Source: Arthrobacter sp. H35-D1 (lineage in GTDB: Bacteria > Actinomycetota > Actinomycetes > Actinomycetales > Micrococcaceae). From it: a stretch of 64,000 nucleotides of DNA. The stretch spans positions 62,001 to 126,000 of the forward strand of contig NZ_JASISP010000002.1 in the NCBI RefSeq assembly GCF_030063185.1. Direction: 5' to 3'. Below, in pieces: positions 1 through 64,000 of this stretch (positions are counted from its first letter, which is position 1; each line of letters starts with the position of its first letter). The notes under the pieces are model-generated. The model was given only the letters and a program-made list of their open reading frames with translations, was not told where the DNA came from and did not search any database. The translations under genes were made by a program, and so were the position numbers.

Positions 1-1895
1 CTCCCATTGAACGTGGAAGCCGGGGATGTGTCCCCTGCAATGGATCCCCCGCCCGCCGAGGTGGAACCCACTCCTGCGCCCACGGTCCCGTCGTTGCTGC
101 CAACCCAGTCTGCAGCAGCGACCGATGCCGAGCCACCCAACGGCCAGTAAAGTGCCGGATTGTCATTCAACACTGCGTCCGCATAAGGCGATACGGCTGA
201 ATCGCTGATCTTCACAGTTTTCTGGGCACTCGTTGCCGAATTTCCGTCAGCGTCTTTGGCAACCACGTAGTAAGTGTGGGTGGATCCCGGGGATAATCCA
301 GTGTCTTTCAACGTCACTGCCGGCAGGTTCCAGAACGTGGACTGAATAGTCGTGGAGGCCACCGGCTGCGACTCCCCAACACGCATGAGACTGTATGTCA
401 GGTTCAAGTCGTCCCGGTCCCAGTTCGCGCCAATGGTGACACGGGCAGAACCGGCAGCAACGGACGTCGCAGTGGGCGTCCACCCTGTCCCGGACAACCT
501 TGGACCGTCTTTTGGGCCCCCGGGGGGATTTGAGGAAAACCGTGCAAGTCCTTGCTGGTGTTGGTTGTTGACCCCTACGAATTCCCCTCCCACTGAGATG
601 AAATTCCCAGTGCCGACAATCGAGAAGCCAGCTTGCCCCATGCCGGTGGCCTTGCCTGTCAACCAGTCCGGATACCAGTCCACGAATGCAGGCGCCGGGT
701 AGCCGCTCCAGTCCTTGTAGATGCTGTTTACCCAGGGCGAACGACTCAGGGTTCCCTTCGCCACAGCGGTGGTGGCCGAGGAGTTGCGCAAGTTTTCCGG
801 TTGCTTTTGCACAATGCCGCCAGCGGACTCACACGCATGTTCGTGGCTGGTTGTATAGACGGTGGTTCCGTCTGAGTACACTCCATAGTGATCACCATGG
901 CAGTCTGCAATCCAACGGATCTCGCCCGTCCCAGGATCAGCTGCGAATGTTCCCTCCAAGTTCCCCACGGTCTTGTCCGCGAACACCCATCCGGTTCCAT
1001 AGACCGCATTCTGGTCCGTGGTCAATCCCCAGATTCCGGCCTTTCCGGCGCCGTTTCCGCTTCCCTTGCCATTCAGTATGATGTTGGGGGCCTGCCACGG
1101 AAGCAAAGCTCCGGTGGACAAATCAAGAGCTGCCATTCCGCGTTGGACCACCCCATTGACGACGGCGAACCGGCCGGCGGCGATCAGCTTGTCTTTTTGG
1201 GGCGTGAGCGTCATGGCGTCCACTTGGAGGTCGGCGGTGGGCGCCCAACCCAACAATTGCCCGGAAAGATCAAACGCAGCAAACCCCTTGCGCACAACGC
1301 CATTGCCCGCCCCAATGAGCCCGCCCACGTAAACCGCCGAATCCGTGACTGCAATGGCGTTCACGTATGAACCGCCCACGGAAGCCTTGAAGGTCGGGAC
1401 GAGCGCCCCGGTGGCCACGTCAAAAGCGGCAAAGTTCCATCGAGTCTGACCGTCGACAGAGTTGAATGACCCTCCAACATACAAACGTTTCCCGTCCGGG
1501 GATGCCTTGACCGACTTCACCGTTCCATTGATCGACGGGGCAAACGAGGCGATGACGCCCGTCCTAATGTCATAGGCGAGTATGTTGCTGCGTGGAATCA
1601 AATTCGTTCCAGGAAGAGCATCTGCCGGTCGCGCATTGCTGAAAGATCCCCCGGCATAGACAACATTGCCGACGATTTCCTGGGCCCACACCACACCAGC
1701 ATCGATCTGCACCGTGGGCAATCGATCGCTGGTCATGTTTGTGCTGCTTCTTTGCTCGATGGGGGCCGGGCCCGGAAGCAACGCATCTGCCGCCCACGCC
1801 GGCAGGGTGAAACCTGTCACGGCCAGACTGAATGCGCCAAGAACTGCCACCAATGCTGCAATGGGATGCTTGATGCGCGGAATCGCTGATCTCAT
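1..1895 (-). CDS. Secreted beta-propeller / Fn3 / LamG protein (3' end off the left edge)
   Basis: About 631 residues are visible and the frame is still open at the window edge. The start ATG at 1895 is followed by a signal peptide of about 35 residues: a basic N-terminus, a hydrophobic stretch, then an AWA-AD cleavage-like site. Roughly residues 40-460 repeat a blade pattern with VYAGGSF, LYVGGSF, VYVGGLI, LIAAGRF and ISVGGEF, each followed by a FAAFD or MAALD strand, as in delta-60/PQQ-like propellers. A fibronectin-III-like segment follows at about 470-570 (SPGSTHTYYVVAKDADGN). The last visible part (PALYWPLGG, then WVGSNDGTVG) looks like the start of a LamG/concanavalin-like domain. It lies downstream of a glycan-assembly cluster on the same strand, so a surface or matrix role is a reasonable inference. 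The substrate is unknown. Confidence 0.85.
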   Translation of the reverse strand, partial: MRSAIPRIKHPIAALVAVLGAFSLAVTGFTLPAWAADALLPGPAPIEQRSSTNMTSDRLPTVQIDAGVVWAQEIVGNVVYAGGSFSNARPADALPGTNLIPRSNILAYDIRTGVIASFAPSINGTVKSVKASPDGKRLYVGGSFNSVDGQTRWNFAAFDVATGALVPTFKASVGGSYVNAIAVTDSAVYVGGLIGAGNGVVRKGFAAFDLSGQLLGWAPTADLQVDAMTLTPQKDKLIAAGRFAVVNGVVQRGMAALDLSTGALLPWQAPNIILNGKGSGNGAGKAGIWGLTTDQNAVYGTGWVFADKTVGNLEGTFAADPGTGEIRWIADCHGDHYGVYSDGTTVYTTSHEHACESAGGIVQKQPENLRNSSATTAVAKGTLSRSPWVNSIYKDWSGYPAPAFVDWYPDWLTGKATGMGQAGFSIVGTGNFISVGGEFVGVNNQHQQGLARFSSNPPGGPKDGPRLSGTGWTPTATSVAAGSARVTIGANWDRDDLNLTYSLMRVGESQPVASTTIQSTFWNLPAVTLKDTGLSPGSTHTYYVVAKDADGNSATSAQKTVKISDSAVSPYADAVLNDNPALYWPLGGSASVAAADWVGSNDGTVGAGVGSTSAGGGSIAGDTSPASTFNG

Positions 1896-1925
1896 GGTAA
1901 TTTCATCTCTGCTAGAAGCGGTATG

Positions 1926-2630
1926 TCAGGGAACATCGCCAGTGAAACTTGCGCTGGCTCGGCCAGCCTCGTATTCCACGCTCAATGTCAGGTCTTTCCT
2001 GTCGTCCTTGGGCAAAAGGAATACGTAGATACCCTTTGCAGAGTCTCCGGCTGCGAGGTCGCCTGCAAAGGGACTGTAGGGATCTGAAGTTGTCGGTTGT
2101 CCAAGAGCACTCGTCGAATCGGCGACCGTCACAATGACTGAATTGATATTGATCACGCCGGCCGAACCGTTGTGTATGGACACGTGCATGGCAACGGCGG
2201 GTCCTGCTATCTCTCCCGGTGTTGTCGCCTTCGTTTCCATCGACTCAACGTTCAAAATTTCTATCGACACCTTGTTGGGAAGGGCTGCCGTGTCTTCCAA
2301 GCCAACTTTTGTGACCGGCCCCGGCGTGCCCTTGGGGATCACTTCAGTGATGGTCCCACCCGAAGGAGCTGGAATGGGCAATAGACGTTCGGGGATGGCA
2401 GGAGCAAGACCTGCAGCTTGCGACGGCTCAAGCGTGCCGGGACTGGCCGTCTGGCTGCCCGGGGTTGCCGACGGGTCCGCCTGGACCGACGACGGGACGG
2501 GACTTGACGTTGCCGAGGGTGAGTCGGGACTCGATGCAGGGGTGGAACATCCCGTGAGCGCCATGGATGAAACCAGCGCAAGAACCAGAGACGTCCACGC
2601 CATGGGTGACCGTTTTTCAGAATTGTTCAT
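1926..2630 (-). CDS. Putative lipoprotein, function unknown
   Basis: 234 aa. A short basic N-terminus, a hydrophobic stretch and the lipobox LTGC (Cys28) predict lipidation and anchoring on the outer face of the membrane. Residues 29-75 are a low-complexity Ser/Pro/Ala/Thr linker typical of actinobacterial lipoproteins. The remainder (from about PGPVTKVGLEDTAALPNKVS) is a single beta-rich domain (AVAMHVSIHNGSAGVININS) resembling DUF4352-like immunoglobulin-fold domains, which is a weak inference. Its start codon overlaps the stop of the upstream glycosyltransferase by 4 nt (ATGA), so it is probably translated as the last member of the glycan operon. Confidence 0.8.
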   Translation of the reverse strand: MNNSEKRSPMAWTSLVLALVSSMALTGCSTPASSPDSPSATSSPVPSSVQADPSATPGSQTASPGTLEPSQAAGLAPAIPERLLPIPAPSGGTITEVIPKGTPGPVTKVGLEDTAALPNKVSIEILNVESMETKATTPGEIAGPAVAMHVSIHNGSAGVININSVIVTVADSTSALGQPTTSDPYSPFAGDLAAGDSAKGIYVFLLPKDDRKDLTLSVEYEAGRASASFTGDVP

Positions 2631-3655
2631 GTTCTTCCCTGTCCTTTGAGTGCATGGGCCAATCCCGCTGCGGCAATCGAGTGACTGTCGCCGGCGCCCT
2701 GGTCCAGGCCGATGCGACCCGGTGGTTGGGTTCTGGAGCGGATGGTCAAAATCATTCTCAGCCCATCGATGATTCCAGTAAAATAGGCCCTCAGCGGGGC
2801 AAACGAAGAAAAGAACTGCCGGCGTCCGCCCGCCAACAAAATCTCATACGACACTCGTGGAGTCGCATAAATCCAGCGCCGAATTTCTTGCGCCTCCAAA
2901 TGCTTGGCCGCATAAACCAAACGATTGCGAATATTGTAGAAATAATAGACTTCCGACTTTGTGCGGACCCCGCCCACCCGAGTCTGGGTTCCACCTGGGT
3001 CATGCACGGCAAGAATACTGCCGGACACCGTCAGCCTGCCGCCGCTTTTGATCACCCGTCGTGAGAGGTCCACGTCTTCCCAGTACAGGAAATAGTCCTC
3101 GTCAAACCCTCCCACCAATTGCCACAGGGTCCTGGAGACTGCGAAGCAGGCTCCGGAAATCCAAGGCTCGTGTGGGCCAGTCGGGGCAACGGGGCGTCGT
3201 CGGCTGGCGACCCTTCCGGAATTGACGTAGAGGTCCATGCCGTCAAACCAAGTTCTGCCATCGCTGGTTTGGATGGTCGGGGAAACGATCAAGTTGGAGT
3301 CTTCCACGACAGCTTGCAACAGGCGCAGCAACGCTTCGGATTCGATGTGCGCGTCAGGATTGAGTACAGCCATGGCACGTGCACCTCGGGCAAAGGCGAG
3401 TTCCGCCCCGGCATTGACTGCCGCGCCAAAGCCGCGGTTGCTTTCCAACGCGAGCAGTGTCCAGTGCTGGGCCGATGCCAGTTCTTCCACGGCCTGCACT
3501 TCTTGGCTGGATGTGTAGTTGTCCACAATCACGATTTGCCCGCCCAGTTCAGCAAGCGTCAAAGCGCCAAGATTCTTGGCAAGCAATGGGGAGGAACCGT
3601 AGTTGACGACAATTAGGGCACATTCCTTGGCCTTGGGTGCGGAACCTTCACTCAT
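2627..3655 (-). CDS. Family 2 glycosyltransferase (rhamnosyltransferase-like)
   Basis: 342 aa from the ATG at 3655. This start is chosen because it overlaps the upstream stop codon by one base (TGATG) and puts the GT-A fold first; an in-frame upstream start would run into the previous gene. Visible GT2 features are ALIVVNYGSS near residue 15, IVDNYTSS, AVLNPDAH (the DXD-equivalent metal/nucleotide site), WISGACFAVSR and DEDYFLYWEDVDLSRR, the acceptor-side signature shared with WbbL-type rhamnosyltransferases. It is cytoplasmic or membrane-associated and transfers a sugar from a nucleotide donor to a lipid-linked glycan. The exact sugar cannot be read from sequence. It is the fourth glycan gene in the run, before the lipoprotein. 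Confidence 0.88.
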   Translation of the reverse strand: MSEGSAPKAKECALIVVNYGSSPLLAKNLGALTLAELGGQIVIVDNYTSSQEVQAVEELASAQHWTLLALESNRGFGAAVNAGAELAFARGARAMAVLNPDAHIESEALLRLLQAVVEDSNLIVSPTIQTSDGRTWFDGMDLYVNSGRVASRRRPVAPTGPHEPWISGACFAVSRTLWQLVGGFDEDYFLYWEDVDLSRRVIKSGGRLTVSGSILAVHDPGGTQTRVGGVRTKSEVYYFYNIRNRLVYAAKHLEAQEIRRWIYATPRVSYEILLAGGRRQFFSSFAPLRAYFTGIIDGLRMILTIRSRTQPPGRIGLDQGAGDSHSIAAAGLAHALKGQGRT

Positions 3656-4752
3656 CACGAACCCCCAACCGGTTCGGACTCCGTGACGAGCAACGATTCC
3701 GCTCCGGCGCCTGTACTTTTCCTGAGCCGACACGCATTTTCAAAGACACGCAGGTGGGCTGCGCCGGCACGTTCCCATGACCTGGCCTGCAGATCCGGTT
3801 CCTCTCGCGGCGGGCTTGAACGGTGTTTGTTGAGTGCTGAGCTGATGTCTTCGGCTTCGATGTGGCCTTCGAAGCAGTAGACCCAACCCGGCCCCACTTC
3901 GTCGCAGAGCCTGCGATTGACCTCCGTGGCGGGAACTAGAACAGGGCGGCCCAAGGACAAGGCGGTCAGCGCTGCCCCGGAATTGTGCATGAAGTTGTAG
4001 GGAAGCACAACAAGTTCCGACTGCGTAACAGCCTCGACCAGTTCAGCATCGGAGAGGAACTTGAAAGTGAATTCGATGTCGGAGCTGCCGTCGGCCAGCT
4101 TAATCAGGGTGTCGCGCAAGGCAGCATCCGTTGGACGTCCGGAGACCGAGAGCGACAGGGCCGGGTCATGAAGCTCAAGAAAAGCCGCAATCAAGTTCTC
4201 GACGCCCTTGTATTGACGGATGAGTCCAAAGAAGGCGATTCGGCCCACGGTGCTCTTCCCGCGGGGAAAGGACTCAAACCAATCCCGATAATGGCCATGC
4301 AAAATCGTCGCCGCCGGCGACGGCGCAACTGTCACATCATTCAGCCGGATGTTCACGGCAGTCAATCGATCAAACCACGCGTCAAGAACTTTTTGCCTGA
4401 GCGTCATTCCAGAATGGGGTTCGATGTTGTGCCGGGTTCTGACCAATGCCTTTCTGCCGAGCAAGAGGCGAACCAGTATCACTGCCGTTAGCAATTCGCG
4501 GACCAGCCCTTTCACGGGGCCGTTTCCGGTATAAATCAGCTCTGGCCAGTGCACATGGAAAACATCATAGGAGGAAAATATTGCCCGCTTGAAAGAGAAC
4601 AAGACGAGTTCACATCCTGCTTCACTGTCCAAGCTGCGTGCCAGTTGAGTGATGTAGGGATTTGTTGTGGGGCGGGGCGCCTGGAACGATTCCAGTACGC
4701 GAACGGGCCTGGCGTGGCACGCCACGCGCAGGTCTCCACTGGCCGCAGTCAT
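3655..4752 (-). CDS. GT4-like glycosyltransferase
   Basis: 365 aa from the ATG at 4752, which overlaps the preceding stop by 4 nt (ATGA). The alternative start 25 codons upstream would overlap the neighbour more heavily. The N-terminal half carries VFHVHWPE, a motif seen in bacterial beta-mannosyl/glucuronosyl-type GT-B enzymes. The C-terminal donor domain has GRIAFFGLIRQYKGVENLI and PYNFMHNSGAALTALSLGRP, the usual sugar-nucleotide binding region, although the classical EX7E motif is not obvious. It probably adds one sugar during assembly of the repeat unit begun by the initiating transferase at 6.4-8.1 kb. Donor and linkage are not determinable. Confidence 0.85.
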   Translation of the reverse strand: MTAASGDLRVACHARPVRVLESFQAPRPTTNPYITQLARSLDSEAGCELVLFSFKRAIFSSYDVFHVHWPELIYTGNGPVKGLVRELLTAVILVRLLLGRKALVRTRHNIEPHSGMTLRQKVLDAWFDRLTAVNIRLNDVTVAPSPAATILHGHYRDWFESFPRGKSTVGRIAFFGLIRQYKGVENLIAAFLELHDPALSLSVSGRPTDAALRDTLIKLADGSSDIEFTFKFLSDAELVEAVTQSELVVLPYNFMHNSGAALTALSLGRPVLVPATEVNRRLCDEVGPGWVYCFEGHIEAEDISSALNKHRSSPPREEPDLQARSWERAGAAHLRVFENACRLRKSTGAGAESLLVTESEPVGGS

Positions 4753-5933
4753 GATCGTCTGCCTGAGCGGGAGGTTCTGCCAGCCTTGGCCTGCCCGGAA
4801 AATTTGCGCGCCGCCAAGTCGATGCACAGCTGTTCGTAGGCCCGTGCAACTTCATCCCAGTCGTATCTCAGCGATTCCTTGTAGGCCAGCTTGCCGCGGT
4901 CAACACAGTCCAATGGGTCGCCTTCGGCCAATTCAAGGAGCCTGCACACGTCCTCACTGCTGGAGAAGTAGCGGCCGCTGCGCCGCAGGACTTCTTCATT
5001 GAAGGAGACGTTATAGGCATTGGTTGCCGTGCCGGCACCGATGGCCCGCAGCAGCGAGGGATTGGTCCCTCCCACGCTGTGCCCATGCCAGTACACGAGG
5101 GCATTGGCATAGAGCTGATTGAGCATTTCCTGGTCCCACACCCCGCCAAGGAAGATCACTCGCGAGTCTGCTGCAGCATGAACGTTCTGCACGTACCTGG
5201 CCGAATACGGGGCCGAGCCAACCACGACCAGCGGCAGGCGCGCCCCACTCTTCACGTAGCCTTCGACAATCATTTCCACATGGTTTTCAGGTTCAAAGCG
5301 GGCTACCAGCAGGTGGAATTGCTCGGCGACCAGACCGAGGCCGGCAAGCTTGTCTTGTCCGGAGCCCACTTGTTTCGGTGCGCCATAGGCGATGCCCACA
5401 GCATCCCTGCCGTAGTTGTTCCAGTAGTAGTCGGATATTCCGGAGGCATCGGCGATCAGGGCGTCGGAGTACCGCACCGCCATGGCTTCGGCACCCTTGT
5501 AATACCGGCGGCCGGTCTTGCCCCACTTTCCACGCCGCCATTCAATCCCGTCCATGTGCGTGGCCACCGGGATGCGGGCTGCCCGCAGCAACGGCAACCA
5601 AGGCGCGTTGGCGGCATTGAAAACCAGCGCTGCATCAACATTGCGGCCCAAAGTATCCGCTACGGAGAAGCCTGTGTGGCTCAGCGTCTCCAGGCTGCGC
5701 CGGTGCAGGGCGGGCTTGTGGATGATCTTCATGCCCAGATACTCGTCGAGTCGATCCGCCCGCGCCACTCCCCGTGAATACACAAGCACCTCATGCCCTC
5801 GGTCGGCCAGACGGCTGCCGACCTCTTCGACACACGTTTCAAATCCGCCGTATTGTGCCGGCACGCCGCGGGTGCCAATCATGGCAATGCGAAGCTTGCG
5901 CTGGGCAGGCATCGCCGTGTTGAGATCTCTCAT
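4749..5933 (-). CDS. DUF1972-type glycosyltransferase
   Basis: 394 aa GT-B enzyme. The N-terminus has the DUF1972 signature (IAMIGTRGVPAQYGGFET around residues 16-33), then HVLVYSRG-like GHEVLVYSRG, THMDGIEWRRGKWG and the C-terminal NPSLLRAIGAGTATNAYNVS. Proteins of this type sit in exopolysaccharide and rhamnan clusters and are usually annotated as rhamnosyl- or other glycosyltransferases. The ATG at 5933 overlaps the stop of the nucleotidyltransferase gene by 4 nt and its own stop overlaps the next start by 4 nt, so it lies in the translationally coupled core of the operon. A shorter start (MPAQRKLRIAM, 7 codons in) is also possible. Confidence 0.88.
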   Translation of the reverse strand: MRDLNTAMPAQRKLRIAMIGTRGVPAQYGGFETCVEEVGSRLADRGHEVLVYSRGVARADRLDEYLGMKIIHKPALHRRSLETLSHTGFSVADTLGRNVDAALVFNAANAPWLPLLRAARIPVATHMDGIEWRRGKWGKTGRRYYKGAEAMAVRYSDALIADASGISDYYWNNYGRDAVGIAYGAPKQVGSGQDKLAGLGLVAEQFHLLVARFEPENHVEMIVEGYVKSGARLPLVVVGSAPYSARYVQNVHAAADSRVIFLGGVWDQEMLNQLYANALVYWHGHSVGGTNPSLLRAIGAGTATNAYNVSFNEEVLRRSGRYFSSSEDVCRLLELAEGDPLDCVDRGKLAYKESLRYDWDEVARAYEQLCIDLAARKFSGQAKAGRTSRSGRRS

Positions 5934-6391
5934 GACAGGCCGTCCTGGGAGACGCGAGCAACTGCCAGCGGAGCATTGAGCCTGTTCAAGGTCCGCCGCA
6001 GGAGAGTACTTGAAGTGTTGAGGGTGTACGGGAAATACACCACGGCAACCCCCACGCTGGAAAATTGCCTTTCCAGCTCGAATCCGGCCGCAGTGCCACG
6101 CCAGTCGTCACCTTTGAAGAACACGTCAAAGTGAAGCTCCTGCCACGATTCCAGCCGGTTGGCGTGGTCCTCGACAACTGCCTTGTCCACACAGGAGATG
6201 CTTGCCACAATCTCCAGCCGTTCATTCAGCGGAATAACCGGTGTGTGCCCCTTGGCTTCCGCACACAATTCGTCGTTGACAACCCCTGCAATCAGGAAGT
6301 CGCATCGACTCCGTGCCTGACGCAGAATGTTCAGGTGCCCCACATGAAACAAATCAAAAGCACCTACTGCATAACCTACTTTGAGACCCAT
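5930..6391 (-). CDS. Cytidylyltransferase-like nucleotidyltransferase (TagD/RfaE family)
   Basis: 153 aa. The HxGH motif of the nucleotidyltransferase superfamily is plain near the N-terminus (GAFDLFHVGHLNILRQA), with FKGDDWRGT in the middle and an ISTS-like NTSSTLLRR near the C-terminus. The family activates phosphorylated polyols or sugars (glycerol-3-phosphate, heptose phosphates) with CTP or ATP, so this gene may supply an activated building block for the glycan or teichoic-acid-like polymer made by its neighbours. The ATG at 6391 is preferred over 6397 because AAGGGGG then lies 6 nt upstream. Its stop overlaps the DUF1972 gene by 4 nt. Confidence 0.85.
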   Translation of the reverse strand: MGLKVGYAVGAFDLFHVGHLNILRQARSRCDFLIAGVVNDELCAEAKGHTPVIPLNERLEIVASISCVDKAVVEDHANRLESWQELHFDVFFKGDDWRGTAAGFELERQFSSVGVAVVYFPYTLNTSSTLLRRTLNRLNAPLAVARVSQDGLS

Positions 6392-6402
6392 GGCCATCCC
6401 CC

Positions 6403-8139
6403 TTAGTACGCACCGGTTGAACGATAAACAGCTTTGAAGGTCCGCCAGAGGATGATGGTGTCCCCCGTCAGCGACCAATTTTCCACGTAGTACAAATCAA
6501 GCCGAACGGCCTCATTCCATTCCAAGTCGGAACGCCCGTTGATCTGCCACAAGCCCGTGATACCCGGCTTTATGAGCAACCGCCTGTGTGTGGGACGCTC
6601 GTACCCGGCAACTTCGGTGGCCAAGGGCGGCCGCGGCCCCACCAGGCTCATGTGGCCCAGCAAGACGTTCCAAAATTGGGGCAGCTCATCCAAGGAATAC
6701 CGGCGCATCCACTGCCCCGCGCGGGTCACTCGGGGATCGCTGGAAAGCTTGAACAACACCCCGCTGCCTTCATTGGCTTCAGCCAGCTGCTCTCTCAACT
6801 GTTCTGCATTGGACACCATGGAACGGAACTTCACCATGGTGAACGGTTTGCCGTTGCGGCCAACCCGCTCCTGATGGAAGAAGGAGGGCCCGTGGCTGTC
6901 CAAGCGGACAATAAGAGCCAGCGCGCCCAGCAATGGGGCAAGCAGCAGCAGTGCCACTGCGGACAGGACAACGTCCATGGCCCGCTTGATGACATGTTTT
7001 CCACCCGAATACTGCGGCAGTTCCACATGCATCAGCGGTAGCCCTTCCACAGGGCGGAAGTGGACGCGGGGACCAGCCACATTGGTCAACGACGACGCCA
7101 GCACGAGTTCGCAGGACATGTCCCCCAGCCGCCAGCCCAATTCCTGCACGGCAGCCGGCCCGCCAGGCAATTTGCCTGCCACAATCACTGTCTGGGCCCC
7201 CGTGCGCTTGACGGTGCTTGCGATGTCCTCGCTATTGGCCATCTCAGGAACTTCATGCCAGGGGGCTTGCAGCCGGATCTGATCCTGGGGTGTTGTCAGG
7301 GCCACCCCCGCCACCTTGTAGCCGGCGGACAGGTTGCGACTCAGCTGTGTGATGACGTAGCGAACGTCTTTTGCCTCCCCTACGACAACTGCGCCCGACA
7401 AGCTGCGGCCTCGCGCCCTCTGCCGGCCCAACCAATTGCGCCACATCCACCGGCTGGCCACCAGCAAGCAGATGCCCAGCGGCAGTGCCACGGCGAAGAA
7501 GCCCCGCACCAACTGCAAGTCGAAGACGATGAGGACAATGGCCGGTGCACCAAAAGAACGCAACGTTGAATTCAGTACCCTCCGGTACTCTGCTGCGCCG
7601 GCACCCACCACCGTGCGTTCACGGGTTCGGAAGATCTCCAAGTCCAGATTCCACAGCGCAACTATCAACAGTCCCAAGCCTGCGTACTGCAGGGTTGTGG
7701 TGGATGGCCCGGCCGTTCCGGCGAAGCTAAACCGCGCTGCAAACGCCACATACACAACGATCACGGTGATCAGCAGGTCGCTGATCCGCAACCGCCACAG
7801 GAAGCTCTTGGCCCAATCCGCGCTTGTTGGGTTCTTGGTCGCGGCAAGGTGGTGGGCAACCGGCGTGGAGGCAGGGCCCGCAGCACTAGCTGTATCGGCG
7901 AGCATGGCGGGCAGTGCCCCGCCTGATAGGTGCATGCCGGTCCGTGCCAGATCCGTGCCCGGCCACCGGAGGAAGCGGTGTGGCTGCTCCAGCCTGCGCG
8001 AAGCCTGTCTTCCGGAGCTGTTTTCCTTGGAGTCCGCCCTGGCGTTTGCCTCGGCGGTCCGTGGATTGGCCGGCCGAGCATGCCCTGGCCGAGCAAGCCC
8101 GGGACCTTGGCTGCCATGCGGCGCTTGCAGTTGGCTCAT
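6403..8139 (-). CDS. Undecaprenyl-phosphate sugar-1-phosphate transferase (initiating glycosyltransferase)
   Basis: 578 aa from the ATG at 8139, which has AAAGG 7 nt upstream. The frame continues open to a TTG at 8337 with no good ribosome site. After a 70-residue disordered, Pro/Ala/Arg-rich N-terminus come four membrane segments (for example LLITVIVVYVAFAARFSF and AIVLIVFDLQLVRGFFAVAL) and a soluble nucleotide-binding-like domain (SGAVVVGEAKDVRYVITQL). The C-terminal bacterial sugar transferase domain follows, with FFHQERVGRNGKPFTMVKFR, RYSLDELPQFWNVLLG, SLVGPRPPLATEV and KPGITGLWQINGRS. This is the CpsE/WcaJ topology: it loads the first sugar phosphate onto undecaprenyl phosphate. It is the first gene of the glycan run. 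Confidence 0.93.
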   Translation of the reverse strand: MSQLQAPHGSQGPGLARPGHARPANPRTAEANARADSKENSSGRQASRRLEQPHRFLRWPGTDLARTGMHLSGGALPAMLADTASAAGPASTPVAHHLAATKNPTSADWAKSFLWRLRISDLLITVIVVYVAFAARFSFAGTAGPSTTTLQYAGLGLLIVALWNLDLEIFRTRERTVVGAGAAEYRRVLNSTLRSFGAPAIVLIVFDLQLVRGFFAVALPLGICLLVASRWMWRNWLGRQRARGRSLSGAVVVGEAKDVRYVITQLSRNLSAGYKVAGVALTTPQDQIRLQAPWHEVPEMANSEDIASTVKRTGAQTVIVAGKLPGGPAAVQELGWRLGDMSCELVLASSLTNVAGPRVHFRPVEGLPLMHVELPQYSGGKHVIKRAMDVVLSAVALLLLAPLLGALALIVRLDSHGPSFFHQERVGRNGKPFTMVKFRSMVSNAEQLREQLAEANEGSGVLFKLSSDPRVTRAGQWMRRYSLDELPQFWNVLLGHMSLVGPRPPLATEVAGYERPTHRRLLIKPGITGLWQINGRSDLEWNEAVRLDLYYVENWSLTGDTIILWRTFKAVYRSTGAY

Positions 8140-8873
8140 GATTGAGCCTTTTCCACGAGTTTGCAGGCGTCCGTGGGCCGGCGCCCCTGGACTGCCGATC
8201 CGCGGGACAGCAGGACCGGCAGCAGTGGGGGGAACCGGCGGCGGCTGGGGGAAAGCCTTGGTCTCAGAAGGCTTCTCCGCCGCCGGTTCCGCTTTGGTAG
8301 CCCAAGACACTGCATACTGGCGCAGTGCCTCGGACAAGTATTGTGGTTGTCACTGCAGTGGTGGTCGCTGCCGTGCTGAACACTGCAGTGCTGAACACTG
8401 CTGTGGTGAAAGGGACACGGTGGACGGGAACTGCGTGGCATGCCTGAGCCGGTGGGACTGCAGGACATGGCGCACTGAGACTGAGACATGTGAGACCTCT
8501 TGCCTCCAGATTGACTGGACGTTGTAGCTTTCTTCCCCGAGTTGCTTTGCTACTTCCAGTCAACTTCCAGCTTGTTGGCGTAGCACGGGTGAACGATACG
8601 TCTTTTTTAGCTAGCTAAATCCAGCCATCACGTGGGCACGAATATTTTGTACGTGGTTCTTGGGCACGTACTACTTGGACTACGTGCACGGGTACGTCAG
8701 CAGATTGATCGAATCAAGGAAAAATACGTTGTTATGCATGACATCGCGTACGTGCCGCAGTCTTGTGTACCTGTTTCGGCTCGGCTTGTTCCTTGGCCTC
8801 TTTTACGGTGCGGCATGACAAGCGGGCGCCGAACATGATGCTGACCCCGACAGGCGGGGCATCCCCAACCGGG
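8140..8873. other. 734-bp intergenic / leader region upstream of the glycan operon
   Basis: No convincing gene. The first 200 bp could extend the sugar transferase N-terminus. 8373-8402 holds a 15-bp direct repeat (GTGCTGAACACTGCA then GTGCTGAACACTGCT). A 14-bp perfect palindrome TTTAGCTAGCTAAA lies at 8606-8619. Between 8598 and 8753 ACGT occurs eight times (see the regulatory feature). At 8845-8859 a short CCCCG/CGGGG hairpin follows the stop of the LuxR gene and may help end its transcript. Confidence 0.5.
8598..8753. promoter_or_regulatory. ACGT-motif cluster, candidate multi-site operator
   Basis: ACGT is found at 8598, 8630, 8651, 8666, 8682, 8694, 8726 and 8750. Several are in longer near-palindromic contexts (GCACGTAC, TACGTGCACG, GTACGTC, GCGTACGTGC). 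Chance predicts fewer than one in a stretch this long. Intervals are 32, 21, 15, 16, 12, 32 and 24 bp, several near whole or half turns of the helix. The cluster lies between the LuxR regulator gene and the glycan operon on the operon's upstream side. Operator function is inferred; no protein can be assigned. Confidence 0.35.
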
Positions 8874-11597
8874 TTACAGAACCTCTGTCAGTTCACTGCG
8901 GGAGGTGATGTTCAACTTGGCATAGCAGTGGTACAGGTGACCTTCAATGGTGCGCACCGACAGGTGCAGCCGAGCTGCGATCTCGGCATCGCTGACTCCA
9001 CGGGCGGCCAGGGCAGCAATTTCGCGCTCCCTGCGGGTCAGCACAACACTTGTGGCCTGGCGGATCAGCTCGTGCCCGCGGGCTTCGGCGCCCGAACCCA
9101 TCGCAGCCTTGGCCTGCACGGCGCCTGCCCGAGCGGCACGGGCCAGCCTGCCCTGCCTGCCGATGATTGCCGTGGCTTCGGCCTGGTCAAAGAGGTATGC
9201 GGCATGCGAGAAAAGCTGCTCATTGGCCAGGTGCTGGGCGGCGGAGAGCTGTTCGGCCGCGCTGTGGCTCCCCACTCCGTCCGAGTAGTGCGCCATGGCC
9301 TTGCTCCACCTCCCTTGAACACGCCCGGCCACGGCCAGCAGCCGATCGGTACCTTTGTCCGGGGCAAAATCCAAGGCGAGCACAAGCGCGTTGAGTTCCA
9401 CGGCGGGCAGGCCCCTGGCATGTGCGGCATCGGCAAGCTGCAGCAGTTCACCGAGCCCGACGCCGTCGCCCTTGAGATGTTCCTGACCGGCAGCGACAAA
9501 AGCCCGTTGGTGGGAACCGATCAGGTGCATGCCCGGACCTCGGCGTTGCATCAAGGCAAAGCGTTCGGCAGTTTTTTCGCGGCCCAACCGTGCCGCCGCG
9601 TAATAAGCCAAGGCCGTGCCCAGGGAATGAAGCTGGGCGGGGTCGTTCAAGGCCAAGGACTCGACACCAAGGGACAATACGTCAAGGGCCGGCTCGGACC
9701 TGCCCTGGCGCAACAGCACCAGCCCCCGCACCAAGCTTCCGCCGCCGTCATAGCCCACTGTTGACCGGCCGCCCTCAGCGGCCGACGAGACCAGCAACTC
9801 TTCAACTTCGGACCAGTTCCCGGCAGCCACGGCAGCGGAGTGGGCTCGACTGAGAACATGTTCGGGCAGAAAAATTGAGCTGTGGTCTTGCTGGGCCTGG
9901 GCTTTCAGTGCGGCCGCGGCCTGTTCCCTCGCGTCCAGCGGCCGGCCCAGGGCTGTCAACCGCTCTGCGTCCAGGGCCAAGGCCACAGCACGCATGCCGG
10001 CGGCCTCATGTTCGGTTGGGGACGGAGACCTGGACAGCAATTGCTGCAGTGGCTCCGCCATGGGACTGTAGCGGCCATCGCGCGAACATGCCAGCAATTC
10101 CACCAGCATGGCCATCTCTGTACATCGCCTGCGGATGCTTTCCTGCTCGAACTCGTTCGCCCGGGCCAGCACCTCCCCGTCTTCGCGCAACTTCACGGCA
10201 TCGGCCCTGGACGCAGCTGTGCTGTGCCCCAGCGCTGTGTGGATCAGTTCACGCAGGAGGGCTCCCCGCAATAGCTCATCAACTGTGCCCTCGCCCGGCA
10301 CGGGACGCGGCAGGGCCTCGAAGGCCCCGCTGTAGTCGCCGAGCAAGTACTTGGCCCTCGCACGGAGGCAAGCCGCCCACACGGCAGACGTGGGGCCTTT
10401 CATGGCCTCGGCAAGTCGCAGTGCCTTCCCTGTCTGGTGTACTCGGCAGGCTTGCACGGCGGCGTGGATGAGTTGGCTCTCGGGAACGGCTTCGGTGCTG
10501 TCCAGGGACCATATGGTTTGACGCAGCAGGGCATCCTCATTGATGAAGTTCCGGTGCGAGCCGGGCTGCAACTGGCGGTGCAGGAGCCGGCTGCGGGTTT
10601 GCGGGACCATGGCACGGACAACCTGGCCATAAATGGGATTGGCGGTGCGCAGATAGCCTGCTTGTTCCGGCAAGTCGATGATCAACCTGCGCGCACGCAG
10701 GGACTCAAGCGTGGACGCTCCGACCACAGCTGCCAGCTGGTTGCGTTGCAGCGGTTCAGCGAATGCCACAAGGTACAGCGCATTCCTTTCCTTGTCCGTG
10801 AGCCCTCGAAGCCGCTCCTGGACCACCTCGCTCACACCTCTCCCCTGCGGAAGGAACAAGGGCTCGGCAATCCACAGGCCGTTTGAAAAGCGCAAGGCGC
10901 CCACGGCGAGCGCCTCAGCCATCATGAGGCGCATCAGCAGCGGAGACCCCGCGGCTGCGTTGCGGATGTTCGTGCTGCTGGGAGCCACCAGTTTGCCGCC
11001 CAAGACTCCCTGGCAGTATTCATGGGCGGCCGCAGGTCCCAGCTGTTGCAGACTGATTCTCTCCGCCAGGCCATTGAGCCACAACTCCGGCAGGGGTGCA
11101 GGCAGCGGCAGCAACGAACTATGCGCAAGAACAGCCCGGGCTGCACCGGCCCGCACCAAGCCACTGATCAATTCAGCCGAGGCGGCATCCAGCACTTCTG
11201 CGTTGTCGACCGTTATCAGCGGCTCTCCGTCCGGAACACCTCCATGGAGTTCCGGACCGCCTTGCGAGCCAAAAAACGCAAAGACGGCCCTGTACATCTC
11301 CACGGACGTCAGCTGGGTGTATGGACTGCCGGGGCGCACAGCTGCCTGCAACGCGGCGAAAGGAACATCTTTCAGCACAGGGGACGAACGGACTTCCAGC
11401 AGTGGCCCATGGTCCTGCACCCTCCGTGCAACTTCGCGCAACAGGGTGCTCGCCCCCATGCCGGTCTCCGCGTCCACGAACACTGCCTGGCCATGGGAGC
11501 CATCGAGCAATGCGAGGATTTGAACAAGTTCGTCTGCGCGGCAAAATGGCGAGGCCACCTCCTGCGTCGTCCGTGTTCCGAATGCTGGTTTTGTCAT
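8874..11597 (-). CDS. Large LuxR-family regulator with degenerate ATPase domain
   Basis: 907 aa. The C-terminal 55 residues (853-907) are a LuxR/GerE helix-turn-helix (LTRREREIAALAARGVSDAE, then SVRTIEGHLYHCYAKL). The N-terminus has the layout of LAL/MalT-like STAND ATPases, but the Walker A-like segment at residues 43-51 reads AETGMGAST, so the catalytic lysine is replaced by Ala, and the Walker B-like LITVDNAEVLD has Asn after the Asp. The middle 500 residues are Ala/Leu-rich helices consistent with TPR-like sensor repeats. It lies 3 nt downstream of a second regulator of the same type. Nucleotide binding may be lost or altered. The ligand is unknown; the nearby glycan operon is a candidate target. 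Confidence 0.88.
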   Translation of the reverse strand: MTKPAFGTRTTQEVASPFCRADELVQILALLDGSHGQAVFVDAETGMGASTLLREVARRVQDHGPLLEVRSSPVLKDVPFAALQAAVRPGSPYTQLTSVEMYRAVFAFFGSQGGPELHGGVPDGEPLITVDNAEVLDAASAELISGLVRAGAARAVLAHSSLLPLPAPLPELWLNGLAERISLQQLGPAAAHEYCQGVLGGKLVAPSSTNIRNAAAGSPLLMRLMMAEALAVGALRFSNGLWIAEPLFLPQGRGVSEVVQERLRGLTDKERNALYLVAFAEPLQRNQLAAVVGASTLESLRARRLIIDLPEQAGYLRTANPIYGQVVRAMVPQTRSRLLHRQLQPGSHRNFINEDALLRQTIWSLDSTEAVPESQLIHAAVQACRVHQTGKALRLAEAMKGPTSAVWAACLRARAKYLLGDYSGAFEALPRPVPGEGTVDELLRGALLRELIHTALGHSTAASRADAVKLREDGEVLARANEFEQESIRRRCTEMAMLVELLACSRDGRYSPMAEPLQQLLSRSPSPTEHEAAGMRAVALALDAERLTALGRPLDAREQAAAALKAQAQQDHSSIFLPEHVLSRAHSAAVAAGNWSEVEELLVSSAAEGGRSTVGYDGGGSLVRGLVLLRQGRSEPALDVLSLGVESLALNDPAQLHSLGTALAYYAAARLGREKTAERFALMQRRGPGMHLIGSHQRAFVAAGQEHLKGDGVGLGELLQLADAAHARGLPAVELNALVLALDFAPDKGTDRLLAVAGRVQGRWSKAMAHYSDGVGSHSAAEQLSAAQHLANEQLFSHAAYLFDQAEATAIIGRQGRLARAARAGAVQAKAAMGSGAEARGHELIRQATSVVLTRREREIAALAARGVSDAEIAARLHLSVRTIEGHLYHCYAKLNITSRSELTEVL

Positions 11598-11600
11598 GGT

Positions 11601-14396
11601 TCAGAGCTCCACAACGCGTTCCAGTTGGCTGCGCGTTGCCACACCCAATTTGTTGTAGGCCTGATACAGGTGCCCCTCGACCGTGCGTACCGACACCCCG
11701 ATCCGTTCGGCAATCTCGCGGTTTCCCAGTCCCCGCTTGGCCAGCTTGGCAATTTGGCGTTCGCGAAGAGTCAGGTCCACACCAACTGTCCTGGGCTCCA
11801 CGGGAACCACGAGCAACTGCTCCTTGAGCGTGTCAAAGCGTCGTTGCGCATTCCTGGCCAACACCAAGTCGCCGTTCTCCCTGGCGAAGTCCACGGCCAA
11901 GGCAGTCAGCCGTGTTTCTGCCGCCCCGGCACCCATCTCCTTGGCAAGATCAGCACCCGAGAGCGCCAGCTCCGAGTCCCCGGATGCCATGGCGCGCGAA
12001 AGCACCACGGCAAGCCGAGCCAAGGGGCCTTGGCATTGCAAGGCGGCTTGTTCCAACATGGCATGGTCCTTGTCCGAACCGTGCAGCACCGAAGCGAACA
12101 GGAGATTCGTGGCGGTGCTGAATTGCCTCCTGGACATGTCCGACCGCGCTGCCAGCAGCATGCTCCCCATGGCCGTGGCATCAGCAAGCCACAGCCGAGC
12201 CGTCCACTGCAGGATCCGTGCCATTGACCGGTCCATCCAAGAACCGGGCGACGGCGACGTGTCGGCAAGGCGCAGGTGCAAGACACTTTCCTGCTCATGC
12301 CCCTGCAGTGCCTGGGCCAGGGCAAGGGCCGAGTGTGCCACGGCCAAGTCTTCGCCCCGACGGTTGAGAGTGAGTTGGGTGCAGGCCGCACTCAACGTTT
12401 CGACAGCCTCGGCGCCGCTGCCCGAGAGCGCCTGGGCCATCCCCAGTTCCAACTGCATGCGTGCTGTGCGTTGGAACGGCGGCGCTGCGGCGGCCCGAAA
12501 TTCCCCCAGCAGCAGTTCTTTGCCTTCACTCCATTGGCCACTCCAAAGCAGGGCGGCCAGCAGACCCTGCCGCAAATACGCCCTGAAGGACAGCGGCCGG
12601 CCCGTCACTTCCGCCTGCCGCACGGTCCAGTGCGCCAGATTGACGGCTTCAAGTTCCCTGCCCGTCGCCGCCAACGCAGGCACCAGCAAACTGGCACAAT
12701 CCAGCGCAAAGCCCACATCGCCGTCGTCCTTGGCACCCTCGCTGAGCTCAGCCAGCACGCCGGCAAATTCACCGTGCTGCACGGCCACAAGGCAGTGCCC
12801 AAGACGGAGCGTGCGCGCCCCTGCCACGGGGGCCGCACCCTCGGAGTCCGGTTCCCCTTCCAGCAGCTCCCGGCCCTTCGCCAGCAGGGCGACGGCCTCG
12901 CCGCTGCCGCCCGGCATCCGGACAAGCGCCGAAACCCGGGCCAAGATCCATTGCGCATAGCCATCGGCGTCCAAGGTTTCCCCGGCAGCACTGTCACCGG
13001 CTTCAAGCTCTTCGGCGGCGAGCCGGTACTCACCCAATTCCATGTGCGCTGCCGCCGCCAACGAAACAGCTTCGGGCCACAACGGATCGCCGGGGACCAC
13101 AGTTGCAGCGCATCGCAGGGCCAGGACGGGATCGGCGCGACCATTGGCTTCCCGCGCCGCCGCCAGTGCGGTCGGTGTTGAGAGTTCAAGCCCGGCGTCA
13201 AGCAGCCATCCGGCAATGCCCCTGGACTCCCCTGCCTGCACCATCAACGTCTCCAGATTGAGGCTCGGGTCGACCTCCCCAAGTAGCTGTGCCTTGCGCT
13301 CGGCGGTCAGCTGGCGGCGGATGACCTCGCCAATATACGGTTCGCGCAAAACAATGCTGTCCGCCCCGTCGGAACCAACGTCCAAGAGGTCGGCCTCAAC
13401 CATGGCATGCACGCGTTCGTCCCCCAACGCTGCCATGAGCACGTCAAGCGGAGCCCGGCCCAGCAAGGCCATTCGCTCCACTCCCTCCCGCGCCAAGCGG
13501 CTCCGTCCCTTCAAGCGCAGCTCCACGATGCGGGCCAGCGCATCGCCAACAGCACCCTCGCAGCCTCCATTGGCACTGCTTCCACGGGCACAGCCCCCAT
13601 TGGCACAGCCGCCACGGCAAGTTTTAGGGTTGGACACCACCCAGCCGCCGCCGTTGCTGACCTGCAGTCTGCCGTTGGCTTCGAGTTCTTCAAACATGGC
13701 TTCAAAGACCATCGGTTTGCCGTGGCTGCCCGCATGAAGCAGCGAAATTGCCGATTCCGCGGCTGCAGTCCCCGTGGCCTGGGCTATCAGTGCCCCGACC
13801 TCATCGTGGGTGAACGCTTCAAGCCTGAGCTGCTCCAGCCTGCCGTCCGTGAGCAGCCATGCCAAGTCCTGCGGAAGGTGCCGGGGTGTACGGGCCAGCA
13901 CAAGAACCTTTGCTGAACCGGAGAGAATCTGGTGCAGCAGGACAGCAAGGCTGGCGGGGTCCACTTCGGGGATTTCATCAACGATGAACAGGACCGGCCG
14001 GGTACCTGCATCAGCATGGATCAGCGCACCAATGCCTGCAATGCTGGCAGCCGCAGAAACAAGGTCCGCCGGTGGAAGGCGCGCCAGATAAAGTTCGAAT
14101 GCAGCAAAGGGGGCCGGCTGCGCCTGCCTTGCCCCAAACAACCGCACGATGTGGCGGCTGGGCAGAAGCTGCGCTTCCACGGCTCGGGCCAGGGTGGTCT
14201 TGCCAACGCCCCAGTGTCCAAAAACGGCGACGCCGCAGGCCTGGGACGTGGTGAGAATTCCGACTGCCTGCGCGATTTCTTCCCGGCGCAGGAATGAAGA
14301 CCAATGCCGCCGCTCCAGCACCCGCAGGGGTTCCCGGCCCGCACGATGCTCATCCCCCGCCACGGCACCAGGATTGAGAAGATCCTCAACAGTCAT
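11601..14396 (-). CDS. Large LuxR-family ATPase regulator (LAL type)
   Basis: 931 aa from the ATG at 14396, with GGAGG 9 nt upstream; a longer in-frame start at 14486 has no such site. An intact Walker A (GHWGVGKTT, from residue 60), Walker B (VLFIVDEIPEVD) and RxPR-like sensor region (VLVLARTPRHLPQDLAWLL) identify a STAND-type NTPase. A helical repeat region follows and ends in a LuxR HTH (875-931, LTLREREIAKLAKRGLGNRE, then SVRTVEGHLYQAYNKLG). A Gly/Cys-rich insert at about residues 265-295 (CRGGCANGGCARGSSANGGC) is unusual and may bind metal or be repeat-born. It is co-directional with the degenerate paralogue downstream, and the two could hetero-oligomerise (inference). Confidence 0.9.
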   Translation of the reverse strand: MTVEDLLNPGAVAGDEHRAGREPLRVLERRHWSSFLRREEIAQAVGILTTSQACGVAVFGHWGVGKTTLARAVEAQLLPSRHIVRLFGARQAQPAPFAAFELYLARLPPADLVSAAASIAGIGALIHADAGTRPVLFIVDEIPEVDPASLAVLLHQILSGSAKVLVLARTPRHLPQDLAWLLTDGRLEQLRLEAFTHDEVGALIAQATGTAAAESAISLLHAGSHGKPMVFEAMFEELEANGRLQVSNGGGWVVSNPKTCRGGCANGGCARGSSANGGCEGAVGDALARIVELRLKGRSRLAREGVERMALLGRAPLDVLMAALGDERVHAMVEADLLDVGSDGADSIVLREPYIGEVIRRQLTAERKAQLLGEVDPSLNLETLMVQAGESRGIAGWLLDAGLELSTPTALAAAREANGRADPVLALRCAATVVPGDPLWPEAVSLAAAAHMELGEYRLAAEELEAGDSAAGETLDADGYAQWILARVSALVRMPGGSGEAVALLAKGRELLEGEPDSEGAAPVAGARTLRLGHCLVAVQHGEFAGVLAELSEGAKDDGDVGFALDCASLLVPALAATGRELEAVNLAHWTVRQAEVTGRPLSFRAYLRQGLLAALLWSGQWSEGKELLLGEFRAAAAPPFQRTARMQLELGMAQALSGSGAEAVETLSAACTQLTLNRRGEDLAVAHSALALAQALQGHEQESVLHLRLADTSPSPGSWMDRSMARILQWTARLWLADATAMGSMLLAARSDMSRRQFSTATNLLFASVLHGSDKDHAMLEQAALQCQGPLARLAVVLSRAMASGDSELALSGADLAKEMGAGAAETRLTALAVDFARENGDLVLARNAQRRFDTLKEQLLVVPVEPRTVGVDLTLRERQIAKLAKRGLGNREIAERIGVSVRTVEGHLYQAYNKLGVATRSQLERVVEL

Positions 14397-14552
14397 GGAC
14401 GCTGTCCTCCAACGGCCACCGTTCCCCGATTCTCGGCAGACATGCCAGATGGCCAATATTACGCCATCGTAGCATCGAGACATCACTCTGGAACGGGCAA
14501 TGGCGCCCGCGGCGCGACCGTGTCAAGAAGCGGGAAGGGCAGGGTGCGTGCC

Positions 14553-15125
14553 CTATTGGAATTTCTGTTGTGCTGCCAGCAGCCCCTCGGCAACGAGCAG
14601 TTCCACGGCGTCTGCGGCGTTGTCGATCAAAAAGGGCAACGCCTTGTTCTCCGTTGTTGAGAAGTCGCGCAATACGTGGCTGGCGGCATCTGCACGCCCG
14701 GGCGGGCGGCCGACCCCTGCGCGCACGCGGTAATAATCCTTGGTTCCAAGGGTCCGGGAGATGTCCCGCAGGCCGTTGTGGCCGCCTTCGCCGCCACCCA
14801 ATTTGACCTTGACCGTGTCAAAGGGGATTTCGATTTCATCGTGGACGGCAACCACGTTCCCTACCTGGAGGTTGTAGAACTTGGCGAGCGACGCCGTCGG
14901 ACCTCCATTTAAGTTCATGAAGGTGCCGGGCTTGGCCAGAATCAGCTTGTGCCCGCCGGCGGGCAGGCGGCCCGTGGCCACCAGCGCCTTGGCTTTGTGG
15001 GTCTTGAAAGTGGCCCCCAGGCGGGAGGCAAGTTCCTCAACCACCATGTAGCCAATATTGTGCCTGTTGCGGCTGTAGCCGGGCCCGGGATTCCCGAGCC
15101 CGACTACAAGCCAAGTCTCACTCAT
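14553..15125 (-). CDS. pth: Peptidyl-tRNA hydrolase
   Basis: 190 aa, the usual length. The family signature is present: VVGLGNPGPGY followed by RHNIGYMV (catalytic His), LAKPGTFMNLNG with the conserved Asn, VVAVHDEIEIPF (catalytic Asp) and KLGGGEGGHNGLRD. The enzyme cleaves the ester of peptidyl-tRNA dropped from ribosomes and so recycles tRNA in the cytoplasm. It lies 9 nt downstream of rplY on the same strand, an arrangement common in actinobacteria, so the pair is probably one transcript. Confidence 0.97.
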   Translation of the reverse strand: MSETWLVVGLGNPGPGYSRNRHNIGYMVVEELASRLGATFKTHKAKALVATGRLPAGGHKLILAKPGTFMNLNGGPTASLAKFYNLQVGNVVAVHDEIEIPFDTVKVKLGGGEGGHNGLRDISRTLGTKDYYRVRAGVGRPPGRADAASHVLRDFSTTENKALPFLIDNAADAVELLVAEGLLAAQQKFQ

Positions 15126-15134
15126 AGGTGTTGA

Positions 15135-15710
15135 CTACTCAGCAACTACTTCAGCTTCGTCCTCGTCGGCGACCACAGCCGGCTCGGCGAAGTGCACGAT
15201 CAGCATGGCGCCGTCGGTCTCCAGCTCGTTGCCGGCCGGCAGAACCAGGTCTGCAGCGTAGATGTGCTCGCCGGCGGCGCGGCCGTTGATGTCTACCTCA
15301 ACCTGGACCGGGACGTTCGTGGCGTCGGCGGAGACGCTGACAGACATTTCTTCCTGGTTCACCACGATGGAGGGAGCAGGCTCGCCGGACAGAACAACGG
15401 GAACGTCAACAACGACCTTCTCGCCCTTCTTCACGGTCAACAGGTCGATGTGCTCAACGATCTGCAGTACGGGGTCGCGCTGGACGTCCTTGACGAGGGC
15501 CAGGTGCTTGGTGCCGTCAACGGTAACGGTCAGCAGTGCATTGGCGCCGCGGATGGCGCGAACGGTCTGGCGCTCCGGCAAAACGATGTGCAGGGGGGCT
15601 TCACCGTGGCCGTAGATCACGGCAGGGATCTGCATGGCGCGGCGAATGCGGCGGGCCGCCCCCTTGCCAAACTCGTTGCGGGCTTCGCCGGTCAGGTCCA
15701 AATCAGACAT
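15135..15710 (-). CDS. rplY: 50S ribosomal protein L25 / general stress protein Ctc
   Basis: 191 aa. The N-terminal L25 domain binds 5S rRNA (RNEFGKGAARRIRRAMQIPA, then VIYGHGEAPLHI). The C-terminal TL5/Ctc extension (about 95-175, VKKGEKVVVDVPVVLSGE) marks the long Ctc form, and the acidic tail EDEAEVVAE is typical. GGAG lies 8 nt before the ATG. The 191-bp region upstream to the next gene would hold the promoter for rplY-pth; no leader structure was recognised there. Confidence 0.96.
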   Translation of the reverse strand: MSDLDLTGEARNEFGKGAARRIRRAMQIPAVIYGHGEAPLHIVLPERQTVRAIRGANALLTVTVDGTKHLALVKDVQRDPVLQIVEHIDLLTVKKGEKVVVDVPVVLSGEPAPSIVVNQEEMSVSVSADATNVPVQVEVDINGRAAGEHIYAADLVLPAGNELETDGAMLIVHFAEPAVVADEDEAEVVAE

Positions 15711-15901
15711 AAAAAACGCTCCTTCATTCTTTGGTGTGGGCGTGGACTAAACAGGTCAACACAATCCACAACACGAATGCCAGGAGCGCAGAAGACCCAG
15801 TCGATCACGGACACCCACCCAATGGGGCGTCCCTCGCCAAGGTTTACTGGACAATACTAGCAGAACGACGGCGGACCCCCGGACCGTGCGCACGCTTGCG
15901 T

Positions 15902-17257
15902 TCAGCTTTGTGCCGGCGGGGGCGGGACCGCCTGCGCATCGCTGACAATCGGCCTGAATTTGCCGCGCACGACGTCAATCTGGTCAACAATTTTTAGCGA
16001 AACGGGGGCCTCCGCCCCCACCCGCGCCCGCAGCCGTCCCACCCGCTCTTCGGCAACGGGCAGGGCATCCGGGTGATCGGTGAGCCGCAGCGACACCTCG
16101 ACCCCGTAGTCGCTGCGTTGGTAGACCGCATATTGTTGGATGTAAGCGGCGCTGCCCTCGAAATAGTCAAAAATGTCTCCAGTGAGCACCCGCCCGCTGG
16201 GGAAAACGAGGTTGTCGACGATGCGCCCCTCAATGGTTGCCACCCGACGGAACGGGCGCCCGCAGGCACAATCCCCTTCGATGCGGGCCGTCCTGTCGCC
16301 AATGCGGTAACGAACCAGCGGAAAGACGCGGTTGGCGAAGTCGGTAAAGACGGTCTCCCCCTTGGAGGAACCCTCGGTGGGAGAACCGTCGGCATTGATG
16401 ATCTCGAGATTCTTGATGTCGTCGAAGCAATGCAGGCCACTTTGTTCCCGGCACTCGGCGGCAAGCCAGTTGCTCTCGGTTGACCGGTAGTGGTTGTACA
16501 CGGGAGCACCGAAAGCCAACTGCATTTCCTGGCGCTGCCCTTCGAAGAGCGGGCCGGCGGTCACCGCAACAGCCGTGGGGGAATGCGCCATCTTGGAGCG
16601 TTCAGCCAAGAGCTTGCCTACGGTGGCCACTCCTCCGATGAAGCCCACCACGTACTGGGGCTTGACTTGATTCCACTCCTGCACGAACCTTTCGAGGGCA
16701 TCGTCGTCCAGTTTGAGGGTGTCAAAAATTATGCGCTTTGTGGGCCAATACAAAAGTTGCTGTTGTGCTTGTCGCAGTCCATGACGGTGTGTCCGATCGA
16801 TGGTGGCGCCGTTCTGCCATGGTTCAACGCCCCACCATTCCATGGCCCGCCACTCGTAGGCCCGCACCGGCGCCCGGACGTCGCTCAGCACGGTCAGTGG
16901 ATGTCCCGTACTGCCGCTGGAAACGCTGGGCCGGGCAGTGCGTGAGTTTGCCTGCCCAGTCTTGATTTCAGCAAAGTGTTCGCGAACGTGGTCTTTGGTC
17001 AGGAACGGCAGAGAGTAGAAGCACTCGGGGTCATCAAGATCAGCGCGTGAAAAGCCATGGTCCGCGTAAAAATCCCTGTAAAAGGAAGAATTATCGTAGG
17101 CGAAACGTGCCATCTCCGAAGACCGCTGGTCTCGAAGTTGGGCAAGCTTCGCGGGCGAGAGCTGCTCCGAAGCCCGCAACCGGTTCAGCGCGATGAAACT
17201 CTGTGGCGCCAGCACGCGAGACTTTGTTGCGAAACTAACTTTCTTGAGCACCGACAT
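15902..17257 (-). CDS. AMP-dependent ligase-like protein (phenylacetate-CoA ligase / CapK family)
   Basis: 451 aa from the ATG at 17257 (MSVLKKVSFATKSRV). The frame is open further upstream, but that extension is Arg-rich and overlaps a hairpin region. It shows ANL-superfamily motifs: the phosphate-binding SVSSGSTGHPLTVLSD, EGQRQEMQLAFGAPVYNHYR, STESNWLAAEC and FPLVRYRIGDRTARIEGDC followed by CGRPFRRV. CapK-like members are often found with surface-polysaccharide genes; the substrate here is unknown. It stands alone between rplY and prs, two housekeeping genes, and may be a local insertion. Confidence 0.85.
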   Translation of the reverse strand: MSVLKKVSFATKSRVLAPQSFIALNRLRASEQLSPAKLAQLRDQRSSEMARFAYDNSSFYRDFYADHGFSRADLDDPECFYSLPFLTKDHVREHFAEIKTGQANSRTARPSVSSGSTGHPLTVLSDVRAPVRAYEWRAMEWWGVEPWQNGATIDRTHRHGLRQAQQQLLYWPTKRIIFDTLKLDDDALERFVQEWNQVKPQYVVGFIGGVATVGKLLAERSKMAHSPTAVAVTAGPLFEGQRQEMQLAFGAPVYNHYRSTESNWLAAECREQSGLHCFDDIKNLEIINADGSPTEGSSKGETVFTDFANRVFPLVRYRIGDRTARIEGDCACGRPFRRVATIEGRIVDNLVFPSGRVLTGDIFDYFEGSAAYIQQYAVYQRSDYGVEVSLRLTDHPDALPVAEERVGRLRARVGAEAPVSLKIVDQIDVVRGKFRPIVSDAQAVPPPPAQS

Positions 17258-17569
17258 TGACTTCTGCTTCCGTCGAGTCTTGGAAGAGCTGGCAAGCGAA
17301 CGCCGAAGATGCATGCGACGGCGGATTCGCTGCGCCCACTGTACCAACGGGCCCGCCCGTCCGCCTAGCATTTCAGGCACCCGCGGAAACTCAGACGGCC
17401 GCCTCAGGAAACGCAGACGGCCGCCGGCCCCTCGCGAGCAGTAAGATTTTGCCGCTCGTTCCTCGCGAGCAAAATCCATCCTCGCTCCGGGGCGGGCGGC
17501 CGTCTGCTTAGGGTCTCGACGCGTTTGACCACCGGTGGCCGAGCGCATCGAGACCCTGGATGCCAGTCG
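17258..17569. other. 312-bp gap with nested inverted repeats
   Basis: No gene is seen apart from the optional upstream extension of the ligase. CAGACGGCCGCC occurs at about 17390 and 17412, and its inverse GGCGGCCGTCTGC at 17498-17510, with two CTCGCGAGCA copies (about 17424 and 17462) between them. This allows alternative hairpins. Next to it, toward prs, is the palindromic element at 17511-17556. Confidence 0.5.
17511..17556 (-). repeat. REP-like palindrome / possible terminator after prs
   Basis: GGGTCTCGA (17511-17519) pairs with TCGAGACCC (17548-17556), and the loop itself contains the palindrome CCACCGGTGG. It begins 14 nt past the prs stop, on the strand prs is read from. It resembles dispersed intergenic palindromes common in Micrococcaceae and Microbacteriaceae. 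No T-run follows, so termination would not be of the classical intrinsic type. Confidence 0.5.
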
Positions 17570-18550
17570 TCAGGCGTCGCCGTCGAACAAGCTGGTGACG
17601 GAGCCGTCTTCGAAGACTTCCTTGATGGCGCGGGCCAGCAGCGGCGCGATCGGGAGCACAGTGAGGGTCTCGAAGCGCTTCTCGGCCGGGATGGGCAGCG
17701 TGTCGGTGACAACCACTTCACGGGCGCCGCAGTTGGCAAGGCGCTCGGCGGCGGGGTCGGAGAACACGGCGTGCGTGGCGGCGATGATGACGTCCTTGGC
17801 ACCGGCGTCCTTGAGCACGCGCACGGCCCCGGCGATGGTTCCGCCGGTGTCGATCATGTCATCGATCAGCACACAGGTGCGTCCCTTGACCTGCCCCACA
17901 ACAGTCTTGGACACTGCCTGGTTGGGGACGGTCAAGTCGCGCGACTTGTGCACGAATGCCAGCGGTGCCCCACCCAGGCGCTCGGCCCACTGCTCAGCCA
18001 CGCGCACGCGGCCGGTGTCCGGCGAAACGACAGTGACGGCGTCGTTCCCCACAATCTTGCGGATGTGCTCGGCCAGCAGCGGGATAGCGAAGAGGTGGTC
18101 CACGGGGCCGTCGAAGAAGCCCTGGATCTGGGCGGTGTGCAGGTCAACGCTCATGATGCGGTCGGCGCCGGCGGTCTTGTAGAGGTCGGCGACCAGGCGG
18201 GCGGAGATCGGCTCGCGGCCGCGGCCCTTCTTGTCCTGGCGCGAGTAAGGGTAGAACGGCGCAACGACGGTGATGCGGCGGGCCGAGGCGCGCTTCATGG
18301 AATCAACCATGATCAGCTGTTCCATGAGCCAGTTGTTCAGCGGGGCCGGGTGGGCCTGGATGATGAAGACTTCCTTGCCGCGCACGCTCTCGCCGGAGCG
18401 GACGTAAATCTCGCCGTTGGCGAAGTCGTAGGCGGACATGGGCAACAACTCTGTCCCCAAACAGCGCGCCACTTCCTCGGCCAGCTCAGGGTGTGCCCGG
18501 CCGGACGCCAACACCAACTTCTTGTCGACGTTATGGACTAGTTCGCTCAT
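17570..18550 (-). CDS. prs: Ribose-phosphate pyrophosphokinase
   Basis: 326 aa, full length. It makes PRPP from ribose-5-phosphate and ATP for nucleotide, His, Trp and NAD synthesis. Recognisable elements are SGRAHPELAEEVARCLG, the flexible-loop/ATP region PFYPYSRQDKKGRGREPISA, VDLHTAQIQGFFDGPVDH with the metal-binding residues, and the PRPP loop VLIDDMIDTGGTIAGAV. It is downstream of glmU with a 39-bp gap on the same strand, a usual actinobacterial order. Confidence 0.97.
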   Translation of the reverse strand: MSELVHNVDKKLVLASGRAHPELAEEVARCLGTELLPMSAYDFANGEIYVRSGESVRGKEVFIIQAHPAPLNNWLMEQLIMVDSMKRASARRITVVAPFYPYSRQDKKGRGREPISARLVADLYKTAGADRIMSVDLHTAQIQGFFDGPVDHLFAIPLLAEHIRKIVGNDAVTVVSPDTGRVRVAEQWAERLGGAPLAFVHKSRDLTVPNQAVSKTVVGQVKGRTCVLIDDMIDTGGTIAGAVRVLKDAGAKDVIIAATHAVFSDPAAERLANCGAREVVVTDTLPIPAEKRFETLTVLPIAPLLARAIKEVFEDGSVTSLFDGDA

Positions 18551-18589
18551 GGATTCGCTTTCTCGCAGGGGTGGGGTCGGTGAGAAGTC

Positions 18590-20038
18590 TTATTTTTTTG
18601 CATGTGCTGCAGCCTGCGCGGAGACGCTGCCCGGGCGGTTGGCCGCGGTCCAGCCTTCGGCGTTGCGTTGCGGTGCCACGGTCAGGGTCAGTGCCCCGGC
18701 CGGAACGTCCTTGCGCACAATGGCGCCGGCCCCGGTGAATGCGCCGTCGCCGACGGTCACCGGTGCCACGAACACGGTGTTTGAACCGGTGCGCACGCCG
18801 GAGCCGATGACGGTGCGGTGCTTGTTGACGCCGTCGAAATTGGCGGTGATGTTGCCGCAGCCGATGTTGGTGTCCTCGCCGATCTCGGTGTCGCCGGCAT
18901 AACCCAGGTGGCTGAGCTTGGAGCCGCGGCCGATGGTAACGTTCTTCGTTTCGTAGAACGCGCCGATCTTGCCGTCGGCGCCCAGCACCGTGCCGGGGCG
19001 CAGGTAGGTGAAGGGACCCACGTGGGCGCCTTCCCCAATGATGGCCCCGGTGCCGTGCGTGCGGGTCACTTCGGCACCGGCCGCGATCTGCACATCCCGC
19101 AGCGTTGAGTCGGGACCCACGACGGCGTTGCTGGCCACTGTGGTTTTCCCGTGCAGTTGGGTGCCGGGCAGGATGGTGACGTCCTGGGCCAGCTGCACCG
19201 TGGAGTCGATCCAGGTGCTGGCGGGGTCGATGATGCTCACGCCGGCGCGCATCCATGCTTCCAGGATGCGGCGGTTGTGTTCTGCGCCGAGGGCCGACAG
19301 CTGCACGCGGTCGTTGGCGCCTTCCACCTGCCAGCGGTCCGAGGTCGAGACCGCGGCGACCCGGCCGCCGTCGTTCCTGGCCAGCGAAAGGACATCGGTG
19401 AGGTACATCTCGCCCTGGTTGTTGTCCGTGGTGACGGACTTCAGCGCCTGGCGCAGCACGGCCGCGTCAAAGGCGTAGATGCCGGAGTTGATCTCACGGA
19501 TATCACGCTCGGCGTCGGTGGCGTCCTTGTGCTCGCGGATGCCCAGCACTGTGCCGTCCTCGTGGCGCAGGATGCGGCCGTAGCCGGCGGCGTCGTCCAA
19601 CACGGCCGTCAGCACGGTCACGGCGTTGTTGTCTGCGGCGTGCGTTGCCACCAGCGTGGCTAGAAGTTCGGTGGTGAGCAGCGGGACATCGCCGTAGGTA
19701 ACCACCACTGTGCCGCTCAGTTCAGCCTGCGCGTCCAAGGCCTCGAGTGCCTGCTGGACGGCGCGGCCGGTGCCCGGGATGTTGTCCTGGTCCACGAGGA
19801 TGGCGCTTTCATCCAGCGCTGCAACATGGGCTGCGACGAGGTCGCGTTCGTGGCGAACCACCACGGCCAACGTGCCCGGATTCAGCCCCTTGGCTGCTGC
19901 CAGTGCATGGCCCACCAGGGAGACTCCACCGATGGTGTGCAGGATCTTGGGTGTGTGTGACTTCATCCTGGTGCCTGCGCCGGCGGCCAAAACTATGACG
20001 GCTGCCAGGGTATCGGTGGGGATGTCTTGGGGGCTCAC
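18590..20038 (-). CDS. glmU: Bifunctional GlcNAc-1-phosphate uridylyltransferase / glucosamine-1-phosphate acetyltransferase
   Basis: 482 aa starting at a GTG. The N-terminal pyrophosphorylase domain has VIVLAAGAGTRMKS and TPKILHTIGGVSLVGHAL, followed by VVTYGDVPLL. From about residue 255 a left-handed beta-helix of hexapeptide repeats forms the acetyltransferase (GEGAHVGPFTYLRPGTVLG, SHLGYAGDTEIGEDTNIGCG, NFDGVNKHRTVIG). It supplies UDP-GlcNAc for peptidoglycan and other glycans. The gene follows the tRNA-Gln gene on the same strand and probably has its promoter in the 100 bp between them. Confidence 0.97.
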   Translation of the reverse strand: MSPQDIPTDTLAAVIVLAAGAGTRMKSHTPKILHTIGGVSLVGHALAAAKGLNPGTLAVVVRHERDLVAAHVAALDESAILVDQDNIPGTGRAVQQALEALDAQAELSGTVVVTYGDVPLLTTELLATLVATHAADNNAVTVLTAVLDDAAGYGRILRHEDGTVLGIREHKDATDAERDIREINSGIYAFDAAVLRQALKSVTTDNNQGEMYLTDVLSLARNDGGRVAAVSTSDRWQVEGANDRVQLSALGAEHNRRILEAWMRAGVSIIDPASTWIDSTVQLAQDVTILPGTQLHGKTTVASNAVVGPDSTLRDVQIAAGAEVTRTHGTGAIIGEGAHVGPFTYLRPGTVLGADGKIGAFYETKNVTIGRGSKLSHLGYAGDTEIGEDTNIGCGNITANFDGVNKHRTVIGSGVRTGSNTVFVAPVTVGDGAFTGAGAIVRKDVPAGALTLTVAPQRNAEGWTAANRPGSVSAQAAAHAKK

Positions 20039-20141
20039 TAAGTGGCACTCCTGCCCGGATCAATGTCCGTTTTTAAACGTACTCAATGGGAAACAGTTCC
20101 ATGGTACCCGCTTGGGCCGGATGCCCGATCCGCATCGAATG

Positions 20142-20216
20142 TGGTTCCGCCCATAGGATTCGAACCTATACTCCACAGCTCCAAAGGCTGGGGTGCTGCC
20201 ATTACACCAGGGCGGA
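20142..20216 (-). tRNA. tRNA-Gln (anticodon TTG), CCA encoded
   Basis: Folds as a full cloverleaf on the minus strand: acceptor TCCGCCC/GGGCGGA, D arm GTGT/GCAC, anticodon arm CCAGC-CTTTGGA-GCTGT, and T arm ATAGG-TTCGAAT-CCTAT. The discriminator A is followed by an encoded CCA. The loop CTTTGGA gives anticodon TTG, reading CAA (and CAG by wobble). The outermost anticodon-stem pair is a C-T mismatch. Confidence 0.95.
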
Positions 20217-20362
20217 CTACGCGCTTCTTGCTCTCGCTGGAAGCTCACGAGAATATAGTGTGCCACGCCGAGACGCCCTTGCGCGAGTTGAGAGCTGCAT
20301 CGCTGCGCAAACAGCCCGTGCCACGTGGTGAACATCACAGTGACCGGAAGGTGCTGGCTGCT

Positions 20363-20409
20363 GCGCGCCATTGAGTTCCCATGGTGCGCCACAACTGGAC
20401 CTGCGCACC
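20363..20409. repeat. Three-unit GCGC-ACC palindromic array, right of the DUF559 gene's 3' end
   Basis: Units GCGCGCC (20363), GGTGCGC (20383) and GCGCACC (20403) alternate in orientation and begin exactly 20 bp apart. The last two pair as a hairpin and share flanks with a second array at 21380-21447: ATGGTGCGCCAC, CTGGA, CTGCGCAC and TTG occur in the same order in both. Confidence 0.6.
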
Positions 20410-20417
20410 GTTGGGCC

Positions 20418-21254
20418 CTAATGACGCCTCGCTGCAATCGTTTCAAAGGCCTGACGGATCCAGCGCAGCATTTCCTCCGGATAGTACATGGCCACGGCAG
20501 CCCTAAAGTGCAGCACAGGGACGTCTCGGATCATGAGAACGTTGCCACGGCGAAGGTCCTCTTTCCAGGCTTCTTCGTTGTTGTGGTAATCCTTGCCATC
20601 AATTTCAAGCCCCAGCTGGCCATCCACCAGCGCGTCAAGATGGCCCATGCCGCGAATGTAGGCCTGTCCCTGGACGTTGTAGCCAGCCTTCTGCAACTGG
20701 TATCTGGCGCATGTTTCAGGAATCGACATCGATTGCGGGTCGATCAGCCCAATGATTTTGCGAATCCGGGCATCATTGCGCCTGCTGAAGAACGCCCGCA
20801 GCTGTGCCACGGTGCATTTTTCCTTGACAACGGCCGATTCCAGGACACAAAGTATCTCCAGCTCCGTGCCACACTGCGCGCAATGGCGAAGAATGTCCCG
20901 TAGGAGCAGCCTGCCCTGGAATCTGTGCGTCACACAGCCTGATACCGGCCGGCCGTGCGCCGTCCCGACATGCGGAACGTCCTGGGCGTGGAGAACCCAG
21001 AGCCCGTCTTGTCTCGCACGGGCAAAACACGTCAGTTCCGCCTGATTGCTGGCCAGGTGCTCCGCCATGGGCGAGGACCCCTCAGCCGCATAGACACCAC
21101 GGGAGACCCGCCTTATGCGACCTGATTGAACAGCCTGCCGGATATGCCGGTCCGAGAACCCTCGGTCCACGAGCACGCTGCGCCGAACGGTTCCACCCAG
21201 GGCGGCAATAACTGACTCAACGGGGCTGATGCTACGACTGTTTTGTGCATTCAT
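20418..21254 (-). CDS. DUF559 / AbiEi-like protein with endonuclease-type domain
   Basis: 278 aa from the ATG at 21254 (MNAQNSRS). Residues about 10-60 look like the N-terminal winged-helix of AbiEi-type antitoxins (LVDRGFSDRHIRQAVQSGRI, then RRVSRGVYAA). The C-terminal third (LDALVDGQLGLEIDGKDYHN, ending in VPVLHFRAAVAMYYPEEMLR) matches the DUF559/Vsr-like PD-(D/E)XK fold, with D, E and K present in the right spacing. Genes of this architecture are very common single genes in actinobacteria, and a nuclease or DNA-binding role is inferred from fold only. No partner toxin is adjacent. It is bracketed on both sides by phased palindromic arrays. Confidence 0.8.
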   Translation of the reverse strand: MNAQNSRSISPVESVIAALGGTVRRSVLVDRGFSDRHIRQAVQSGRIRRVSRGVYAAEGSSPMAEHLASNQAELTCFARARQDGLWVLHAQDVPHVGTAHGRPVSGCVTHRFQGRLLLRDILRHCAQCGTELEILCVLESAVVKEKCTVAQLRAFFSRRNDARIRKIIGLIDPQSMSIPETCARYQLQKAGYNVQGQAYIRGMGHLDALVDGQLGLEIDGKDYHNNEEAWKEDLRRGNVLMIRDVPVLHFRAAVAMYYPEEMLRWIRQAFETIAARRH

Positions 21255-21379
21255 GGCACCATGATCGGCCAGAAAAGGAAGCTGCGACAGTCCCGGCGTC
21301 GTACTTGTGAACAAGACGGCGCCGGGCCATGGCTGTGGAAGAAGAAACACAACCCAGCTCGGCGGGCAGGAAACGCCGT

Positions 21380-21447
21380 GGCGCACCCTTGAGGTTCAAT
21401 GGTGCGCCACTCCTGGAGCTGCGCACGATTGCCGAACAATGGTGCGC
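21380..21447. repeat. Four-unit phased palindromic array upstream of the DUF559 gene
   Basis: Alternating units GGCGCACC (21380), GGTGCGCC (21401), GCGCAC (21421) and GGTGCGC (21441) start 21, 20 and 20 bp apart. Units 1 and 2 form a perfect 8-bp stem with a 13-nt loop; units 2 and 3 form an alternative stem. The array lies between the DUF559 start and the ABC-F stop. Confidence 0.6.
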
Positions 21448-21467
21448 TGTGGTCAAAGTGGCGGCGC

Positions 21468-23258
21468 TTACTCCAGCACCTCGGAAGCTGCCAGCCATTC
21501 CAGTTCCAGGCCTGCGCGCTCGGAGGCCAGTTTCGCCAGCTTGGCGTTGAGGTCGGCCAGCGCGTCGTAGTCGCCCACGTGCTCGCTCATTTTGGCATGG
21601 ACCTTGGCGTCGGCAGCCGAATTCTTGCCCAGCTGGCGTTCCAGGCGGTTCAGGACCTTGCGGGCATCGCGCTTTTCCCCCTCGGTGGGCCCTGACGGAG
21701 CAGTAGCGGCGGCGTCGGACTTGGCAGAGGGACCCACGCCGGCGTCGGCACGCAGCTCCAGGTACTGGTCCACTCCCCCGGGCAGTCCGCGCAACTTGCC
21801 GTCGCCCAGCAGCGCCATCTGGTGGTCGGTGACGCGCTCAAGCAGGTACCTATCATGCGAGACCACCACCAGCGTGCCCGGCCAGCCGTCCAGGACGTCT
21901 TCCACGGCGGCCAAGGTGTCCGTGTCAAGGTCGTTGGTGGGCTCATCGAGCATGAGCACATTGGGCTCACCCACCAGCAGGCGCAGCAGCTGCAGGCGAC
22001 GGCGCTCACCGCCGGAGAGGTCCTTCACTTGTGTCCACTGCTTGTCCTTGGTGAAACCGAGCTGCTCCACGAGCTGTCCGGCGCTCATGTCCTTGCCGCC
22101 CACGTCAAAGGAGCGCTTCTCCCGCTCAATGACCTCAACGACGCGCATGCCCAGGACGTCGTCTAACTCGTCCACTTCCTGCGTCAGCACGGCCGTCTTC
22201 ACGGTCTTGCCGCGCTTGACCTTGCCGGACGACGGCGAAACCTCGCCGTTGAGCAGCTGCAGCAAGGTGGTCTTTCCGGCGCCGTTGACGCCCACCAGTC
22301 CGAGCCGTTCGCCCGGGGCCAGGCGCAGCGTGATGTTGTTGAATAGTTCCTTTGCGGTCTCGTCCTCCCCGTACGTCAGCGACACGTTTTCGAGGTCGAT
22401 CACGTCCTTGCCGAGGCGCGCCGTGGCCATTTTGGACAGGGCCACGGTGTCGCGGGGTTCGGGGACGTCCGCGATGAGGTCGTTGGCGGCCTCGATCCGG
22501 AACTTGGGCTTGGCGGTCCGGGCGGGGGCACCGCGGCGCAGCCAGGCCAGCTCCTTCTTCACGAGCTGGACGCGCTTGGACTCAACGACGGCGGCCGTTT
22601 TGTCCCGCTCGGCCCGGGCCAGCACATACGCTGCGTAGCCGCCGTCGAACGGGTCGATGACGCCGTCGTGGACTTCCCACGTGCGCGTGCACACTTCATC
22701 CAGGAACCAACGGTCGTGGGTGACGACGACGAACGCGCCCTCGTTGGCCCGCCACCGCTGCTTGAGGTGCTTCGCCAGCCAGGCCACGCCCTCCACGTCG
22801 AGGTGGTTGGTGGGCTCGTCGAGCATGATGACGTCGTCGTCGCCGATCAGCAGCTTGGCCAGGGCCACGCGGCGCTTCTGGCCGCCGGAGAGCGAATGGA
22901 TGTTCGCGTGCCAGTCGACCTCGCCCACCAGGGCGCCCATGATTTCGCGGATCTTGGGGTTGGAGGCCCATTCGTGGTCCGCCGCCTCGCCCACAATGGC
23001 GAAGCCCACCGTGTCCTCGCCGTCGAGCACGTCGGTTTGGTCAAGGTAGCTGACCTGCACCCCGCCGCGCCTGGTGACGCGGCCCGAGTCCGCCGTTTGC
23101 CGCCCGGCCAGCAGGCGCATCAGCGTGGACTTGCCATCGCCGTTGCGCCCCACAATGCCAATGCGGTCCCCTTCGTCAAGCCCAACACTGACCCCGTCAA
23201 GGACCGTCCGGGTTGCGAAGGAGATGCTTAGATTTTCTCCGCCCAGCAAATGAGCCAC
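21468..23258 (-). CDS. ABC-F family ATPase (translation factor / ribosome protection type)
   Basis: 596 aa from a GTG at 23258 (VAHLLGGENLSISF), with GGAAAG 9 nt upstream. It has two ABC domains and no membrane segments: Walker A GRNGDGKST and GVNGAGKTT, signatures LSGGQKRRVALAKLL and LSGGERRRLQLLRLL, Walker B VIMLDEPTNHLD and VLMLDEPTNDLD. A charged linker joins them and a C-terminal coiled coil (KRDARKVLNRLERQLGKNSA) resembles that of Uup. ABC-F proteins act on ribosomes; the Uup-like C-terminus suggests a housekeeping member and not a dedicated resistance factor. It is downstream of ispE in the conserved tatD-rpfB-rsmA-ispE run. Confidence 0.93.
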   Translation of the reverse strand: MAHLLGGENLSISFATRTVLDGVSVGLDEGDRIGIVGRNGDGKSTLMRLLAGRQTADSGRVTRRGGVQVSYLDQTDVLDGEDTVGFAIVGEAADHEWASNPKIREIMGALVGEVDWHANIHSLSGGQKRRVALAKLLIGDDDVIMLDEPTNHLDVEGVAWLAKHLKQRWRANEGAFVVVTHDRWFLDEVCTRTWEVHDGVIDPFDGGYAAYVLARAERDKTAAVVESKRVQLVKKELAWLRRGAPARTAKPKFRIEAANDLIADVPEPRDTVALSKMATARLGKDVIDLENVSLTYGEDETAKELFNNITLRLAPGERLGLVGVNGAGKTTLLQLLNGEVSPSSGKVKRGKTVKTAVLTQEVDELDDVLGMRVVEVIEREKRSFDVGGKDMSAGQLVEQLGFTKDKQWTQVKDLSGGERRRLQLLRLLVGEPNVLMLDEPTNDLDTDTLAAVEDVLDGWPGTLVVVSHDRYLLERVTDHQMALLGDGKLRGLPGGVDQYLELRADAGVGPSAKSDAAATAPSGPTEGEKRDARKVLNRLERQLGKNSAADAKVHAKMSEHVGDYDALADLNAKLAKLASERAGLELEWLAASEVLE

Positions 23259-23336
23259 GTGGTACCACTTTCCGTAAAAATATTGATTGATGAAGACTTC
23301 TCTTGCGGGCGCGCTGGCCCTTGAGTGCACAGGCCC

Positions 23337-24398
23337 TTAGGCGATGATCGCGGCCCCGTGCACGGGGCCTTCCACAGCCCATGCTTCGTGGCCCCGCTCC
23401 GACAGGGCCGCCGCGAGTGCCGCGGCGTGCTCCTGCCCGGCCGCCAGGAACGCCAGGGTGGGCCCGGAGCCGGACACCAGCGACGCCAGCGCCCCCACTT
23501 CGTCCCCCGCCGCCAGCACAGCTGCCAGTTCCGGGGCCAATGCCAGCGTGGCGGGTTGCAGGTCGTTGTGCAAGTACGGGGCCAGGGCGTGCGGATCCCC
23601 GGCCCGCAACGCAGCCAACACGCCCGGTGCAACCTCCCGCGGCTCGACGGCCGCAACACCGCCCTCGCGGCGCAGTGAATCCAGCTTCCCGTACACCAGC
23701 GGCGTGGACAGTCCGTGCCCGGCCGGCACCAACACCCAATGCAGGGGCGTGGGTGCCAGGGCTTCGGTGAGCTTGTCCCCCACTCCGAGGCCGACGGCGG
23801 CTCCCCCCAAAAGTGCGAACGGCACGTCTGCACCCAGTTCGGCACCCAGCTGGGAGAGTTCTTCCCGGGAGAGCCCCGTGTGCCACAGCGCGTCGCAGGC
23901 CACCAGCGTGGCGGCGGCGTCGGCCGAGCCGCCGCCCATGCCGCCGGCAATGGGGACGTGCTTGGTGATCTCCAGGTGGACGCCGGCGGGGTTTTCGGCG
24001 ATGTCGGCCACGAGCAGGGCCGCCTTGACCGCCAAGTTGCCTCCGTCCAGGGGTATGTTGGCCAGCGCGGCGGCGTCGAGGGTGCTTTCGGGGCTGATGC
24101 TCACGCTCACGTCGGCGGCCGGCCTGCCCGGTTTGACGGTGGCCAGCACTTCCTCATGGCGTGAGACGGCGAGATAGGTGCTGGCGACGCCGTGGTAGCC
24201 GTCCTCGCGCAGCGGACCCACCCGAAAGGAGGCGTTGATTTTTCCCGGGGCGCTGACCTTCACGTGTCGCGGGGAATGGCCCCACAAGGGGGTCGCTTCG
24301 AACGGCTCGGAAACGGTGGCCGCATCCCATGCTGCACGGCCCCCGCCGTCCTGTTCCGTCGGTTCCATGTCCGTTGGCTCCATGTCTATTGGTTCCAT
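23337..24398 (-). CDS. ispE: 4-diphosphocytidyl-2-C-methyl-D-erythritol kinase
   Basis: 353 aa. A GHMP kinase of the MEP isoprenoid pathway: VSAPGKINASFRVG, the P-loop PIAGGMGGGSADAAATLVA and VSGSGPTLAFLAAG. The ATG at 24398 begins one base after the rsmA stop. The first 15 codons are three near-identical 15-bp repeats (MEPID MEPTD MEPTE), each with its own ATG, so three start codons lie in frame 15 bp apart. About 45 residues precede the conserved core, longer than usual for IspE, so a GTG just before KVSAPGKINA is an alternative start. Confidence 0.95.
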   Translation of the reverse strand: MEPIDMEPTDMEPTEQDGGGRAAWDAATVSEPFEATPLWGHSPRHVKVSAPGKINASFRVGPLREDGYHGVASTYLAVSRHEEVLATVKPGRPAADVSVSISPESTLDAAALANIPLDGGNLAVKAALLVADIAENPAGVHLEITKHVPIAGGMGGGSADAAATLVACDALWHTGLSREELSQLGAELGADVPFALLGGAAVGLGVGDKLTEALAPTPLHWVLVPAGHGLSTPLVYGKLDSLRREGGVAAVEPREVAPGVLAALRAGDPHALAPYLHNDLQPATLALAPELAAVLAAGDEVGALASLVSGSGPTLAFLAAGQEHAAALAAALSERGHEAWAVEGPVHGAAIIA

Positions 24399-24399
24399 G

Positions 24400-25272
24400 T
24401 CAGGCCGTGAAGGGGATCTTGGCTTCGGCGATGCGCGCATAGGCTGCCACGTCAATGACTTCGCCGCGGGCGCTGGGGTCCACACCGGCCAGGCGCAAGC
24501 AGCGCTCCGCTTCGGCAGCGCCGCCGGCCCAGCCGGCCAGTGCTGCCCGCAGGGTTTTGCGGCGCTGGGCGAACGCTGCATCAATGACAGCAAACACCTC
24601 TTCGCGGCTGGCCCGTGTCACCGGCGGTTCGTGCCGGGTGAAGGACACCAGCCCCGAGGAAATCTTGGGGGCCGGCCAGAACACGTTCATGCCGATCACC
24701 CCGGCCTTGCGCATCTTCGAATACCAGGCGCCCTTGACAGAGGGCACACCGTACGTCTTGGACCCGGGGCCGGCCACCATGCGGTCTGCCACCTCGTCCT
24801 GGACCATGACAAGGCCGTGTTGCAGGGAAGGGAAGTGTTCCAGCAAGTTCAACACCACGGGCACGGCCACGTTGTACGGCAGGTTGGCCACGAGGGCAGT
24901 GGGCTCGACGGGGAGTTCCCGCACGCGCATGGCGTCGGAAAGCACCACCTCGAGATTGCCGGCCAACTCCGGGCGGAATGCGGCCACTGTGGAAGGGAGC
25001 TTCGCGGCCAGCACGGGATCGATCTCCACGGCCACCACGCGGGCGGCGGCGTCGAGCAGTCCCAGCGTCAGCGACCCCAGGCCGGGACCCACCTCGAGGA
25101 CGGTTTCAGCAGGGTCAATGTTGGCCGCGGCCACGATTCGGCGGATGGTGTTTCCGTCAATGACAAAGTTTTGTCCCAGCATTTTGGTGGGACGCACACC
25201 GATTTCCTCCGCAAGGCGGCGGATTTCGGTGGCACCCAGCAGTGGCTGGGTTGCGGGGCTGGGCTCAGGCAT
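24400..25272 (-). CDS. rsmA: 16S rRNA adenine(1518/1519)-N6 dimethyltransferase
   Basis: 290 aa from the ATG at 25272. It has the SAM-binding motif [17 protein letters not shown], the family opening [18 protein letters not shown], the NLPY catalytic motif ([20 protein letters not shown]) and the C-terminal rRNA-contact domain ([18 protein letters not shown]). It dimethylates two adjacent adenines near the 3' end of 16S rRNA. The open frame continues far upstream through the hairpin and rpfB, which is an artefact of high GC. The stop is followed at once by ispE. Confidence 0.96.
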
Positions 25273-25309
25273 GGTCACCGAATAATCGTAGCCGCTATTA
25301 ACGGAAGCA

Positions 25310-25340
25310 CTCCCCCGCCGCGGGAATCGCGGCGGGGGAG
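25310..25340 (-). terminator. GC-rich 13-bp stem-loop after the rpfB-like gene
   Basis: CTCCCCCGCCGCG (25310-25322), a 5-nt loop, and the exact inverse CGCGGCGGGGGAG (25328-25340). It lies 24 bp past the rpfB-like stop on the minus strand, before the rsmA start. There is no clear U-tract, which is common in high-GC terminators. It may separate rpfB from rsmA-ispE transcription. Confidence 0.7.
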
Positions 25341-25363
25341 CGGATGAATCGTGTGCAGGGACG

Positions 25364-26632
<1,269 letters not shown>

Positions 26633-26689
26633 TCATGCCACGAATCGTCCAGCAAAAATTGTTCTTCAAAAACGGTGTCCGCCGGCCCA

Positions 26690-26800
26690 ATGTGAACGGT
26701 GGGCCCAACAGCATTTCACCCGTTGGCCTTCCCCGACCACGGCTAATAGTTCTCGAGCGTAACCTAACCGTGACCAAATGGACAAGATTGGGTCACGAAT
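26690..26800 (-). promoter_or_regulatory. Candidate c-di-AMP (ydaO-type) riboswitch 5' of rpfB
   Basis: The 270-bp leader between tatD and rpfB contains, read on the minus strand, GTCGGGGAAGGCC (near 26725-26738) followed by ACGGGTGAAATGC. This resembles the conserved GGGGAACC...GGGUGAAU core of ydaO riboswitches, which control rpf genes in several actinobacteria. The upstream pairing elements could not be confirmed by eye. Confidence 0.35.
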
Positions 26801-26830
26801 AAGTGATGGATACCACAGTGCCTGTCGGCC

Positions 26831-27754
26831 TTAGCCGGCCCAGGAGCCGTAAACTGCCTCCGTATTTTTGCGCAGAAGTTGGCACATGCCGGCCAGTTCA
26901 CGCTCAAGCAGTTGACTCATGTTTTGCACCGTATAAGGCAGCATGTAGCTGGCGTTGGGCCGTCCGCGGAACGGATGCGGGGTCAAAAAGGGCGCATCCG
27001 TCTCAGCCAAAATGAGCGCCGGGTCGGCCACCGCCAGGGCTTCGCGCAGATTCTTTGCATTCTTGAACGTCACAGTGCCGGAAAAGGACATGTACCAGCC
27101 GTTGTCGTTGCAGATTTTTGCCAGTTCCGCATCCCCGGAGAAGCAGTGGAAAACCAGTCGTTCGGGTGCCCCGGACTGTTGCAGAATACTCAACACGTCG
27201 GCGTGCGCATCGCGGCAGTGGATTTGCAGGGCCAGGTTCCTGCTTTTGGCGATTTCAAGGTGCTCCCGGAAGGAATGGTGTTGGGCGGCCATGCCGTCCT
27301 CGCCCGTCCGGAAGTAGTCAAGGCCGGTTTCCCCGATGGCGCGAATCCGTGGGTGGGCGGCCAGTGCGTCAATTTCAGCGAGCGCATCCGCCAGGGTTCC
27401 TTCTTCCGCCAGCCCCGGGGCGTCGTTGGGGTGGATGGCCACGGCTCCCAGCAGGCGCTTGTCTGCCTCGACGGCAGCCACGGTAAAGCGGGACGAGGGC
27501 AGGTCGCAGCCAACCTGCACGGCCCCGCCAACCCCCACGGCTTCCGCGGCGTCCAGCGCATCCGCCAATGCAACGGGTGAGTCACCAAAGTCAAAGTGGG
27601 TGTGGTTGTCATACACCGGCACCGGCAGCGCCGGCGGAGCCGCGGCAAAGGGCCCAGGGCGGTTGCCGCCGTCGTTGCTTGATGACAGGGATTTCGCGGC
27701 CAGCTCCGCCAGCGAAACTGGCCGGTACGGGAGGGGAACTTCTTCAGAGCACAT
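26831..27754 (-). CDS. TatD family metal-dependent hydrolase
   Basis: 307 aa from the ATG at 27754. It has an amidohydrolase-like TIM barrel with the metal ligands in the usual order: DNHTHFD, GETGLDYFR, LQIHCRDAHADV, VFHCFSGDAEL and ILAETDAPFLTPHPFRG. Family members act as 3'-5' DNases or D-aminoacyl-tRNA deacylase-like enzymes. A 40-residue Ser/Gly/Pro-rich N-terminal tail precedes the barrel. It is first in the tatD-rpfB-rsmA-ispE order; metG, often upstream, is not here. Instead a divergent MoxR operon follows on the plus strand. Confidence 0.94.
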   Translation of the reverse strand: MCSEEVPLPYRPVSLAELAAKSLSSSNDGGNRPGPFAAAPPALPVPVYDNHTHFDFGDSPVALADALDAAEAVGVGGAVQVGCDLPSSRFTVAAVEADKRLLGAVAIHPNDAPGLAEEGTLADALAEIDALAAHPRIRAIGETGLDYFRTGEDGMAAQHHSFREHLEIAKSRNLALQIHCRDAHADVLSILQQSGAPERLVFHCFSGDAELAKICNDNGWYMSFSGTVTFKNAKNLREALAVADPALILAETDAPFLTPHPFRGRPNASYMLPYTVQNMSQLLERELAGMCQLLRKNTEAVYGSWAG

Positions 27755-27877
27755 AGTTGTCCACTTTACCGTTTGTGGGTTTTCCCGGCAGCGGTGGCGC
27801 CAAACGGGCCTCTTGCTAGTAGCGTAGGTCACAGAAGCGTCCGGGCCTCGTGCCGGGCATCAACGGGAAGGTGGGGC

Positions 27878-29005
27878 ATGCACCCGCGGGAGACCATGTA
27901 CGAAAGCGAGGGGCTGGCAAGCGCGGCGCCGGCAGCGGCAGGGTCGACCGGAACAGGGCCGGCAGGCGCAGCCCCGCAAGCTGCAGGCGCAGCCCCGCAA
28001 GCTCCCTTGCTGCGTCCGCGTTCCACCAAGCCCGGGCCCCCCATGGATGCCGCCACCTTTGCCCGGCTCAGCGATGGAATCGTTGCCGCCATGAACACTG
28101 TCATCGACGGCAAGGAAGAGGCCGTGCGGCTGGCTTTGACAGTGTTGCTGGCCGGCGGGCACCTGTTGCTTGAGGACGTGCCCGGCGTGGGCAAGACCCT
28201 GCTGGCCAAATGCTTGGCGCGCGCTGTGGACTGCTCCGTCAACCGCATCCAGTTCACCCCCGATTTGCTGCCCAGCGACATCACCGGTGTCTCGGTGTTC
28301 AACCAGTCCTCGCAGTCCTTTGTTTTCCGCCCCGGCGCCATTTTTGCCAATATCGTCATTGGCGACGAGATCAACAGGGCTTCGGCCAAGACCCAGTCGG
28401 CGTTGTTGGAATCCATGGCCGAGCACCAAGTCACGGTGGACGGCACCACTTACCTTTTGCAGGAACCTTTCATGGTGGTTGCCACCCAAAACCCGATTGA
28501 AATGGAAGGCACCTACCCGCTTCCCGAGGCGCAGCGGGATCGCTTCATGGCCCGCATTTCATTGGGCTACCCCGACGAGGCCGCCGAACTTGCCATGTTG
28601 GAAAGCCACCAGTCGGTGAACCCGCTGGACTCCGTGGAAGCCGTCGCAACGGCCGAACAGGTCGGGGCCATGGTGCGGGCCGTGGCCGCCATTCACGTCT
28701 CACCGGCCGTGCGGGCCTACACGGTGGCCTTGGGCCAGGCCACGCGAAACAGCCCGGCACTGCGCCTTGGCGCCAGTCCGCGGGCGCTTTTGCAATTGCT
28801 GCGCGCGGCGAAGGCGGCGGCAGCCCTGGAGGGGCGCGGTTTTGTGCTTCCGGACGACATCCGCCTGCTGGCCGAACCGGTCCTGGCCCATCGTTTGTTG
28901 GTGGAGCGCAGTGCCGCCAGCCAGGGGGCCACGCCCTCCGGCGTCGTCGCGGAGTTGCTGGGGCGGGTTGCCGTGCCCGGCCCGCCAAACGAACGATCCG
29001 GCTAG
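27878..29005 (+). CDS. MoxR-family AAA+ ATPase
   Basis: 375 aa. The start at 27878 has GGAAGG 6 nt upstream; another ATG at 27896 is less well placed. The first 45 residues are Ala/Gly/Pro-rich with a duplicated APQAAG unit. The AAA+ core follows: Walker A EDVPGVGKTLLAKCLARAV, Walker B IVIGDEINRASAKTQSALLE, sensor 1 FMVVATQNPIEMEGTYPLPE, and the arginine-finger region QRDRFMARISLGYP. MoxR ATPases are chaperone-like and work with the DUF58 and transglutaminase proteins encoded next to them. It starts a three-gene operon. Confidence 0.93.
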   Translation: MHPRETMYESEGLASAAPAAAGSTGTGPAGAAPQAAGAAPQAPLLRPRSTKPGPPMDAATFARLSDGIVAAMNTVIDGKEEAVRLALTVLLAGGHLLLEDVPGVGKTLLAKCLARAVDCSVNRIQFTPDLLPSDITGVSVFNQSSQSFVFRPGAIFANIVIGDEINRASAKTQSALLESMAEHQVTVDGTTYLLQEPFMVVATQNPIEMEGTYPLPEAQRDRFMARISLGYPDEAAELAMLESHQSVNPLDSVEAVATAEQVGAMVRAVAAIHVSPAVRAYTVALGQATRNSPALRLGASPRALLQLLRAAKAAAALEGRGFVLPDDIRLLAEPVLAHRLLVERSAASQGATPSGVVAELLGRVAVPGPPNERSG

Positions 29006-29011
29006 GGCCGG

Positions 29012-30478
29012 GTGTTCGCGGTGCGTCCTTTTCGTCCCCGAGGCTGGTTGCTGCTGGGCTTTGGCGCGCTTGCCCTGCTGCTGGCCTGGGTCCTTGGCCG
29101 CCGGGACTTGTTGGCGCTGGCAGTGTTCTGCTGTGCGCTCCCGGGAGCCGCCTGTGCGGGCCTGTACTGGTTCAAGCATGGCTTTTCGGTCAAGCGCAGC
29201 CTTTCCCCGGCACTGGCCCGGGTTGGCCGCCCGGTCTCGGTGACCCTCGACGTGCGCGGGCACGCCATGGGCGCCGATCGAATGCGGTTGCGGGAGGAAC
29301 TGCCGGTGAGCTTCCATGACCTGCCCCGGTTCAATCACCCGAACCCCGTGGTCCCGCGCAGCTTGTTGAGCCGCTACCAGTACCGGATGCACCCGTCGCG
29401 GCGCGGCGTGTTCACGATCGGTCCGCTCACCGCAGAGTTTTCAGACCCCTTCGACGTGGCGTTTGTCCAGCGCAACCTCGACGCCGGCGATTCGCTGGCC
29501 GTGGCGCCGGCCGCCGTCGAGCTTCCCGCCATTTCCTTGACCGATGGCAGGGGGCAGGACGGTTCGCGCAGCACGCGGGAGCTGGCCCATGCCAGCGACG
29601 ACGACGCCATGACGCGCGAATACCACTACGGGGATCCGCTCCGGCGCGTCCATTGGCCGGGGACGGCCCGGCAGGGCAAGCTCATGGTGCGGGCCGAGGA
29701 GTCGGTCACGGCGCCGGAGGCGTCCCTGATTGTTGACCGGCGGTCGCTGGCATTCGGCGAGCCGTCGGCTGCGGCGGGCCTGCCCAAGCTGCGCACCACT
29801 GCCGCGTTCGAATCCGCAGTGGTGGCGGCAGTTTCCATTGCCACCCACCTGCTGGAGCGCGGCTACCAGGTGCGCATCCTCGACCACGCGGGGCAGCCCG
29901 CGTTTGCCTCATCAGTCTCTGCCGTGGAGGCACAGATGGAGGACTTCAGCGGCGAACAAGGCGTCTTTGAGGTGGCGGCCGCCTTGGCTGCCCTGGAGCT
30001 CGCTCCCTCCATGCCCGACGCCGGGCGCCCCGCCCCTGCGCCCCGCACCGCAGGCCCTGCGAGCGCCGCAGCCCCTCGGCCGACTGCCGGCACTTCCCCC
30101 GGCCCCTCCCCCGGCCAGGGTGGTGCTGGCCCTGCCGTTGGCCCTGCTTCCGGAGATGCATTGGGCGCCGCCTTTGGAGATGCCTTGGCACACAAGCTCC
30201 ACCAGGGACGCCGCCGAGGCCCGATCGTGGCCGTGACGGGGATGCTCAGTCGAGACGAGGCCCAACTGCTGGCCAGCACAGCCAAGGCAAGCCAAAGCGC
30301 GTGCGCCCTCGTGCTATGCAGGGAGCCGAGCCAGGCCCGGGATGCGCTGGATATTCTCCACCGTGCGGGCTGGCAGGCTGCGGCACTCACCCCGGGAACA
30401 CCCTTGGTGGAGGCGTGGCTGCGGTTTGACTGGCATGCCTCCACCAAGGGCCCTCCGGCGGCGGGACGGCTGTCATGA
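29012..30478 (+). CDS. DUF58 domain protein
   Basis: 488 aa from a GTG at 29012, 6 nt after the MoxR stop (a GTG three codons later is possible). Two N-terminal membrane helices (WLLLGFGALALLLAWVLG, LLALAVFCCALPGAACAGLY) are followed by a beta-rich domain and the DUF58 signature REYHYGDPLRRVHWPGTAR. It then has a von Willebrand A-like region (EASLIVDRRSLAFGE). Residues about 335-385 are a Pro/Ala/Gly-rich low-complexity insert. DUF58 proteins accompany MoxR ATPases; the molecular role is not established. Its stop overlaps the next start by 4 nt. Confidence 0.9.
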   Translation: MFAVRPFRPRGWLLLGFGALALLLAWVLGRRDLLALAVFCCALPGAACAGLYWFKHGFSVKRSLSPALARVGRPVSVTLDVRGHAMGADRMRLREELPVSFHDLPRFNHPNPVVPRSLLSRYQYRMHPSRRGVFTIGPLTAEFSDPFDVAFVQRNLDAGDSLAVAPAAVELPAISLTDGRGQDGSRSTRELAHASDDDAMTREYHYGDPLRRVHWPGTARQGKLMVRAEESVTAPEASLIVDRRSLAFGEPSAAAGLPKLRTTAAFESAVVAAVSIATHLLERGYQVRILDHAGQPAFASSVSAVEAQMEDFSGEQGVFEVAAALAALELAPSMPDAGRPAPAPRTAGPASAAAPRPTAGTSPGPSPGQGGAGPAVGPASGDALGAAFGDALAHKLHQGRRRGPIVAVTGMLSRDEAQLLASTAKASQSACALVLCREPSQARDALDILHRAGWQAAALTPGTPLVEAWLRFDWHASTKGPPAAGRLS

Positions 30479-32982
30479 CAGGGGTGCTGAACGCCGGGGG
30501 CCCCCGGTACGACGGCCCCGGGCCGGACGCAGGAAACAGGCCCCCCTCCCCACCGCCGCGGCGGCTTCTGGGCGAACCAACAAAGGGCTCGGCGCGCTGG
30601 GTTCTGGCGCTTGCCATGTTCGGGGCCATCATGGCCACCTCACTATCCCTGAACGGGGTGCTCGCAAGCTTTTCCTGGTGGCCGCCGTCGGCCGTGGTGG
30701 TTGCGGCAACACTGCTTCCCGCCGCCCTGCTGCGACGCTGGCCCGTGTTGGCGCCGTTCGCTCCGGTGGGAGCCATGGCGGGCTGGTTCCTGGGCTTGAC
30801 GATCGTCTTTTTTCCGGCGACTGCAATCTTGGGCTTTCTGCCCACTCCGGGCACTGTCGAGGCTGCGGTGGAGCTGGCCGCCGAGGCCGCGACCGTGATC
30901 ACCACAGGTGCCGCCCCTGTTCCGGCAGTGTCGGCGATGAGCTTTCTGGTGGCCGCCGGGCTGGGCTTTGTGGCGCTCGTCATTGACACGGTCGCCCTGA
31001 CACTGGCCGTGCCGGCAGCTAGTGCACTGGGGCTGGTGCTTGTCATGTTGCCCCCTGCCCTGACCACCACGGACGGTATTGGCGGTTGGGGGCTTGCCTG
31101 CTCAGCAGCAGGGTTTTTGCTGATTCTGGGTTGTTCCCGCTGGTACGCCCCCGGCGGGAAGCTGCGCACTGGAGGGAGCGTGCACCCGAGCGGAACGCTT
31201 TCCCGTGCCGTGGCCTTGGGCACCGTGGTGGTGCTGTTGATGGCGGCCGTGCCGGTGGCCATCCCCGGTTTCAGCAAAGGCGCTTTCCCCCAAGGCACCC
31301 GGCTGGGCCAAGGTTCCGGAGCTACCCAACTCGATCCCATGATCGCCCTGGGCGTGGACCTTCGTGCACAATCCGACAGCGTCGCCGTGACGTATCTCAG
31401 CAGCACGAGCACGGCACAGTACCTGCGGCTGAACACCCTGGAAGACTTCACCGGGAAGGCTTGGCAACCGTCCGCGCTTCCGGACGGGCTGAAAGCCGGG
31501 GTCACCGGTTTGGCACCCGTCCCGGCCGTCCCGTCGACTCTGCCGCGAACCCGCGACCTGACATGGATCTCCACGATCGGCTTGCAAAGCAGCTGGTTGC
31601 CCACCCCGCTGTCGCCCACGAGCATTGAGAACCTCGACGGGTCGTGGGTGTGGAATCCATCGACGCAAACCATCAAGGCCAAGTCCTCCTCAACACTGGG
31701 CCAGTCCTACGTGGTGAACAGCGAAATGCCCGTGCTCAGCCGAGACCTGCTGGCCGCAGCCACCCGGAACGCCGGCGCCGACGTGGACCCGATCTACACG
31801 CAGCTACCCAAGGACGTGCCGAAGATTCTGCGCACCACAGCCGCGGAGGCTGCCGGTTCTCTCCAGAGCCCGTATGCCAAGGCCGTGGCCTTGCAGGACT
31901 ATCTGCGCTCGGGATTGTTCAGCTACAGCCTGGACACCCCCGTGGAAGAGGGTTACGACGGCTCGGGCATGAAAGTGCTGGCTTCCTTTTTGCAAAAGAA
32001 GAGCGGCTACTGCGTGCACTTTTCCGCAGCCATGGCCGTCATGTCCAGGGAGCTGGGCATTCCTTCGCGAATCGCCGTGGGGTACGCCCCGGGGGCAAGC
32101 ACGGATGAAAGCCGCATGCGCAATGGCCGCCAGCTGCGCGGTTTCCAGGCCACCGGCCTCGACGCCCATGCCTGGCCCGAACTCTACTTTGCGGGTGTGG
32201 GCTGGGTCCCGTTTGAGCCGACTCCCTCCCGCGGCAGCGTGCCTGACTATTCGCTGGAGCTCAGCGCACCAGCCCCGAACGACGGCGGCCCGACCGCCCC
32301 TGTTGTGGAAGAGAACCCCGTGCAGTCCGCCTCGGCCACGCCCAGCACGGCTGCGGCAGCGGCAGGCTCCACCGCCGGTGCCACCCATGCCAGCCAATGG
32401 CTGCTTGTTCCCGGCACAACCCTGCTGGTGCTTTTCCTGCTGGGGGCACCGGCACTTGCCAGGGTCCTTGTCCGACGGCGGCGCCTGGCCCAGGTGCGCG
32501 ACGGCAACGGATCCACTGTCGTTGACACTGACATTGACACTGACACAGTCGCTGACGCTGACGCTGCCATTGAGGCAGTCGCTGACGCTGCCGTCGACAT
32601 TGCCGGGACGCCGTCGCTCGTTGCCTGGCGTGAACTGCTGGCCACTGCCACGGACTACGGCTGTCCCGCGGACCGTTCGCTGACCCCGGCACTGAACGCC
32701 GCGCGCATCGCACAACTGACGGGACCTGCCGCCTCCGGCGCCCTGGACTTGCTGTTGCACTCCTACGAACGCGCCGTCTATGGCCGTTCGGAGCTTTCCG
32801 CGGGCGCGGGCCTGTCCGGCAATGGACGCGAGGACCTCGCCGAAGCGCTGGAAACACTCATTGCCCGTATCCAGACGCGCGCCACACCGTGGCAACGACT
32901 GCGCGCAACCCTTGTGCCGGCGTCGTTCTTCACACGGGCACCGGGCCGACGCGGCAGCCCCGAAATGGCTGCACCGAAGTAG
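30475..32982 (+). CDS. TgpA-like membrane transglutaminase
   Basis: 835 aa. After an N-terminal Pro/Gly tail come about six membrane helices (30-245), then an extracytoplasmic transglutaminase-like domain with the Cys-His-Asp set in KSGYCVHFSAAMAVMSRELG, LDAHAWPELYF and WVPFEPTPSRG. A further membrane helix (WLLVPGTTLLVLFLLGAPAL) and a DUF4129-like cytoplasmic tail follow. At 32511-32595 the tail contains an imperfect Asp/Thr/Ala repeat (DTDIDTDTVADADAAIEAVA) built from GACACTGACATT-like units. It probably processes cell-surface proteins or glycans together with the MoxR/DUF58 pair (inference). Confidence 0.92.
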   Translation: MTGVLNAGGPRYDGPGPDAGNRPPSPPPRRLLGEPTKGSARWVLALAMFGAIMATSLSLNGVLASFSWWPPSAVVVAATLLPAALLRRWPVLAPFAPVGAMAGWFLGLTIVFFPATAILGFLPTPGTVEAAVELAAEAATVITTGAAPVPAVSAMSFLVAAGLGFVALVIDTVALTLAVPAASALGLVLVMLPPALTTTDGIGGWGLACSAAGFLLILGCSRWYAPGGKLRTGGSVHPSGTLSRAVALGTVVVLLMAAVPVAIPGFSKGAFPQGTRLGQGSGATQLDPMIALGVDLRAQSDSVAVTYLSSTSTAQYLRLNTLEDFTGKAWQPSALPDGLKAGVTGLAPVPAVPSTLPRTRDLTWISTIGLQSSWLPTPLSPTSIENLDGSWVWNPSTQTIKAKSSSTLGQSYVVNSEMPVLSRDLLAAATRNAGADVDPIYTQLPKDVPKILRTTAAEAAGSLQSPYAKAVALQDYLRSGLFSYSLDTPVEEGYDGSGMKVLASFLQKKSGYCVHFSAAMAVMSRELGIPSRIAVGYAPGASTDESRMRNGRQLRGFQATGLDAHAWPELYFAGVGWVPFEPTPSRGSVPDYSLELSAPAPNDGGPTAPVVEENPVQSASATPSTAAAAAGSTAGATHASQWLLVPGTTLLVLFLLGAPALARVLVRRRRLAQVRDGNGSTVVDTDIDTDTVADADAAIEAVADAAVDIAGTPSLVAWRELLATATDYGCPADRSLTPALNAARIAQLTGPAASGALDLLLHSYERAVYGRSELSAGAGLSGNGREDLAEALETLIARIQTRATPWQRLRATLVPASFFTRAPGRRGSPEMAAPK

Positions 32983-33020
32983 CAGCGCAAGGCTGGCGTT
33001 GCGGCCCAGACAGCAGGGCG

Positions 33021-33113
33021 CAGGCGCCGGGGCCCATGCTCCTGCAGATCAGGCGCCGGGTCCCATGCTCCTGCAGATCAGGCGCCGGGGCCCATGCTCC
33101 TGCAGATCAGGCG
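33021..33113. repeat. 29-bp tandem repeat, three copies plus a partial
   Basis: Unit CAGGCGCCGGGGCCCATGCT + CCTGCAGAT at 33021-33049, 33050-33078 (one base different) and 33079-33107, then CAGGCG. It fills the gap between the convergent transglutaminase and gabD genes and supplies the gabD stop codon. Each unit holds GGCGCC, GGGCCC and CTGCAG palindromes, so it may also act as a bidirectional transcription barrier. Confidence 0.8.
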
Positions 33114-34600
33114 TTGTTGGGGTTGGGGAAGCCAATGTACTGCGTGTACTGGTATTCCTCGATGCCCTCGATGCTGCCTTCGCGGCCCAATCCGGACTGC
33201 TTGACGCCGCCAAAGGGGGCCGCGGCGTTGGAGATGACGCCGGCGTTCAGGCCCAGCATGCCCGTTTCAATGCGGTTGGCCATGCGCAGCCCGCAATTGT
33301 GGTCCCGGGTGTAGACATAGGCCACAAGACCGTATTCGGTGTCGTTGGCCAGTGCGACGGCCTCGTCCTCGTTCTTGAACGTGACAATGGGGGCCACCGG
33401 GCCAAAGATCTCCTCGCTGAGGATGCGTGAGCCTTGCTCCACGCCCGCCAGCACGGTGGGCTGGTAGAAGTAGCCCGGGCCGTCCACGGGGGCGCCGCCG
33501 GTCACTGCGCGGGCACCGTCTGCCACTGCGTCGCTGACCAGGGAGTGCACCTTCTCGCGGCTCTTGGCATCGATGAGCGGGCCCACCGTGGTGTCCGGGT
33601 CCGTGCCGCGGCCCGTGGTCGTGGCAGCCATGCGGGCTGCGAACTTGGTTGAAAACTCTTCCGCGACGGACTCGTGCACCAGGAAGCGGTTCGCAGACGT
33701 GCAGGCCTCGCCCATGTTGCGCATTTTGGCAGCCATGGCGCCATCGACTGCGGCGTCGACGTCGGCGTCCGCAAAGACGAGGAAGGGGGCGTTGCCACCC
33801 AACTCCATCGAGGTGCGCAAAACGTTGGTGGACGCGTCGGCCAACAGCTTCCTGCCCACCCCGGTGGAGCCGGTGAAGGACAGCTTGCGCAGGCGGTTGT
33901 CCTGCAGCAGCGGGCCCGTCACGCCGCCGGCGTCGGAGGTGGCCACAACATTCAGGACACCGGCGGGCAGGCCGGCCTCGATGAGGACCTGGGCAAAAAG
34001 CTGGCTTGTCAGCGGGGTGAGATGCGCGGATTTGAACACCACGGTGCAGCCGGCGGCGAGCGCGGGGGCGATCTTGCGGGTGGCCATGGCCAACGGGAAG
34101 TTCCACGGCGTGATCAGCAGGCAGGGCCCCACGGGCTTTTTCTGCACGAGGATTTGCGCGGTGCCTTCGGGGTTGGAGGAATAGCGGCCAAAGGAGCGCA
34201 CGGCTTCCTCGGAGAACCAGCGCAGGAATTCCGCACCGTACGTCACCTCGCCGCGGGATTCAGCCAGCGGCTTGCCCATTTCAAGGGTCATGAGCAAGGC
34301 AAAGTCCTCCGCACGGGCCGTGACCAGGTCAAAGGCACGGCGCAGGATTTCTCCCCGGGCGCGCGGTGCCGTGGCAGCCCACTCGTCCTGCGCGGCCACG
34401 GCGGCGTCCAGGGCTGCGGCGCCGTCGGAGGGTCCGGCGTTGGCAAGTTCCAGCAGCACCTTGCCGGTGGAAGGGTCCTCCACGGCAAACGTGGCCCCGG
34501 AGGCTGCGCTGCGCCATTCACCGTTGATCAGCAATCCGGTGGGAACACTGGCCAGAAGGGTGCTCTCACGCTCGGTAAGTTCTGCGGCGGCGACGGTCAT
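33107..34600 (-). CDS. gabD: Succinate-semialdehyde dehydrogenase (NAD(P)+)
   Basis: 497 aa from the ATG at 34600, with GGAG 6 nt upstream. Aldehyde dehydrogenase fold: the cofactor region ITPWNFPLAMATRKIAPALA, SFTGSTGVGRKLLA, the general-base Glu in MELGGNAPFLVF, the catalytic Cys in NMGEACTSANRFLVHESV, and EIFGPVAPIVTF. Length and motifs fit the GabD/SSADH branch, which oxidises succinate semialdehyde from GABA or related amines. The gene stands alone, without gabT. A repeat-rich 372-bp region lies upstream. Confidence 0.9.
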   Translation of the reverse strand: MTVAAAELTERESTLLASVPTGLLINGEWRSAASGATFAVEDPSTGKVLLELANAGPSDGAAALDAAVAAQDEWAATAPRARGEILRRAFDLVTARAEDFALLMTLEMGKPLAESRGEVTYGAEFLRWFSEEAVRSFGRYSSNPEGTAQILVQKKPVGPCLLITPWNFPLAMATRKIAPALAAGCTVVFKSAHLTPLTSQLFAQVLIEAGLPAGVLNVVATSDAGGVTGPLLQDNRLRKLSFTGSTGVGRKLLADASTNVLRTSMELGGNAPFLVFADADVDAAVDGAMAAKMRNMGEACTSANRFLVHESVAEEFSTKFAARMAATTTGRGTDPDTTVGPLIDAKSREKVHSLVSDAVADGARAVTGGAPVDGPGYFYQPTVLAGVEQGSRILSEEIFGPVAPIVTFKNEDEAVALANDTEYGLVAYVYTRDHNCGLRMANRIETGMLGLNAGVISNAAAPFGGVKQSGLGREGSIEGIEEYQYTQYIGFPNPNNA

Positions 34601-34972
34601 GATGGACTCCTTTGTCGAAAGCTTGTCGAAAGTTTGCCGGAAGCCGCTGCCGGGCAGCCCCGGGAGGTACTCCCGGCGATGGTGCTGCGGCAACGCGGCG
34701 GTGTGCTGATTCTTCAATTCCTTGCTGGTCAGTTCACCGTAGTTCCCGGCGAACGAACGTGTCTAGGCTTGTCCGCACTGCCCGCAAGGCTTTTGCTGTG
34801 CACTCGTACAACAGTCGTGCACCCATTTGCAGCAAAACTTAATTTATCCGCCGAACCCGCCGCCAGTTCTGCAGATAAGTTCAAAGTCCGCCGCCAGTTC
34901 TGCGGATACGTTAGGCCACAGCTGTCAGGGCACCCCGCGCGCACGGTTTCAGTCCCCGGGAAGGTGAAAACT
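34601..34972. other. 372-bp upstream region of gabD
   Basis: No gene seen. Close to gabD, TTGTCGAAAG occurs twice (34612 region). Farther up lies the three-copy TATCCGC/GTTCTGC motif described separately. The segment 34660-34690 has a GGGAGGTACTCCC palindrome. The region is AT-richer near 34830-34850 (AAAACTTAATTTATCC) than its neighbours. Confidence 0.45.
34845..34908. promoter_or_regulatory. Three-copy 12-bp operator-like motif upstream of gabD
   Basis: TATCCGCCGAAC at 34845-34856 faces two inverse copies, GTTCTGCAGATA (34866-34877) and GTTCTGCGGATA (34897-34908). The inverse copies start 31 bp apart, about three helical turns, and share the longer flank CCGCCGCCA. The layout suggests a repressor or activator bound at spaced sites. 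Assignment to gabD follows from position only. Confidence 0.4.
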
Positions 34973-35920
34973 CTAGGCCCGGGCAGCCAGCACGGCGCTG
35001 TACAGCTCGCGTTTGCTGACGTGGACGTCGTGGGCGATGACCGCCACGGCTTCCTTCATGCGCATGCCTTGGGCCATGAGTTCGTTGACGGCGGCCACGT
35101 GGTCTTCGGGCGTGCCGGGGTCGGCGTCCGGGGAGCCGCCCACCACGATGGCAATCTCGCCGCGGATCTGGTTCGTTTCAGCCCATTCAAGCAGGCCCGA
35201 AAGCGGCTTGCGGATGACTTCCTCATACGTTTTTGTCAGTTCTCGGCACACCGCAGCCGGCCGCGACGGGCCAAAGGCCGTGTGCAAGGCGCGCAGCATG
35301 GCTTCGAGCCGGTGCGGGGCTTCAAAGAACACCATGGTGCGCTTCTCCACGGCCAGTTCGTGCAGCCGGGCGGCCCGCTCCCCCGACTTGCGGGGCAGGA
35401 AACCTTCGAAGCAGAACCTGTCGGTGGGCAGTCCGGACAGGGCCAGGGCGGTGAGCACGGCCGAGGGCCCGGGGGCGGCCGTCACCTTCACACCCGCTTC
35501 GACGGCGGCACCCACCAGCCGGAAGCCGGGATCCGAAACCGACGGCATGCCCGCGTCCGTCACCATCAGCAGCACCTTGCCCGACTGGACCTGCGCCAGC
35601 AGTTCGGGGGTCTTCGCGGCTTCATTGTGCTCGTGGTAACTCAGTATCTGCCCATTGACCTTGACTCCCAGGCTTGTCACGAGGCGGTGCAGGCGCCGGG
35701 TGTCCTCGGCGGCAACAATGTCCGCTGCGCCCAGCCAGGAAATCAGCCGGGCAGTGGCGTCGCCCATATTCCCAATCGGGGTGGCAGCCAGGACAATCAG
35801 GCCCTGTCCGGGCGGGGTGCTGGGCGCAAGGGACGAATCAAGGGTTTCTTCGGCCACTTCTGCCGTATCCGGGTCCTGGTCTTGCGTTGTGTCCGGGTCT
35901 TGGCCAAAGTCATCTTCCAT
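34973..35920 (-). CDS. rsmI: 16S rRNA cytidine(1402)-2'-O-methyltransferase
   Basis: 315 aa from the ATG at 35920 (MEDDFGQ). An acidic, repetitive N-terminal tail (DPDTTQDQDPDT) precedes the tetrapyrrole-methylase-like fold: IVLAATPIGNMGDATARLI, DIVAAEDTRRLHRL, SYHEHNEAAKTPELL, VTDAGMPSVSDPGFRLV and FEGFLPRKSGERAARL. The enzyme methylates the 2'-OH of C1402 in the ribosomal P site. It is divergent from the protein mannosyltransferase gene with only about 55 bp between them, a pairing seen in other actinobacteria. Confidence 0.96.
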   Translation of the reverse strand: MEDDFGQDPDTTQDQDPDTAEVAEETLDSSLAPSTPPGQGLIVLAATPIGNMGDATARLISWLGAADIVAAEDTRRLHRLVTSLGVKVNGQILSYHEHNEAAKTPELLAQVQSGKVLLMVTDAGMPSVSDPGFRLVGAAVEAGVKVTAAPGPSAVLTALALSGLPTDRFCFEGFLPRKSGERAARLHELAVEKRTMVFFEAPHRLEAMLRALHTAFGPSRPAAVCRELTKTYEEVIRKPLSGLLEWAETNQIRGEIAIVVGGSPDADPGTPEDHVAAVNELMAQGMRMKEAVAVIAHDVHVSKRELYSAVLAARA

Positions 35921-35962
35921 GACTCCAGCGTAGTGGGCCACGGCAACGGCAGTGCATTTGGG

Positions 35963-35968
35963 TAGCAT
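35963..35968 (+). promoter_or_regulatory. -10 box placed for a leaderless pmt transcript
   Basis: TAGCAT ends 7 nt before the GTG at 35976, the spacing expected for an actinobacterial -10 element (TANNNT) of a leaderless mRNA. No convincing Shine-Dalgarno is present, which supports this reading. A -35 element is not obvious. Confidence 0.45.
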
Positions 35969-35975
35969 TGACCCC

Positions 35976-37790
35976 GTGCAACCCCACGCTATGGATACCG
36001 CCCCGGCGGCCCCGGACCCAGTCTCCCCCGACGAGCCACCCCTCGGCGGTTCCAGCGACGCACCCGCGGCCGATGCCTCAGTGGCCTCGGCGCGGAGTGC
36101 GGGGCAGCACGCTCGGGAGCAGCACGCGCGGGAGCAGCACGCGCGGGAGCAGCCCACTTGGGAGCAGCCGACGCAGCCACCGCGCTGGCTGCGGGATCCG
36201 GCGCTGGCCTTCACCCAGGCGGCCGTGGCGAGCCGACTGCTGGGCCAGCGTTTTTCCTTCAACACCACCCCGGCCAGCCTGCGGCTCTGGTTTTGGCTGG
36301 CACCTGCCCTGACGGCGCTCATTGGCGGGCTGTTGCGGTTTGTCCGCCTCGGCCAGCCGCCCTCGCTGGTCTTCGACGAGACGTACTACGTCAAGGACGC
36401 CTACAGCTACCTGCAGGGCGGCTACGAACGCAATTGGGCCGACAAGGCCAACGACCTCTTCAACCAGGGCACCTTCACCAGCCTCGAGACCACTGCCGAA
36501 TACGTTGTGCACCCGCCGGTGGGCAAGTGGATGATCGCCTTTGGCCTATGGATTTTCGGCCCGGACAGCACGTTTGGGTGGCGTTTCACGGCAGCGCTGG
36601 TGGGCACCATCTCCATTTTTTTGCTGGCCCTGATCGCGCAAAAGATGTTCCGATCCACCATTCTGGGTGCCATCGCCGGCCTGCTTTTCGCCATTGACGG
36701 GCACGCCATTGTCCAGTCCAGGACGTCATTGCTGGATATTTTTGTCATGTTCTTTGCCCTGCTGGGCTTTGGCGCCCTGCTCATGGACCGTGATGATGGA
36801 CGACGGCGGCTGGCGGCCAAGCTGGCCTCGCTCGCCGGAGCGGACGGCCGGGTTCCGGCGAAGAAGCTGCTTTACGGCCCCTGGCTGGGGATCCGCTGGT
36901 GGCGGTTGGCCGCCGGTGTGGCGCTGGGCCTGTGCATTGGCACCAAGTGGTCGGGGCTGTTCTTCCTCGCCGCCTTTGGCCTGATGAGCGTGGTGTGGGA
37001 CATGAATGCCCGGCGCATCGCAGGCATCAGGTACTGGGTGCTGGGTGCCGTCTGGAAGGACGGCATCCTGGCCTTTGTGAGCGTGGTGCCCGTTGCGGCG
37101 CTGACGTATTTGGCCTCGTGGACCGGCTGGTTCATGTCAAAGGATGCGTACGACCGAAACTGGGGTGCGGAAAACCCGGCAGGCCCGTGGGGCTGGATTC
37201 CGGAGTCTTTGCGATCCCTGTGGCACTACCATTCAACGGCCTACAACTTTCACACCGGACTTGCCTCGGACCATCCCTACAAGGCCAACGCGTGGTCGTG
37301 GCTCGTCATGGGCCGGCCCACGTCCTTCTACATCAAGAACTTTGAAAACGGCGAGGCCGGCTGCACCGTGGACAAGTGCACGTCGGCCGTGACCAGCTTG
37401 GGAAACCCGCTCATTTGGTGGGCTGGCACGCTGGCGATTCTGTTCTTGATCGGCGTGTGGATTGCCAAGCGCGACTGGCGGGCGGGGGCCATCCTGGTTG
37501 GCTTTGCCGCCGGATTCGTGCCCTGGCTTTTCTATCCTGAGCGCACCATCTTCTTCTTCTATGCCATCGCCTACGAACCGTTCATGATCCTGGCGGTGGT
37601 CATGGTTCTGGGCATGGTGCTCGGCAAGGTGGGCGACCCGCCGTGGCGCCGCCAGCAAGGGGCCATGTTTGTGTGCATCTTCCTGGTGCTTGCCGTGGCC
37701 CTGAGCGCCTTCTTCTACCCCGTCTGGGCCGCGGAGATCATTCCGCAGGATGCCTGGCGCCAGCGCATGTGGCTCCCCAGCTGGATCTAA
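35976..37790 (+). CDS. pmt: Protein O-mannosyltransferase (GT39)
   Basis: 604 aa from the GTG at 35976, chosen for the leaderless promoter spacing; 35952 (GTG) and 35991 (ATG) are alternatives. The first 60 residues are disordered and contain three HAREQ pentapeptide repeats. The GT39 signature LGQPPSLVFDETYYVKDAYS carries the catalytic Asp-Glu pair, followed by about ten membrane helices, VHPPVGKWMIAFG and the C-terminal IFFFYAIAYEPFMILAV and AEIIPQDAWRQRMWLPSWI. It transfers mannose from polyprenyl-phosphate mannose to Ser/Thr of exported proteins at the outer membrane face. It is divergent from rsmI. Confidence 0.93.
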   Translation: MQPHAMDTAPAAPDPVSPDEPPLGGSSDAPAADASVASARSAGQHAREQHAREQHAREQPTWEQPTQPPRWLRDPALAFTQAAVASRLLGQRFSFNTTPASLRLWFWLAPALTALIGGLLRFVRLGQPPSLVFDETYYVKDAYSYLQGGYERNWADKANDLFNQGTFTSLETTAEYVVHPPVGKWMIAFGLWIFGPDSTFGWRFTAALVGTISIFLLALIAQKMFRSTILGAIAGLLFAIDGHAIVQSRTSLLDIFVMFFALLGFGALLMDRDDGRRRLAAKLASLAGADGRVPAKKLLYGPWLGIRWWRLAAGVALGLCIGTKWSGLFFLAAFGLMSVVWDMNARRIAGIRYWVLGAVWKDGILAFVSVVPVAALTYLASWTGWFMSKDAYDRNWGAENPAGPWGWIPESLRSLWHYHSTAYNFHTGLASDHPYKANAWSWLVMGRPTSFYIKNFENGEAGCTVDKCTSAVTSLGNPLIWWAGTLAILFLIGVWIAKRDWRAGAILVGFAAGFVPWLFYPERTIFFFYAIAYEPFMILAVVMVLGMVLGKVGDPPWRRQQGAMFVCIFLVLAVALSAFFYPVWAAEIIPQDAWRQRMWLPSWI

Positions 37791-37950
37791 TCCGGAGGAA
37801 GTGCGGGACCTCGGGAAGTCAACTCGTCGACGGTGACGAACCGGTAGCCCTGTTGCTTGATCCCGGTCGATGGTCAGTGCCACCATACGGGCGCATGTTC
37901 CAAGTTCCAAGGAAACGGAACACCCCAATGCAGAATCACCGTTGGTAGCG
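37787..37950 (-). pseudogene. 3' remnant of a polysaccharide deacetylase gene
   Basis: One minus-strand frame reads LPTVILHWG, then an in-frame TGA, then IKQQGYRFVTVDELTSRG ending at a TAG that overlaps the pmt stop. GYRFVTVDEL is the usual last helix of NodB-type polysaccharide deacetylases, and VILHWG resembles their IVLMHxG strand. No start, catalytic Asp/His or NodB core remains, so this is a decayed fragment. The match is by eye only. Confidence 0.4.
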
Positions 37951-37984
37951 CGCTTTACCGTTCACCAACTGACAGGCTAGAAGA

Positions 37985-38323
37985 ATGAGCCTTATTTACC
38001 TGCTGCCACTATGTGTCGGACTCTTCTGGGTGCTGCATGCCTGCTTGCGCCTGCTCGGCCGAAAGATGGCAAAGTACACCTCTTGGCTACTGTTGGCGGG
38101 CCTCCCCATCATGGCAATCACCTTTTTCCTGTCGTCAATGGCTGCCGAGGAACCTGACCCGTCAATCTTAATAGGGGATGTGTTCTTGCCGATGTTGTTT
38201 GCTATGGAGTGCCTCTTCCTCTGGCCCGTTGCAGGCATCGCAGAGAGTAATCTCGTCCTCATCGCATCCTCGCGGCGCGATAGATCCGCAACCAAAGACG
38301 CCGTGGGTATCGACCCTGTATGA
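37985..38323 (+). CDS. Small three-helix membrane protein, unknown function
   Basis: 112 aa. Three hydrophobic segments: LIYLLPLCVGLFWVLHACLR, YTSWLLLAGLPIMAITFFLS and VFLPMLFAMECLFLWPVAGI. AGAAG precedes the ATG closely. No family was recognised. It lies just past the deacetylase remnant at the left edge of the accessory region, and is followed by a strong hairpin at 38385. The hydrophobic pattern and hairpin make it more likely real than spurious. Confidence 0.5.
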   Translation: MSLIYLLPLCVGLFWVLHACLRLLGRKMAKYTSWLLLAGLPIMAITFFLSSMAAEEPDPSILIGDVFLPMLFAMECLFLWPVAGIAESNLVLIASSRRDRSATKDAVGIDPV

Positions 38324-38723
38324 CGTTCCCGATAACTTCATCAGGAACGGTTCAACTTCCAACTACTGGATGATCTTCTATTTCGGGTGGCCCACTTCTA
38401 AGGAAGCGGGCCACCCCTCCGGCGGGATTTCCCCGCCAATGAAACATTGTCGGTACTCGTCTGCGCAACCTTGGTGCGACCGTAAGCGGAACCTCCTGCG
38501 AACCACCAAACGCGTGCGTCATGATGCCGAGGCGATATCGACCACCGCCAGCCATGTCGTTGGGAGAAGAGTCGTTCGCGTTTCGTTTCCTTTCCTGGTC
38601 GTCACGCAGCAGTTGGGACCTTCGGCACTCCCGACAGAACCCGACCACGCCTATTGTTTGAGTATGTGCCGCGCATTATGACGACACGTCGACGGCAGTA
38701 CTCTCCGCGAAAGCGAGCAAGGC
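38324..38723. other. 400-bp region without a credible gene
   Basis: Holds the hairpin at 38385-38416 and a small CGGCGGG/CCCCGCC hairpin at about 38421-38437. The segment GTAAGCGGAACCTCCTGCGA (near 38480) resembles GTAACGGGAACCTCCTGCGG at about 43000, in the gap before the SRPBCC gene, hinting at a shared decayed repeat. No open frame here shows a recognisable protein. Confidence 0.4.
38385..38416 (+). terminator. Strong stem-loop after the small membrane protein gene
   Basis: GGGTGGCCC and GGGCCACCC pair over 9 bp, then a one-base bulge on each side, then CTTC/GAAG closing a TAAG loop. It begins 62 bp past the stop at 38323. No T-tract follows. Confidence 0.6.
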
Positions 38724-39185
38724 ATGCGAGCAAATATTCTGACGAGAATCGCGATGAGAACCCTGATCGTCGTGGTCATTTTCAACGCCCTTTCGGCCGT
38801 GGGGGGAAGCCTCGCCATGTTTTTCACGAACGGACTTGGCATGCCGACGTCGTTCTTGGAGAACAGCCCCTTCACGTCCTTCTTTCTACCTGCGCTGATC
38901 CTGCTCGTCGGCGTCGGCGGGACTCAGGCTCTCGCAGCCGGGCTGCTCCTGGGTTACAGGGAATCTTCCCTACTCTGGACGGCTTTCGCAGGTTTTGCGA
39001 TGATTATCTGGATCCTGACAGAGACCGTGATTATTCAAGGGTTTAGTTGGTTGCAAGCGATTTACTTCACGACCGGCATTGCGGAGCTCGCGCTCGTTCT
39101 TGCCCTCTCTGGCATCGTGTCCTGGTTGCCGCGCATCGAACTCGACGCCTGGCGAAAACGCAGTACGTTGCACGGTAGGGCATGA
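38724..39185 (+). CDS. Four-helix membrane protein, unknown function
   Basis: 153 aa with hydrophobic spans LIVVVIFNALSAVGGSLAMF, FFLPALILLVGVGGTQALAA, LLWTAFAGFAMIIWILTETV and AIYFTTGIAELALVLALSGI. The layout recalls small integral membrane proteins annotated only as hypothetical. Its stop overlaps the start of the next gene by 4 nt (ATGA), which in turn overlaps the interrupted DUF6544-like gene, so three genes once formed a tightly coupled operon. Confidence 0.7.
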   Translation: MRANILTRIAMRTLIVVVIFNALSAVGGSLAMFFTNGLGMPTSFLENSPFTSFFLPALILLVGVGGTQALAAGLLLGYRESSLLWTAFAGFAMIIWILTETVIIQGFSWLQAIYFTTGIAELALVLALSGIVSWLPRIELDAWRKRSTLHGRA

Positions 39186-40036
39186 ACGCACCCCGCGCCC
39201 GAAATGGCCTTCCCAAACCATGGCTCTGGCTTTCCATCTCGGCGGCGTCCCTCGCGGCTGCAGGAAGCATCGTGGGTTCGCTCAATCCTGCGCTGGTGTA
39301 TGGCAAGGAAACGGCCACATTCTTCGATGCAAGCATCGCACAGGACCTTGTCAACCTTTTCTTCGTCGCCCACATGATCGTCGTCCTGGGGATACTGGCC
39401 TTCCATGGATCTTTGAGGTCTTGGCTGTGTCTACTGGGCTTCCTCGCTTTCACCGCTTATAACTACGCGATCTACGCCTTCTCCATCCATTTCGGACCGC
39501 TTTTCCTGGTCTGGGTGGCTGTACTCGGGCTGTCGGCCTACGCGTTCGCCGGCAGTGCGGCAGCGTTGCACCCTTCAGATTTACGTCGGCGTTTGGGCAG
39601 TTTTTCAATACGGCTACCCGGATGGTTCCTCATCGCAGCAGCAACACTGTTCACCTACTTGTGGTTGAGTGAGATCGTTCCAGACCTGCTGGCCAGCCGG
39701 CCATCAACCTCTGCCACCACCTGGAATGTGCCGAGCAACCCTGTTCATGTCCTGGATCTCGCGATCTTCCTACCCGGCGTCTTCGTCGTAGGGCTTCTGC
39801 TTCTGCGCCGCCACCAGCTGGGCTATGCGTTCGCACCAAGCGCATTGATATTCCTCGGACTCACCACCTTGCCGATCATCCTCACACCCTTCGTGGCGCA
39901 GGCCGAAGGTCATGCGCCGTCCTGGTCGGTCTTGGTACCGGTCGGCATCATCGCCCTCGCAACGCTCGCCTTGTTATGGCGGATGCTTCACAATGCCGGG
40001 AATAAATCAGACCTCGGATCGGGAGGCATGTCGTGA
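39182..40036 (+). CDS. Multi-pass membrane protein, unknown function
   Basis: 284 aa with seven to eight hydrophobic segments, among them LWLSISAASLAAAGSIVGSL, LVNLFFVAHMIVVLGILAF, WFLIAAATLFTYLWLSEIV, LDLAIFLPGVFVVGLLLLRR and VPVGIIALATLALLWRML. No catalytic motif is visible. It is translationally coupled (ATGA overlaps at both ends) to the small membrane protein before it and to the interrupted DUF6544-like gene after it, which suggests one membrane-linked function. Confidence 0.75.
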   Translation: MNAPRARNGLPKPWLWLSISAASLAAAGSIVGSLNPALVYGKETATFFDASIAQDLVNLFFVAHMIVVLGILAFHGSLRSWLCLLGFLAFTAYNYAIYAFSIHFGPLFLVWVAVLGLSAYAFAGSAAALHPSDLRRRLGSFSIRLPGWFLIAAATLFTYLWLSEIVPDLLASRPSTSATTWNVPSNPVHVLDLAIFLPGVFVVGLLLLRRHQLGYAFAPSALIFLGLTTLPIILTPFVAQAEGHAPSWSVLVPVGIIALATLALLWRMLHNAGNKSDLGSGGMS

Positions 40037-40198
40037 GTGCTGACACTCGAAGGCCACAGACCCTCGCCGAGTGGGAAGACGAGCTCACCGGCTTCGCCGA
40101 CAATGCTGCCTTTACTGGAGAAGATGTCGCTGAACTACCAGAGCCCGTTCAAAAATACCTCAGGGCGGCAATCCGGACCGGTACCCCACTGGCGCAGG

Positions 40199-41255
40199 TG
40201 TTACCGAGCGCATTGTTTGACGATGGCGGCGTCGCCCTTGTTGGCGATGGGAATGGCGGGTTTGGTCGTCATCGTGACGCGGTGGTTGGCATTGCTGCCG
40301 GGAGGAAGAGCTAGCAATCAGTGTCGTCGTCATGGTGACGACTGTTTCTGGGCATGGCTGGGCACGGTCTCGTCGCTTTTTCAGGTGCGCAGCGGCGGAC
40401 TCAGCAGGTTACCTTGTGTGAAGAGCCCGATCAGGGTCCAGGGCGGCAGATCGACGTCTACGCGGTGCCGGTAGGCCAGTGCGGCACCGGCCAAGATGTT
40501 CAGGCTCCAGCCGAGCAGGCTCGGCCAGGGTTTGGGCCGGGCGAGGGTATCGGGGTTGAGGCGGAATGCGTGCTGGACTGCTTGCTCGTACAGCCAGTGA
40601 GCGTGTGTTTCCGGCACCCGGCGCAGCCAACGGCGCACCGTCGAGAGGGGCCGGCCCATGTGGGCAGCGATCGTGCGGTACCCGCTGCCGGCGGCCTTGG
40701 CCGCCAACGCGGTCCCGATGACCTCCACCGTGTCGGCCCGGCGCACGGACAACGCGGCTGGCAACAGGATCTGGGTGCGGCGGCAGCCGGTGCAGCGGGC
40801 CCGCCGCGGCCGCATTGTAAGCCGCGTATCGCCTGGGCCCCGCACGGTGCGGGTGCGGGCCTGCCCGTGGGGGCGCAACGGCGATGAACAGTCCGGGCAG
40901 AGTATCTCGCCCGCCAGCAAGGCCGTCTCGGTCTGCCCGCGGCCGTCCACGATCATCATCGTGCCCGCTCCTGTTCGCCTGTCCCACACTCATGTCAATG
41001 ACTATTGCCTATCATGCCCGCGGCGGGGAAGGGGCCACTTCGTGTTGAACCAGCACCGTCCCGGGACGAATACGCCACCGGCCACCGGCGGAACCAATGA
41101 AACCAGCATGACCACGGTATTTTCAGGATCGCAGCGCGCCGGTCGGAACGGCGGGTGTCGTCGTCACGATGGCGCCGCCAACGAACCCCGGGACCAGGAC
41201 AGCGCCATCGTCAGGCAACGCAACTACCCGCGGTCATCCACTGCGACGCGTAACA
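40199..41255. mobile_element. 1,057-bp insertion element with one DUF6431-like gene, 5-bp duplication
   Basis: Ends are 17-bp imperfect inverted repeats: TGTTACCGAGCGCATTG at 40199-40215 and, inverted, TGTTACGCGTCGCAGTG at 41255-41239. Directly flanking GCAGG (40194-40198 and 41256-41260) is the target duplication. Just inside lie two pairs of inverted subterminal repeats: TGACGATGGCG (40218-40228 and inverse 41203-41213) and CATCGTGACG (40270-40279 and inverse 41162-41171), as expected for transposase-binding sites. The only credible gene inside is the minus-strand DUF6431-like CDS. No DDE or other catalytic transposase domain was found, so the element is non-autonomous or uses an unrecognised mechanism. 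Confidence 0.88.
40381..40959 (-). CDS. DUF6431-like zinc-finger / HTH protein of the insertion element
   Basis: 192 aa from the ATG at 40959 (MMIVDGRGQ). An N-terminal CPDC...CTGC four-cysteine pair (ILCPDCSSPLRPHG and RARCTGCRRTQILLP) suggests a zinc ribbon. A helix-turn-helix follows (SGYRTIAAHMGRPLSTVRRW) and then an Arg/Trp-rich C-terminal half with a hydrophobic patch (LLGWSLNILAGAALAYRHR). As far as recalled, such proteins are often annotated next to integrase-type transposases, but no partner gene is present here. It probably recognises the element ends. It is the only coding content of the element. Confidence 0.8.
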   Translation of the reverse strand: MMIVDGRGQTETALLAGEILCPDCSSPLRPHGQARTRTVRGPGDTRLTMRPRRARCTGCRRTQILLPAALSVRRADTVEVIGTALAAKAAGSGYRTIAAHMGRPLSTVRRWLRRVPETHAHWLYEQAVQHAFRLNPDTLARPKPWPSLLGWSLNILAGAALAYRHRVDVDLPPWTLIGLFTQGNLLSPPLRT

Positions 41256-41699
41256 GCAGGGCGTGCGGCTGACAATGCGAGGGAGCATTAAGATCGGCAG
41301 GTGGCTGCCATTTAGGGCCACACAATTGATCAACCCGCACAGAGGCTTCATCTGGAAGGCGAGAGTCGCTGGGATCATCGCTGGGTCTGACCATTACCTC
41401 AACGAAGAAGGAGGCATGGACTGGAAATTGGCTGGCCTCTTCACTCTCGCCCACACTGACGGGATGGACGCTTCCACAAGCGCCGCGGGGCGAGGCGGTG
41501 CCGAGGCGGTCTGGGTTCCAACAGCACTACTGCCCAGGTTTGGGGCAACGTGGACTGCAGCTGACGACACTCATATTTCCGTGGTCCATACCATCGGGAA
41601 CACCTCAGTGGAAGTGCATTACACGCTACGCCCAGACGGCCACATCCATTCACTGGTCTTCGACCGATGGGGTGATCCAGTGTTGCGGTAACCGAGGGA

Positions 41700-41971
41700 A
41701 ACGGCGCTGCGGGGTGGGGGCGCATCTGTTGGGCAAGATGGAGGACGTGGCCCTGAAGGCTGGTTCCAAAACTGTTTACGGTGTGACGAGTGCGGACTCG
41801 GCGGCGTTCTACAAGGCCGGGGGCCACCAAGTACAGAAGCCGGATGAGATGTTCAGGACCTATTGGGGAGAGTCTGAGGTGGCATTTCCCATTTCAGGTG
41901 ATGCGCAGTGGTTCTCCAAAGGCCTGAAGCGCAGAAGCTCATCCTGGTTGGCCAACCTGGTCAACCCCTGA
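41700..41971 (+). pseudogene. C-terminal remnant of a GNAT acetyltransferase gene
   Basis: The frame reads GVGAHLLGKMEDVALKAGSK, TVYGVTSADSAAFYKAGGHQ and FRTYWGESEVAFPISGDAQW. That is motif A (here GVGAHLLG), the following strand-helix and the C-terminal strand of GNAT N-acetyltransferases. The N-terminal half is missing and the sequence runs straight on from the DUF6544-like gene end, so it is a truncated relic and not a full gene. A terminator follows. Confidence 0.65.
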
Positions 41972-42016
41972 TCGCTGGGTATGTAAGACTCAAGGAAGAT
42001 TGTGCCCGATTCACTG

Positions 42017-42057
42017 ACGAAGAAGCCCCGAACCATCACCGGTCCGGGCTTCTTCGT
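42017..42057. terminator. Bidirectional stem-loop between the GNAT remnant and the toxin gene
   Basis: ACGAAGAAGCCC (42017-42028) pairs with GGGCTTCTTCGT (42046-42057) over 12 bp, extended inward by G and ACC/GGT pairs around a short loop. AGAAG and CTTCT in the stem give A/T-rich outer arms on both strands, so it can serve the plus-strand gene and the minus-strand toxin gene that ends at 42083. Confidence 0.8.
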
Positions 42058-42082
42058 GTCCCGGTGCTCACGATCTGGTCAG

Positions 42083-42424
42083 CTATTTGCTGGTTCGACC
42101 GAGCCTTTTGACTGCAGCGACATAGGCGGCTAGGCCCTTACGTTCTCCGACTGATACTGCTTGCACGGCTTTGACTTTGCCGTCCTTGATTCGGTAGACG
42201 AGGCGGAAGCGAGGCTTCTGTTTCGTGTCGGTGTCGAAGTAGAGCTTGAAGCAGTCGCTAAGATCGCCGGTGGAAACCCTGTCATCCAGGCCCTGACCAG
42301 TGAGAGTGCCTTTGGCAACTTCGACCAGCAGGCCTACGGCCATTATTCGGAGCTCTTGGGTGGGGAGTGCTGACATATCGTCCTCAAAGCCGGGTAGGGC
42401 ATCAAGACCAAGCTGAGAACTCAC
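42083..42424 (-). CDS. RelE/ParE-like toxin of a type II toxin-antitoxin pair
   Basis: 113 aa. The second half has the RelE/ParE-type beta sheet: DLSDCFKLYFDTDTKQKPRF, RLVYRIKDGKVKAVQAVSVG and ERKGLAAYVAAVKRLGRTS. The N-terminal 45 residues are helical. Family toxins are ribosome-dependent mRNases or gyrase inhibitors; which applies cannot be read here. The ATG overlaps the antitoxin stop by 4 nt, the usual antitoxin-first arrangement. Confidence 0.75.
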   Translation of the reverse strand: MSSQLGLDALPGFEDDMSALPTQELRIMAVGLLVEVAKGTLTGQGLDDRVSTGDLSDCFKLYFDTDTKQKPRFRLVYRIKDGKVKAVQAVSVGERKGLAAYVAAVKRLGRTSK

Positions 42425-42711
42425 GCTTTCGGTTCATCAATGGTGATGCCGAACTTTGCGGCAACATCAGCAAGCGGTACGGCTGGGCCGGCTTCTTGGC
42501 GTTCACGAACGAGGCGCGCGATTTCCAGGTCCTCCATGATCGGAAGGAGCTCGGAGTACAGCTCGAAGGGGATGACCACAGCTTCGGGGCGGCGGTTGGC
42601 GCCGAATACGACCGGTGTGGCTGCCGCGTGGTCCGTCCGGAACCGACGAAGAATTGCCGGGACGCTGGTGCGGAATTCGGCTGTTGGCTGGACTTCAAGG
42701 AAAGTGCTCAT
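42421..42711 (-). CDS. Phd/YefM-like antitoxin
   Basis: 96 aa. The N-terminus (VQPTAEFRTSVPAILRRFRT) and middle strand-helix (PVVFGANRRPEAVVIPFELY) follow the Phd/YefM DNA-binding dimer fold. The C-terminal third (LVRERQEAGPAVPLADVAAK) is the expected extended toxin-binding tail. It is coupled to the toxin gene by a 4-nt overlap and preceded by a 14-bp palindrome suited to autoregulation. Confidence 0.75.
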   Translation of the reverse strand: MSTFLEVQPTAEFRTSVPAILRRFRTDHAAATPVVFGANRRPEAVVIPFELYSELLPIMEDLEIARLVRERQEAGPAVPLADVAAKFGITIDEPKA

Positions 42712-43152
42712 ACCCTAAGTGTACAACTAGATGGTCATAAAGATGTACATCTTGTTGTCATTTTTACATCTGTTGCGCCGGGGGTGCGGCGGGCGCGAAC
42801 AAGCTCGGTTTCAATAAGCGAAGCATGCCTTTCGGTTAATGAAAACGTCAACCACTGCAGTCAATGCCGACTGAGCTTACCTGGGGCCCTTTGCGCCCCA
42901 GCGTGAGGGACTGGGGTCTGAGGATGATCCGTACGGAAATTCACGCTAAGAGGTTGTTTCGAGGTCAGATCGTCCTTGGTTTAAAAATATCCATGCCCGT
43001 AACGGGAACCTCCTGCGGTGCAACCTTGTGGTGTTCCAGACATCCAACTGCTGGGTGGGCATCTCATGCCACCGGGAGCCGCTTCTATGGCGGTTTGCCA
43101 GTAGATGCCCGGCGATACGGGCAAAGACGGAACCACCTGACACACTCTGATC
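42712..43152. other. 441-bp gap: antitoxin promoter region and decayed sequence
   Basis: The first 70 bp are AT-rich and hold the palindromic operator candidate. The remainder, 42790-43152, contains no frame that resembles a known protein. GTAACGGGAACCTCCTGCGG near 43000 partly repeats a segment at about 38480. Confidence 0.4.
42740..42753. promoter_or_regulatory. 14-bp palindrome, candidate antitoxin operator
   Basis: AAGATGTACATCTT is a perfect palindrome 29 bp upstream of the antitoxin start. GTACA and ACATC half-site-like sequences recur on both sides (42721 and 42765 regions). Type II antitoxins typically repress their own operon through such sites. Confidence 0.5.
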
Positions 43153-43364
43153 ATGGCCGCTTCTTTCGAATGCACGACACCATCCAGCTTGCCAAAAGCG
43201 CAGTTATTTGACTTGGCGCGCAGCATTGAAGCCCATAAGGAATCGATGGCGCAGTCCCGAGAAAAAGCTGTCGCTGGTGTCACGTCGGGACTCATTTCGT
43301 TGGGAGAAGAGGTGACATGGCGTGCGTGGCATTTCGGTCTTCCGCTGCGGATGATAAGCCGGAT

Positions 43365-44486
43365 CTGGGCTCTCCACTTAAGCGGATTAAGCGGAGTTGT
43401 GAATCTTTATTCCCTGACGCCAGGGACGTACTGTGCGGCGGCGCTCCGATTTGCCGGGATAACCGGGTGTGATTGGCGGGGTTGGTGGTTCCTTCCGCCG
43501 CTGGTGGCCCACGGCTACTTCCCGATACTCAACGGGACGGTGCCCTACAGTAAGTGTGAGCAGACTGTGGAACAGCAGGCCTTGGTGATGTGAGGTGCGT
43601 CGGTTGAAGCGAAAAACAAATTCGTCCAGGTAGCTGTCCAGATGCTCCGGGCTCACGGCGCCCTGGTGTGTCCCCAGCAGCCAGCGTTTTGTCAGCGCCG
43701 CGACCCGGTGGACACCTGGCAACAAACCGCCAGGATCTTCTCCACGTGAGGCTGCGGCACGCTGGCTGCGAGGTTCGTGGACGTATCCCCATTCCTTGAT
43801 GCCGCGATAGCTTGGCCAACCATCCGTTATGACGGTCGAGCCCGGCGCAACAAACGTTGAGACAAATTGTTGTACGGATGCTGCGGAAGCGTCGTCGAGT
43901 ACGCCCATGCGACACCGGCCGAACCCCCGCGGTTCATTGACCTCGACAGCGATGCCGACCAGCACCTTCTTCCCGCGGGCACGTCCGCCTGCCAGCCCAG
44001 CTTCGTATCCGCCAATGAAAGTCTCATCGACTTCAACCGTGCCAGACAAGGGCCTTCGACCAGGCTGGGACAGCAGGGAACGAAAACGGTGCAATAATAT
44101 CATCCACGCCGTCTGGTAGGACCCAATCTCCATCGTCCGCTGGAGTGCCAGAGCCGACACCCCGTTCTTGGCGGTAGCGAACAGCCAACACGCCCTAAAC
44201 CACACCGTCAGCGGCATGCGCGTCCGGTGAAATATCGTGCCGGCGGTGACCGACGTCCGGTAGGAACACCTCGAACACATCCACCGCCCGTCGCCAAGTC
44301 TCCAGCCGCCACCACCACACTTCCGACAGGTGAAACCTGCTGGCCAACGCAGCCATTCCAGGTAGTCCAGGCAATCCGCGTCCGTGGCAAACCACTCCTC
44401 GAACTCGCCCAACGGGCTAGGATAATCAACACCCACAAGGAGGATTTCCATCCCCCAAATCTACTCCGCTTAAGTGGAGAGCCCAG
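43365..44486. mobile_element. IS1595-family (ISXO2-like) insertion sequence
   Basis: About 1,122 bp. Both ends share the inverted repeat CTGGGCTCTCCACTTAAGCG and two more bases (left end 43365, right end 44486). Flanks are AGCCGGAT (43357-43364) and TGCCGGAT (44487-44494), an 8-bp duplication with one mismatch, or 7 bp exact; IS1595 elements duplicate 8 bp. It carries one intact transposase gene on the minus strand and interrupts the SRPBCC gene. Confidence 0.9.
43387..44451 (-). CDS. IS1595-family transposase
   Basis: 354 aa, apparently intact. The N-terminal zinc ribbon is C-x2-C...C-x2-C (FTCRKCGGGGW and RWMCSRCSYRTSVTAGTIFH). The ISXO2-like DDE/DDN region follows: GTVEVDETFIGGYEAG, VITDGWPSYRGIKEWGYVHE and the C-terminal AVSPEHLDSYLDEFVFRFNR. 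A Lys/Arg-rich tail ends the protein. The gene nearly fills the element, leaving 20-35 bp at each end. Confidence 0.93.
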   Translation of the reverse strand: MEILLVGVDYPSPLGEFEEWFATDADCLDYLEWLRWPAGFTCRKCGGGGWRLGDGRWMCSRCSYRTSVTAGTIFHRTRMPLTVWFRACWLFATAKNGVSALALQRTMEIGSYQTAWMILLHRFRSLLSQPGRRPLSGTVEVDETFIGGYEAGLAGGRARGKKVLVGIAVEVNEPRGFGRCRMGVLDDASAASVQQFVSTFVAPGSTVITDGWPSYRGIKEWGYVHEPRSQRAAASRGEDPGGLLPGVHRVAALTKRWLLGTHQGAVSPEHLDSYLDEFVFRFNRRTSHHQGLLFHSLLTLTVGHRPVEYREVAVGHQRRKEPPTPPITPGYPGKSERRRTVRPWRQGIKIHNSA

Positions 44487-44911
44487 TGCCGGATAACACA
44501 AATGGAGGCACCAGACTCCTTCGTCGATGAACAGGTTAAGGGCCCGTTCAAGCGGTTCCGGCATATCCATGAGTTCAGTCAAGATGCGAAGGGAACCACG
44601 ATGATTGACCGAATCGAGTTCGCGGCACCTTTCGGCCCCATCGGGCTACTCGCCGAGAATCTGGTCCTAGCCCGCTATATGCAGAAGCTAATTGAGACGC
44701 GGAACCGCCGCCTCACAAGCAGATGAATCGTCCTGAAAGGAACCTCCACTGGGACGGATCGAGCGGACTGCCTCCATGCTCATATGGTGCAAATGGAAAT
44801 CGCTTGGAAGACAGTTGGCATCAATCAAGGCAAGACATGAAGATCAGAAATCTACCGCACCATTATTGGGCTCTTTTCAGAGCGCTGCAACGAACAGGAG
44901 CTTCCTCCCGC

Positions 44912-45461
44912 TCAGTGGCAGCTGATTGGTGGCCCCTCCAATAGATCCGATTTGTATGCGCCGAAAACGGACACGACACCACCATCTGAAGCCCATTTCA
45001 TCGCATAGCTGCCAGCTTCAATTGTCCGGCCGCCATCGTCAACGCTCCACTGGCCCACCCGATGTCCGATCCCGAAGGCGTTGACGGCGTATGCCTCGCC
45101 TTTGCCGCTCATGAGGAAAGATGATTCTCGTGCGACCGTTCGGCAGCCGTTGGGACCATGAGGCTTCAAGACGAAGTACCCAGTATCCCTAACCATGTCC
45201 TCCGCTACGCCTATGGCGCTACCCGCCCCGACGACAACGAGTAGCAGGGCCAACACCGATGAACGCAAGCAACTGCCCGACCCGGCCTGGGCTTTGGCCC
45301 GCAGACGCAGGAGTAGCAGTGCCGCCACAAACAGTGCGCTGCTGAGCATCCAAGCTCGGACAATGTACGATCCAATGGCAAATAATCCAGCTCGTCCAGG
45401 ACGCTATAACGACTACGGCGCCGAGAAGCAGGCAGCAGACAACGGCCCAGTCCATGCGCAT
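44912..45461 (-). pseudogene. Probable frameshifted membrane protein gene, unknown function
   Basis: The 3' frame (start ATG at 45349 if used alone, 145 aa) begins MLSSALFVAALLLLRLRAKA, has a second helix VLALLLVVVGAGSAIGVAED and a soluble tail with GYFVLKPHGPNGCRTVARES and MKWASDGGVVSVFGAYKSD. Upstream in another frame (from 45461) is MRMDWAVVCCLLLGAVVVIA, a helix that would join naturally to AGLFAIGSYIVRAW in the 3' frame if one base were changed near 45400-45420. Either it is a broken three-helix protein or the shorter gene is intact. No family was recognised. Confidence 0.4.
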
Positions 45462-45736
45462 AATAATGGAGGGTTTGCGCTGCTCGAGGTTATTCATCAA
45501 CGGAGTCTATCTGGGGTACCAAGAACGATTGTTAGAACGCCCATTGCCTGACCAGGGCCAGAATACGAGGGTTATCACGCACGTCTCTAGATGCGACACT
45601 AATGTCCCCGCAAAGGAACGTTCACCGGCACCGTGGGGAAGTTCGATCTGAATGCTGCCTTTGCGCGAGCGCGGCGGGCGACCACAGCGCGGGAGCGGAA
45701 ATCGGTTCTCAGCACGTGGCCATGAAAGTAGCCCAG

Positions 45737-47515
45737 TTCTGACCCGGATCCGCGAGTAGTGGCTCTTTGAGGTCGACGTCCTTGGCGGGTCAAGTTTCGC
45801 GGATCTTGGCCCGGTGGGCATGGCAAGGTGCCCGTGTGTCGTGCCGGGTGGGCGGAGACTCCTACGGTGTCTCGGGTGGTCTTTCTCGTGGCGGGGGTAC
45901 AGGTGAATTCGAGTGTCAACCTGGGGCGGACAGTCCCTGCAAGGTGGGCAGGACGGTAGCGAGCAGTTGTGGTCCCGGTGGCAGTCGGAGCTGGATTTCA
46001 CCGGCGCGGCGGGCGATGCGGGCCGGGACGCGGATCAGTTCCCGCCGGAGCCGGGCCACGGTTCGTCTCCCACGCCCGTTCCCGTAGTCCATGCCGGTGA
46101 TTTCCTGGAGCCAGTCTGAGATGGCGCAGCCGAGCAGGCCCGCCCACATCCACACACTGTTGACCCGGTGGCCAGCGGAGGTCAGGTGACGGAGGGCGGT
46201 TCCGTGTTTGGCGTTGCGGTTCAGCTCTTCGATGTCGGTGCGGTGGCGGTACCACCACTCCACCTCGGCGAGGCTTTCATCCGTGGAGACGTCAAGGTTG
46301 GTCAGGATGAACGAGTAGCCATAGACCTCATCGATCCGGCCCTCCAACGTGAGGGCGAGCTGGTTTTTGTCAATGGTGCGGCGTTTCCGGACCCGCACGG
46401 TCGGGATCCGCTCGACCGGGATCCGGGTCCGCCGGGCAATGCAGGTGATGTTCGCGTCCTTGGGCCAGGGACCGGGCAGGTAGTCAATGATTGCGAGTTC
46501 GGGGGGTGTCGTCCATGCCCACAGCCGCCACCCAGGTGTACCGGCCCAGTCCTTGGGCGGCAGCCATGACCTTCGCGGTGCGCTTGACCCCGATCGCGAA
46601 GTCGACCCCGCGCTTCGCACAGGCGGCGGCGAGTTCGGCGGCGAAGTAGCCGCCCATCCCAGCGGCACTGGATCTTCTCCACACCTTGGGGCAGTGCGGC
46701 AATCGAGCGGTCCAGGATATCCACGGCGTTGGTCCGGGGGTCTTCGGTCCCGCCCATCAACTCCGCCGCCACCGCCACCCCGGCCTCGGCCCAGAACCCG
46801 ATATGGGAGCGCAGCGTCAGCGCCCCGGTGTACGCGTGTGTGGCCTTTTGCTTGGTCCGCCCGTACACTTCCACGTCGGTCGAGTCCCCATCGATCGTGG
46901 CGACCTCCAACAAGGAGTTCCGGCGCACCAGCGGCAGCAGGGAGACCCTGGCGGTGTTGATCGTCCCGATGCCCGTCCCGCTCCCGCGGAGCTGGTCGTC
47001 GCCGAAGCGTTTGGCAATCCCTGCCGCGGTCGTGGAGGCCGGGGTCGGCACCGGTTCCAGATCCTAGCCGGCCGCATCGGCCCGGCGCCGGTCCAAACCC
47101 ACCAAAAAGTCTTCCCCGGCCAGCTGTGCCGAGGCCATTGAGACGAGCAGTTCGCCGCCGGTCAGGTCACGGTTGCGTTTCTTCACCGCCCCGATGCCCG
47201 CATCCAGAGCCGCCGTGACGCCCAGGACCCGGTCCACTTCCCGGAGCGCCTCGATCCCGGCCGCCGGCGTCAGCCGCGGATCCGGGGCACCGATACGCAC
47301 CCGGCGTGCCCGGGCCCGCTTCCTCGCCCGCGTGTCCGACTTCTTGCCACGTTTCTTGCCATGTAAACTTGCCATCGAACAGGTGCCCCTTTTCTGCTGG
47401 AAATTATTGGTCTGCTAACCCCTATTTTCCCGCCAAAGACGGCACCTGTTCGCTTTAACATGCCCCAGTCAAAAAACACCAGTCAAAAAATTCTTACTCG
47501 CGGATCCGGCCCAGA
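45737..47515. mobile_element. Decayed IS1380-type element
   Basis: About 1.78 kb. Inverted ends share CCGGATCCGCGAGTA (45744-45758 and inverse 47495-47509), with outer TTCTG and inner TTTGA also matching. No clear target duplication remains (CCAG versus GGCG just outside). It contains a broken transposase gene on the minus strand. It borders the TIGR01906-like gene and probably marks the end of the accessory block. Confidence 0.75.
45916..47375 (-). pseudogene. IS1380-family transposase, broken by one stop and two frameshifts
   Basis: From 47375 the frame reads RLTPAAGIEALREVDRVLG and GELLVSMASAQLAGEDFLVG, hits a TAG at 47064-47066, and continues in the same frame (STTAAGIAKRFGDDQLRG, TIDGDSTDVEVYGRTKQKA). 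It shifts near 46650-46680 to YFAAELAAACAKRGVDFAIG, and again near 46500 to ELAIIDYLPGPWPKDANITC, EVEWWYRHRTDIEELNRNAK and MWAGLLGCAISDWLQEITG. These are the IS1380 DDE-type segments in order. The product cannot be functional as written. Confidence 0.85.
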
Positions 47516-47553
47516 AGGCGGCGATCAATTCCCGTGGAGACATGGATACGCTG

Positions 47554-48657
47554 CTACCCAGCTGCAGCGCGGCGACCCGGGTGCTTGGCCTTCGCAACAG
47601 CTTGGCGGCGGTCCTTGGTGGGCCAGGTGAAGGCCAACGTCAGGGAGGAGACCACCAGCACAAAGACGCCGATGAACAGGCCGGAGTCCGTCCAGAACTG
47701 GCTGGGGAACAGCCGGATCAAGGTGTCGTCCGTGTAGAACGTCCAGGTGCCGTCGGCGAAGAAGATCCTGTGGAACTCGGTGAAGAACGCCTCCCAACCC
47801 AGCACGGCCAGCACTCCCAGCCCAATGATCAAGGCCAGGGTGGCGATTGAACCGGCGAAGAGCCCCCGGCGGATCCCACCGTGGCTGCGTCGGCGCAAAT
47901 ACACCATGCCGATCACCATGACGATGGCCAGCACAAGACCGGTCAGGAAAGCCATGACGATCACTGCCTTGACATCGGCCATGTGGCCCACTTCCCGCTC
48001 AAGGAACAGCGGCTTGCCCAGCGTGTTGACAAGGCCGCCCAAGTAGCGTGCCGGAGCAAAATTCAGCAAGTAATCCACCGTGTACGAGCCGTAGGTGACC
48101 CTGTCTTCGGTGGTGAACCCGAAGGAGTCCGCAGGAAAGCCGGGACGATGGTACTCAACCCACAAAAACACCGAGGACGTCACGAGCCGGATCGACAGGA
48201 CTAGCAAAACGATCGGATAAAACACGGCAATGAGCACCTGGAAGACGCGGGTCAGCACCGGTTTGGTGTTGGCCGCCCGCTCCATGGCGGCTTGGCGCCT
48301 GGCCACTTCCTCGGCCGACGGGCGGGCCGCGGGAGCCTCGACCAGCGCCTCCTCGACGGGAGCGCCGTCGTCTACGGGGCCTGCTTCGTCGGCCTCGCTG
48401 ACACTTTTGGCCAGCGAGGCGGCGATTTCCTCGTCGCTGGGCAGCCGGGGCAGCCGACCGGCCGGGCGCATGGGCTCGTCGTCGGCAGCGGCATCCAGCT
48501 TGATCCTCGGGGCAGGATCGAGACTCTCCGGCTCCGCAACGGTTTGGGGCGCAGCAATGCCGTCAGCGGGGGCCTCGGCCCCGGCGCCAGCCTCCGAAGG
48601 GGACGGCGCCTGGGCAGCGCTGTTGGCTGAGTCCTGGGTTTTTGAATTCTCGCTCAC
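47554..48657 (-). CDS. TIGR01906 (DUF1461) family membrane protein
   Basis: 367 aa from the GTG at 48657. The first 135 residues are acidic, Ala/Pro/Glu-rich and probably disordered. The conserved part has four membrane helices (VLIAVFYPIVLLVLSIRLVT, AVIVMAFLTGLVLAIVMVIG, SIATLALIIGLGVLAVLGWE, GLFIGVFVLVVSSLTLAFTW), the loop YGSYTVDYLLNFAPARYLGG and the motif FTEFHRIFFADGTWTFYTDD typical of TIGR01906. Function is not established; members occur widely in Gram-positive bacteria. It lies downstream of the SGNH hydrolase gene on the same strand. Confidence 0.88.
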   Translation of the reverse strand: MSENSKTQDSANSAAQAPSPSEAGAGAEAPADGIAAPQTVAEPESLDPAPRIKLDAAADDEPMRPAGRLPRLPSDEEIAASLAKSVSEADEAGPVDDGAPVEEALVEAPAARPSAEEVARRQAAMERAANTKPVLTRVFQVLIAVFYPIVLLVLSIRLVTSSVFLWVEYHRPGFPADSFGFTTEDRVTYGSYTVDYLLNFAPARYLGGLVNTLGKPLFLEREVGHMADVKAVIVMAFLTGLVLAIVMVIGMVYLRRRSHGGIRRGLFAGSIATLALIIGLGVLAVLGWEAFFTEFHRIFFADGTWTFYTDDTLIRLFPSQFWTDSGLFIGVFVLVVSSLTLAFTWPTKDRRQAVAKAKHPGRRAAAG

Positions 48658-48790
48658 AATTCGAAAGGATACCGGGCAGCTGCCGCGACCGGGCGCTGCC
48701 ACCCCGAGTCGATGCCAAAATGTCACCGGATCCCGCCAGTTCCGTGGCACCGGAACGTCCCGCGGCACAGCGGGCCAGACGGGAAAAGCT

Positions 48791-49684
48791 TCAGGCGGGA
48801 CCTCCTTCGGGCGGGACGGCATTGCCGAAGATCCGCTCCGGACGCTGTTCCTCAACGATCGGCGAAGACGAGGTGGGCGGCGTGGTGTCCCAAGGTGCCG
48901 GGACCGGGCGTTTGGCACCGAATCCGCCGTTCGCCGGTTCGTGCCGAATACTGCGCAAAACATAGGGCACAAGGTACTCGCGGGCCCATAGCAGGTCCTC
49001 CTCCCGGGCTTCACGCCAGCTCCTCTCCGGCAGCGGCTTGGGCAGGTTCGGGCGCAGCGTGTGGGGCACATTGAGCGTTTCAAGCACCATGGTGGCCACG
49101 GCGTGGTGGCCCATCGACGAGGGATGCAGCCTGTCGGGGCTCCACATCCGGGGGTCGTGCAGTTCAGTCATGGCCCACATGTCCGCAATCACGGCGTCAT
49201 TCTGTTCGGCAATGCTGCGCAAATTTTCGTTGTACACGGCAATCTTCGTGCGAAATTGCCCCAGCACCGTGGAACGGCCCGAGTCCGGCCCCACAAAGAT
49301 CACCACTGCCACACCCTGAAAGCGCAATATCTCCACCGCTCTTTCCAAGATTCCCGCCAGCTTGTCAGGGTCCGCACGCGGGTGCAAAAGATCGTTCCCC
49401 CCTGCCTGGATGGACACCAGATCCGGCTTCAGCGTGAGAGCCGGCCCCAACTGCGTCTCGACAACCTCGTGCAGCAGCTGTCCTCGGACGGCCAGATTCG
49501 CATAGGCGAAGCCGGGAACACCGACGCTCAGCTCCTCGGCAACACGGTCCGCCCAGCCGCGGTAGCCGCCCGGGTTCAGCGGCTCGGGATCATCCAGGCC
49601 TTCTGTGAAGGAATCTCCCATGGCGACAAAGCGGCGCCAGGGGTGCGGCGGCGGTTTCGGCAAATCCTGATGGTCTTGGCCCAT
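48791..49684 (-). CDS. SGNH/GDSL-family hydrolase
   Basis: 297 aa from the ATG at 49684; a GTG one codon earlier (49687) is 9 nt from AAGGAG and may be the true start. SGNH blocks are visible: block I FVAMGDSFTEGLDD (Ser), block II GYRGWADRVAE (Gly), block III SIQAGGNDLLHP (Asn) and block V SPDRLHPSSMGHHAVA (Asp/His). It lacks a signal peptide, so the enzyme is probably cytoplasmic and hydrolyses an ester or acyl group of unknown substrate. A Pro/Pro/Ser-rich tail ends the protein. Confidence 0.9.
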   Translation of the reverse strand: MGQDHQDLPKPPPHPWRRFVAMGDSFTEGLDDPEPLNPGGYRGWADRVAEELSVGVPGFAYANLAVRGQLLHEVVETQLGPALTLKPDLVSIQAGGNDLLHPRADPDKLAGILERAVEILRFQGVAVVIFVGPDSGRSTVLGQFRTKIAVYNENLRSIAEQNDAVIADMWAMTELHDPRMWSPDRLHPSSMGHHAVATMVLETLNVPHTLRPNLPKPLPERSWREAREEDLLWAREYLVPYVLRSIRHEPANGGFGAKRPVPAPWDTTPPTSSSPIVEEQRPERIFGNAVPPEGGPA

Positions 49685-49778
49685 CACCCCATACTGCTCC
49701 TTTGCCTGCTTCAGCGGGAGGGGCAGGCGGGAATACCCCAGCCACGGGCTGTCCCCCAAGCAGCTCCGAGCGGCAGTC

Positions 49779-50765
49779 TCAGGCCGAGCGGACGGAGGCT
49801 CCGGCGTCGTCCGCGCCCAGGTCCCCGCTCTCACCGGCCCGCACCGCCCGGCCGCCCAGCACCAGGGTGTAGGTCCAATACGCGGCGAGAACCAGCGCAC
49901 CAATGCTGATCTTGGCCCAGGTGGGCAGCGGGCTGGGCGTCACGTACGCCTCGACCAGGCCGGAGACAAACAGGACCAACACCAGCCCGGCGGCAACTGT
50001 CATGAGGGATCGGCCCTCCTTGGCCAGGGAATTCAGCCGCGTCTGCGGACCCGGGCTCACCCACGCCCAAAAGATGCGCAGGCCGGCCGCTGCGGCAATG
50101 AAAATGGCTGTCAATTCCATCAGTCCGTGCGGGAGGATATAGCTGAAAAACACGTCGCCGCGGTCATAGGCGAACATGACCCCGGCCGTCATGCCCACCC
50201 CCTGGGCGTTGGAGAAGACGGCGTACGGCACGAACACGCCGGTGATCCCGAAAGCCACGCATTGGGCCGCAATCCAGGCGTTGTTGGTCCAGACGGCGCC
50301 GGCAAAGGAGGCGGCCGGGTTTTCCGAGTAATAGCCCACAAAGTCCTGCTCGACGAGCTGCTGCAGTTGCGCGTCGCTGCCCATCGCGGCCAGCACCCCC
50401 GGGTTCCCTGCAGTCCACGCCCCGAACAAGGTGGCAATGAGGACAAAGACGGCGCCCACAATGACCGTCAGCCACCGAATCCGGTAAAACGCGGCGGGCA
50501 GCGAAATCACAAAGAAGCGCGCCGTGTCAACGAAGAAGTTGGATTTGGCGCCCGTGAACCGGGTTCGCGCGTTGGCAAGGGTGGCCGAGAGCGACGCCGA
50601 GAGCTGGCTCTCCGCCGCCACCGAACGAATCAGCGACAGCTGTGCAGAGACGCTTTGGTAGAGCTCAAGGAGCTCGTCGGCCTCGGCCCCGTTCAGCCGC
50701 CGCTTCTTGGCAAGCACATCCAGCCGCGCCCATTGGGGGCCGTGCACTGTTGTAAAAGCGTCCAT
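49779..50765 (-). CDS. SpoIIM-like (stage II sporulation protein M family) membrane protein
   Basis: 328 aa from the ATG at 50765, 6 nt after GGGGCGG; the ATG two codons earlier has no spacing to a ribosome site. A cytoplasmic helical N-terminus (WARLDVLAKKRRLNGAEADE, LLELYQSVSAQLSLIRSVAA) is followed by about five membrane helices (WLTVIVGAVFVLIATLFGAW, VFFSYILPHGLMELTAIFIA, AAGLVLVLFVSGLVEAYVTP) and the conserved NNAWIAAQCVAFGITGVFVP. Non-sporulating actinobacteria commonly carry this gene opposite an RDD-domain gene, as here, and a membrane-remodelling or transport role is inferred. Confidence 0.9.
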   Translation of the reverse strand: MDAFTTVHGPQWARLDVLAKKRRLNGAEADELLELYQSVSAQLSLIRSVAAESQLSASLSATLANARTRFTGAKSNFFVDTARFFVISLPAAFYRIRWLTVIVGAVFVLIATLFGAWTAGNPGVLAAMGSDAQLQQLVEQDFVGYYSENPAASFAGAVWTNNAWIAAQCVAFGITGVFVPYAVFSNAQGVGMTAGVMFAYDRGDVFFSYILPHGLMELTAIFIAAAAGLRIFWAWVSPGPQTRLNSLAKEGRSLMTVAAGLVLVLFVSGLVEAYVTPSPLPTWAKISIGALVLAAYWTYTLVLGGRAVRAGESGDLGADDAGASVRSA

Positions 50766-50872
50766 GTCCATCCGCCCCAGCATAGCGCCCGACGGCCCGG
50801 CAGCGTGCGGCGGCATCCGCCGTTTCGCGGACATGTTCGCTTTCGAAGGCCGGCTCTGCGCTGGGGCGTGGA

Positions 50873-50878
50873 TAGACT
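50873..50878 (+). promoter_or_regulatory. -10 box for a leaderless RDD transcript
   Basis: TAGACT fits the actinobacterial TANNNT -10 consensus and ends 6 nt before the ATG at 50885, the spacing of a leaderless mRNA. No Shine-Dalgarno is present. Confidence 0.5.
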
Positions 50879-50884
50879 GTTTTA

Positions 50885-51688
50885 ATGTCCGCGATCATCA
50901 CCGGTGAAGCCGTAGTCCTGGAGCTTCGCCCCGCCTCCTTCGCCGCCCGCTCCCTCGCCACGGCCATCGACGTCACGGCCACGCTGGTGGTGGGCCTTGG
51001 ACTGTTCCTGCTCCTGGCCGCGGTGCCGTTTGTGGTGGATTTTGCCGCCGTCCGGGCCATCCTGGTGGTTGCGCTCGTGGCGCTGCTGGTCATTGTGCCC
51101 ATCACCGTCGAGACCCTGAGCCGGGGGAAGTCGCTGGGAAAGTTGGCCATGGGCCTGCGGATTGTGCGGGACGACGGCGGATCCATCCGTTTTCGCCATG
51201 CCATGATCCGGGCCTTGCTGGCAGTGTTGGAGATTTACATGACGCTGGGTTCGGTGGCCTGCCTGGTGTCCTTGTTCAACGAGAAATCCAAGCGCCTGGG
51301 CGACATGCTCGCCGGCACCTACGCCATCCGGGACCGAGCCCCGAAAGTGAAGCCGCTGCAGGTGTCCGTGGCACCGCAACTGGCGCCTTGGGCTGCGTTG
51401 GCCGACATTGGCCGGCTGCCGGACCCGCTGGCCCGGCGCATCTCCTTGTTCCTGGGCCAGGGGGCCGCCATGGCCCCCGCTTCGCGCCATGCCCTCGGGC
51501 TGGAACTGGCCGGAGAAGCCAGCCAGTATGTTGCCCCGCTGCCTGCCCCCGGCACCGACGCGTCCGTGTTCCTGTCATCGTTGATGGCTGAACGGCGGGA
51601 GCGTGAATTCAAGCGCCTGACGGCGTCGGCGCAGCGGGCAGCCGCCGTGCGCAGCCAGCTTGAACGCCACGGCGTGGGCGGGCACTAG
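50885..51688 (+). CDS. RDD-family membrane protein
   Basis: 267 aa. Three hydrophobic segments contain the RDD family hallmarks: RSLATAIDVTATLVVGLGLF (the R...D pair of the first helix), SRGKSLGKLAMGLRIVRDDG and HAMIRALLAVLEIYMTLGSV followed by NEKSKRLGDMLAGTYAIRDR. The C-terminal 90 residues are soluble. RDD proteins are implicated in ion or sodium/proton handling in some bacteria, but the role here is unknown. It is divergent from the SpoIIM-like gene, the usual actinobacterial pairing. Confidence 0.9.
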   Translation: MSAIITGEAVVLELRPASFAARSLATAIDVTATLVVGLGLFLLLAAVPFVVDFAAVRAILVVALVALLVIVPITVETLSRGKSLGKLAMGLRIVRDDGGSIRFRHAMIRALLAVLEIYMTLGSVACLVSLFNEKSKRLGDMLAGTYAIRDRAPKVKPLQVSVAPQLAPWAALADIGRLPDPLARRISLFLGQGAAMAPASRHALGLELAGEASQYVAPLPAPGTDASVFLSSLMAERREREFKRLTASAQRAAAVRSQLERHGVGGH

Positions 51689-51925
51689 GCCAAGCTCCAC
51701 CAGCTGGCTGTCATGGCCGCTGAAGATGCGTGCTCCCCCGGCCAACTCGCGCACCTTCACTGTGCTGTTCAGGTAGTCAGGCACACTGCCGGATGGTCCG
51801 TGGCCGGGCATGGCCGTCAGCTCCACGGTGCGGCGCCGAGGAGAAGATGCTGCGCCGCCCGAACCTGAGTCAAACAGCAGCACGCGCCGATGGCCGATCA
51901 GCAGATATTGATTGTTCCGCTGCGA
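51680..51925 (-). pseudogene. Remnant of a metallo-beta-lactamase-fold hydrolase gene
   Basis: A minus-strand frame reads NQYLLIGHRRVLLFDSGSGG, TVELTAMPGHGPSGSVPDYL and TVKVRELAGGARIFSGHD followed by SQLVELGL. These are the first strand pair, a PGH(T)xGS segment and the late SGHD of MBL-fold hydrolases, but the THxHxDH metal-binding block is missing, so an internal deletion is likely. A TGA precedes the fragment and it runs into the 3' end of the RDD gene. Confidence 0.5.
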
Positions 51926-52489
51926 GTTGACTCAGCTAAAGTGACGCAGTCTCAAGTTAGTTGATGTACTAGGTGGCTGGTGTTTTTCATCAAATGGTGT
52001 GTCGGTGTCTGGGCTTGCGTTTGGTTTTTGGGGAAATTTAGATGGATGGATTCCTAAGAATTCTGGATTGATTGATGACGTTGGCTCTGGCGCCTACCCA
52101 GGGTGATTCGCTGTGAGGCACGGCTGAGTATTGTCATGGGCTGGTGCCTGAGAGCCCGATTTATGCGGTGCATCGGGAGTGCCGTATCGACCCCGAGGTG
52201 CCCGCTGCGGACCCCAATACCAGGCAAAAGCCAACAGCCTCACCCCCTCCTCAAATCGTCCCTCTTCAGCAACGGCACCACACAAAAGGCCCTTCGGCAC
52301 CAGCCACCTAGTGACTCATCCAGACGGAGATTCCATTGGAGCTTTGGACCAATAGACCCATTGACCTGTGGCAGCTGGCACCATGGAGCAGCTTGACGAG
52401 GATTCCTGAATCTCAGGGGCATCACGTGTAACGTTTGGTTGCAGGCCACAATGACGATGTGGCGAGAACCCGCTCGATCAGGAGGCCCT
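51926..52489. other. 564-bp gap containing a 345-bp inverted-repeat-bounded segment
   Basis: No protein was recognised on either strand. AT content is clearly higher at 51930-52090 than in nearby genes. Most of the gap is the repeat-bounded segment described as a separate feature. A tRNA or other RNA gene was not seen. Confidence 0.5.
51968..52312. mobile_element. MITE-like 345-bp segment with 15-bp terminal inverted repeats
   Basis: ACTAGGTGGCTGGTG at 51968-51982 is repeated exactly inverted at 52298-52312. The enclosed 315 bp has no credible gene. No flanking duplication is obvious, so it could be a miniature element with eroded flanks, a solo remnant of a larger transposon, or a large cruciform. 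The match of 15 consecutive bases is unlikely by chance. Confidence 0.45.
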
Positions 52490-53014
52490 GTGGAACCGTT
52501 GGATGATCCGAAGATGCCGCACAGCGTGCGCCCCTATGCGTCGGAGATCATGGCCATCACCGACAAAGTTTGTCTGGAACACCTGGATACGGAGTATGCC
52601 CAACTGTGCCGTCGGGTCATCGGGAAGTTGGCTCGCAAACGTCCTACCCCTCTGATTCGCGGCGACGTTCGCATTTGGGCGGGCGGCGTGCTCTATGCGG
52701 TCGGCCAGCTTAACTTTCTGTTTGACCCTGCTGAGGCAATGCACTTGAGCGCCGACCAACTTAGTGACTTGCTCGGAGTCAAGAAAACCACGATGGCCAA
52801 CAAGGCCAAGTTGCTCCGTGATCTGATCAAGCTCGACCGATTTGATCTCGAATTCACCAGCAAAAAGATACAAGAAAGCAATCCACTCACTTGGATGGTC
52901 CTCATCGATGGAATGCCCGTGGATGTACGCCGGCTTCCAGTGGAAATACAACGTCGCATCTTCGAAGATGGACTCATCCCCTATGTTCCAGGCGAGGATG
53001 CCAACCATGACTGA
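52490..53014 (+). CDS. DUF6398-like protein
   Basis: 174 aa from a GTG at 52490 with AGGAGG 4 nt upstream; an ATG at 52451 in frame is the alternative. The core ITDKVCLEHLDTEYAQLCRR, LARKRPTPLIRGDVRIWAGG, VLYAVGQLNFLFDPAEAMHL and LSDLLGVKKTTMANKAKLLR matches DUF6398 as recalled. It combines a helical domain with what looks like a transcription-factor-IIB/HTH-like segment (LGVKKTTMANKAKLL). Its last 8 nt overlap the next gene, so the two are coupled. The function is unknown. Confidence 0.75.
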   Translation: MEPLDDPKMPHSVRPYASEIMAITDKVCLEHLDTEYAQLCRRVIGKLARKRPTPLIRGDVRIWAGGVLYAVGQLNFLFDPAEAMHLSADQLSDLLGVKKTTMANKAKLLRDLIKLDRFDLEFTSKKIQESNPLTWMVLIDGMPVDVRRLPVEIQRRIFEDGLIPYVPGEDANHD

Positions 53015-54758
53015 AAACCCGGCCACCCTTCACAAATTCCTCACCGACCTGCATCGCCAGCTGGAACAGATGTCACCCGAAGTGATCCGTCAAGCGCTGT
53101 TCAACCATGCGGAACGGTTGGCAGCGTCCGAGCGTGGATCTTTCCTAAACAGCTTCTCCGTCGGTCAGCCCAGCGAACCGGACATCGTGAACGAAATGGC
53201 CGACAATCAGCAGCCTGTCCCGGACCTGTCCTGGCCGATTGAACACGACCAGTTACTTGAAGAGATTGACGATTTCGTCGAGCGTGTCGAAAGCGGCGCC
53301 TACTTCCAGGGGTTTGGGTGGGATGGAGAGATCCATGACGAACGTTCCTTCGGTGACGAATCATGGGTGGACGAAATGGAGGACTACTTCGCCGCCGCGA
53401 ATGATACGTTCCACTCCGGACGGCTCGGTCTAGCCAGAGCCATCTACGGCAAGCTCTTCGATGCGCTGGAACTCGATGAAGAGGTAGGAACCTTCTGCGG
53501 CTCCGAACCAGCATTGTCGATGATAGGCGTCGAATTGGACGAAGCCATGAGCCGATACCTTCGCACCGTCTACGAAACCACGGCGCTTCCAGAGCGCGCG
53601 AGTGAGTTAATCACCGCGTGGCTCAGCCTCCCCACACCCTACGCTGCGCCAACCCTGGGGGCGGTCCGCGAATGCAGGCTGCCAGAACTGCCCGAGTTCG
53701 AACAGTTCCTCTCCTCATGGATCGATGAACTGCGGGCCTTGGAACGCCACGACCGACCAGCACATAATTTGTTGGTCGAAGCAATCCAGCTGGGTGAAGG
53801 AATTGACGGGCTGGGCACACTGGCACGCCAAACTGGATCTGCCCAGGGATCCTTCTATCTTGACTGGGTACAAGCATTGCGCGCCGCCGGGCGAATCACC
53901 GAGGCCGCGGATGCCGCCCGTGAAGCGCTGGCCACCGCTGGAGCAACTGCTGTGGTTCGGGCTGAAACGGCCGGGGAACTGGCCGAGCTCAGCGCCGGTG
54001 ACCCAACCGTAGTCCTTGAAGCACGGCGTCTGGCTTGGCGTGCCCGGCCGAACCTTGCACGGCTGTTGGCCCTCCATTATGCGGCGGCTCAGACAACTGG
54101 TCCCACCCAGGTCATGGCCGAAGAACTTGCTGCCTTCGAATCCCGAGAACAGCGTTCAGGCCTGGGGCAGTCGCTCTACACGTCCCTCATGCTCCTGGCC
54201 GGAGAAGTCGAGCAGGCCACGCATCTATTGGCGCAGCCACCGGAACACCATCTGGACGAACTGTCCAGTACCATTTTGGTACCGTATCTGCTCATCTCCG
54301 GTTGCGGTGGACTGACCCATCCCGAGTCTTCCAAGACTGGGTTGATTGAATACTTGAACACCGTCGGTGGGCATTCCTGGCCATTCTCCAGCGAACCGCA
54401 CGACGCTGTGGTTCGCAGTGATGGGGGAATACCAACATTGGCTCAATTATTGAGCACGCAAATTTCCTCCGAAACCGCCACCTCCGCAGCATTGAGCTTC
54501 AGGCTGGATGTTGCCCTCAAGCAGATGGGGCGCCAGGTCGATGACATCGTCTCAAACAAACAACGGGGCCGCTATGCGAAAGCCGCCGAATGGTTGCTCC
54601 ACGGAGCAGAGGCGCTGGCACTGGCCCGCGGCGGTGCCTCCGGCCGCGCATGGTTGCAGGATTGGAGCACCAGGTACCCGCGGCACGTCGCTTTCCGCAG
54701 AGAATTGGATCGGGTTATGCAGCGAACACCACTCGCGGTCACCAGTTTCGATGCATGA
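53007..54758 (+). CDS. 583-aa helical (TPR-like) protein, unknown function
   Basis: The ATG at 53007 lies inside the last codons of the DUF6398-like gene (ATGACTGA overlap). After an N-terminal helical stretch with IRQALFNHAERLAASERGSF comes an acidic segment (DFVERVESGAYFQGFGWDGE), then WVDEMEDYFAAANDTFHSGR and LGLARAIYGKLFDALELDEE, and repeated helix pairs. The C-terminus (AKAAEWLLHGAEALALARGG, WLQDWSTRYPRHVAFRRELD) resembles the helical tails of SWIM zinc-finger proteins, although no CxCxnCxH finger is present. It may be a scaffold or regulatory partner of the DUF6398-like protein. Confidence 0.7.
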   Translation: MTENPATLHKFLTDLHRQLEQMSPEVIRQALFNHAERLAASERGSFLNSFSVGQPSEPDIVNEMADNQQPVPDLSWPIEHDQLLEEIDDFVERVESGAYFQGFGWDGEIHDERSFGDESWVDEMEDYFAAANDTFHSGRLGLARAIYGKLFDALELDEEVGTFCGSEPALSMIGVELDEAMSRYLRTVYETTALPERASELITAWLSLPTPYAAPTLGAVRECRLPELPEFEQFLSSWIDELRALERHDRPAHNLLVEAIQLGEGIDGLGTLARQTGSAQGSFYLDWVQALRAAGRITEAADAAREALATAGATAVVRAETAGELAELSAGDPTVVLEARRLAWRARPNLARLLALHYAAAQTTGPTQVMAEELAAFESREQRSGLGQSLYTSLMLLAGEVEQATHLLAQPPEHHLDELSSTILVPYLLISGCGGLTHPESSKTGLIEYLNTVGGHSWPFSSEPHDAVVRSDGGIPTLAQLLSTQISSETATSAALSFRLDVALKQMGRQVDDIVSNKQRGRYAKAAEWLLHGAEALALARGGASGRAWLQDWSTRYPRHVAFRRELDRVMQRTPLAVTSFDA

Positions 54759-55099
54759 AGGATCGCGCGTGCACCGACTCCCCACGGGACCACGGGGAAC
54801 TTGGTCCCTTTTCGACTGAAACCACCAACTGACTCGCTGGTCAGCTGACTCACAGGTACGTCGGAAGCGCCTGCTCAGCCCGAAAAAGCAAGTGGAACTC
54901 CCTGCCTACGGGAAGTTCAGCCGGCCTTCCCATGGGCAAGCCCTCCTAAAGACTTGGAAGTCCCAACTTCGTTGGGAGAGGGCGGCCGATGCGTAAGCTG
55001 GCTGACCCACCGTCCACGATTTGCGGACAACCTCAACTGGCATTGCCCGAGTTTTTCCAAGATCACGCCGGCAGCAACATGGTTTGCCAAGGATCTTTG
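54759..55099. other. 341-bp gap without a credible gene
   Basis: Between the 583-aa gene and a doubtful minus-strand gene. Short direct repeats AAGGATC and TCAGTGAGCAG-like words occur near 55090-55110. Nothing else is recognisable. Confidence 0.4.
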
Positions 55100-55657
55100 T
55101 CAAGGATCAGTGAGCAGCAGGACTATGTGCACCCGAAGGGTCAAGTACCAAATACGATTCAGAGTCGGGTGCTGCCCGGTGTCCTCGCCAAGCTCACCCA
55201 CCTTCAGCTCGAGCGGGTCACCACTGGGTATACGGATCTGCGAGTGGTAAGGCTGGAAGCTCGGATGAGCAGGCCCGCCTGTGGCACGGCCATGCCGCCA
55301 TTTGCCTTCGTCATCGTGGAGGACCACCTCGATCCGGTCACCGACCAGTCGCCTGTCAATGACTTGCCTTGGCAGCACCGCAGATACAACTACCAGCAGC
55401 GCGACAATGACCAGCAGTGCGAACCCTGACTGACCTTGACTGTCCTGATCGAAAAATATTGGCAGAGGAAGGACTGTTCCCGCAGGGGGAGCGATTGCGG
55501 GACCTGTGCAGCCTCGTTTTCGGTAGCAAGGTTGGTCGCGGGGTTGGAGTACTTCACCGTTGGTCCGGAACAGGCTGCTCCAGTTGCGCCGGCCCGCGAA
55601 ATACCCCGGCTGCGGTACCCGGATACAGCCCCCGGACGACGATTGGAAGCGCAGCAC
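55100..55657 (-). CDS. Doubtful single-pass membrane protein
   Basis: Up to 185 aa; the start is uncertain and may lie well inside. A clear hydrophobic helix (FALLVIVALLVVVSAVLP) is followed by a soluble part with RRLVGDRIEVVLHDDEGKW, PSFQPYHSQIRIPSGDPLEL and LNRIWYLTLRVHIVLLL. The region before the helix is Arg/Pro/Gly-rich and looks non-coding. A plus-strand frame competes for the same DNA. Kept because the helix and the strand-like periodicity look genuine; function unknown. Confidence 0.3.
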   Translation of the reverse strand: MLRFQSSSGGCIRVPQPGYFAGRRNWSSLFRTNGEVLQPRDQPCYRKRGCTGPAIAPPAGTVLPLPIFFDQDSQGQSGFALLVIVALLVVVSAVLPRQVIDRRLVGDRIEVVLHDDEGKWRHGRATGGPAHPSFQPYHSQIRIPSGDPLELKVGELGEDTGQHPTLNRIWYLTLRVHIVLLLTDP

Positions 55658-55673
55658 GGTCGATACTCAAATT

Positions 55674-56681
55674 ATGAAGACAACAACCGCTGGATCGCCT
55701 CAGTGCGAGATGGCTGTCAGCATGCAGGCGGCCGCCAAGAGCTATGCACGGCACCCTTCCGTGCACCCACTGGACCTTGAGGTCCGCTGCGGTGAAACCG
55801 TCGCGCTGCCGGGACCCAACGGGGCCGGAAAGTCGACGGCCATCGGCATGATGCTGGGTCTTGTCCTCCCGGATACCGGAAGGGTCAGAGTGGCAGGCCA
55901 CACACCCCGCGCAGCCGTGGCCGGAGGACGGATTGCAGCAATGCTGCAGGATTCCGGCATGATGCCCGGCGTGCGGGTTGCCGAACTCGTGCGGTTCGGA
56001 GAGCGGCTCTACCCGAACCCGCTGCCCTGCGCGGAGGCACTGGAAGTCGCCGGACTCACCTCCGAACGCAGCAGACGCGTGGACAAACTCTCAGGCGGCC
56101 AGTCGCAACGGCTCCGATTCGCACTGGCCGTCGTGGCGAATCCCGAGATCCTGATCCTCGACGAACCCACCCGGGCCATGGACGTCCGCGGCCGTGCCGA
56201 GTTCTGGGAGACCATGCGCGCCTTCGCCGCCAAGAGCCGCACGCTGCTTTTCGCCAGCCACTACCTCGACGAAGTGGACAACAACGCTGAACGCGTGGTC
56301 TTGCTGGCCTCCGGCCGTGTCATCGCAGACGACACGCCTGCCCGAATTCGGACGCAAACCGGCGTCAGCGTTGTCCAGGTGTTTCTGACGGGCAGCACCG
56401 ACTGGATCGGCAGGTTCGACGGCGTGTCCGACGTCCAGGTGCGCGGGGACCGCGTGAGAATCAAGACCACGGCCCCGGATGCGTTGGTCGCTGCGGTCGT
56501 TGGCGGCTTGCAGGACTGGCACGGCATCAACGTCAGCCCGCCGAGCCTTGACGAATCCTTCCTTGCCCTGACCGGCAGTGCCGCCACCGTCAGCGCCGCC
56601 ACCGCGCATTCCGCGGCGGAGAACACGGGCACCCACACCACAATTTCCAGTCGTGATGACCACCTATTTTCTTCGTCTTGA
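55674..56681 (+). CDS. ABC transporter ATP-binding protein (drug/antibiotic exporter type)
   Basis: 335 aa from the ATG at 55674. Nucleotide-binding domain: Walker A LPGPNGAGKSTAIGMMLG, Q-loop AAMLQDSGMMPGVRVAE, signature KLSGGQSQRLRFALAVV, Walker B PEILILDEPTRAMD, and switch His in LLFASHYLDEVDN. The C-terminal part (about 225-320) is the substrate- or dimerisation-related tail of DrrA-like ATPases. It overlaps the permease gene by 26 nt. With that gene and the downstream two-component system it forms the common actinobacterial exporter-plus-regulator locus. Confidence 0.93.
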   Translation: MKTTTAGSPQCEMAVSMQAAAKSYARHPSVHPLDLEVRCGETVALPGPNGAGKSTAIGMMLGLVLPDTGRVRVAGHTPRAAVAGGRIAAMLQDSGMMPGVRVAELVRFGERLYPNPLPCAEALEVAGLTSERSRRVDKLSGGQSQRLRFALAVVANPEILILDEPTRAMDVRGRAEFWETMRAFAAKSRTLLFASHYLDEVDNNAERVVLLASGRVIADDTPARIRTQTGVSVVQVFLTGSTDWIGRFDGVSDVQVRGDRVRIKTTAPDALVAAVVGGLQDWHGINVSPPSLDESFLALTGSAATVSAATAHSAAENTGTHTTISSRDDHLFSSS

Positions 56682-57525
56682 AATAGTTCGGATGCTGCGC
56701 GATCCGAAATACCTGGCACTCGCGGTCGGCGCGCCGATCGGCTTCTACCTGTTGTTCGCCACCCTGTTCGGCACCCTGTTCGGCGGCGGGCACACTGCAC
56801 CGGGCCAGCTTCCGGGCACGGTGGAGATTATGGTGGAGATCATGGTGGCCATGGCCGCCTACGGCGCCATCTGGGCCGTGATTTCAACAACGGGACCGCG
56901 CATTGCCGAAGAACGGCAGATCGGCTGGCTCGAGCAAGTGCGCGCCATGCCGCTGTCGGCCGCTTCGGCGCTCGGTTCCAAGGTCGTGGCGAGCGTCGCC
57001 ACGGCGCTTCCCGCGGTCATTCTGGTTTGTGTGACGGCCGCCGTCGTGAAAGGCGTGCAGCTTTCAATGGGCCAGTGGGTGGCCTTGGTGGTGGCCATCT
57101 GGCTTGGAAGCATCCCGTTCGCGGCACTCGGGATCGCACTCGGCTTTGCCGTGGGTGCCGACTTCGCGTATCCGCTCAGTTACGGGCTCAACATGGCGAT
57201 GTCGGCGCTCGGCGGGCTATGGGTCCCGCCGTCCGTTCTTCCCGCGGCCACCATGCTGAACGTTGCGTATTGGCTGCCCACCTACCATCTGGCCAAGCTG
57301 GGGTGGGCCATCGCTGCGGGCGAGCTGCCGGACGTGGCCAGCGTGCTCAACCTGCTCGGGTGGACGGCCGGGTTGGCCGTGCTGGTGCTCATCGCGTACC
57401 TGCGCCCGGCCCGGAGGATGGGAGCACGCGCTGCGACCGGCCCAGCGACGGATCCAGGCCTGGCCACGGATCCAAGTTTGGCACCGGATCCAAGCGCCGC
57501 GGGCACGGATAGACTTGCCACATGA
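56656..57525 (+). CDS. ABC-2 type transporter permease
   Basis: 289 aa from the ATG at 56656. Six membrane helices, including PKYLALAVGAPIGFYLLFAT, MAAYGAIWAVISTTGPRIAE, SKVVASVATALPAVILVCVT and LLGWTAGLAVLVLIAYLRPA, with RQIGWLEQVRAMPLSAASAL between the second and third, as in the DrrB/YhgE-like fold. The C-terminal 30 residues carry a repeated TDPGLATDPSLAPDPS tail. The start lies inside the ATPase gene and the stop overlaps the kinase gene by 4 nt, so all are co-translated. Confidence 0.93.
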   Translation: MTTYFLRLEIVRMLRDPKYLALAVGAPIGFYLLFATLFGTLFGGGHTAPGQLPGTVEIMVEIMVAMAAYGAIWAVISTTGPRIAEERQIGWLEQVRAMPLSAASALGSKVVASVATALPAVILVCVTAAVVKGVQLSMGQWVALVVAIWLGSIPFAALGIALGFAVGADFAYPLSYGLNMAMSALGGLWVPPSVLPAATMLNVAYWLPTYHLAKLGWAIAAGELPDVASVLNLLGWTAGLAVLVLIAYLRPARRMGARAATGPATDPGLATDPSLAPDPSAAGTDRLAT

Positions 57526-58818
57526 ACATCGCGGCCCGAAAGGTACGCACACCGAATCGCGTGGCGCAGCTGCGAGCCGATCTTGGACTCGTCGCGGCGA
57601 TGGCTCTCGTGGTCTCGGCCGGAGTCGCCTTCGAGGTCGCCGGAGCAACCCCGCCCGTCCCGTGGCCACCGGGAGCCTACTTGCTCGGTGTTGGGGCGTC
57701 CTCCGTTCTCCTGATCCGACGCACGCGACCCGTTGAAGGCGGAATCACCATCGTGGTGCTCGTTGTGGTCTACCACTTCCTCGGTTACCCCGGTGCGGCG
57801 CTGGCGCTGTTCGCGGCCTTGTACTTCATCGCGGCCACGGACCTGGCGATGGGCAGGTTCCTGACCGGGATCGCCTTGATTCTCGCGTGGCAGGTCACTA
57901 CTTCCCTGCCTCCGGCCTCGGTGCACTGGTATTAGTTTGCCATCCTGGGCCCGGGGGTGGGAATGCTCGCCGCCGTCGTGCTGGGGGCGGTCGCAGGCCA
58001 GGCACGCCGGGGAAATGTGCGTGCGCTTGAAGCCGAGCGGGTGCGGTTGCGCGAACGCTTGGCTGAGGAACGGCTGGGCACGGCACGCGAATTGCACGAT
58101 GCCCTAGCACATACTGTTTCTGCCATCTCGGTCCAGAGCGGTGTTGCCCTTGACGCGTTCGACGGCGCCCCTGAGCAGGCGCGTGCAGCGATCGCGCAGG
58201 TGCGCACGCTGGCCCGGCGGGTGCTTCCGGAACCGCGGCGCACCCTTGCGCTGCTTCGCGACGAGGACCATCCCGGCCAGCCGCTGGCGCCGCAGCCGGG
58301 GTTGGCAAAGATCGGGGATCTTGTTGAGCATGCCCGCCGTCTGGGCCGGCACGTGGGAACCGAACTGGTGGTGCCCGAATCCGGCATGACGGCGTTTATC
58401 GAGCTGACCACCTACCGTGTGGTGTAGGAGGCGTTGACGAATGTCATCCTTCATGCGCAAGCACGCCATGCTGCGCTCGTGGTGCGAGCCGACGGCGACC
58501 GGCTGTGCATCAGCGTTGCCGACGATGGGCGGGGCGAACCGCCAACACCCGGACGGCAGGACGGAAGGCCGGACGGCAGGACGGAAGGCCGGCGCGGCAG
58601 GACGGAAGGCCGGCGCGGCAGGACGGAAGGCCGGCGCGGCAGGACGGAAGGCCGGCGCGGCAGGACGGAAGGCCGGCGCGGCAGGACGGAAGGCCGGCGC
58701 CTTGGCCTTCTCGGCATGCATGAGCGGGTCGAGGCGGTCGGTGGCACGGTCACCGCGGGAGGCACGGAGCGGTGGCGGGTTCCTTGTCACCGCCACGATT
58801 CCGTTGGCGGCACCATGA
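57522..58818 (+). pseudogene. Histidine kinase gene broken by two TAG codons, a frameshift and a repeat array
   Basis: The frame starts at 57522 with five or six membrane helices (LGLVAAMALVVSAGVAFEVA, GGITIVVLVVVYHFLGYPGA). It hits TAG at 57933-57935 and resumes in the same frame with the HisKA_3 domain (LGTARELHDALAHTVSAISV, phospho-His in ELHDALAH). It hits TAG again at 58425-58427 between YRVV and EALTN, where the family has Gln (CAG to TAG), and continues through the HATPase N box (EALTNVILHAQAR, VADDGRGE). The ATP lid is replaced by 21-bp repeats before LGLLGMHERVEAVGGTV. The true C-terminus (GGGFLVTATIPLAAP) lies in the +1 frame, so a frameshift occurred near 58758-58772. Its stop overlaps the response-regulator start. 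Confidence 0.88.
58550..58702 (+). repeat. 21-bp tandem repeat array inside the kinase gene
   Basis: About six identical units of CGGCAGGACGGAAGGCCGGC plus one base, with a diverged seventh copy at the 5' side, encode repeated GRTEGRR. The unit length is a multiple of three, so every frame stays open on both strands, creating spurious ORFs here. It lies in the ATP-lid region between the N box and G box of the kinase. Confidence 0.9.
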
Positions 58819-59483
58819 CGATCCGCGTTGTTCTCGCCGACGACCAGCCCCTCATCCTCGAGGGTTTCCGTGCGATTCTCGAACGTGACGGCGGCATCGC
58901 TGTTGTCGGTGCGGCAGCCAACGGCAAAACCGCCGTCGAACTCGTGCAAAGGCTGCGGCCCGACGTCGTGATCATGGACATCCGGATGCCGGAACTCGAC
59001 TGGATCTCAGCAACCTGGATGCTCACCGCACGCCCGGAGCTTGCCGGGACGAAGGTGCTTGTCGTCACGGCCTACGAACTCGATTCTGCCGTATATGAGG
59101 CCCTTCGCGCCGGGGCCAGCGGCTTTTTGCTCAAAGACATGGAGCCTGCGGAACTGCGACGGGCGGTCCATGTTGTCGCCGCCGGCGAGGCTCTGCTGGC
59201 ACCGCGCGTCACGCGGCGGCTCATCAACCAATTCGTGTCCCGCCCGCATCCGGATGTCCAGCACACAAAAAAGCTGGCTTTGTTGACCGCACGCGAAAAA
59301 GAGATCGTTGCGCTGGTCGGGGCGGGTCTGAGCAACGCAGATATCGCCAACGGGCTGTTCCTCAGTCCAGCCACTGCGAAAACGCATGTCACCAGGGCGA
59401 TGGTCAAGACCGGCGCGCACGACCGCGCACAACTGGTGGTCTTCGCCTACAGCACAGGGCTGGCGGGCACTCCCCAGACCTAA
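58815..59483 (+). CDS. LuxR-type response regulator
   Basis: 222 aa from the ATG at 58815, which overlaps the kinase stop (ATGA). The receiver domain has the acidic pair LADDQPLILEGF, phospho-acceptor Asp in DVVIMDIRMPELDW, Thr in VLVVTAYELDSAV and Lys in ASGFLLKDMEPAEL. The C-terminal LuxR HTH is LTAREKEIVALVGAGLSNAD, IANGLFLSPATAKTHVTRAM. It is intact, unlike its cognate kinase, so it may now be unphosphorylated, driven by small phosphodonors, or served by another kinase. Probable targets are its own exporter operon genes. Confidence 0.95.
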   Translation: MTIRVVLADDQPLILEGFRAILERDGGIAVVGAAANGKTAVELVQRLRPDVVIMDIRMPELDWISATWMLTARPELAGTKVLVVTAYELDSAVYEALRAGASGFLLKDMEPAELRRAVHVVAAGEALLAPRVTRRLINQFVSRPHPDVQHTKKLALLTAREKEIVALVGAGLSNADIANGLFLSPATAKTHVTRAMVKTGAHDRAQLVVFAYSTGLAGTPQT

Positions 59484-59510
59484 ACAGGAAGGACACAGCC
59501 GGGAAGCGTT

Positions 59511-60788
59511 CTAGCGCGAGGCGTACTGCTCGAAGGGGATGTTCCAGTCGCCGAATCCGTCGGTGGGAGCGATCGTCTCGTTGGGCGTGCCCACGGTGTG
59601 GACAATGTCGCCCGGGCGCATGTTCTCAAACACCCAGCCGGCTCCCTCCGCAGACAGGCCGATGCAGCCGTGCGAAAGATTCGTTGTACCCAGGTACGGC
59701 ATGGCGGATTTGGTGGCCTGGTGGATGAAGATGCCGCTGTTGGAAAGACGGGTGGCGTATTCCACGTCAACGGAACCGTAGTCGCCCGGGTCGCCGGGCT
59801 TCAGCCCAATGCTTGAGGCCTTGAACGTGGCGTAGCGCTGCTTGTCCGCCGTGAGCACCATATAGCCGGACGCCGACGGGAACGCCTCATCGCCCATGGT
59901 TGCCGGGAAGGTGCGAGCCACCTGGTCGTTGACAAGGATACTCACGCTCAGGGCGGCCGCATCAGCCTCCATGACAACTTTGTCGCCGATGTTGACGTTG
60001 TAGCTCTTGTTGAAGTTGCCGATCATGCCGTTGCCAATGTCCATGCCGAAGAGCTTCATGTCCACGTTGACCACTGAGTTGGCCGGCCAGTAATCAGCGG
60101 TGCGGTAGCGCACCTTGGTGTCCGAGTACCAGCGGAAGGCACCCGGCTGGCCGGTGCTGCTGGTGATCGTGATGGCCTTTTCCACGGCTTCCTTGTTCGC
60201 GACCGGTTCGCTGAAATTGAACTCCAGCGGCTGGGCCACACCCACGGTGGCGTCGGCACCCGGGTACATGGCGGCGTCGGCCTCGTGCGATGCCGGAACT
60301 GTCGTGAAGGTGCTGGCCTTGTGCTGCTGGGCCCCCACCGAGTCGACGGCGGTGACGTCAAGGGTGTATGCCGTATCAAATTTCAGTGGCGTCGTCGCCG
60401 TCCACGTGCCGCCGTCGTCGGAGAGCTTTCCGTCGCTGACGGCACCGGTGGCTGTTTCCTTCAAGACCACATTGGACATCTTGCCGTGCTCCACCGTGGC
60501 AACAACCGGCTTGGTCGGGTTCACAAAGGTCGTGCCGGTGGCCGGATTCAGGGTCAGCACGGCCGGCACCTCCGCAACGGGAGGGGCGGGGGTCGTCTCC
60601 GGAGCGCTCGGCCCGGCACTGTCCGAACTCGACGGCGAGTCCTGCCCTGCCGCGGTGGAGGTCCCGGGCAGCCACGAATTGGCCACCGCAACACCTACTC
60701 CGCCGCCGGCAACAACCAGTGCGATGAGAGTGATCAACGCAATTTTCCAGCCGCGGCGGGGCTTCTGCGTCTCGTTCAACTCAGCCAT
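59511..60788 (-). CDS. L,D-transpeptidase with Ig-like domains (YkuD family)
   Basis: 425 aa from the ATG at 60788, 5 nt after GGGGAG. A short cytoplasmic N-terminus and one membrane helix (IALITLIALVVAGGGVGVAV) are followed by a Ser/Pro/Ala linker, two Ig-like domains (about 75-285), and the YkuD catalytic domain with IFIHQATKSAMPYLGTTNLS and the Cys in SHGCIGLSAEGAGWVF. It makes or remodels 3-3 peptidoglycan cross-links outside the membrane, as the LdtMt2-like enzymes of actinobacteria do. It ends 28 bp from the convergent response-regulator gene. Confidence 0.94.
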   Translation of the reverse strand: MAELNETQKPRRGWKIALITLIALVVAGGGVGVAVANSWLPGTSTAAGQDSPSSSDSAGPSAPETTPAPPVAEVPAVLTLNPATGTTFVNPTKPVVATVEHGKMSNVVLKETATGAVSDGKLSDDGGTWTATTPLKFDTAYTLDVTAVDSVGAQQHKASTFTTVPASHEADAAMYPGADATVGVAQPLEFNFSEPVANKEAVEKAITITSSTGQPGAFRWYSDTKVRYRTADYWPANSVVNVDMKLFGMDIGNGMIGNFNKSYNVNIGDKVVMEADAAALSVSILVNDQVARTFPATMGDEAFPSASGYMVLTADKQRYATFKASSIGLKPGDPGDYGSVDVEYATRLSNSGIFIHQATKSAMPYLGTTNLSHGCIGLSAEGAGWVFENMRPGDIVHTVGTPNETIAPTDGFGDWNIPFEQYASR

Positions 60789-60974
60789 GCAAACTCCCCA
60801 TTCAGTGGACCCGTGCAACAATCCTCAACAGTGGCGCCTGGTGCGCCAACCAACTATTTTACGGCATGTTTATCCAACGTATGGTGTTTTGCTGTGCGTG
60901 GGCAATGAACGAGACCGGACTGTTGCACAGGGTTGCAATTCGATGCCGCCCCTGTCCCGCACTGTCCTGCGCTG

Positions 60975-61913
60975 TTACAGGTCCGGGCTCCCGCCGTTGC
61001 GCAGATAGTCCAGCTGCGCTTCGACATTCAATTCCGCGGCGGCCCGGAGATTCGCCGGCACCTCCGGGTAGACCCGTTCCGCCACGGCCTGCACCGACGG
61101 GATTGTGCCGCTTTCCGTCTTCAGGCGTTCGACGGCGGAGCGCACCTGGGCGATCCGTTCCCCCCTGTGCTCGGCATAGGCTTCGGCCGCCTTGGCCAGG
61201 TCTGCCAGCACCGGCCCGTGCCCGGGCAGTGCGGGAACGGGGTTGCCGGCGGTGCCGTGTTCAAGTCCCCGGCTGCGCAAGGCTGCCAACGACCCAAGGT
61301 AGTCCCCCAGCCGCCCGTCGGGGTAGCAAATGACAGTGCTGCCGCTGCCAAGGATCGTATCCCCCGTCAGCACAAAGTGCCCGGCCAGCTGCGCCTGCGG
61401 GACCAGCGGGACCAGCGGGACCAGCGGGACCAGCGGGACCAGCGGGACCAGCGGGACCAGCGGGACCAGCGGGACCAGCGGGACCAGCGGGACCAGCGGG
61501 ACCAGCGGGGCAACGGCGAAACACACGGAGTCGCTGGTGTGCCCCGGCGTGGCCAGGACAGTGATGGCGAGCCCGGCAGAGTGGATGGTTTCGCCGTCGG
61601 ACAGGGACTCGCCGGCATGGCAAAAAGCAGCCAGGGCCGCACGGACAGGAGCCCCGGTGAGCTGGTGCAGGGAGGCACTGCCGTCGGTGTGGTCGCCGTG
61701 GTGGTGGGTGATGAGAATCAATTCCACGGCACCGGCAGCCGCCAATTCAGCCAGATGCGGCTCCAGCGCAGGGCCGGGGTCCACCACCACCACGCCGGGC
61801 GCGCCGGGGGCTGCCAGAACATACGAGTTCGTTCCGTCAAGGGTCATGGGCCCGGGGTTTTCAGCCCGCCGCCTGCGCACGCAATCCCCAATGCGCTCCC
61901 AACGCTCGTTCAT
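60975..61913 (-). CDS. MBL-fold metallo-hydrolase with an internal (PLV)n expansion
   Basis: 312 aa. Metal ligands are present: LILITHHHGDHTDGSASLHQ, ITVLATPGHTSDSVCFAV, FVLTGDTILGSGSTV and ALPGHGPVL. The C-terminal domain (IAQVRSAVERLKTESGTIPS, VQAVAERVYPEVPANLRAAA) is that of LACTB2/RNase-Z-like hydrolases in actinobacteria. Between the PGHTSDSVCFAV strand and FVLTGDT, where relatives have a short turn, residues about 136-172 are twelve Pro-Leu-Val triplets. The gene is still open, so the product carries a hydrophobic Pro-rich loop near the active-site face. Confidence 0.9.
   Translation of the reverse strand: MNERWERIGDCVRRRRAENPGPMTLDGTNSYVLAAPGAPGVVVVDPGPALEPHLAELAAAGAVELILITHHHGDHTDGSASLHQLTGAPVRAALAAFCHAGESLSDGETIHSAGLAITVLATPGHTSDSVCFAVAPLVPLVPLVPLVPLVPLVPLVPLVPLVPLVPLVPLVPQAQLAGHFVLTGDTILGSGSTVICYPDGRLGDYLGSLAALRSRGLEHGTAGNPVPALPGHGPVLADLAKAAEAYAEHRGERIAQVRSAVERLKTESGTIPSVQAVAERVYPEVPANLRAAAELNVEAQLDYLRNGGSPDL
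61399..61506 (-). repeat. 12-copy 9-bp tandem repeat in the MBL hydrolase gene
   Basis: GGGACCAGC (plus strand) is repeated exactly twelve times with no interruption, encoding Pro-Leu-Val on the minus strand. Because the unit is three codons, copy changes keep the frame. The perfect identity of all copies points to recent expansion. Confidence 0.95.
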
Positions 61914-61954
61914 GCGTTTCCTCCCCCGGCTTCGCCGGCCGTTAATAGCGGTGG

Positions 61955-63496
61955 TTAATAGCGGTAGTAGGCGGGCTTGTACGGACCGGCAGGATCAAGG
62001 TCCAAGTAGGCCGCCTGGTGGTCGGTGAGCACCGTCAGCTCAACACCGAGGGCGTCCAGGTGCAGACGGGCCACCTTCTCATCCAGAATCTTCGGCAGCA
62101 CGTACACGTCCTTGGCGTATTCGGGCTGCGTCTGGTCCTTCTTTGTGAAGATTTCAAGCTGCGCGATGACCTGGTTGGTGAAGGAGTTGCTCATGACGAA
62201 GGAGGGGTGGCCCGTGGCGTTGCCCAAGTTCAGCAGGCGGCCCTCGGACAGGACGATGATGGAGCGTTCGGCGCCCGTCCCGGCGTCGAACACCCACTCA
62301 TGAACTTGCGCCTTGATCTCCACCTTCGCCACGCCGTCGACCCTTGCCAGGCCGGCCATGTCGATTTCATTGTCAAAGTGCCCAATGTTGCCCACGATGG
62401 CCTTGTTCTTCATCGTGAGCATGTCCGCTGCCATGATGATGTCCCTGCCGCCAGTGGCGGTGATGAAGATGTCGCCCTGCTCGAGGACGGAATCCAACCT
62501 GGCCACCTGGTAGCCGTCCATGGCGGCCTGCAGGGCGCAGATGGGGTCGATCTCGGTGATGATGACGCGGGCGCCTTGGCCGCGCAGTGCCTCGGCCGAG
62601 CCCTTGCCCACGTCGCCGTAACCGCAGACGACGGCGACCTTCCCGCCGATGAGCACGTCGGTGGCGCGCATGATGCCGTCGGGGAGGGAGTGGCGGATGC
62701 CGTACTTGTTGTCGAACTTGGACTTGGTCACGGAGTCGTTGACGTTGATGGCGGGGAATAGCAGTTTGCCTTCGGCTGCCAGCTGGTACAGCCGGTGCAC
62801 CCCGGTGGTGGTTTCCTCGGTGACACCGTGAATGCCCGCGGCAATGCGCGTCCACTTGTGCGGGTCTGCGGCGAGGGAGTCGCGCAGGAGCTGCAGGAAG
62901 ACGGCGCCTTCCTCGGATTCGTCCTCCGCGGTGGCCGGGACTGCGCCGGCGCCTTCATAGGCGACGCCCTTATGAATAAGCATGGTGGCGTCGCCGCCGT
63001 CGTCAAGGATCATGTTGGGTCCCCGACTCGAAGCCCCCTGGGAGGGCCCGGTGGAAAGTCCCCGGGAAGGCCCGTCGGGGTCCATATCGGCGCCGGGCCA
63101 GCTGAGAATCTGCTGGGTCGTCCACCAGTACTCTTCCAGGGTTTCGCCCTTCCAGGCGAAGACGGGCACGCCGGCGGGGTGCTCTGGTGTGCCACTCCCC
63201 ACCACAATGGCTGCGGCAGCTTCATCCTGGGTGGAGAAAATATTGCAGGAAGCCCAGCGAACTTCTGCACCGAGCGCCGTCAGGGTTTCTATCAGGACGG
63301 CCGTCTGGACCGTCATGTGGAGCGAGCCGGCGATGCGGGCGCCCCGCAGCGGCTGGGTGGCAGCGTATTCGGCGCGCAAGCTCATCAGGCCCGGCATCTC
63401 AAATTCAGCTAGGCGGATCTGGTGGCGGCCGGCGGCGGCCAGGGAGATGTCGGCAACTTTGTAGTCGGACGGGGACAGGGTCGCTGATGCACTCAT
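61955..63496 (-). CDS. ahcY: Adenosylhomocysteinase
   Basis: 513 aa from the ATG at 63496. It hydrolyses S-adenosylhomocysteine to adenosine and homocysteine in the methyl cycle. Visible are [60 protein letters not shown], the NAD Rossmann motif [20 protein letters not shown] and the C-terminal [13 protein letters not shown]. Residues about 180-200 ([20 protein letters not shown]) are an unusual Ser/Gly/Pro insert compared with standard enzymes. TTAATAGCGGT is duplicated just past the stop (61940 region). The Trm112-like gene precedes it on the same strand. Confidence 0.96.
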
Positions 63497-63557
63497 GGGG
63501 AATGTCCTTGGATGTCGGGGCTGAAACCGGGTGGCGCCCGGCAGGAAGCGGAGGGGC

Positions 63558-63737
63558 CTAGCCGGTGATTTGTTCCGGACGCAACAACAACACAATGCCT
63601 TCATCGACGGCGTAACGCAAGGGTCCGCCGTCGGGCCCGGCGTCCATGCTCACGAGCGCCTCGCCGTCTTGGACCAGCCTGGAGCCGGTCACGGGGCACC
63701 GCAGCACTGCCAGCAGGTTTTCACTAATCTTCGCCAT
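63558..63737 (-). CDS. Trm112-family protein
   Basis: 59 aa from the ATG at 63737, with GGGAAG just upstream. [20 protein letters not shown] and [20 protein letters not shown] match the short bacterial Trm112/YcaR-like fold; only the first of the usual zinc-binding CPxC positions is recognisable (CPVT), so zinc binding may be absent. Bacterial members are thought to assist methyltransferases. It lies between a DUF3499-like gene and ahcY on the same strand. Confidence 0.85.
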
Positions 63738-63786
63738 GCTCTTCCCTTTCCCTCGAGTCCCCAAGTTGGGTCAAAATGCTGCGGAA

Positions 63787-64000
63787 TTAGTCGCGCAGCA
63801 CGCGCAGGTGGCCACGCCTGCCGGCGGCGGGGCTGCTGCCGGGCACGGGGGCCGGCGGTTCAAGACTGCCCTGGAATTCGCGCCGTGCCGGATGCGAGTC
63901 CTTGGCGGGGTCGGCGTTGGCGGCCTCCCGCACGGCATCGGCCAACGCCAGCAGATCATCCGGGCCTGGTGCGGGCGGCTTGTCCGATCGGGCCAAATGG
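63787..64000 (-). CDS. C-terminal part of a DUF3499-like gene (5' end off the right edge)
   Basis: About 70 residues are visible in a frame still open at the window edge. DDLLALADAVREAANADPAK and the final GRRGHLRVLRD recall the disordered tail of actinobacterial DUF3499 proteins, usually encoded near the ahcY/Trm112 locus. The zinc-binding N-terminal domain would lie beyond the window. The call rests on the tail and on context only. Confidence 0.55.
   Translation of the reverse strand, partial: HLARSDKPPAPGPDDLLALADAVREAANADPAKDSHPARREFQGSLEPPAPVPGSSPAAGRRGHLRVLRD

Follow-up and report, generated by a model that had tools for sequence, protein, structure and literature searches.

Why a mobile element that has no transposase should have retained one gene is the question raised by an insertion in the window, by which we mean the whole stretch of 64,000 nucleotides of Arthrobacter sp. 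H35-D1 DNA that was analysed. Bacterial transposase-less elements are usually viewed as gene-free ends or as recent deletion products; here the transposase-less element belongs to a lineage of its own that extends across several genera, and its sole gene, which encodes a DUF6431 protein, is under purifying selection. The window element is a discrete mobile unit, real and mobile, with one selected gene; it does not stand alone and is not the result of a recent deletion. The solo lineage appears to be old, and the explanation that we consider probable is that of an old transposase-less lineage which resident autonomous relatives mobilise in trans and which retains DUF6431 for the benefit of its own element.

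The insertion in the DUF6544 gene and its single product

In silico excision of the element together with one GCAGG yields an open DUF6544 frame (Table 1). An intact DUF6544 gene is present in G005, a genome of the same genus group, with 88% protein identity to the target over residues 2-195, and a lone ACAGG lies at its junction in place of the window's pair of GCAGG; the single ACAGG in this uninterrupted gene indicates that G005 represents the empty site. The 1,057-bp element, the GCAGG duplication and the restored frame described in the first-pass annotation were thus borne out and agree with the G005 site, while the span of 40194-41260 given there contains the correct element but also includes both duplications, the element itself occupying 40199-41255. 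The imperfect 17-bp terminal inverted repeats were likewise verified, left and right agreeing at 12 of 17 positions. For the proposed subterminal repeats the outcome was divided. The repeat TGACGATGGCG was derived from the element itself, so that the first match of a scan comes free, and at one mismatch or fewer it has 3 matches as compared to a mean of 0.05, and never more than 1, over 200 dinucleotide shuffles; at two mismatches or fewer its 4 matches, set against a shuffle mean of 0.73 and a maximum of 4, are unconvincing alone. By eye, a repeat similar to TGACGATGGCG is seen in the ends of the transposase-encoding elements F_Sp_G004 (TGACGATGGGG) and F_Sp_G011C68.

Table 1. Features of the element and of its insertion site, with positions as numbered in the window
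Feature	Position	Strand	Remark
Interrupted DUF6544 gene (target), 5' part	40033..40198	+	
GCAGG target duplication, left copy, 5 bp	40194..40198		Empty site in G005 holds single ACAGG
Whole solo DUF6431 element, 1057 bp	40199..41255		Delimited by GCAGG pair and frame restoration
Left terminal inverted repeat (gene's 3' side), TGTTACCGAGCGCATTG	40199..40215	+	
Subterminal repeat TGACGATGGCG	40218..40228	+	Candidate part of transposase binding site
Inner motif CGTCATCGTGACG	40267..40279		Found in scan at 2 mismatches
Second inner motif GTCGTCATGGTGACGAC	40326..40342		
DUF6431 gene, 202 aa	40381..40989	-	GTG start (ATG at 40959); PF20020, PF13384
Inner subterminal motif TCACGATGGCG	41164..41174	+	1 mismatch in motif scan
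Subterminal repeat TGACGATGGCG near right end	41203..41213	-	Motif scan
Right terminal inverted repeat (gene's 5' side), TGTTACGCGTCGCAGTG	41239..41255	-	
GCAGG target duplication, right copy	41256..41260		
Interrupted DUF6544 gene (target), 3' part	41261..41691	+	

The assignment of the sole gene to a DUF6431-like zinc-ribbon/HTH protein was confirmed by matches above the curated cut-offs to Pfam DUF6431 (residues 31-121, E 2.7e-7) and to HTH_23 (E 2.2e-6), the zinc ribbon comprising Cys 31, 34, 66 and 69 and being followed by the HTH. Only DUF6431 and HTH models exceed curated cut-offs for the protein and matches within the element are limited to them, in keeping with the first-pass view that it holds no transposase catalytic domain. 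A hidden nuclease, for which that annotation had advised a check, was rejected, as no catalytic set is conserved in alignments of 11 proteins or of 32 rows (9 of 41 rows having been left out as partial). D86 is the sole invariant acidic residue among the 11 proteins and is conserved at <95% in the 32 rows, which include broken copies, and in those 32 rows every acidic, His, Tyr, Ser or Lys column stays below 95%, a count blunted by the broken copies. By sequence no solved structural relative was retrieved (best E 0.32), an AlphaFold2 model from a 5-row alignment was poor (mean pLDDT 48.8) and unfit for fold search, and PADLOC, consulted for an anti-phage role, returned no match for the window protein. 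Judged by these sequence features, DUF6431 looks like a DNA-binding accessory protein.

Solo copies and their transposase-bearing relatives

A search for copies with the same ends, as the first-pass annotation had recommended, found both single-gene solos and transposase-bearing relatives, which supports its proposal of a structured non-autonomous element with a DNA-binding protein of its own and makes the element a member of a wider family. Solo elements with a single gene, about 1.04-1.11 kb long, are present in the Specibacter/Arthrobacter group, near whose two namesake genera the window's group is placed by named relatives, and in Rhodococcus, Mycobacterium and Mycolicibacterium; those with resolved ends measure 1039-1112 bp and were found in G010, G011, G501 and plasmids of Rhodococcus and Mycobacterium. 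The window genome harbours a second solo copy of 1058 bp with the duplication GGTCC. The G010 copy aligns to positions 1-1057 of the window element at 80% and other copies align partially at 75-82%, while the 1064-bp copy in Mycolicibacterium gilvum has both ends and no exact duplication. Several solo copies have broken genes, and many copies of the genus group are decayed. Next to the solo genes examined there was no DDE or AAA match on the same strand.

Among 394 class-level genomes, 9 (the window's own included) gave a DUF6431 match at 1e-15, and no further solo loci were found in the genus and family to which G320 belongs. Of 50,697 phage records none matched the solo protein of M. gilvum, nor was a match obtained in one viral-contig scan, and no gene-free pair of solo ends was seen among the element matches of 197 genomes in a search of other design. 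An empty site for the mycobacterial copy was absent from the 30 matches listed of 52 records, only one of the 52, namely the copy itself, covering at least 80% of the query; two further searches with Rhodococcus copies each gave 7 records, of which 6 and 4, respectively, covered most of the query.

That a solo element has moved recently is shown by a 1045-bp version that occurs, with 99.9-100% identity, at 10 places; these are spread over 6 plasmid records out of 72,556, and the eight distinct sites carry exact duplications of 6, 6, 7, 7, 7, 8, 9 and 9 bp. Exact target duplications of 5-9 bp were recorded for 24 solo insertions overall, a set from which L132 and L133 (flanks from two sites), L140 (the site of L103) and L047, L100 and L142 (without exact duplication) were excluded. 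L132 and L133, both on mycobacterial plasmids, combine the left flank of a first solo site with the right flank of a second, an arrangement that a deletion between direct copies would leave; NZ_CP015270.1 contains the two copies concerned. The Rhodococcus opacus 9 solo copy (L138 1707-2751) lies near genes annotated as a TnsA-like endonuclease subunit and an ATP-binding protein.

The autonomous relatives combine DUF6431 with an rve/Mu_C DDE gene and an AAA_22 ATPase gene, in L032, L034 and L035 in the order DUF6431, DDE gene, then the AAA gene or its start, and are about 3.2-3.7 kb in size unless interrupted. One such element is present end to end as a 3440-bp contig of the window genome, and G320 has three copies of 3393 bp that are 99.97-100% identical. 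Their DDE protein is IS481-like and, by weak matches, distantly similar to TnsB. Nine exact duplications were obtained for autonomous elements, all of 5-6 bp, in G004, G011 (two), G320 (three), M. intracellulare, M. gilvum and R. jostii, that of L146 belonging to a second-ranked end pair chosen for agreement with the other two copies; the USK10 autonomous element has no exact duplication. Two autonomous copies are interrupted, the inserts being named by eye: the 5852-bp element at L035 1173-7024 has its transposase gene split by a group II intron-type reverse-transcriptase ORF, and that of L032 is split by an apparent IS21-type istA/istB pair. At L165 3015-5317 a DDE-AAA pair of M. riyadhense has no recognisable DUF6431 within about 1.5 kb upstream, and a solo copy whose gene is broken lies on the same plasmid.

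The mean duplication length was 6.5 bp for solos (n=24, 8 of them from one version) as compared to 5.4 bp for autonomous elements (n=9; p 0.009), the ranges being 5-9 and 5-6 bp and the window duplication measuring 5 bp; part of the end pairs had been ranked partly by duplication length. The longer solo duplications could reflect different machinery, and a spread of 6-9 bp is unusual for most DDE enzymes. The spread is nevertheless within the range of 2-15 bp, mostly 6, that an extract of PMC10045372 gives for IS481.

Lineage, selection and ends

In a tree of 39 DUF6431 rows, extracted by profile with My_riyad and X_G544 dropped from 41 and with each broken copy represented by its single best open piece, one branch (support 100/98) splits 19 solo from 18 transposase-linked proteins, where four of the solos (L094, L096, L100 and L142) are without a resolved end pair and exact duplication, and where "autonomous" denotes a DDE gene beside DUF6431, part of the 18 having been read end to end. 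By this branch the window protein falls outside the transposase-linked clade; of the rows of uncertain type, G508 groups with the solos and G501-L160 with the transposase-linked proteins. A grouping of solo and autonomous proteins of the same genus was rejected, with p-AU of 7e-5 for the Specibacter group and 9e-71 for Rhodococcus, in a 25-row tree that included three mis-framed proteins (My_riyad, Rh_op9b and f36_G501). The window protein is 33-40% identical to the three autonomous DUF6431 proteins in the alignment, and a C-terminal PPW...G....G.LL.PP is present in the 8 aligned solo proteins and absent from these three. The first-pass annotation had held that a DDE transposase in every related full-length copy would mark the element as an ordinary deletion derivative; relatives with related ends and DDE/AAA genes do exist, but that description is a misfit, because the solo proteins form one cross-genus lineage apart from the transposase-linked proteins of the same genera.

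Estimates of dN/dS were based on 12 of the 16 solos and 7 of the 9 autonomous elements, a motif filter having removed Rh_USK10, F_My_gilvum, F_Rh_USK10 and F_Rh_RHA1. All 17 solo pairs listed within genus groups gave values of 0.12-0.37, namely 0.22-0.37 in the Specibacter group (10 pairs), 0.12-0.37 in Rhodococcus (6) and 0.36 in Mycobacterium (1). Autonomous DUF6431 pairs of the Specibacter group gave 0.26-0.45, and the nearness of the two sets indicates that selection on the solo gene is about equally strict. Such purifying selection implies that the gene pays for itself without an adjoining transposase, although repression or a benefit to the host would also explain it.

The ends track bacterial order rather than the co-resident copy. 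Identity over 40 bp was 67% between solo and autonomous ends within an order as compared to 56% between solo ends across orders, and the true order labels ranked highest of 70 permutations, in a comparison of 9 of the 16 solos with 8 of the 9 autonomous elements from which near-copies and the f36 group were excluded, and in which the Specibacter group is placed in the order to which we take it to belong. With both ends combined, the window element is nearer to the G004 and G011 autonomous elements than to its co-resident one; likewise, the autonomous element nearest to the AH16 and USK10 solo ends belongs in each case to a different strain, and the My_riyad and f36_G501 solo ends are near no autonomous element. 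In NZ_CP012886.2 one autonomous end matches both solo ends over 51 bp (86% and 82%). The right ~50 bp of the window element are 80-94% identical to single-end matches in same-family genomes (L032-L039, L056 and L057), among which L032, L034 and L035 are transposase-encoding elements. Only the window and G010-C120 solos share the right end of the autonomous elements, the other solos of the group differing, which suggests an exchange of ends. The window element has TGTT-type ends with a second inner repeat, as in autonomous elements (the inner repeat judged by eye), and, also by eye, GTGACG-type inner motifs are seen close to the 5' end in solo and autonomous elements alike.

Co-residence of solo copies and DDE genes is suggestive and incomplete. 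Within the 23 genomes of the genus group a DDE gene is present in 3 of the 4 with an open full-length solo frame (G000, G010 and G011, with G005 lacking it) as compared to 2 of the 19 others; the solo copy of G005 has damaged ends. In a search of eight further genomes or plasmids, in which drafts may hide repeats and only the plasmid sequence represents plasmid hosts, a DDE gene was found in three and a match at E <= 1e-30 was missing from five (G005, G501, G508 and plasmids NZ_CP009112.1 and NZ_CP095404.2).

Proposed movement in trans and the alternatives

On the reading that we favour, a lineage of transposons would have given up its own transposase and retained the DUF6431 gene. Most likely, resident relatives would provide a DDE transposase and an AAA ATPase that recognise the TGTT ends and the inner repeat, and the solo element would then be moved in trans by this borrowed pair. 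The solo DUF6431 would act on its own element, likeliest by binding the subterminal repeats, and, once bound, may help, steer or time assembly of the borrowed transposase. The retention of DUF6431 in solo elements suggests an action on the element itself, in assembly, target choice or restraint, of which help in assembly is the role that we prefer. The other proposal of the first-pass annotation, a part for DUF6431 in transposition of an undescribed sort, may also hold: selection in solo elements is purifying, and the autonomous relatives have a DUF6431 gene next to their transposase gene. More tentatively, the solos may constitute a distinct and old DDE-type class in which the transposase was abandoned and DUF6431, selected across Micrococcales and Mycobacteriales, captures a resident TnsB/TnsC-like machine. 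If so, the transposase and an end-specific adaptor would be separate players. Related ends, machine and protein, occurring with and without each other, offer a simple way into the role of DUF6431 in a three-gene TnsB/TnsC-like system.

Restraint is the role that would be central if the solo DUF6431 were a repressor of the autonomous element, its trans-mobilised carriers being favoured for the restraint they impose or in competition between elements. A zinc ribbon and HTH with no catalytic signature would suit such a repressor, and the GTGACG-type motifs are candidate operators; we nevertheless judge this rather unlikely given the spread of one solo version to 10 places and the low identity between the window protein and the three autonomous DUF6431 proteins. 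Target choice would instead be the function if DUF6431 were a selector of sites for the borrowed DDE and AAA proteins. TniQ and TnsD are target selectors, and a TnsB-like DDE protein, an AAA ATPase and a zinc/HTH third protein together recall the Tn7/Tn5053 sets by analogy; with no common target sequence visible by eye in the duplications and no TniQ/TnsD among the family matches listed, we regard this role as unlikely.

The solos could alternatively be repeated internal-deletion derivatives of autonomous DUF6431-DDE-AAA elements in which DUF6431 was kept merely as the neighbour of an end. Autonomous relatives with related ends are known, also in the window genome, the gene order is compatible with loss of DDE and AAA, and copies in the genus group are often decayed; the single cross-genus clade, the dN/dS far below 1, the 1039-1112 bp of resolved solos and the C-terminal motif of the eight aligned solo proteins nevertheless make this origin very unlikely. 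That DUF6431 is itself a recombinase and the solo element autonomous strikes us as most improbable: the gene is the only one of the element, five of eight genomes or plasmids are without a detectable DDE gene and solo duplications are longer on average, but the alignments contain no catalytic residue set, no model other than DUF6431 and HTH passes its curated cut-off, and autonomous relatives with like ends encode a separate DDE enzyme. Trans-mobilisation of an old lineage remains our preferred account; against it count the solo copies for which a DDE match is missing, the ends that follow order instead of the co-resident copy, and the longer solo duplications.

Non-autonomous insertion sequences are a known kind that the element resembles, as are, by analogy, solo-TnpB elements. 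Its relatives share TGT-type ends with IS481, and residues 40-323 of the L104 DDE protein fit the IS481 model of NCBIfam at E 1e-53, short of the curated cut-off; the window element differs in being without a transposase, and the autonomous relatives in having a Mu_C domain and additional genes for AAA and DUF6431 proteins. The latter are similar to Tn7/Tn5053 in their DDE protein with a Mu_C domain and weak TnsB matches, AAA_22 partner and repeated subterminal motifs, and differ in having DUF6431 as third protein and in their size of about 3.2-3.7 kb unless interrupted; neither TniQ (Pfam, NCBIfam, PADLOC), TnsD nor TnsA was listed for the scanned DUF6431, DDE and AAA proteins. The zinc finger and HTH of DUF6431 match the ISL3 model in its N-terminal part only (E 4e-7 to 6e-4, below the curated cut-off), whereas the ISL3 catalytic domain is lacking.

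IS1341-type solo-TnpB elements also keep an accessory gene alone, the transposase being supplied elsewhere, although enzymes and chemistry differ (HUH TnpA and RNA-guided TnpB); no DDE-type counterpart was met in literature searches aimed at other questions. To our knowledge MITEs, TIMEs and similar bacterial elements have no conserved gene of their own, whereas solos, which differ in this from MITEs and from simple deletions, keep one under purifying selection (dN/dS 0.12-0.37) and form a separate clade. MITEs and TIMEs, like the window element, are ends without a transposase and, according to an extract of PMC13367494, are presumably mobilised in trans. Solo DUF6431 elements were not described in the literature searched, most subscription journals and all preprints being outside its scope; the portion seen of one published gene table places DUF6431 beside a DDE gene of Ruminococcus gnavus.

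Two other loci lie close to the element in the window. A small gene pair at 42083-42711 encodes a protein (42421-42711) that weakly matches Phd/YefM and RelB-like antitoxins and a partner (42083-42424) that is RelE-like by eye, and an IS1595-type transposase gene, with a zinc ribbon and an ISXO2-like DDE domain, is found about 2 kb from the element at 43387-44451.
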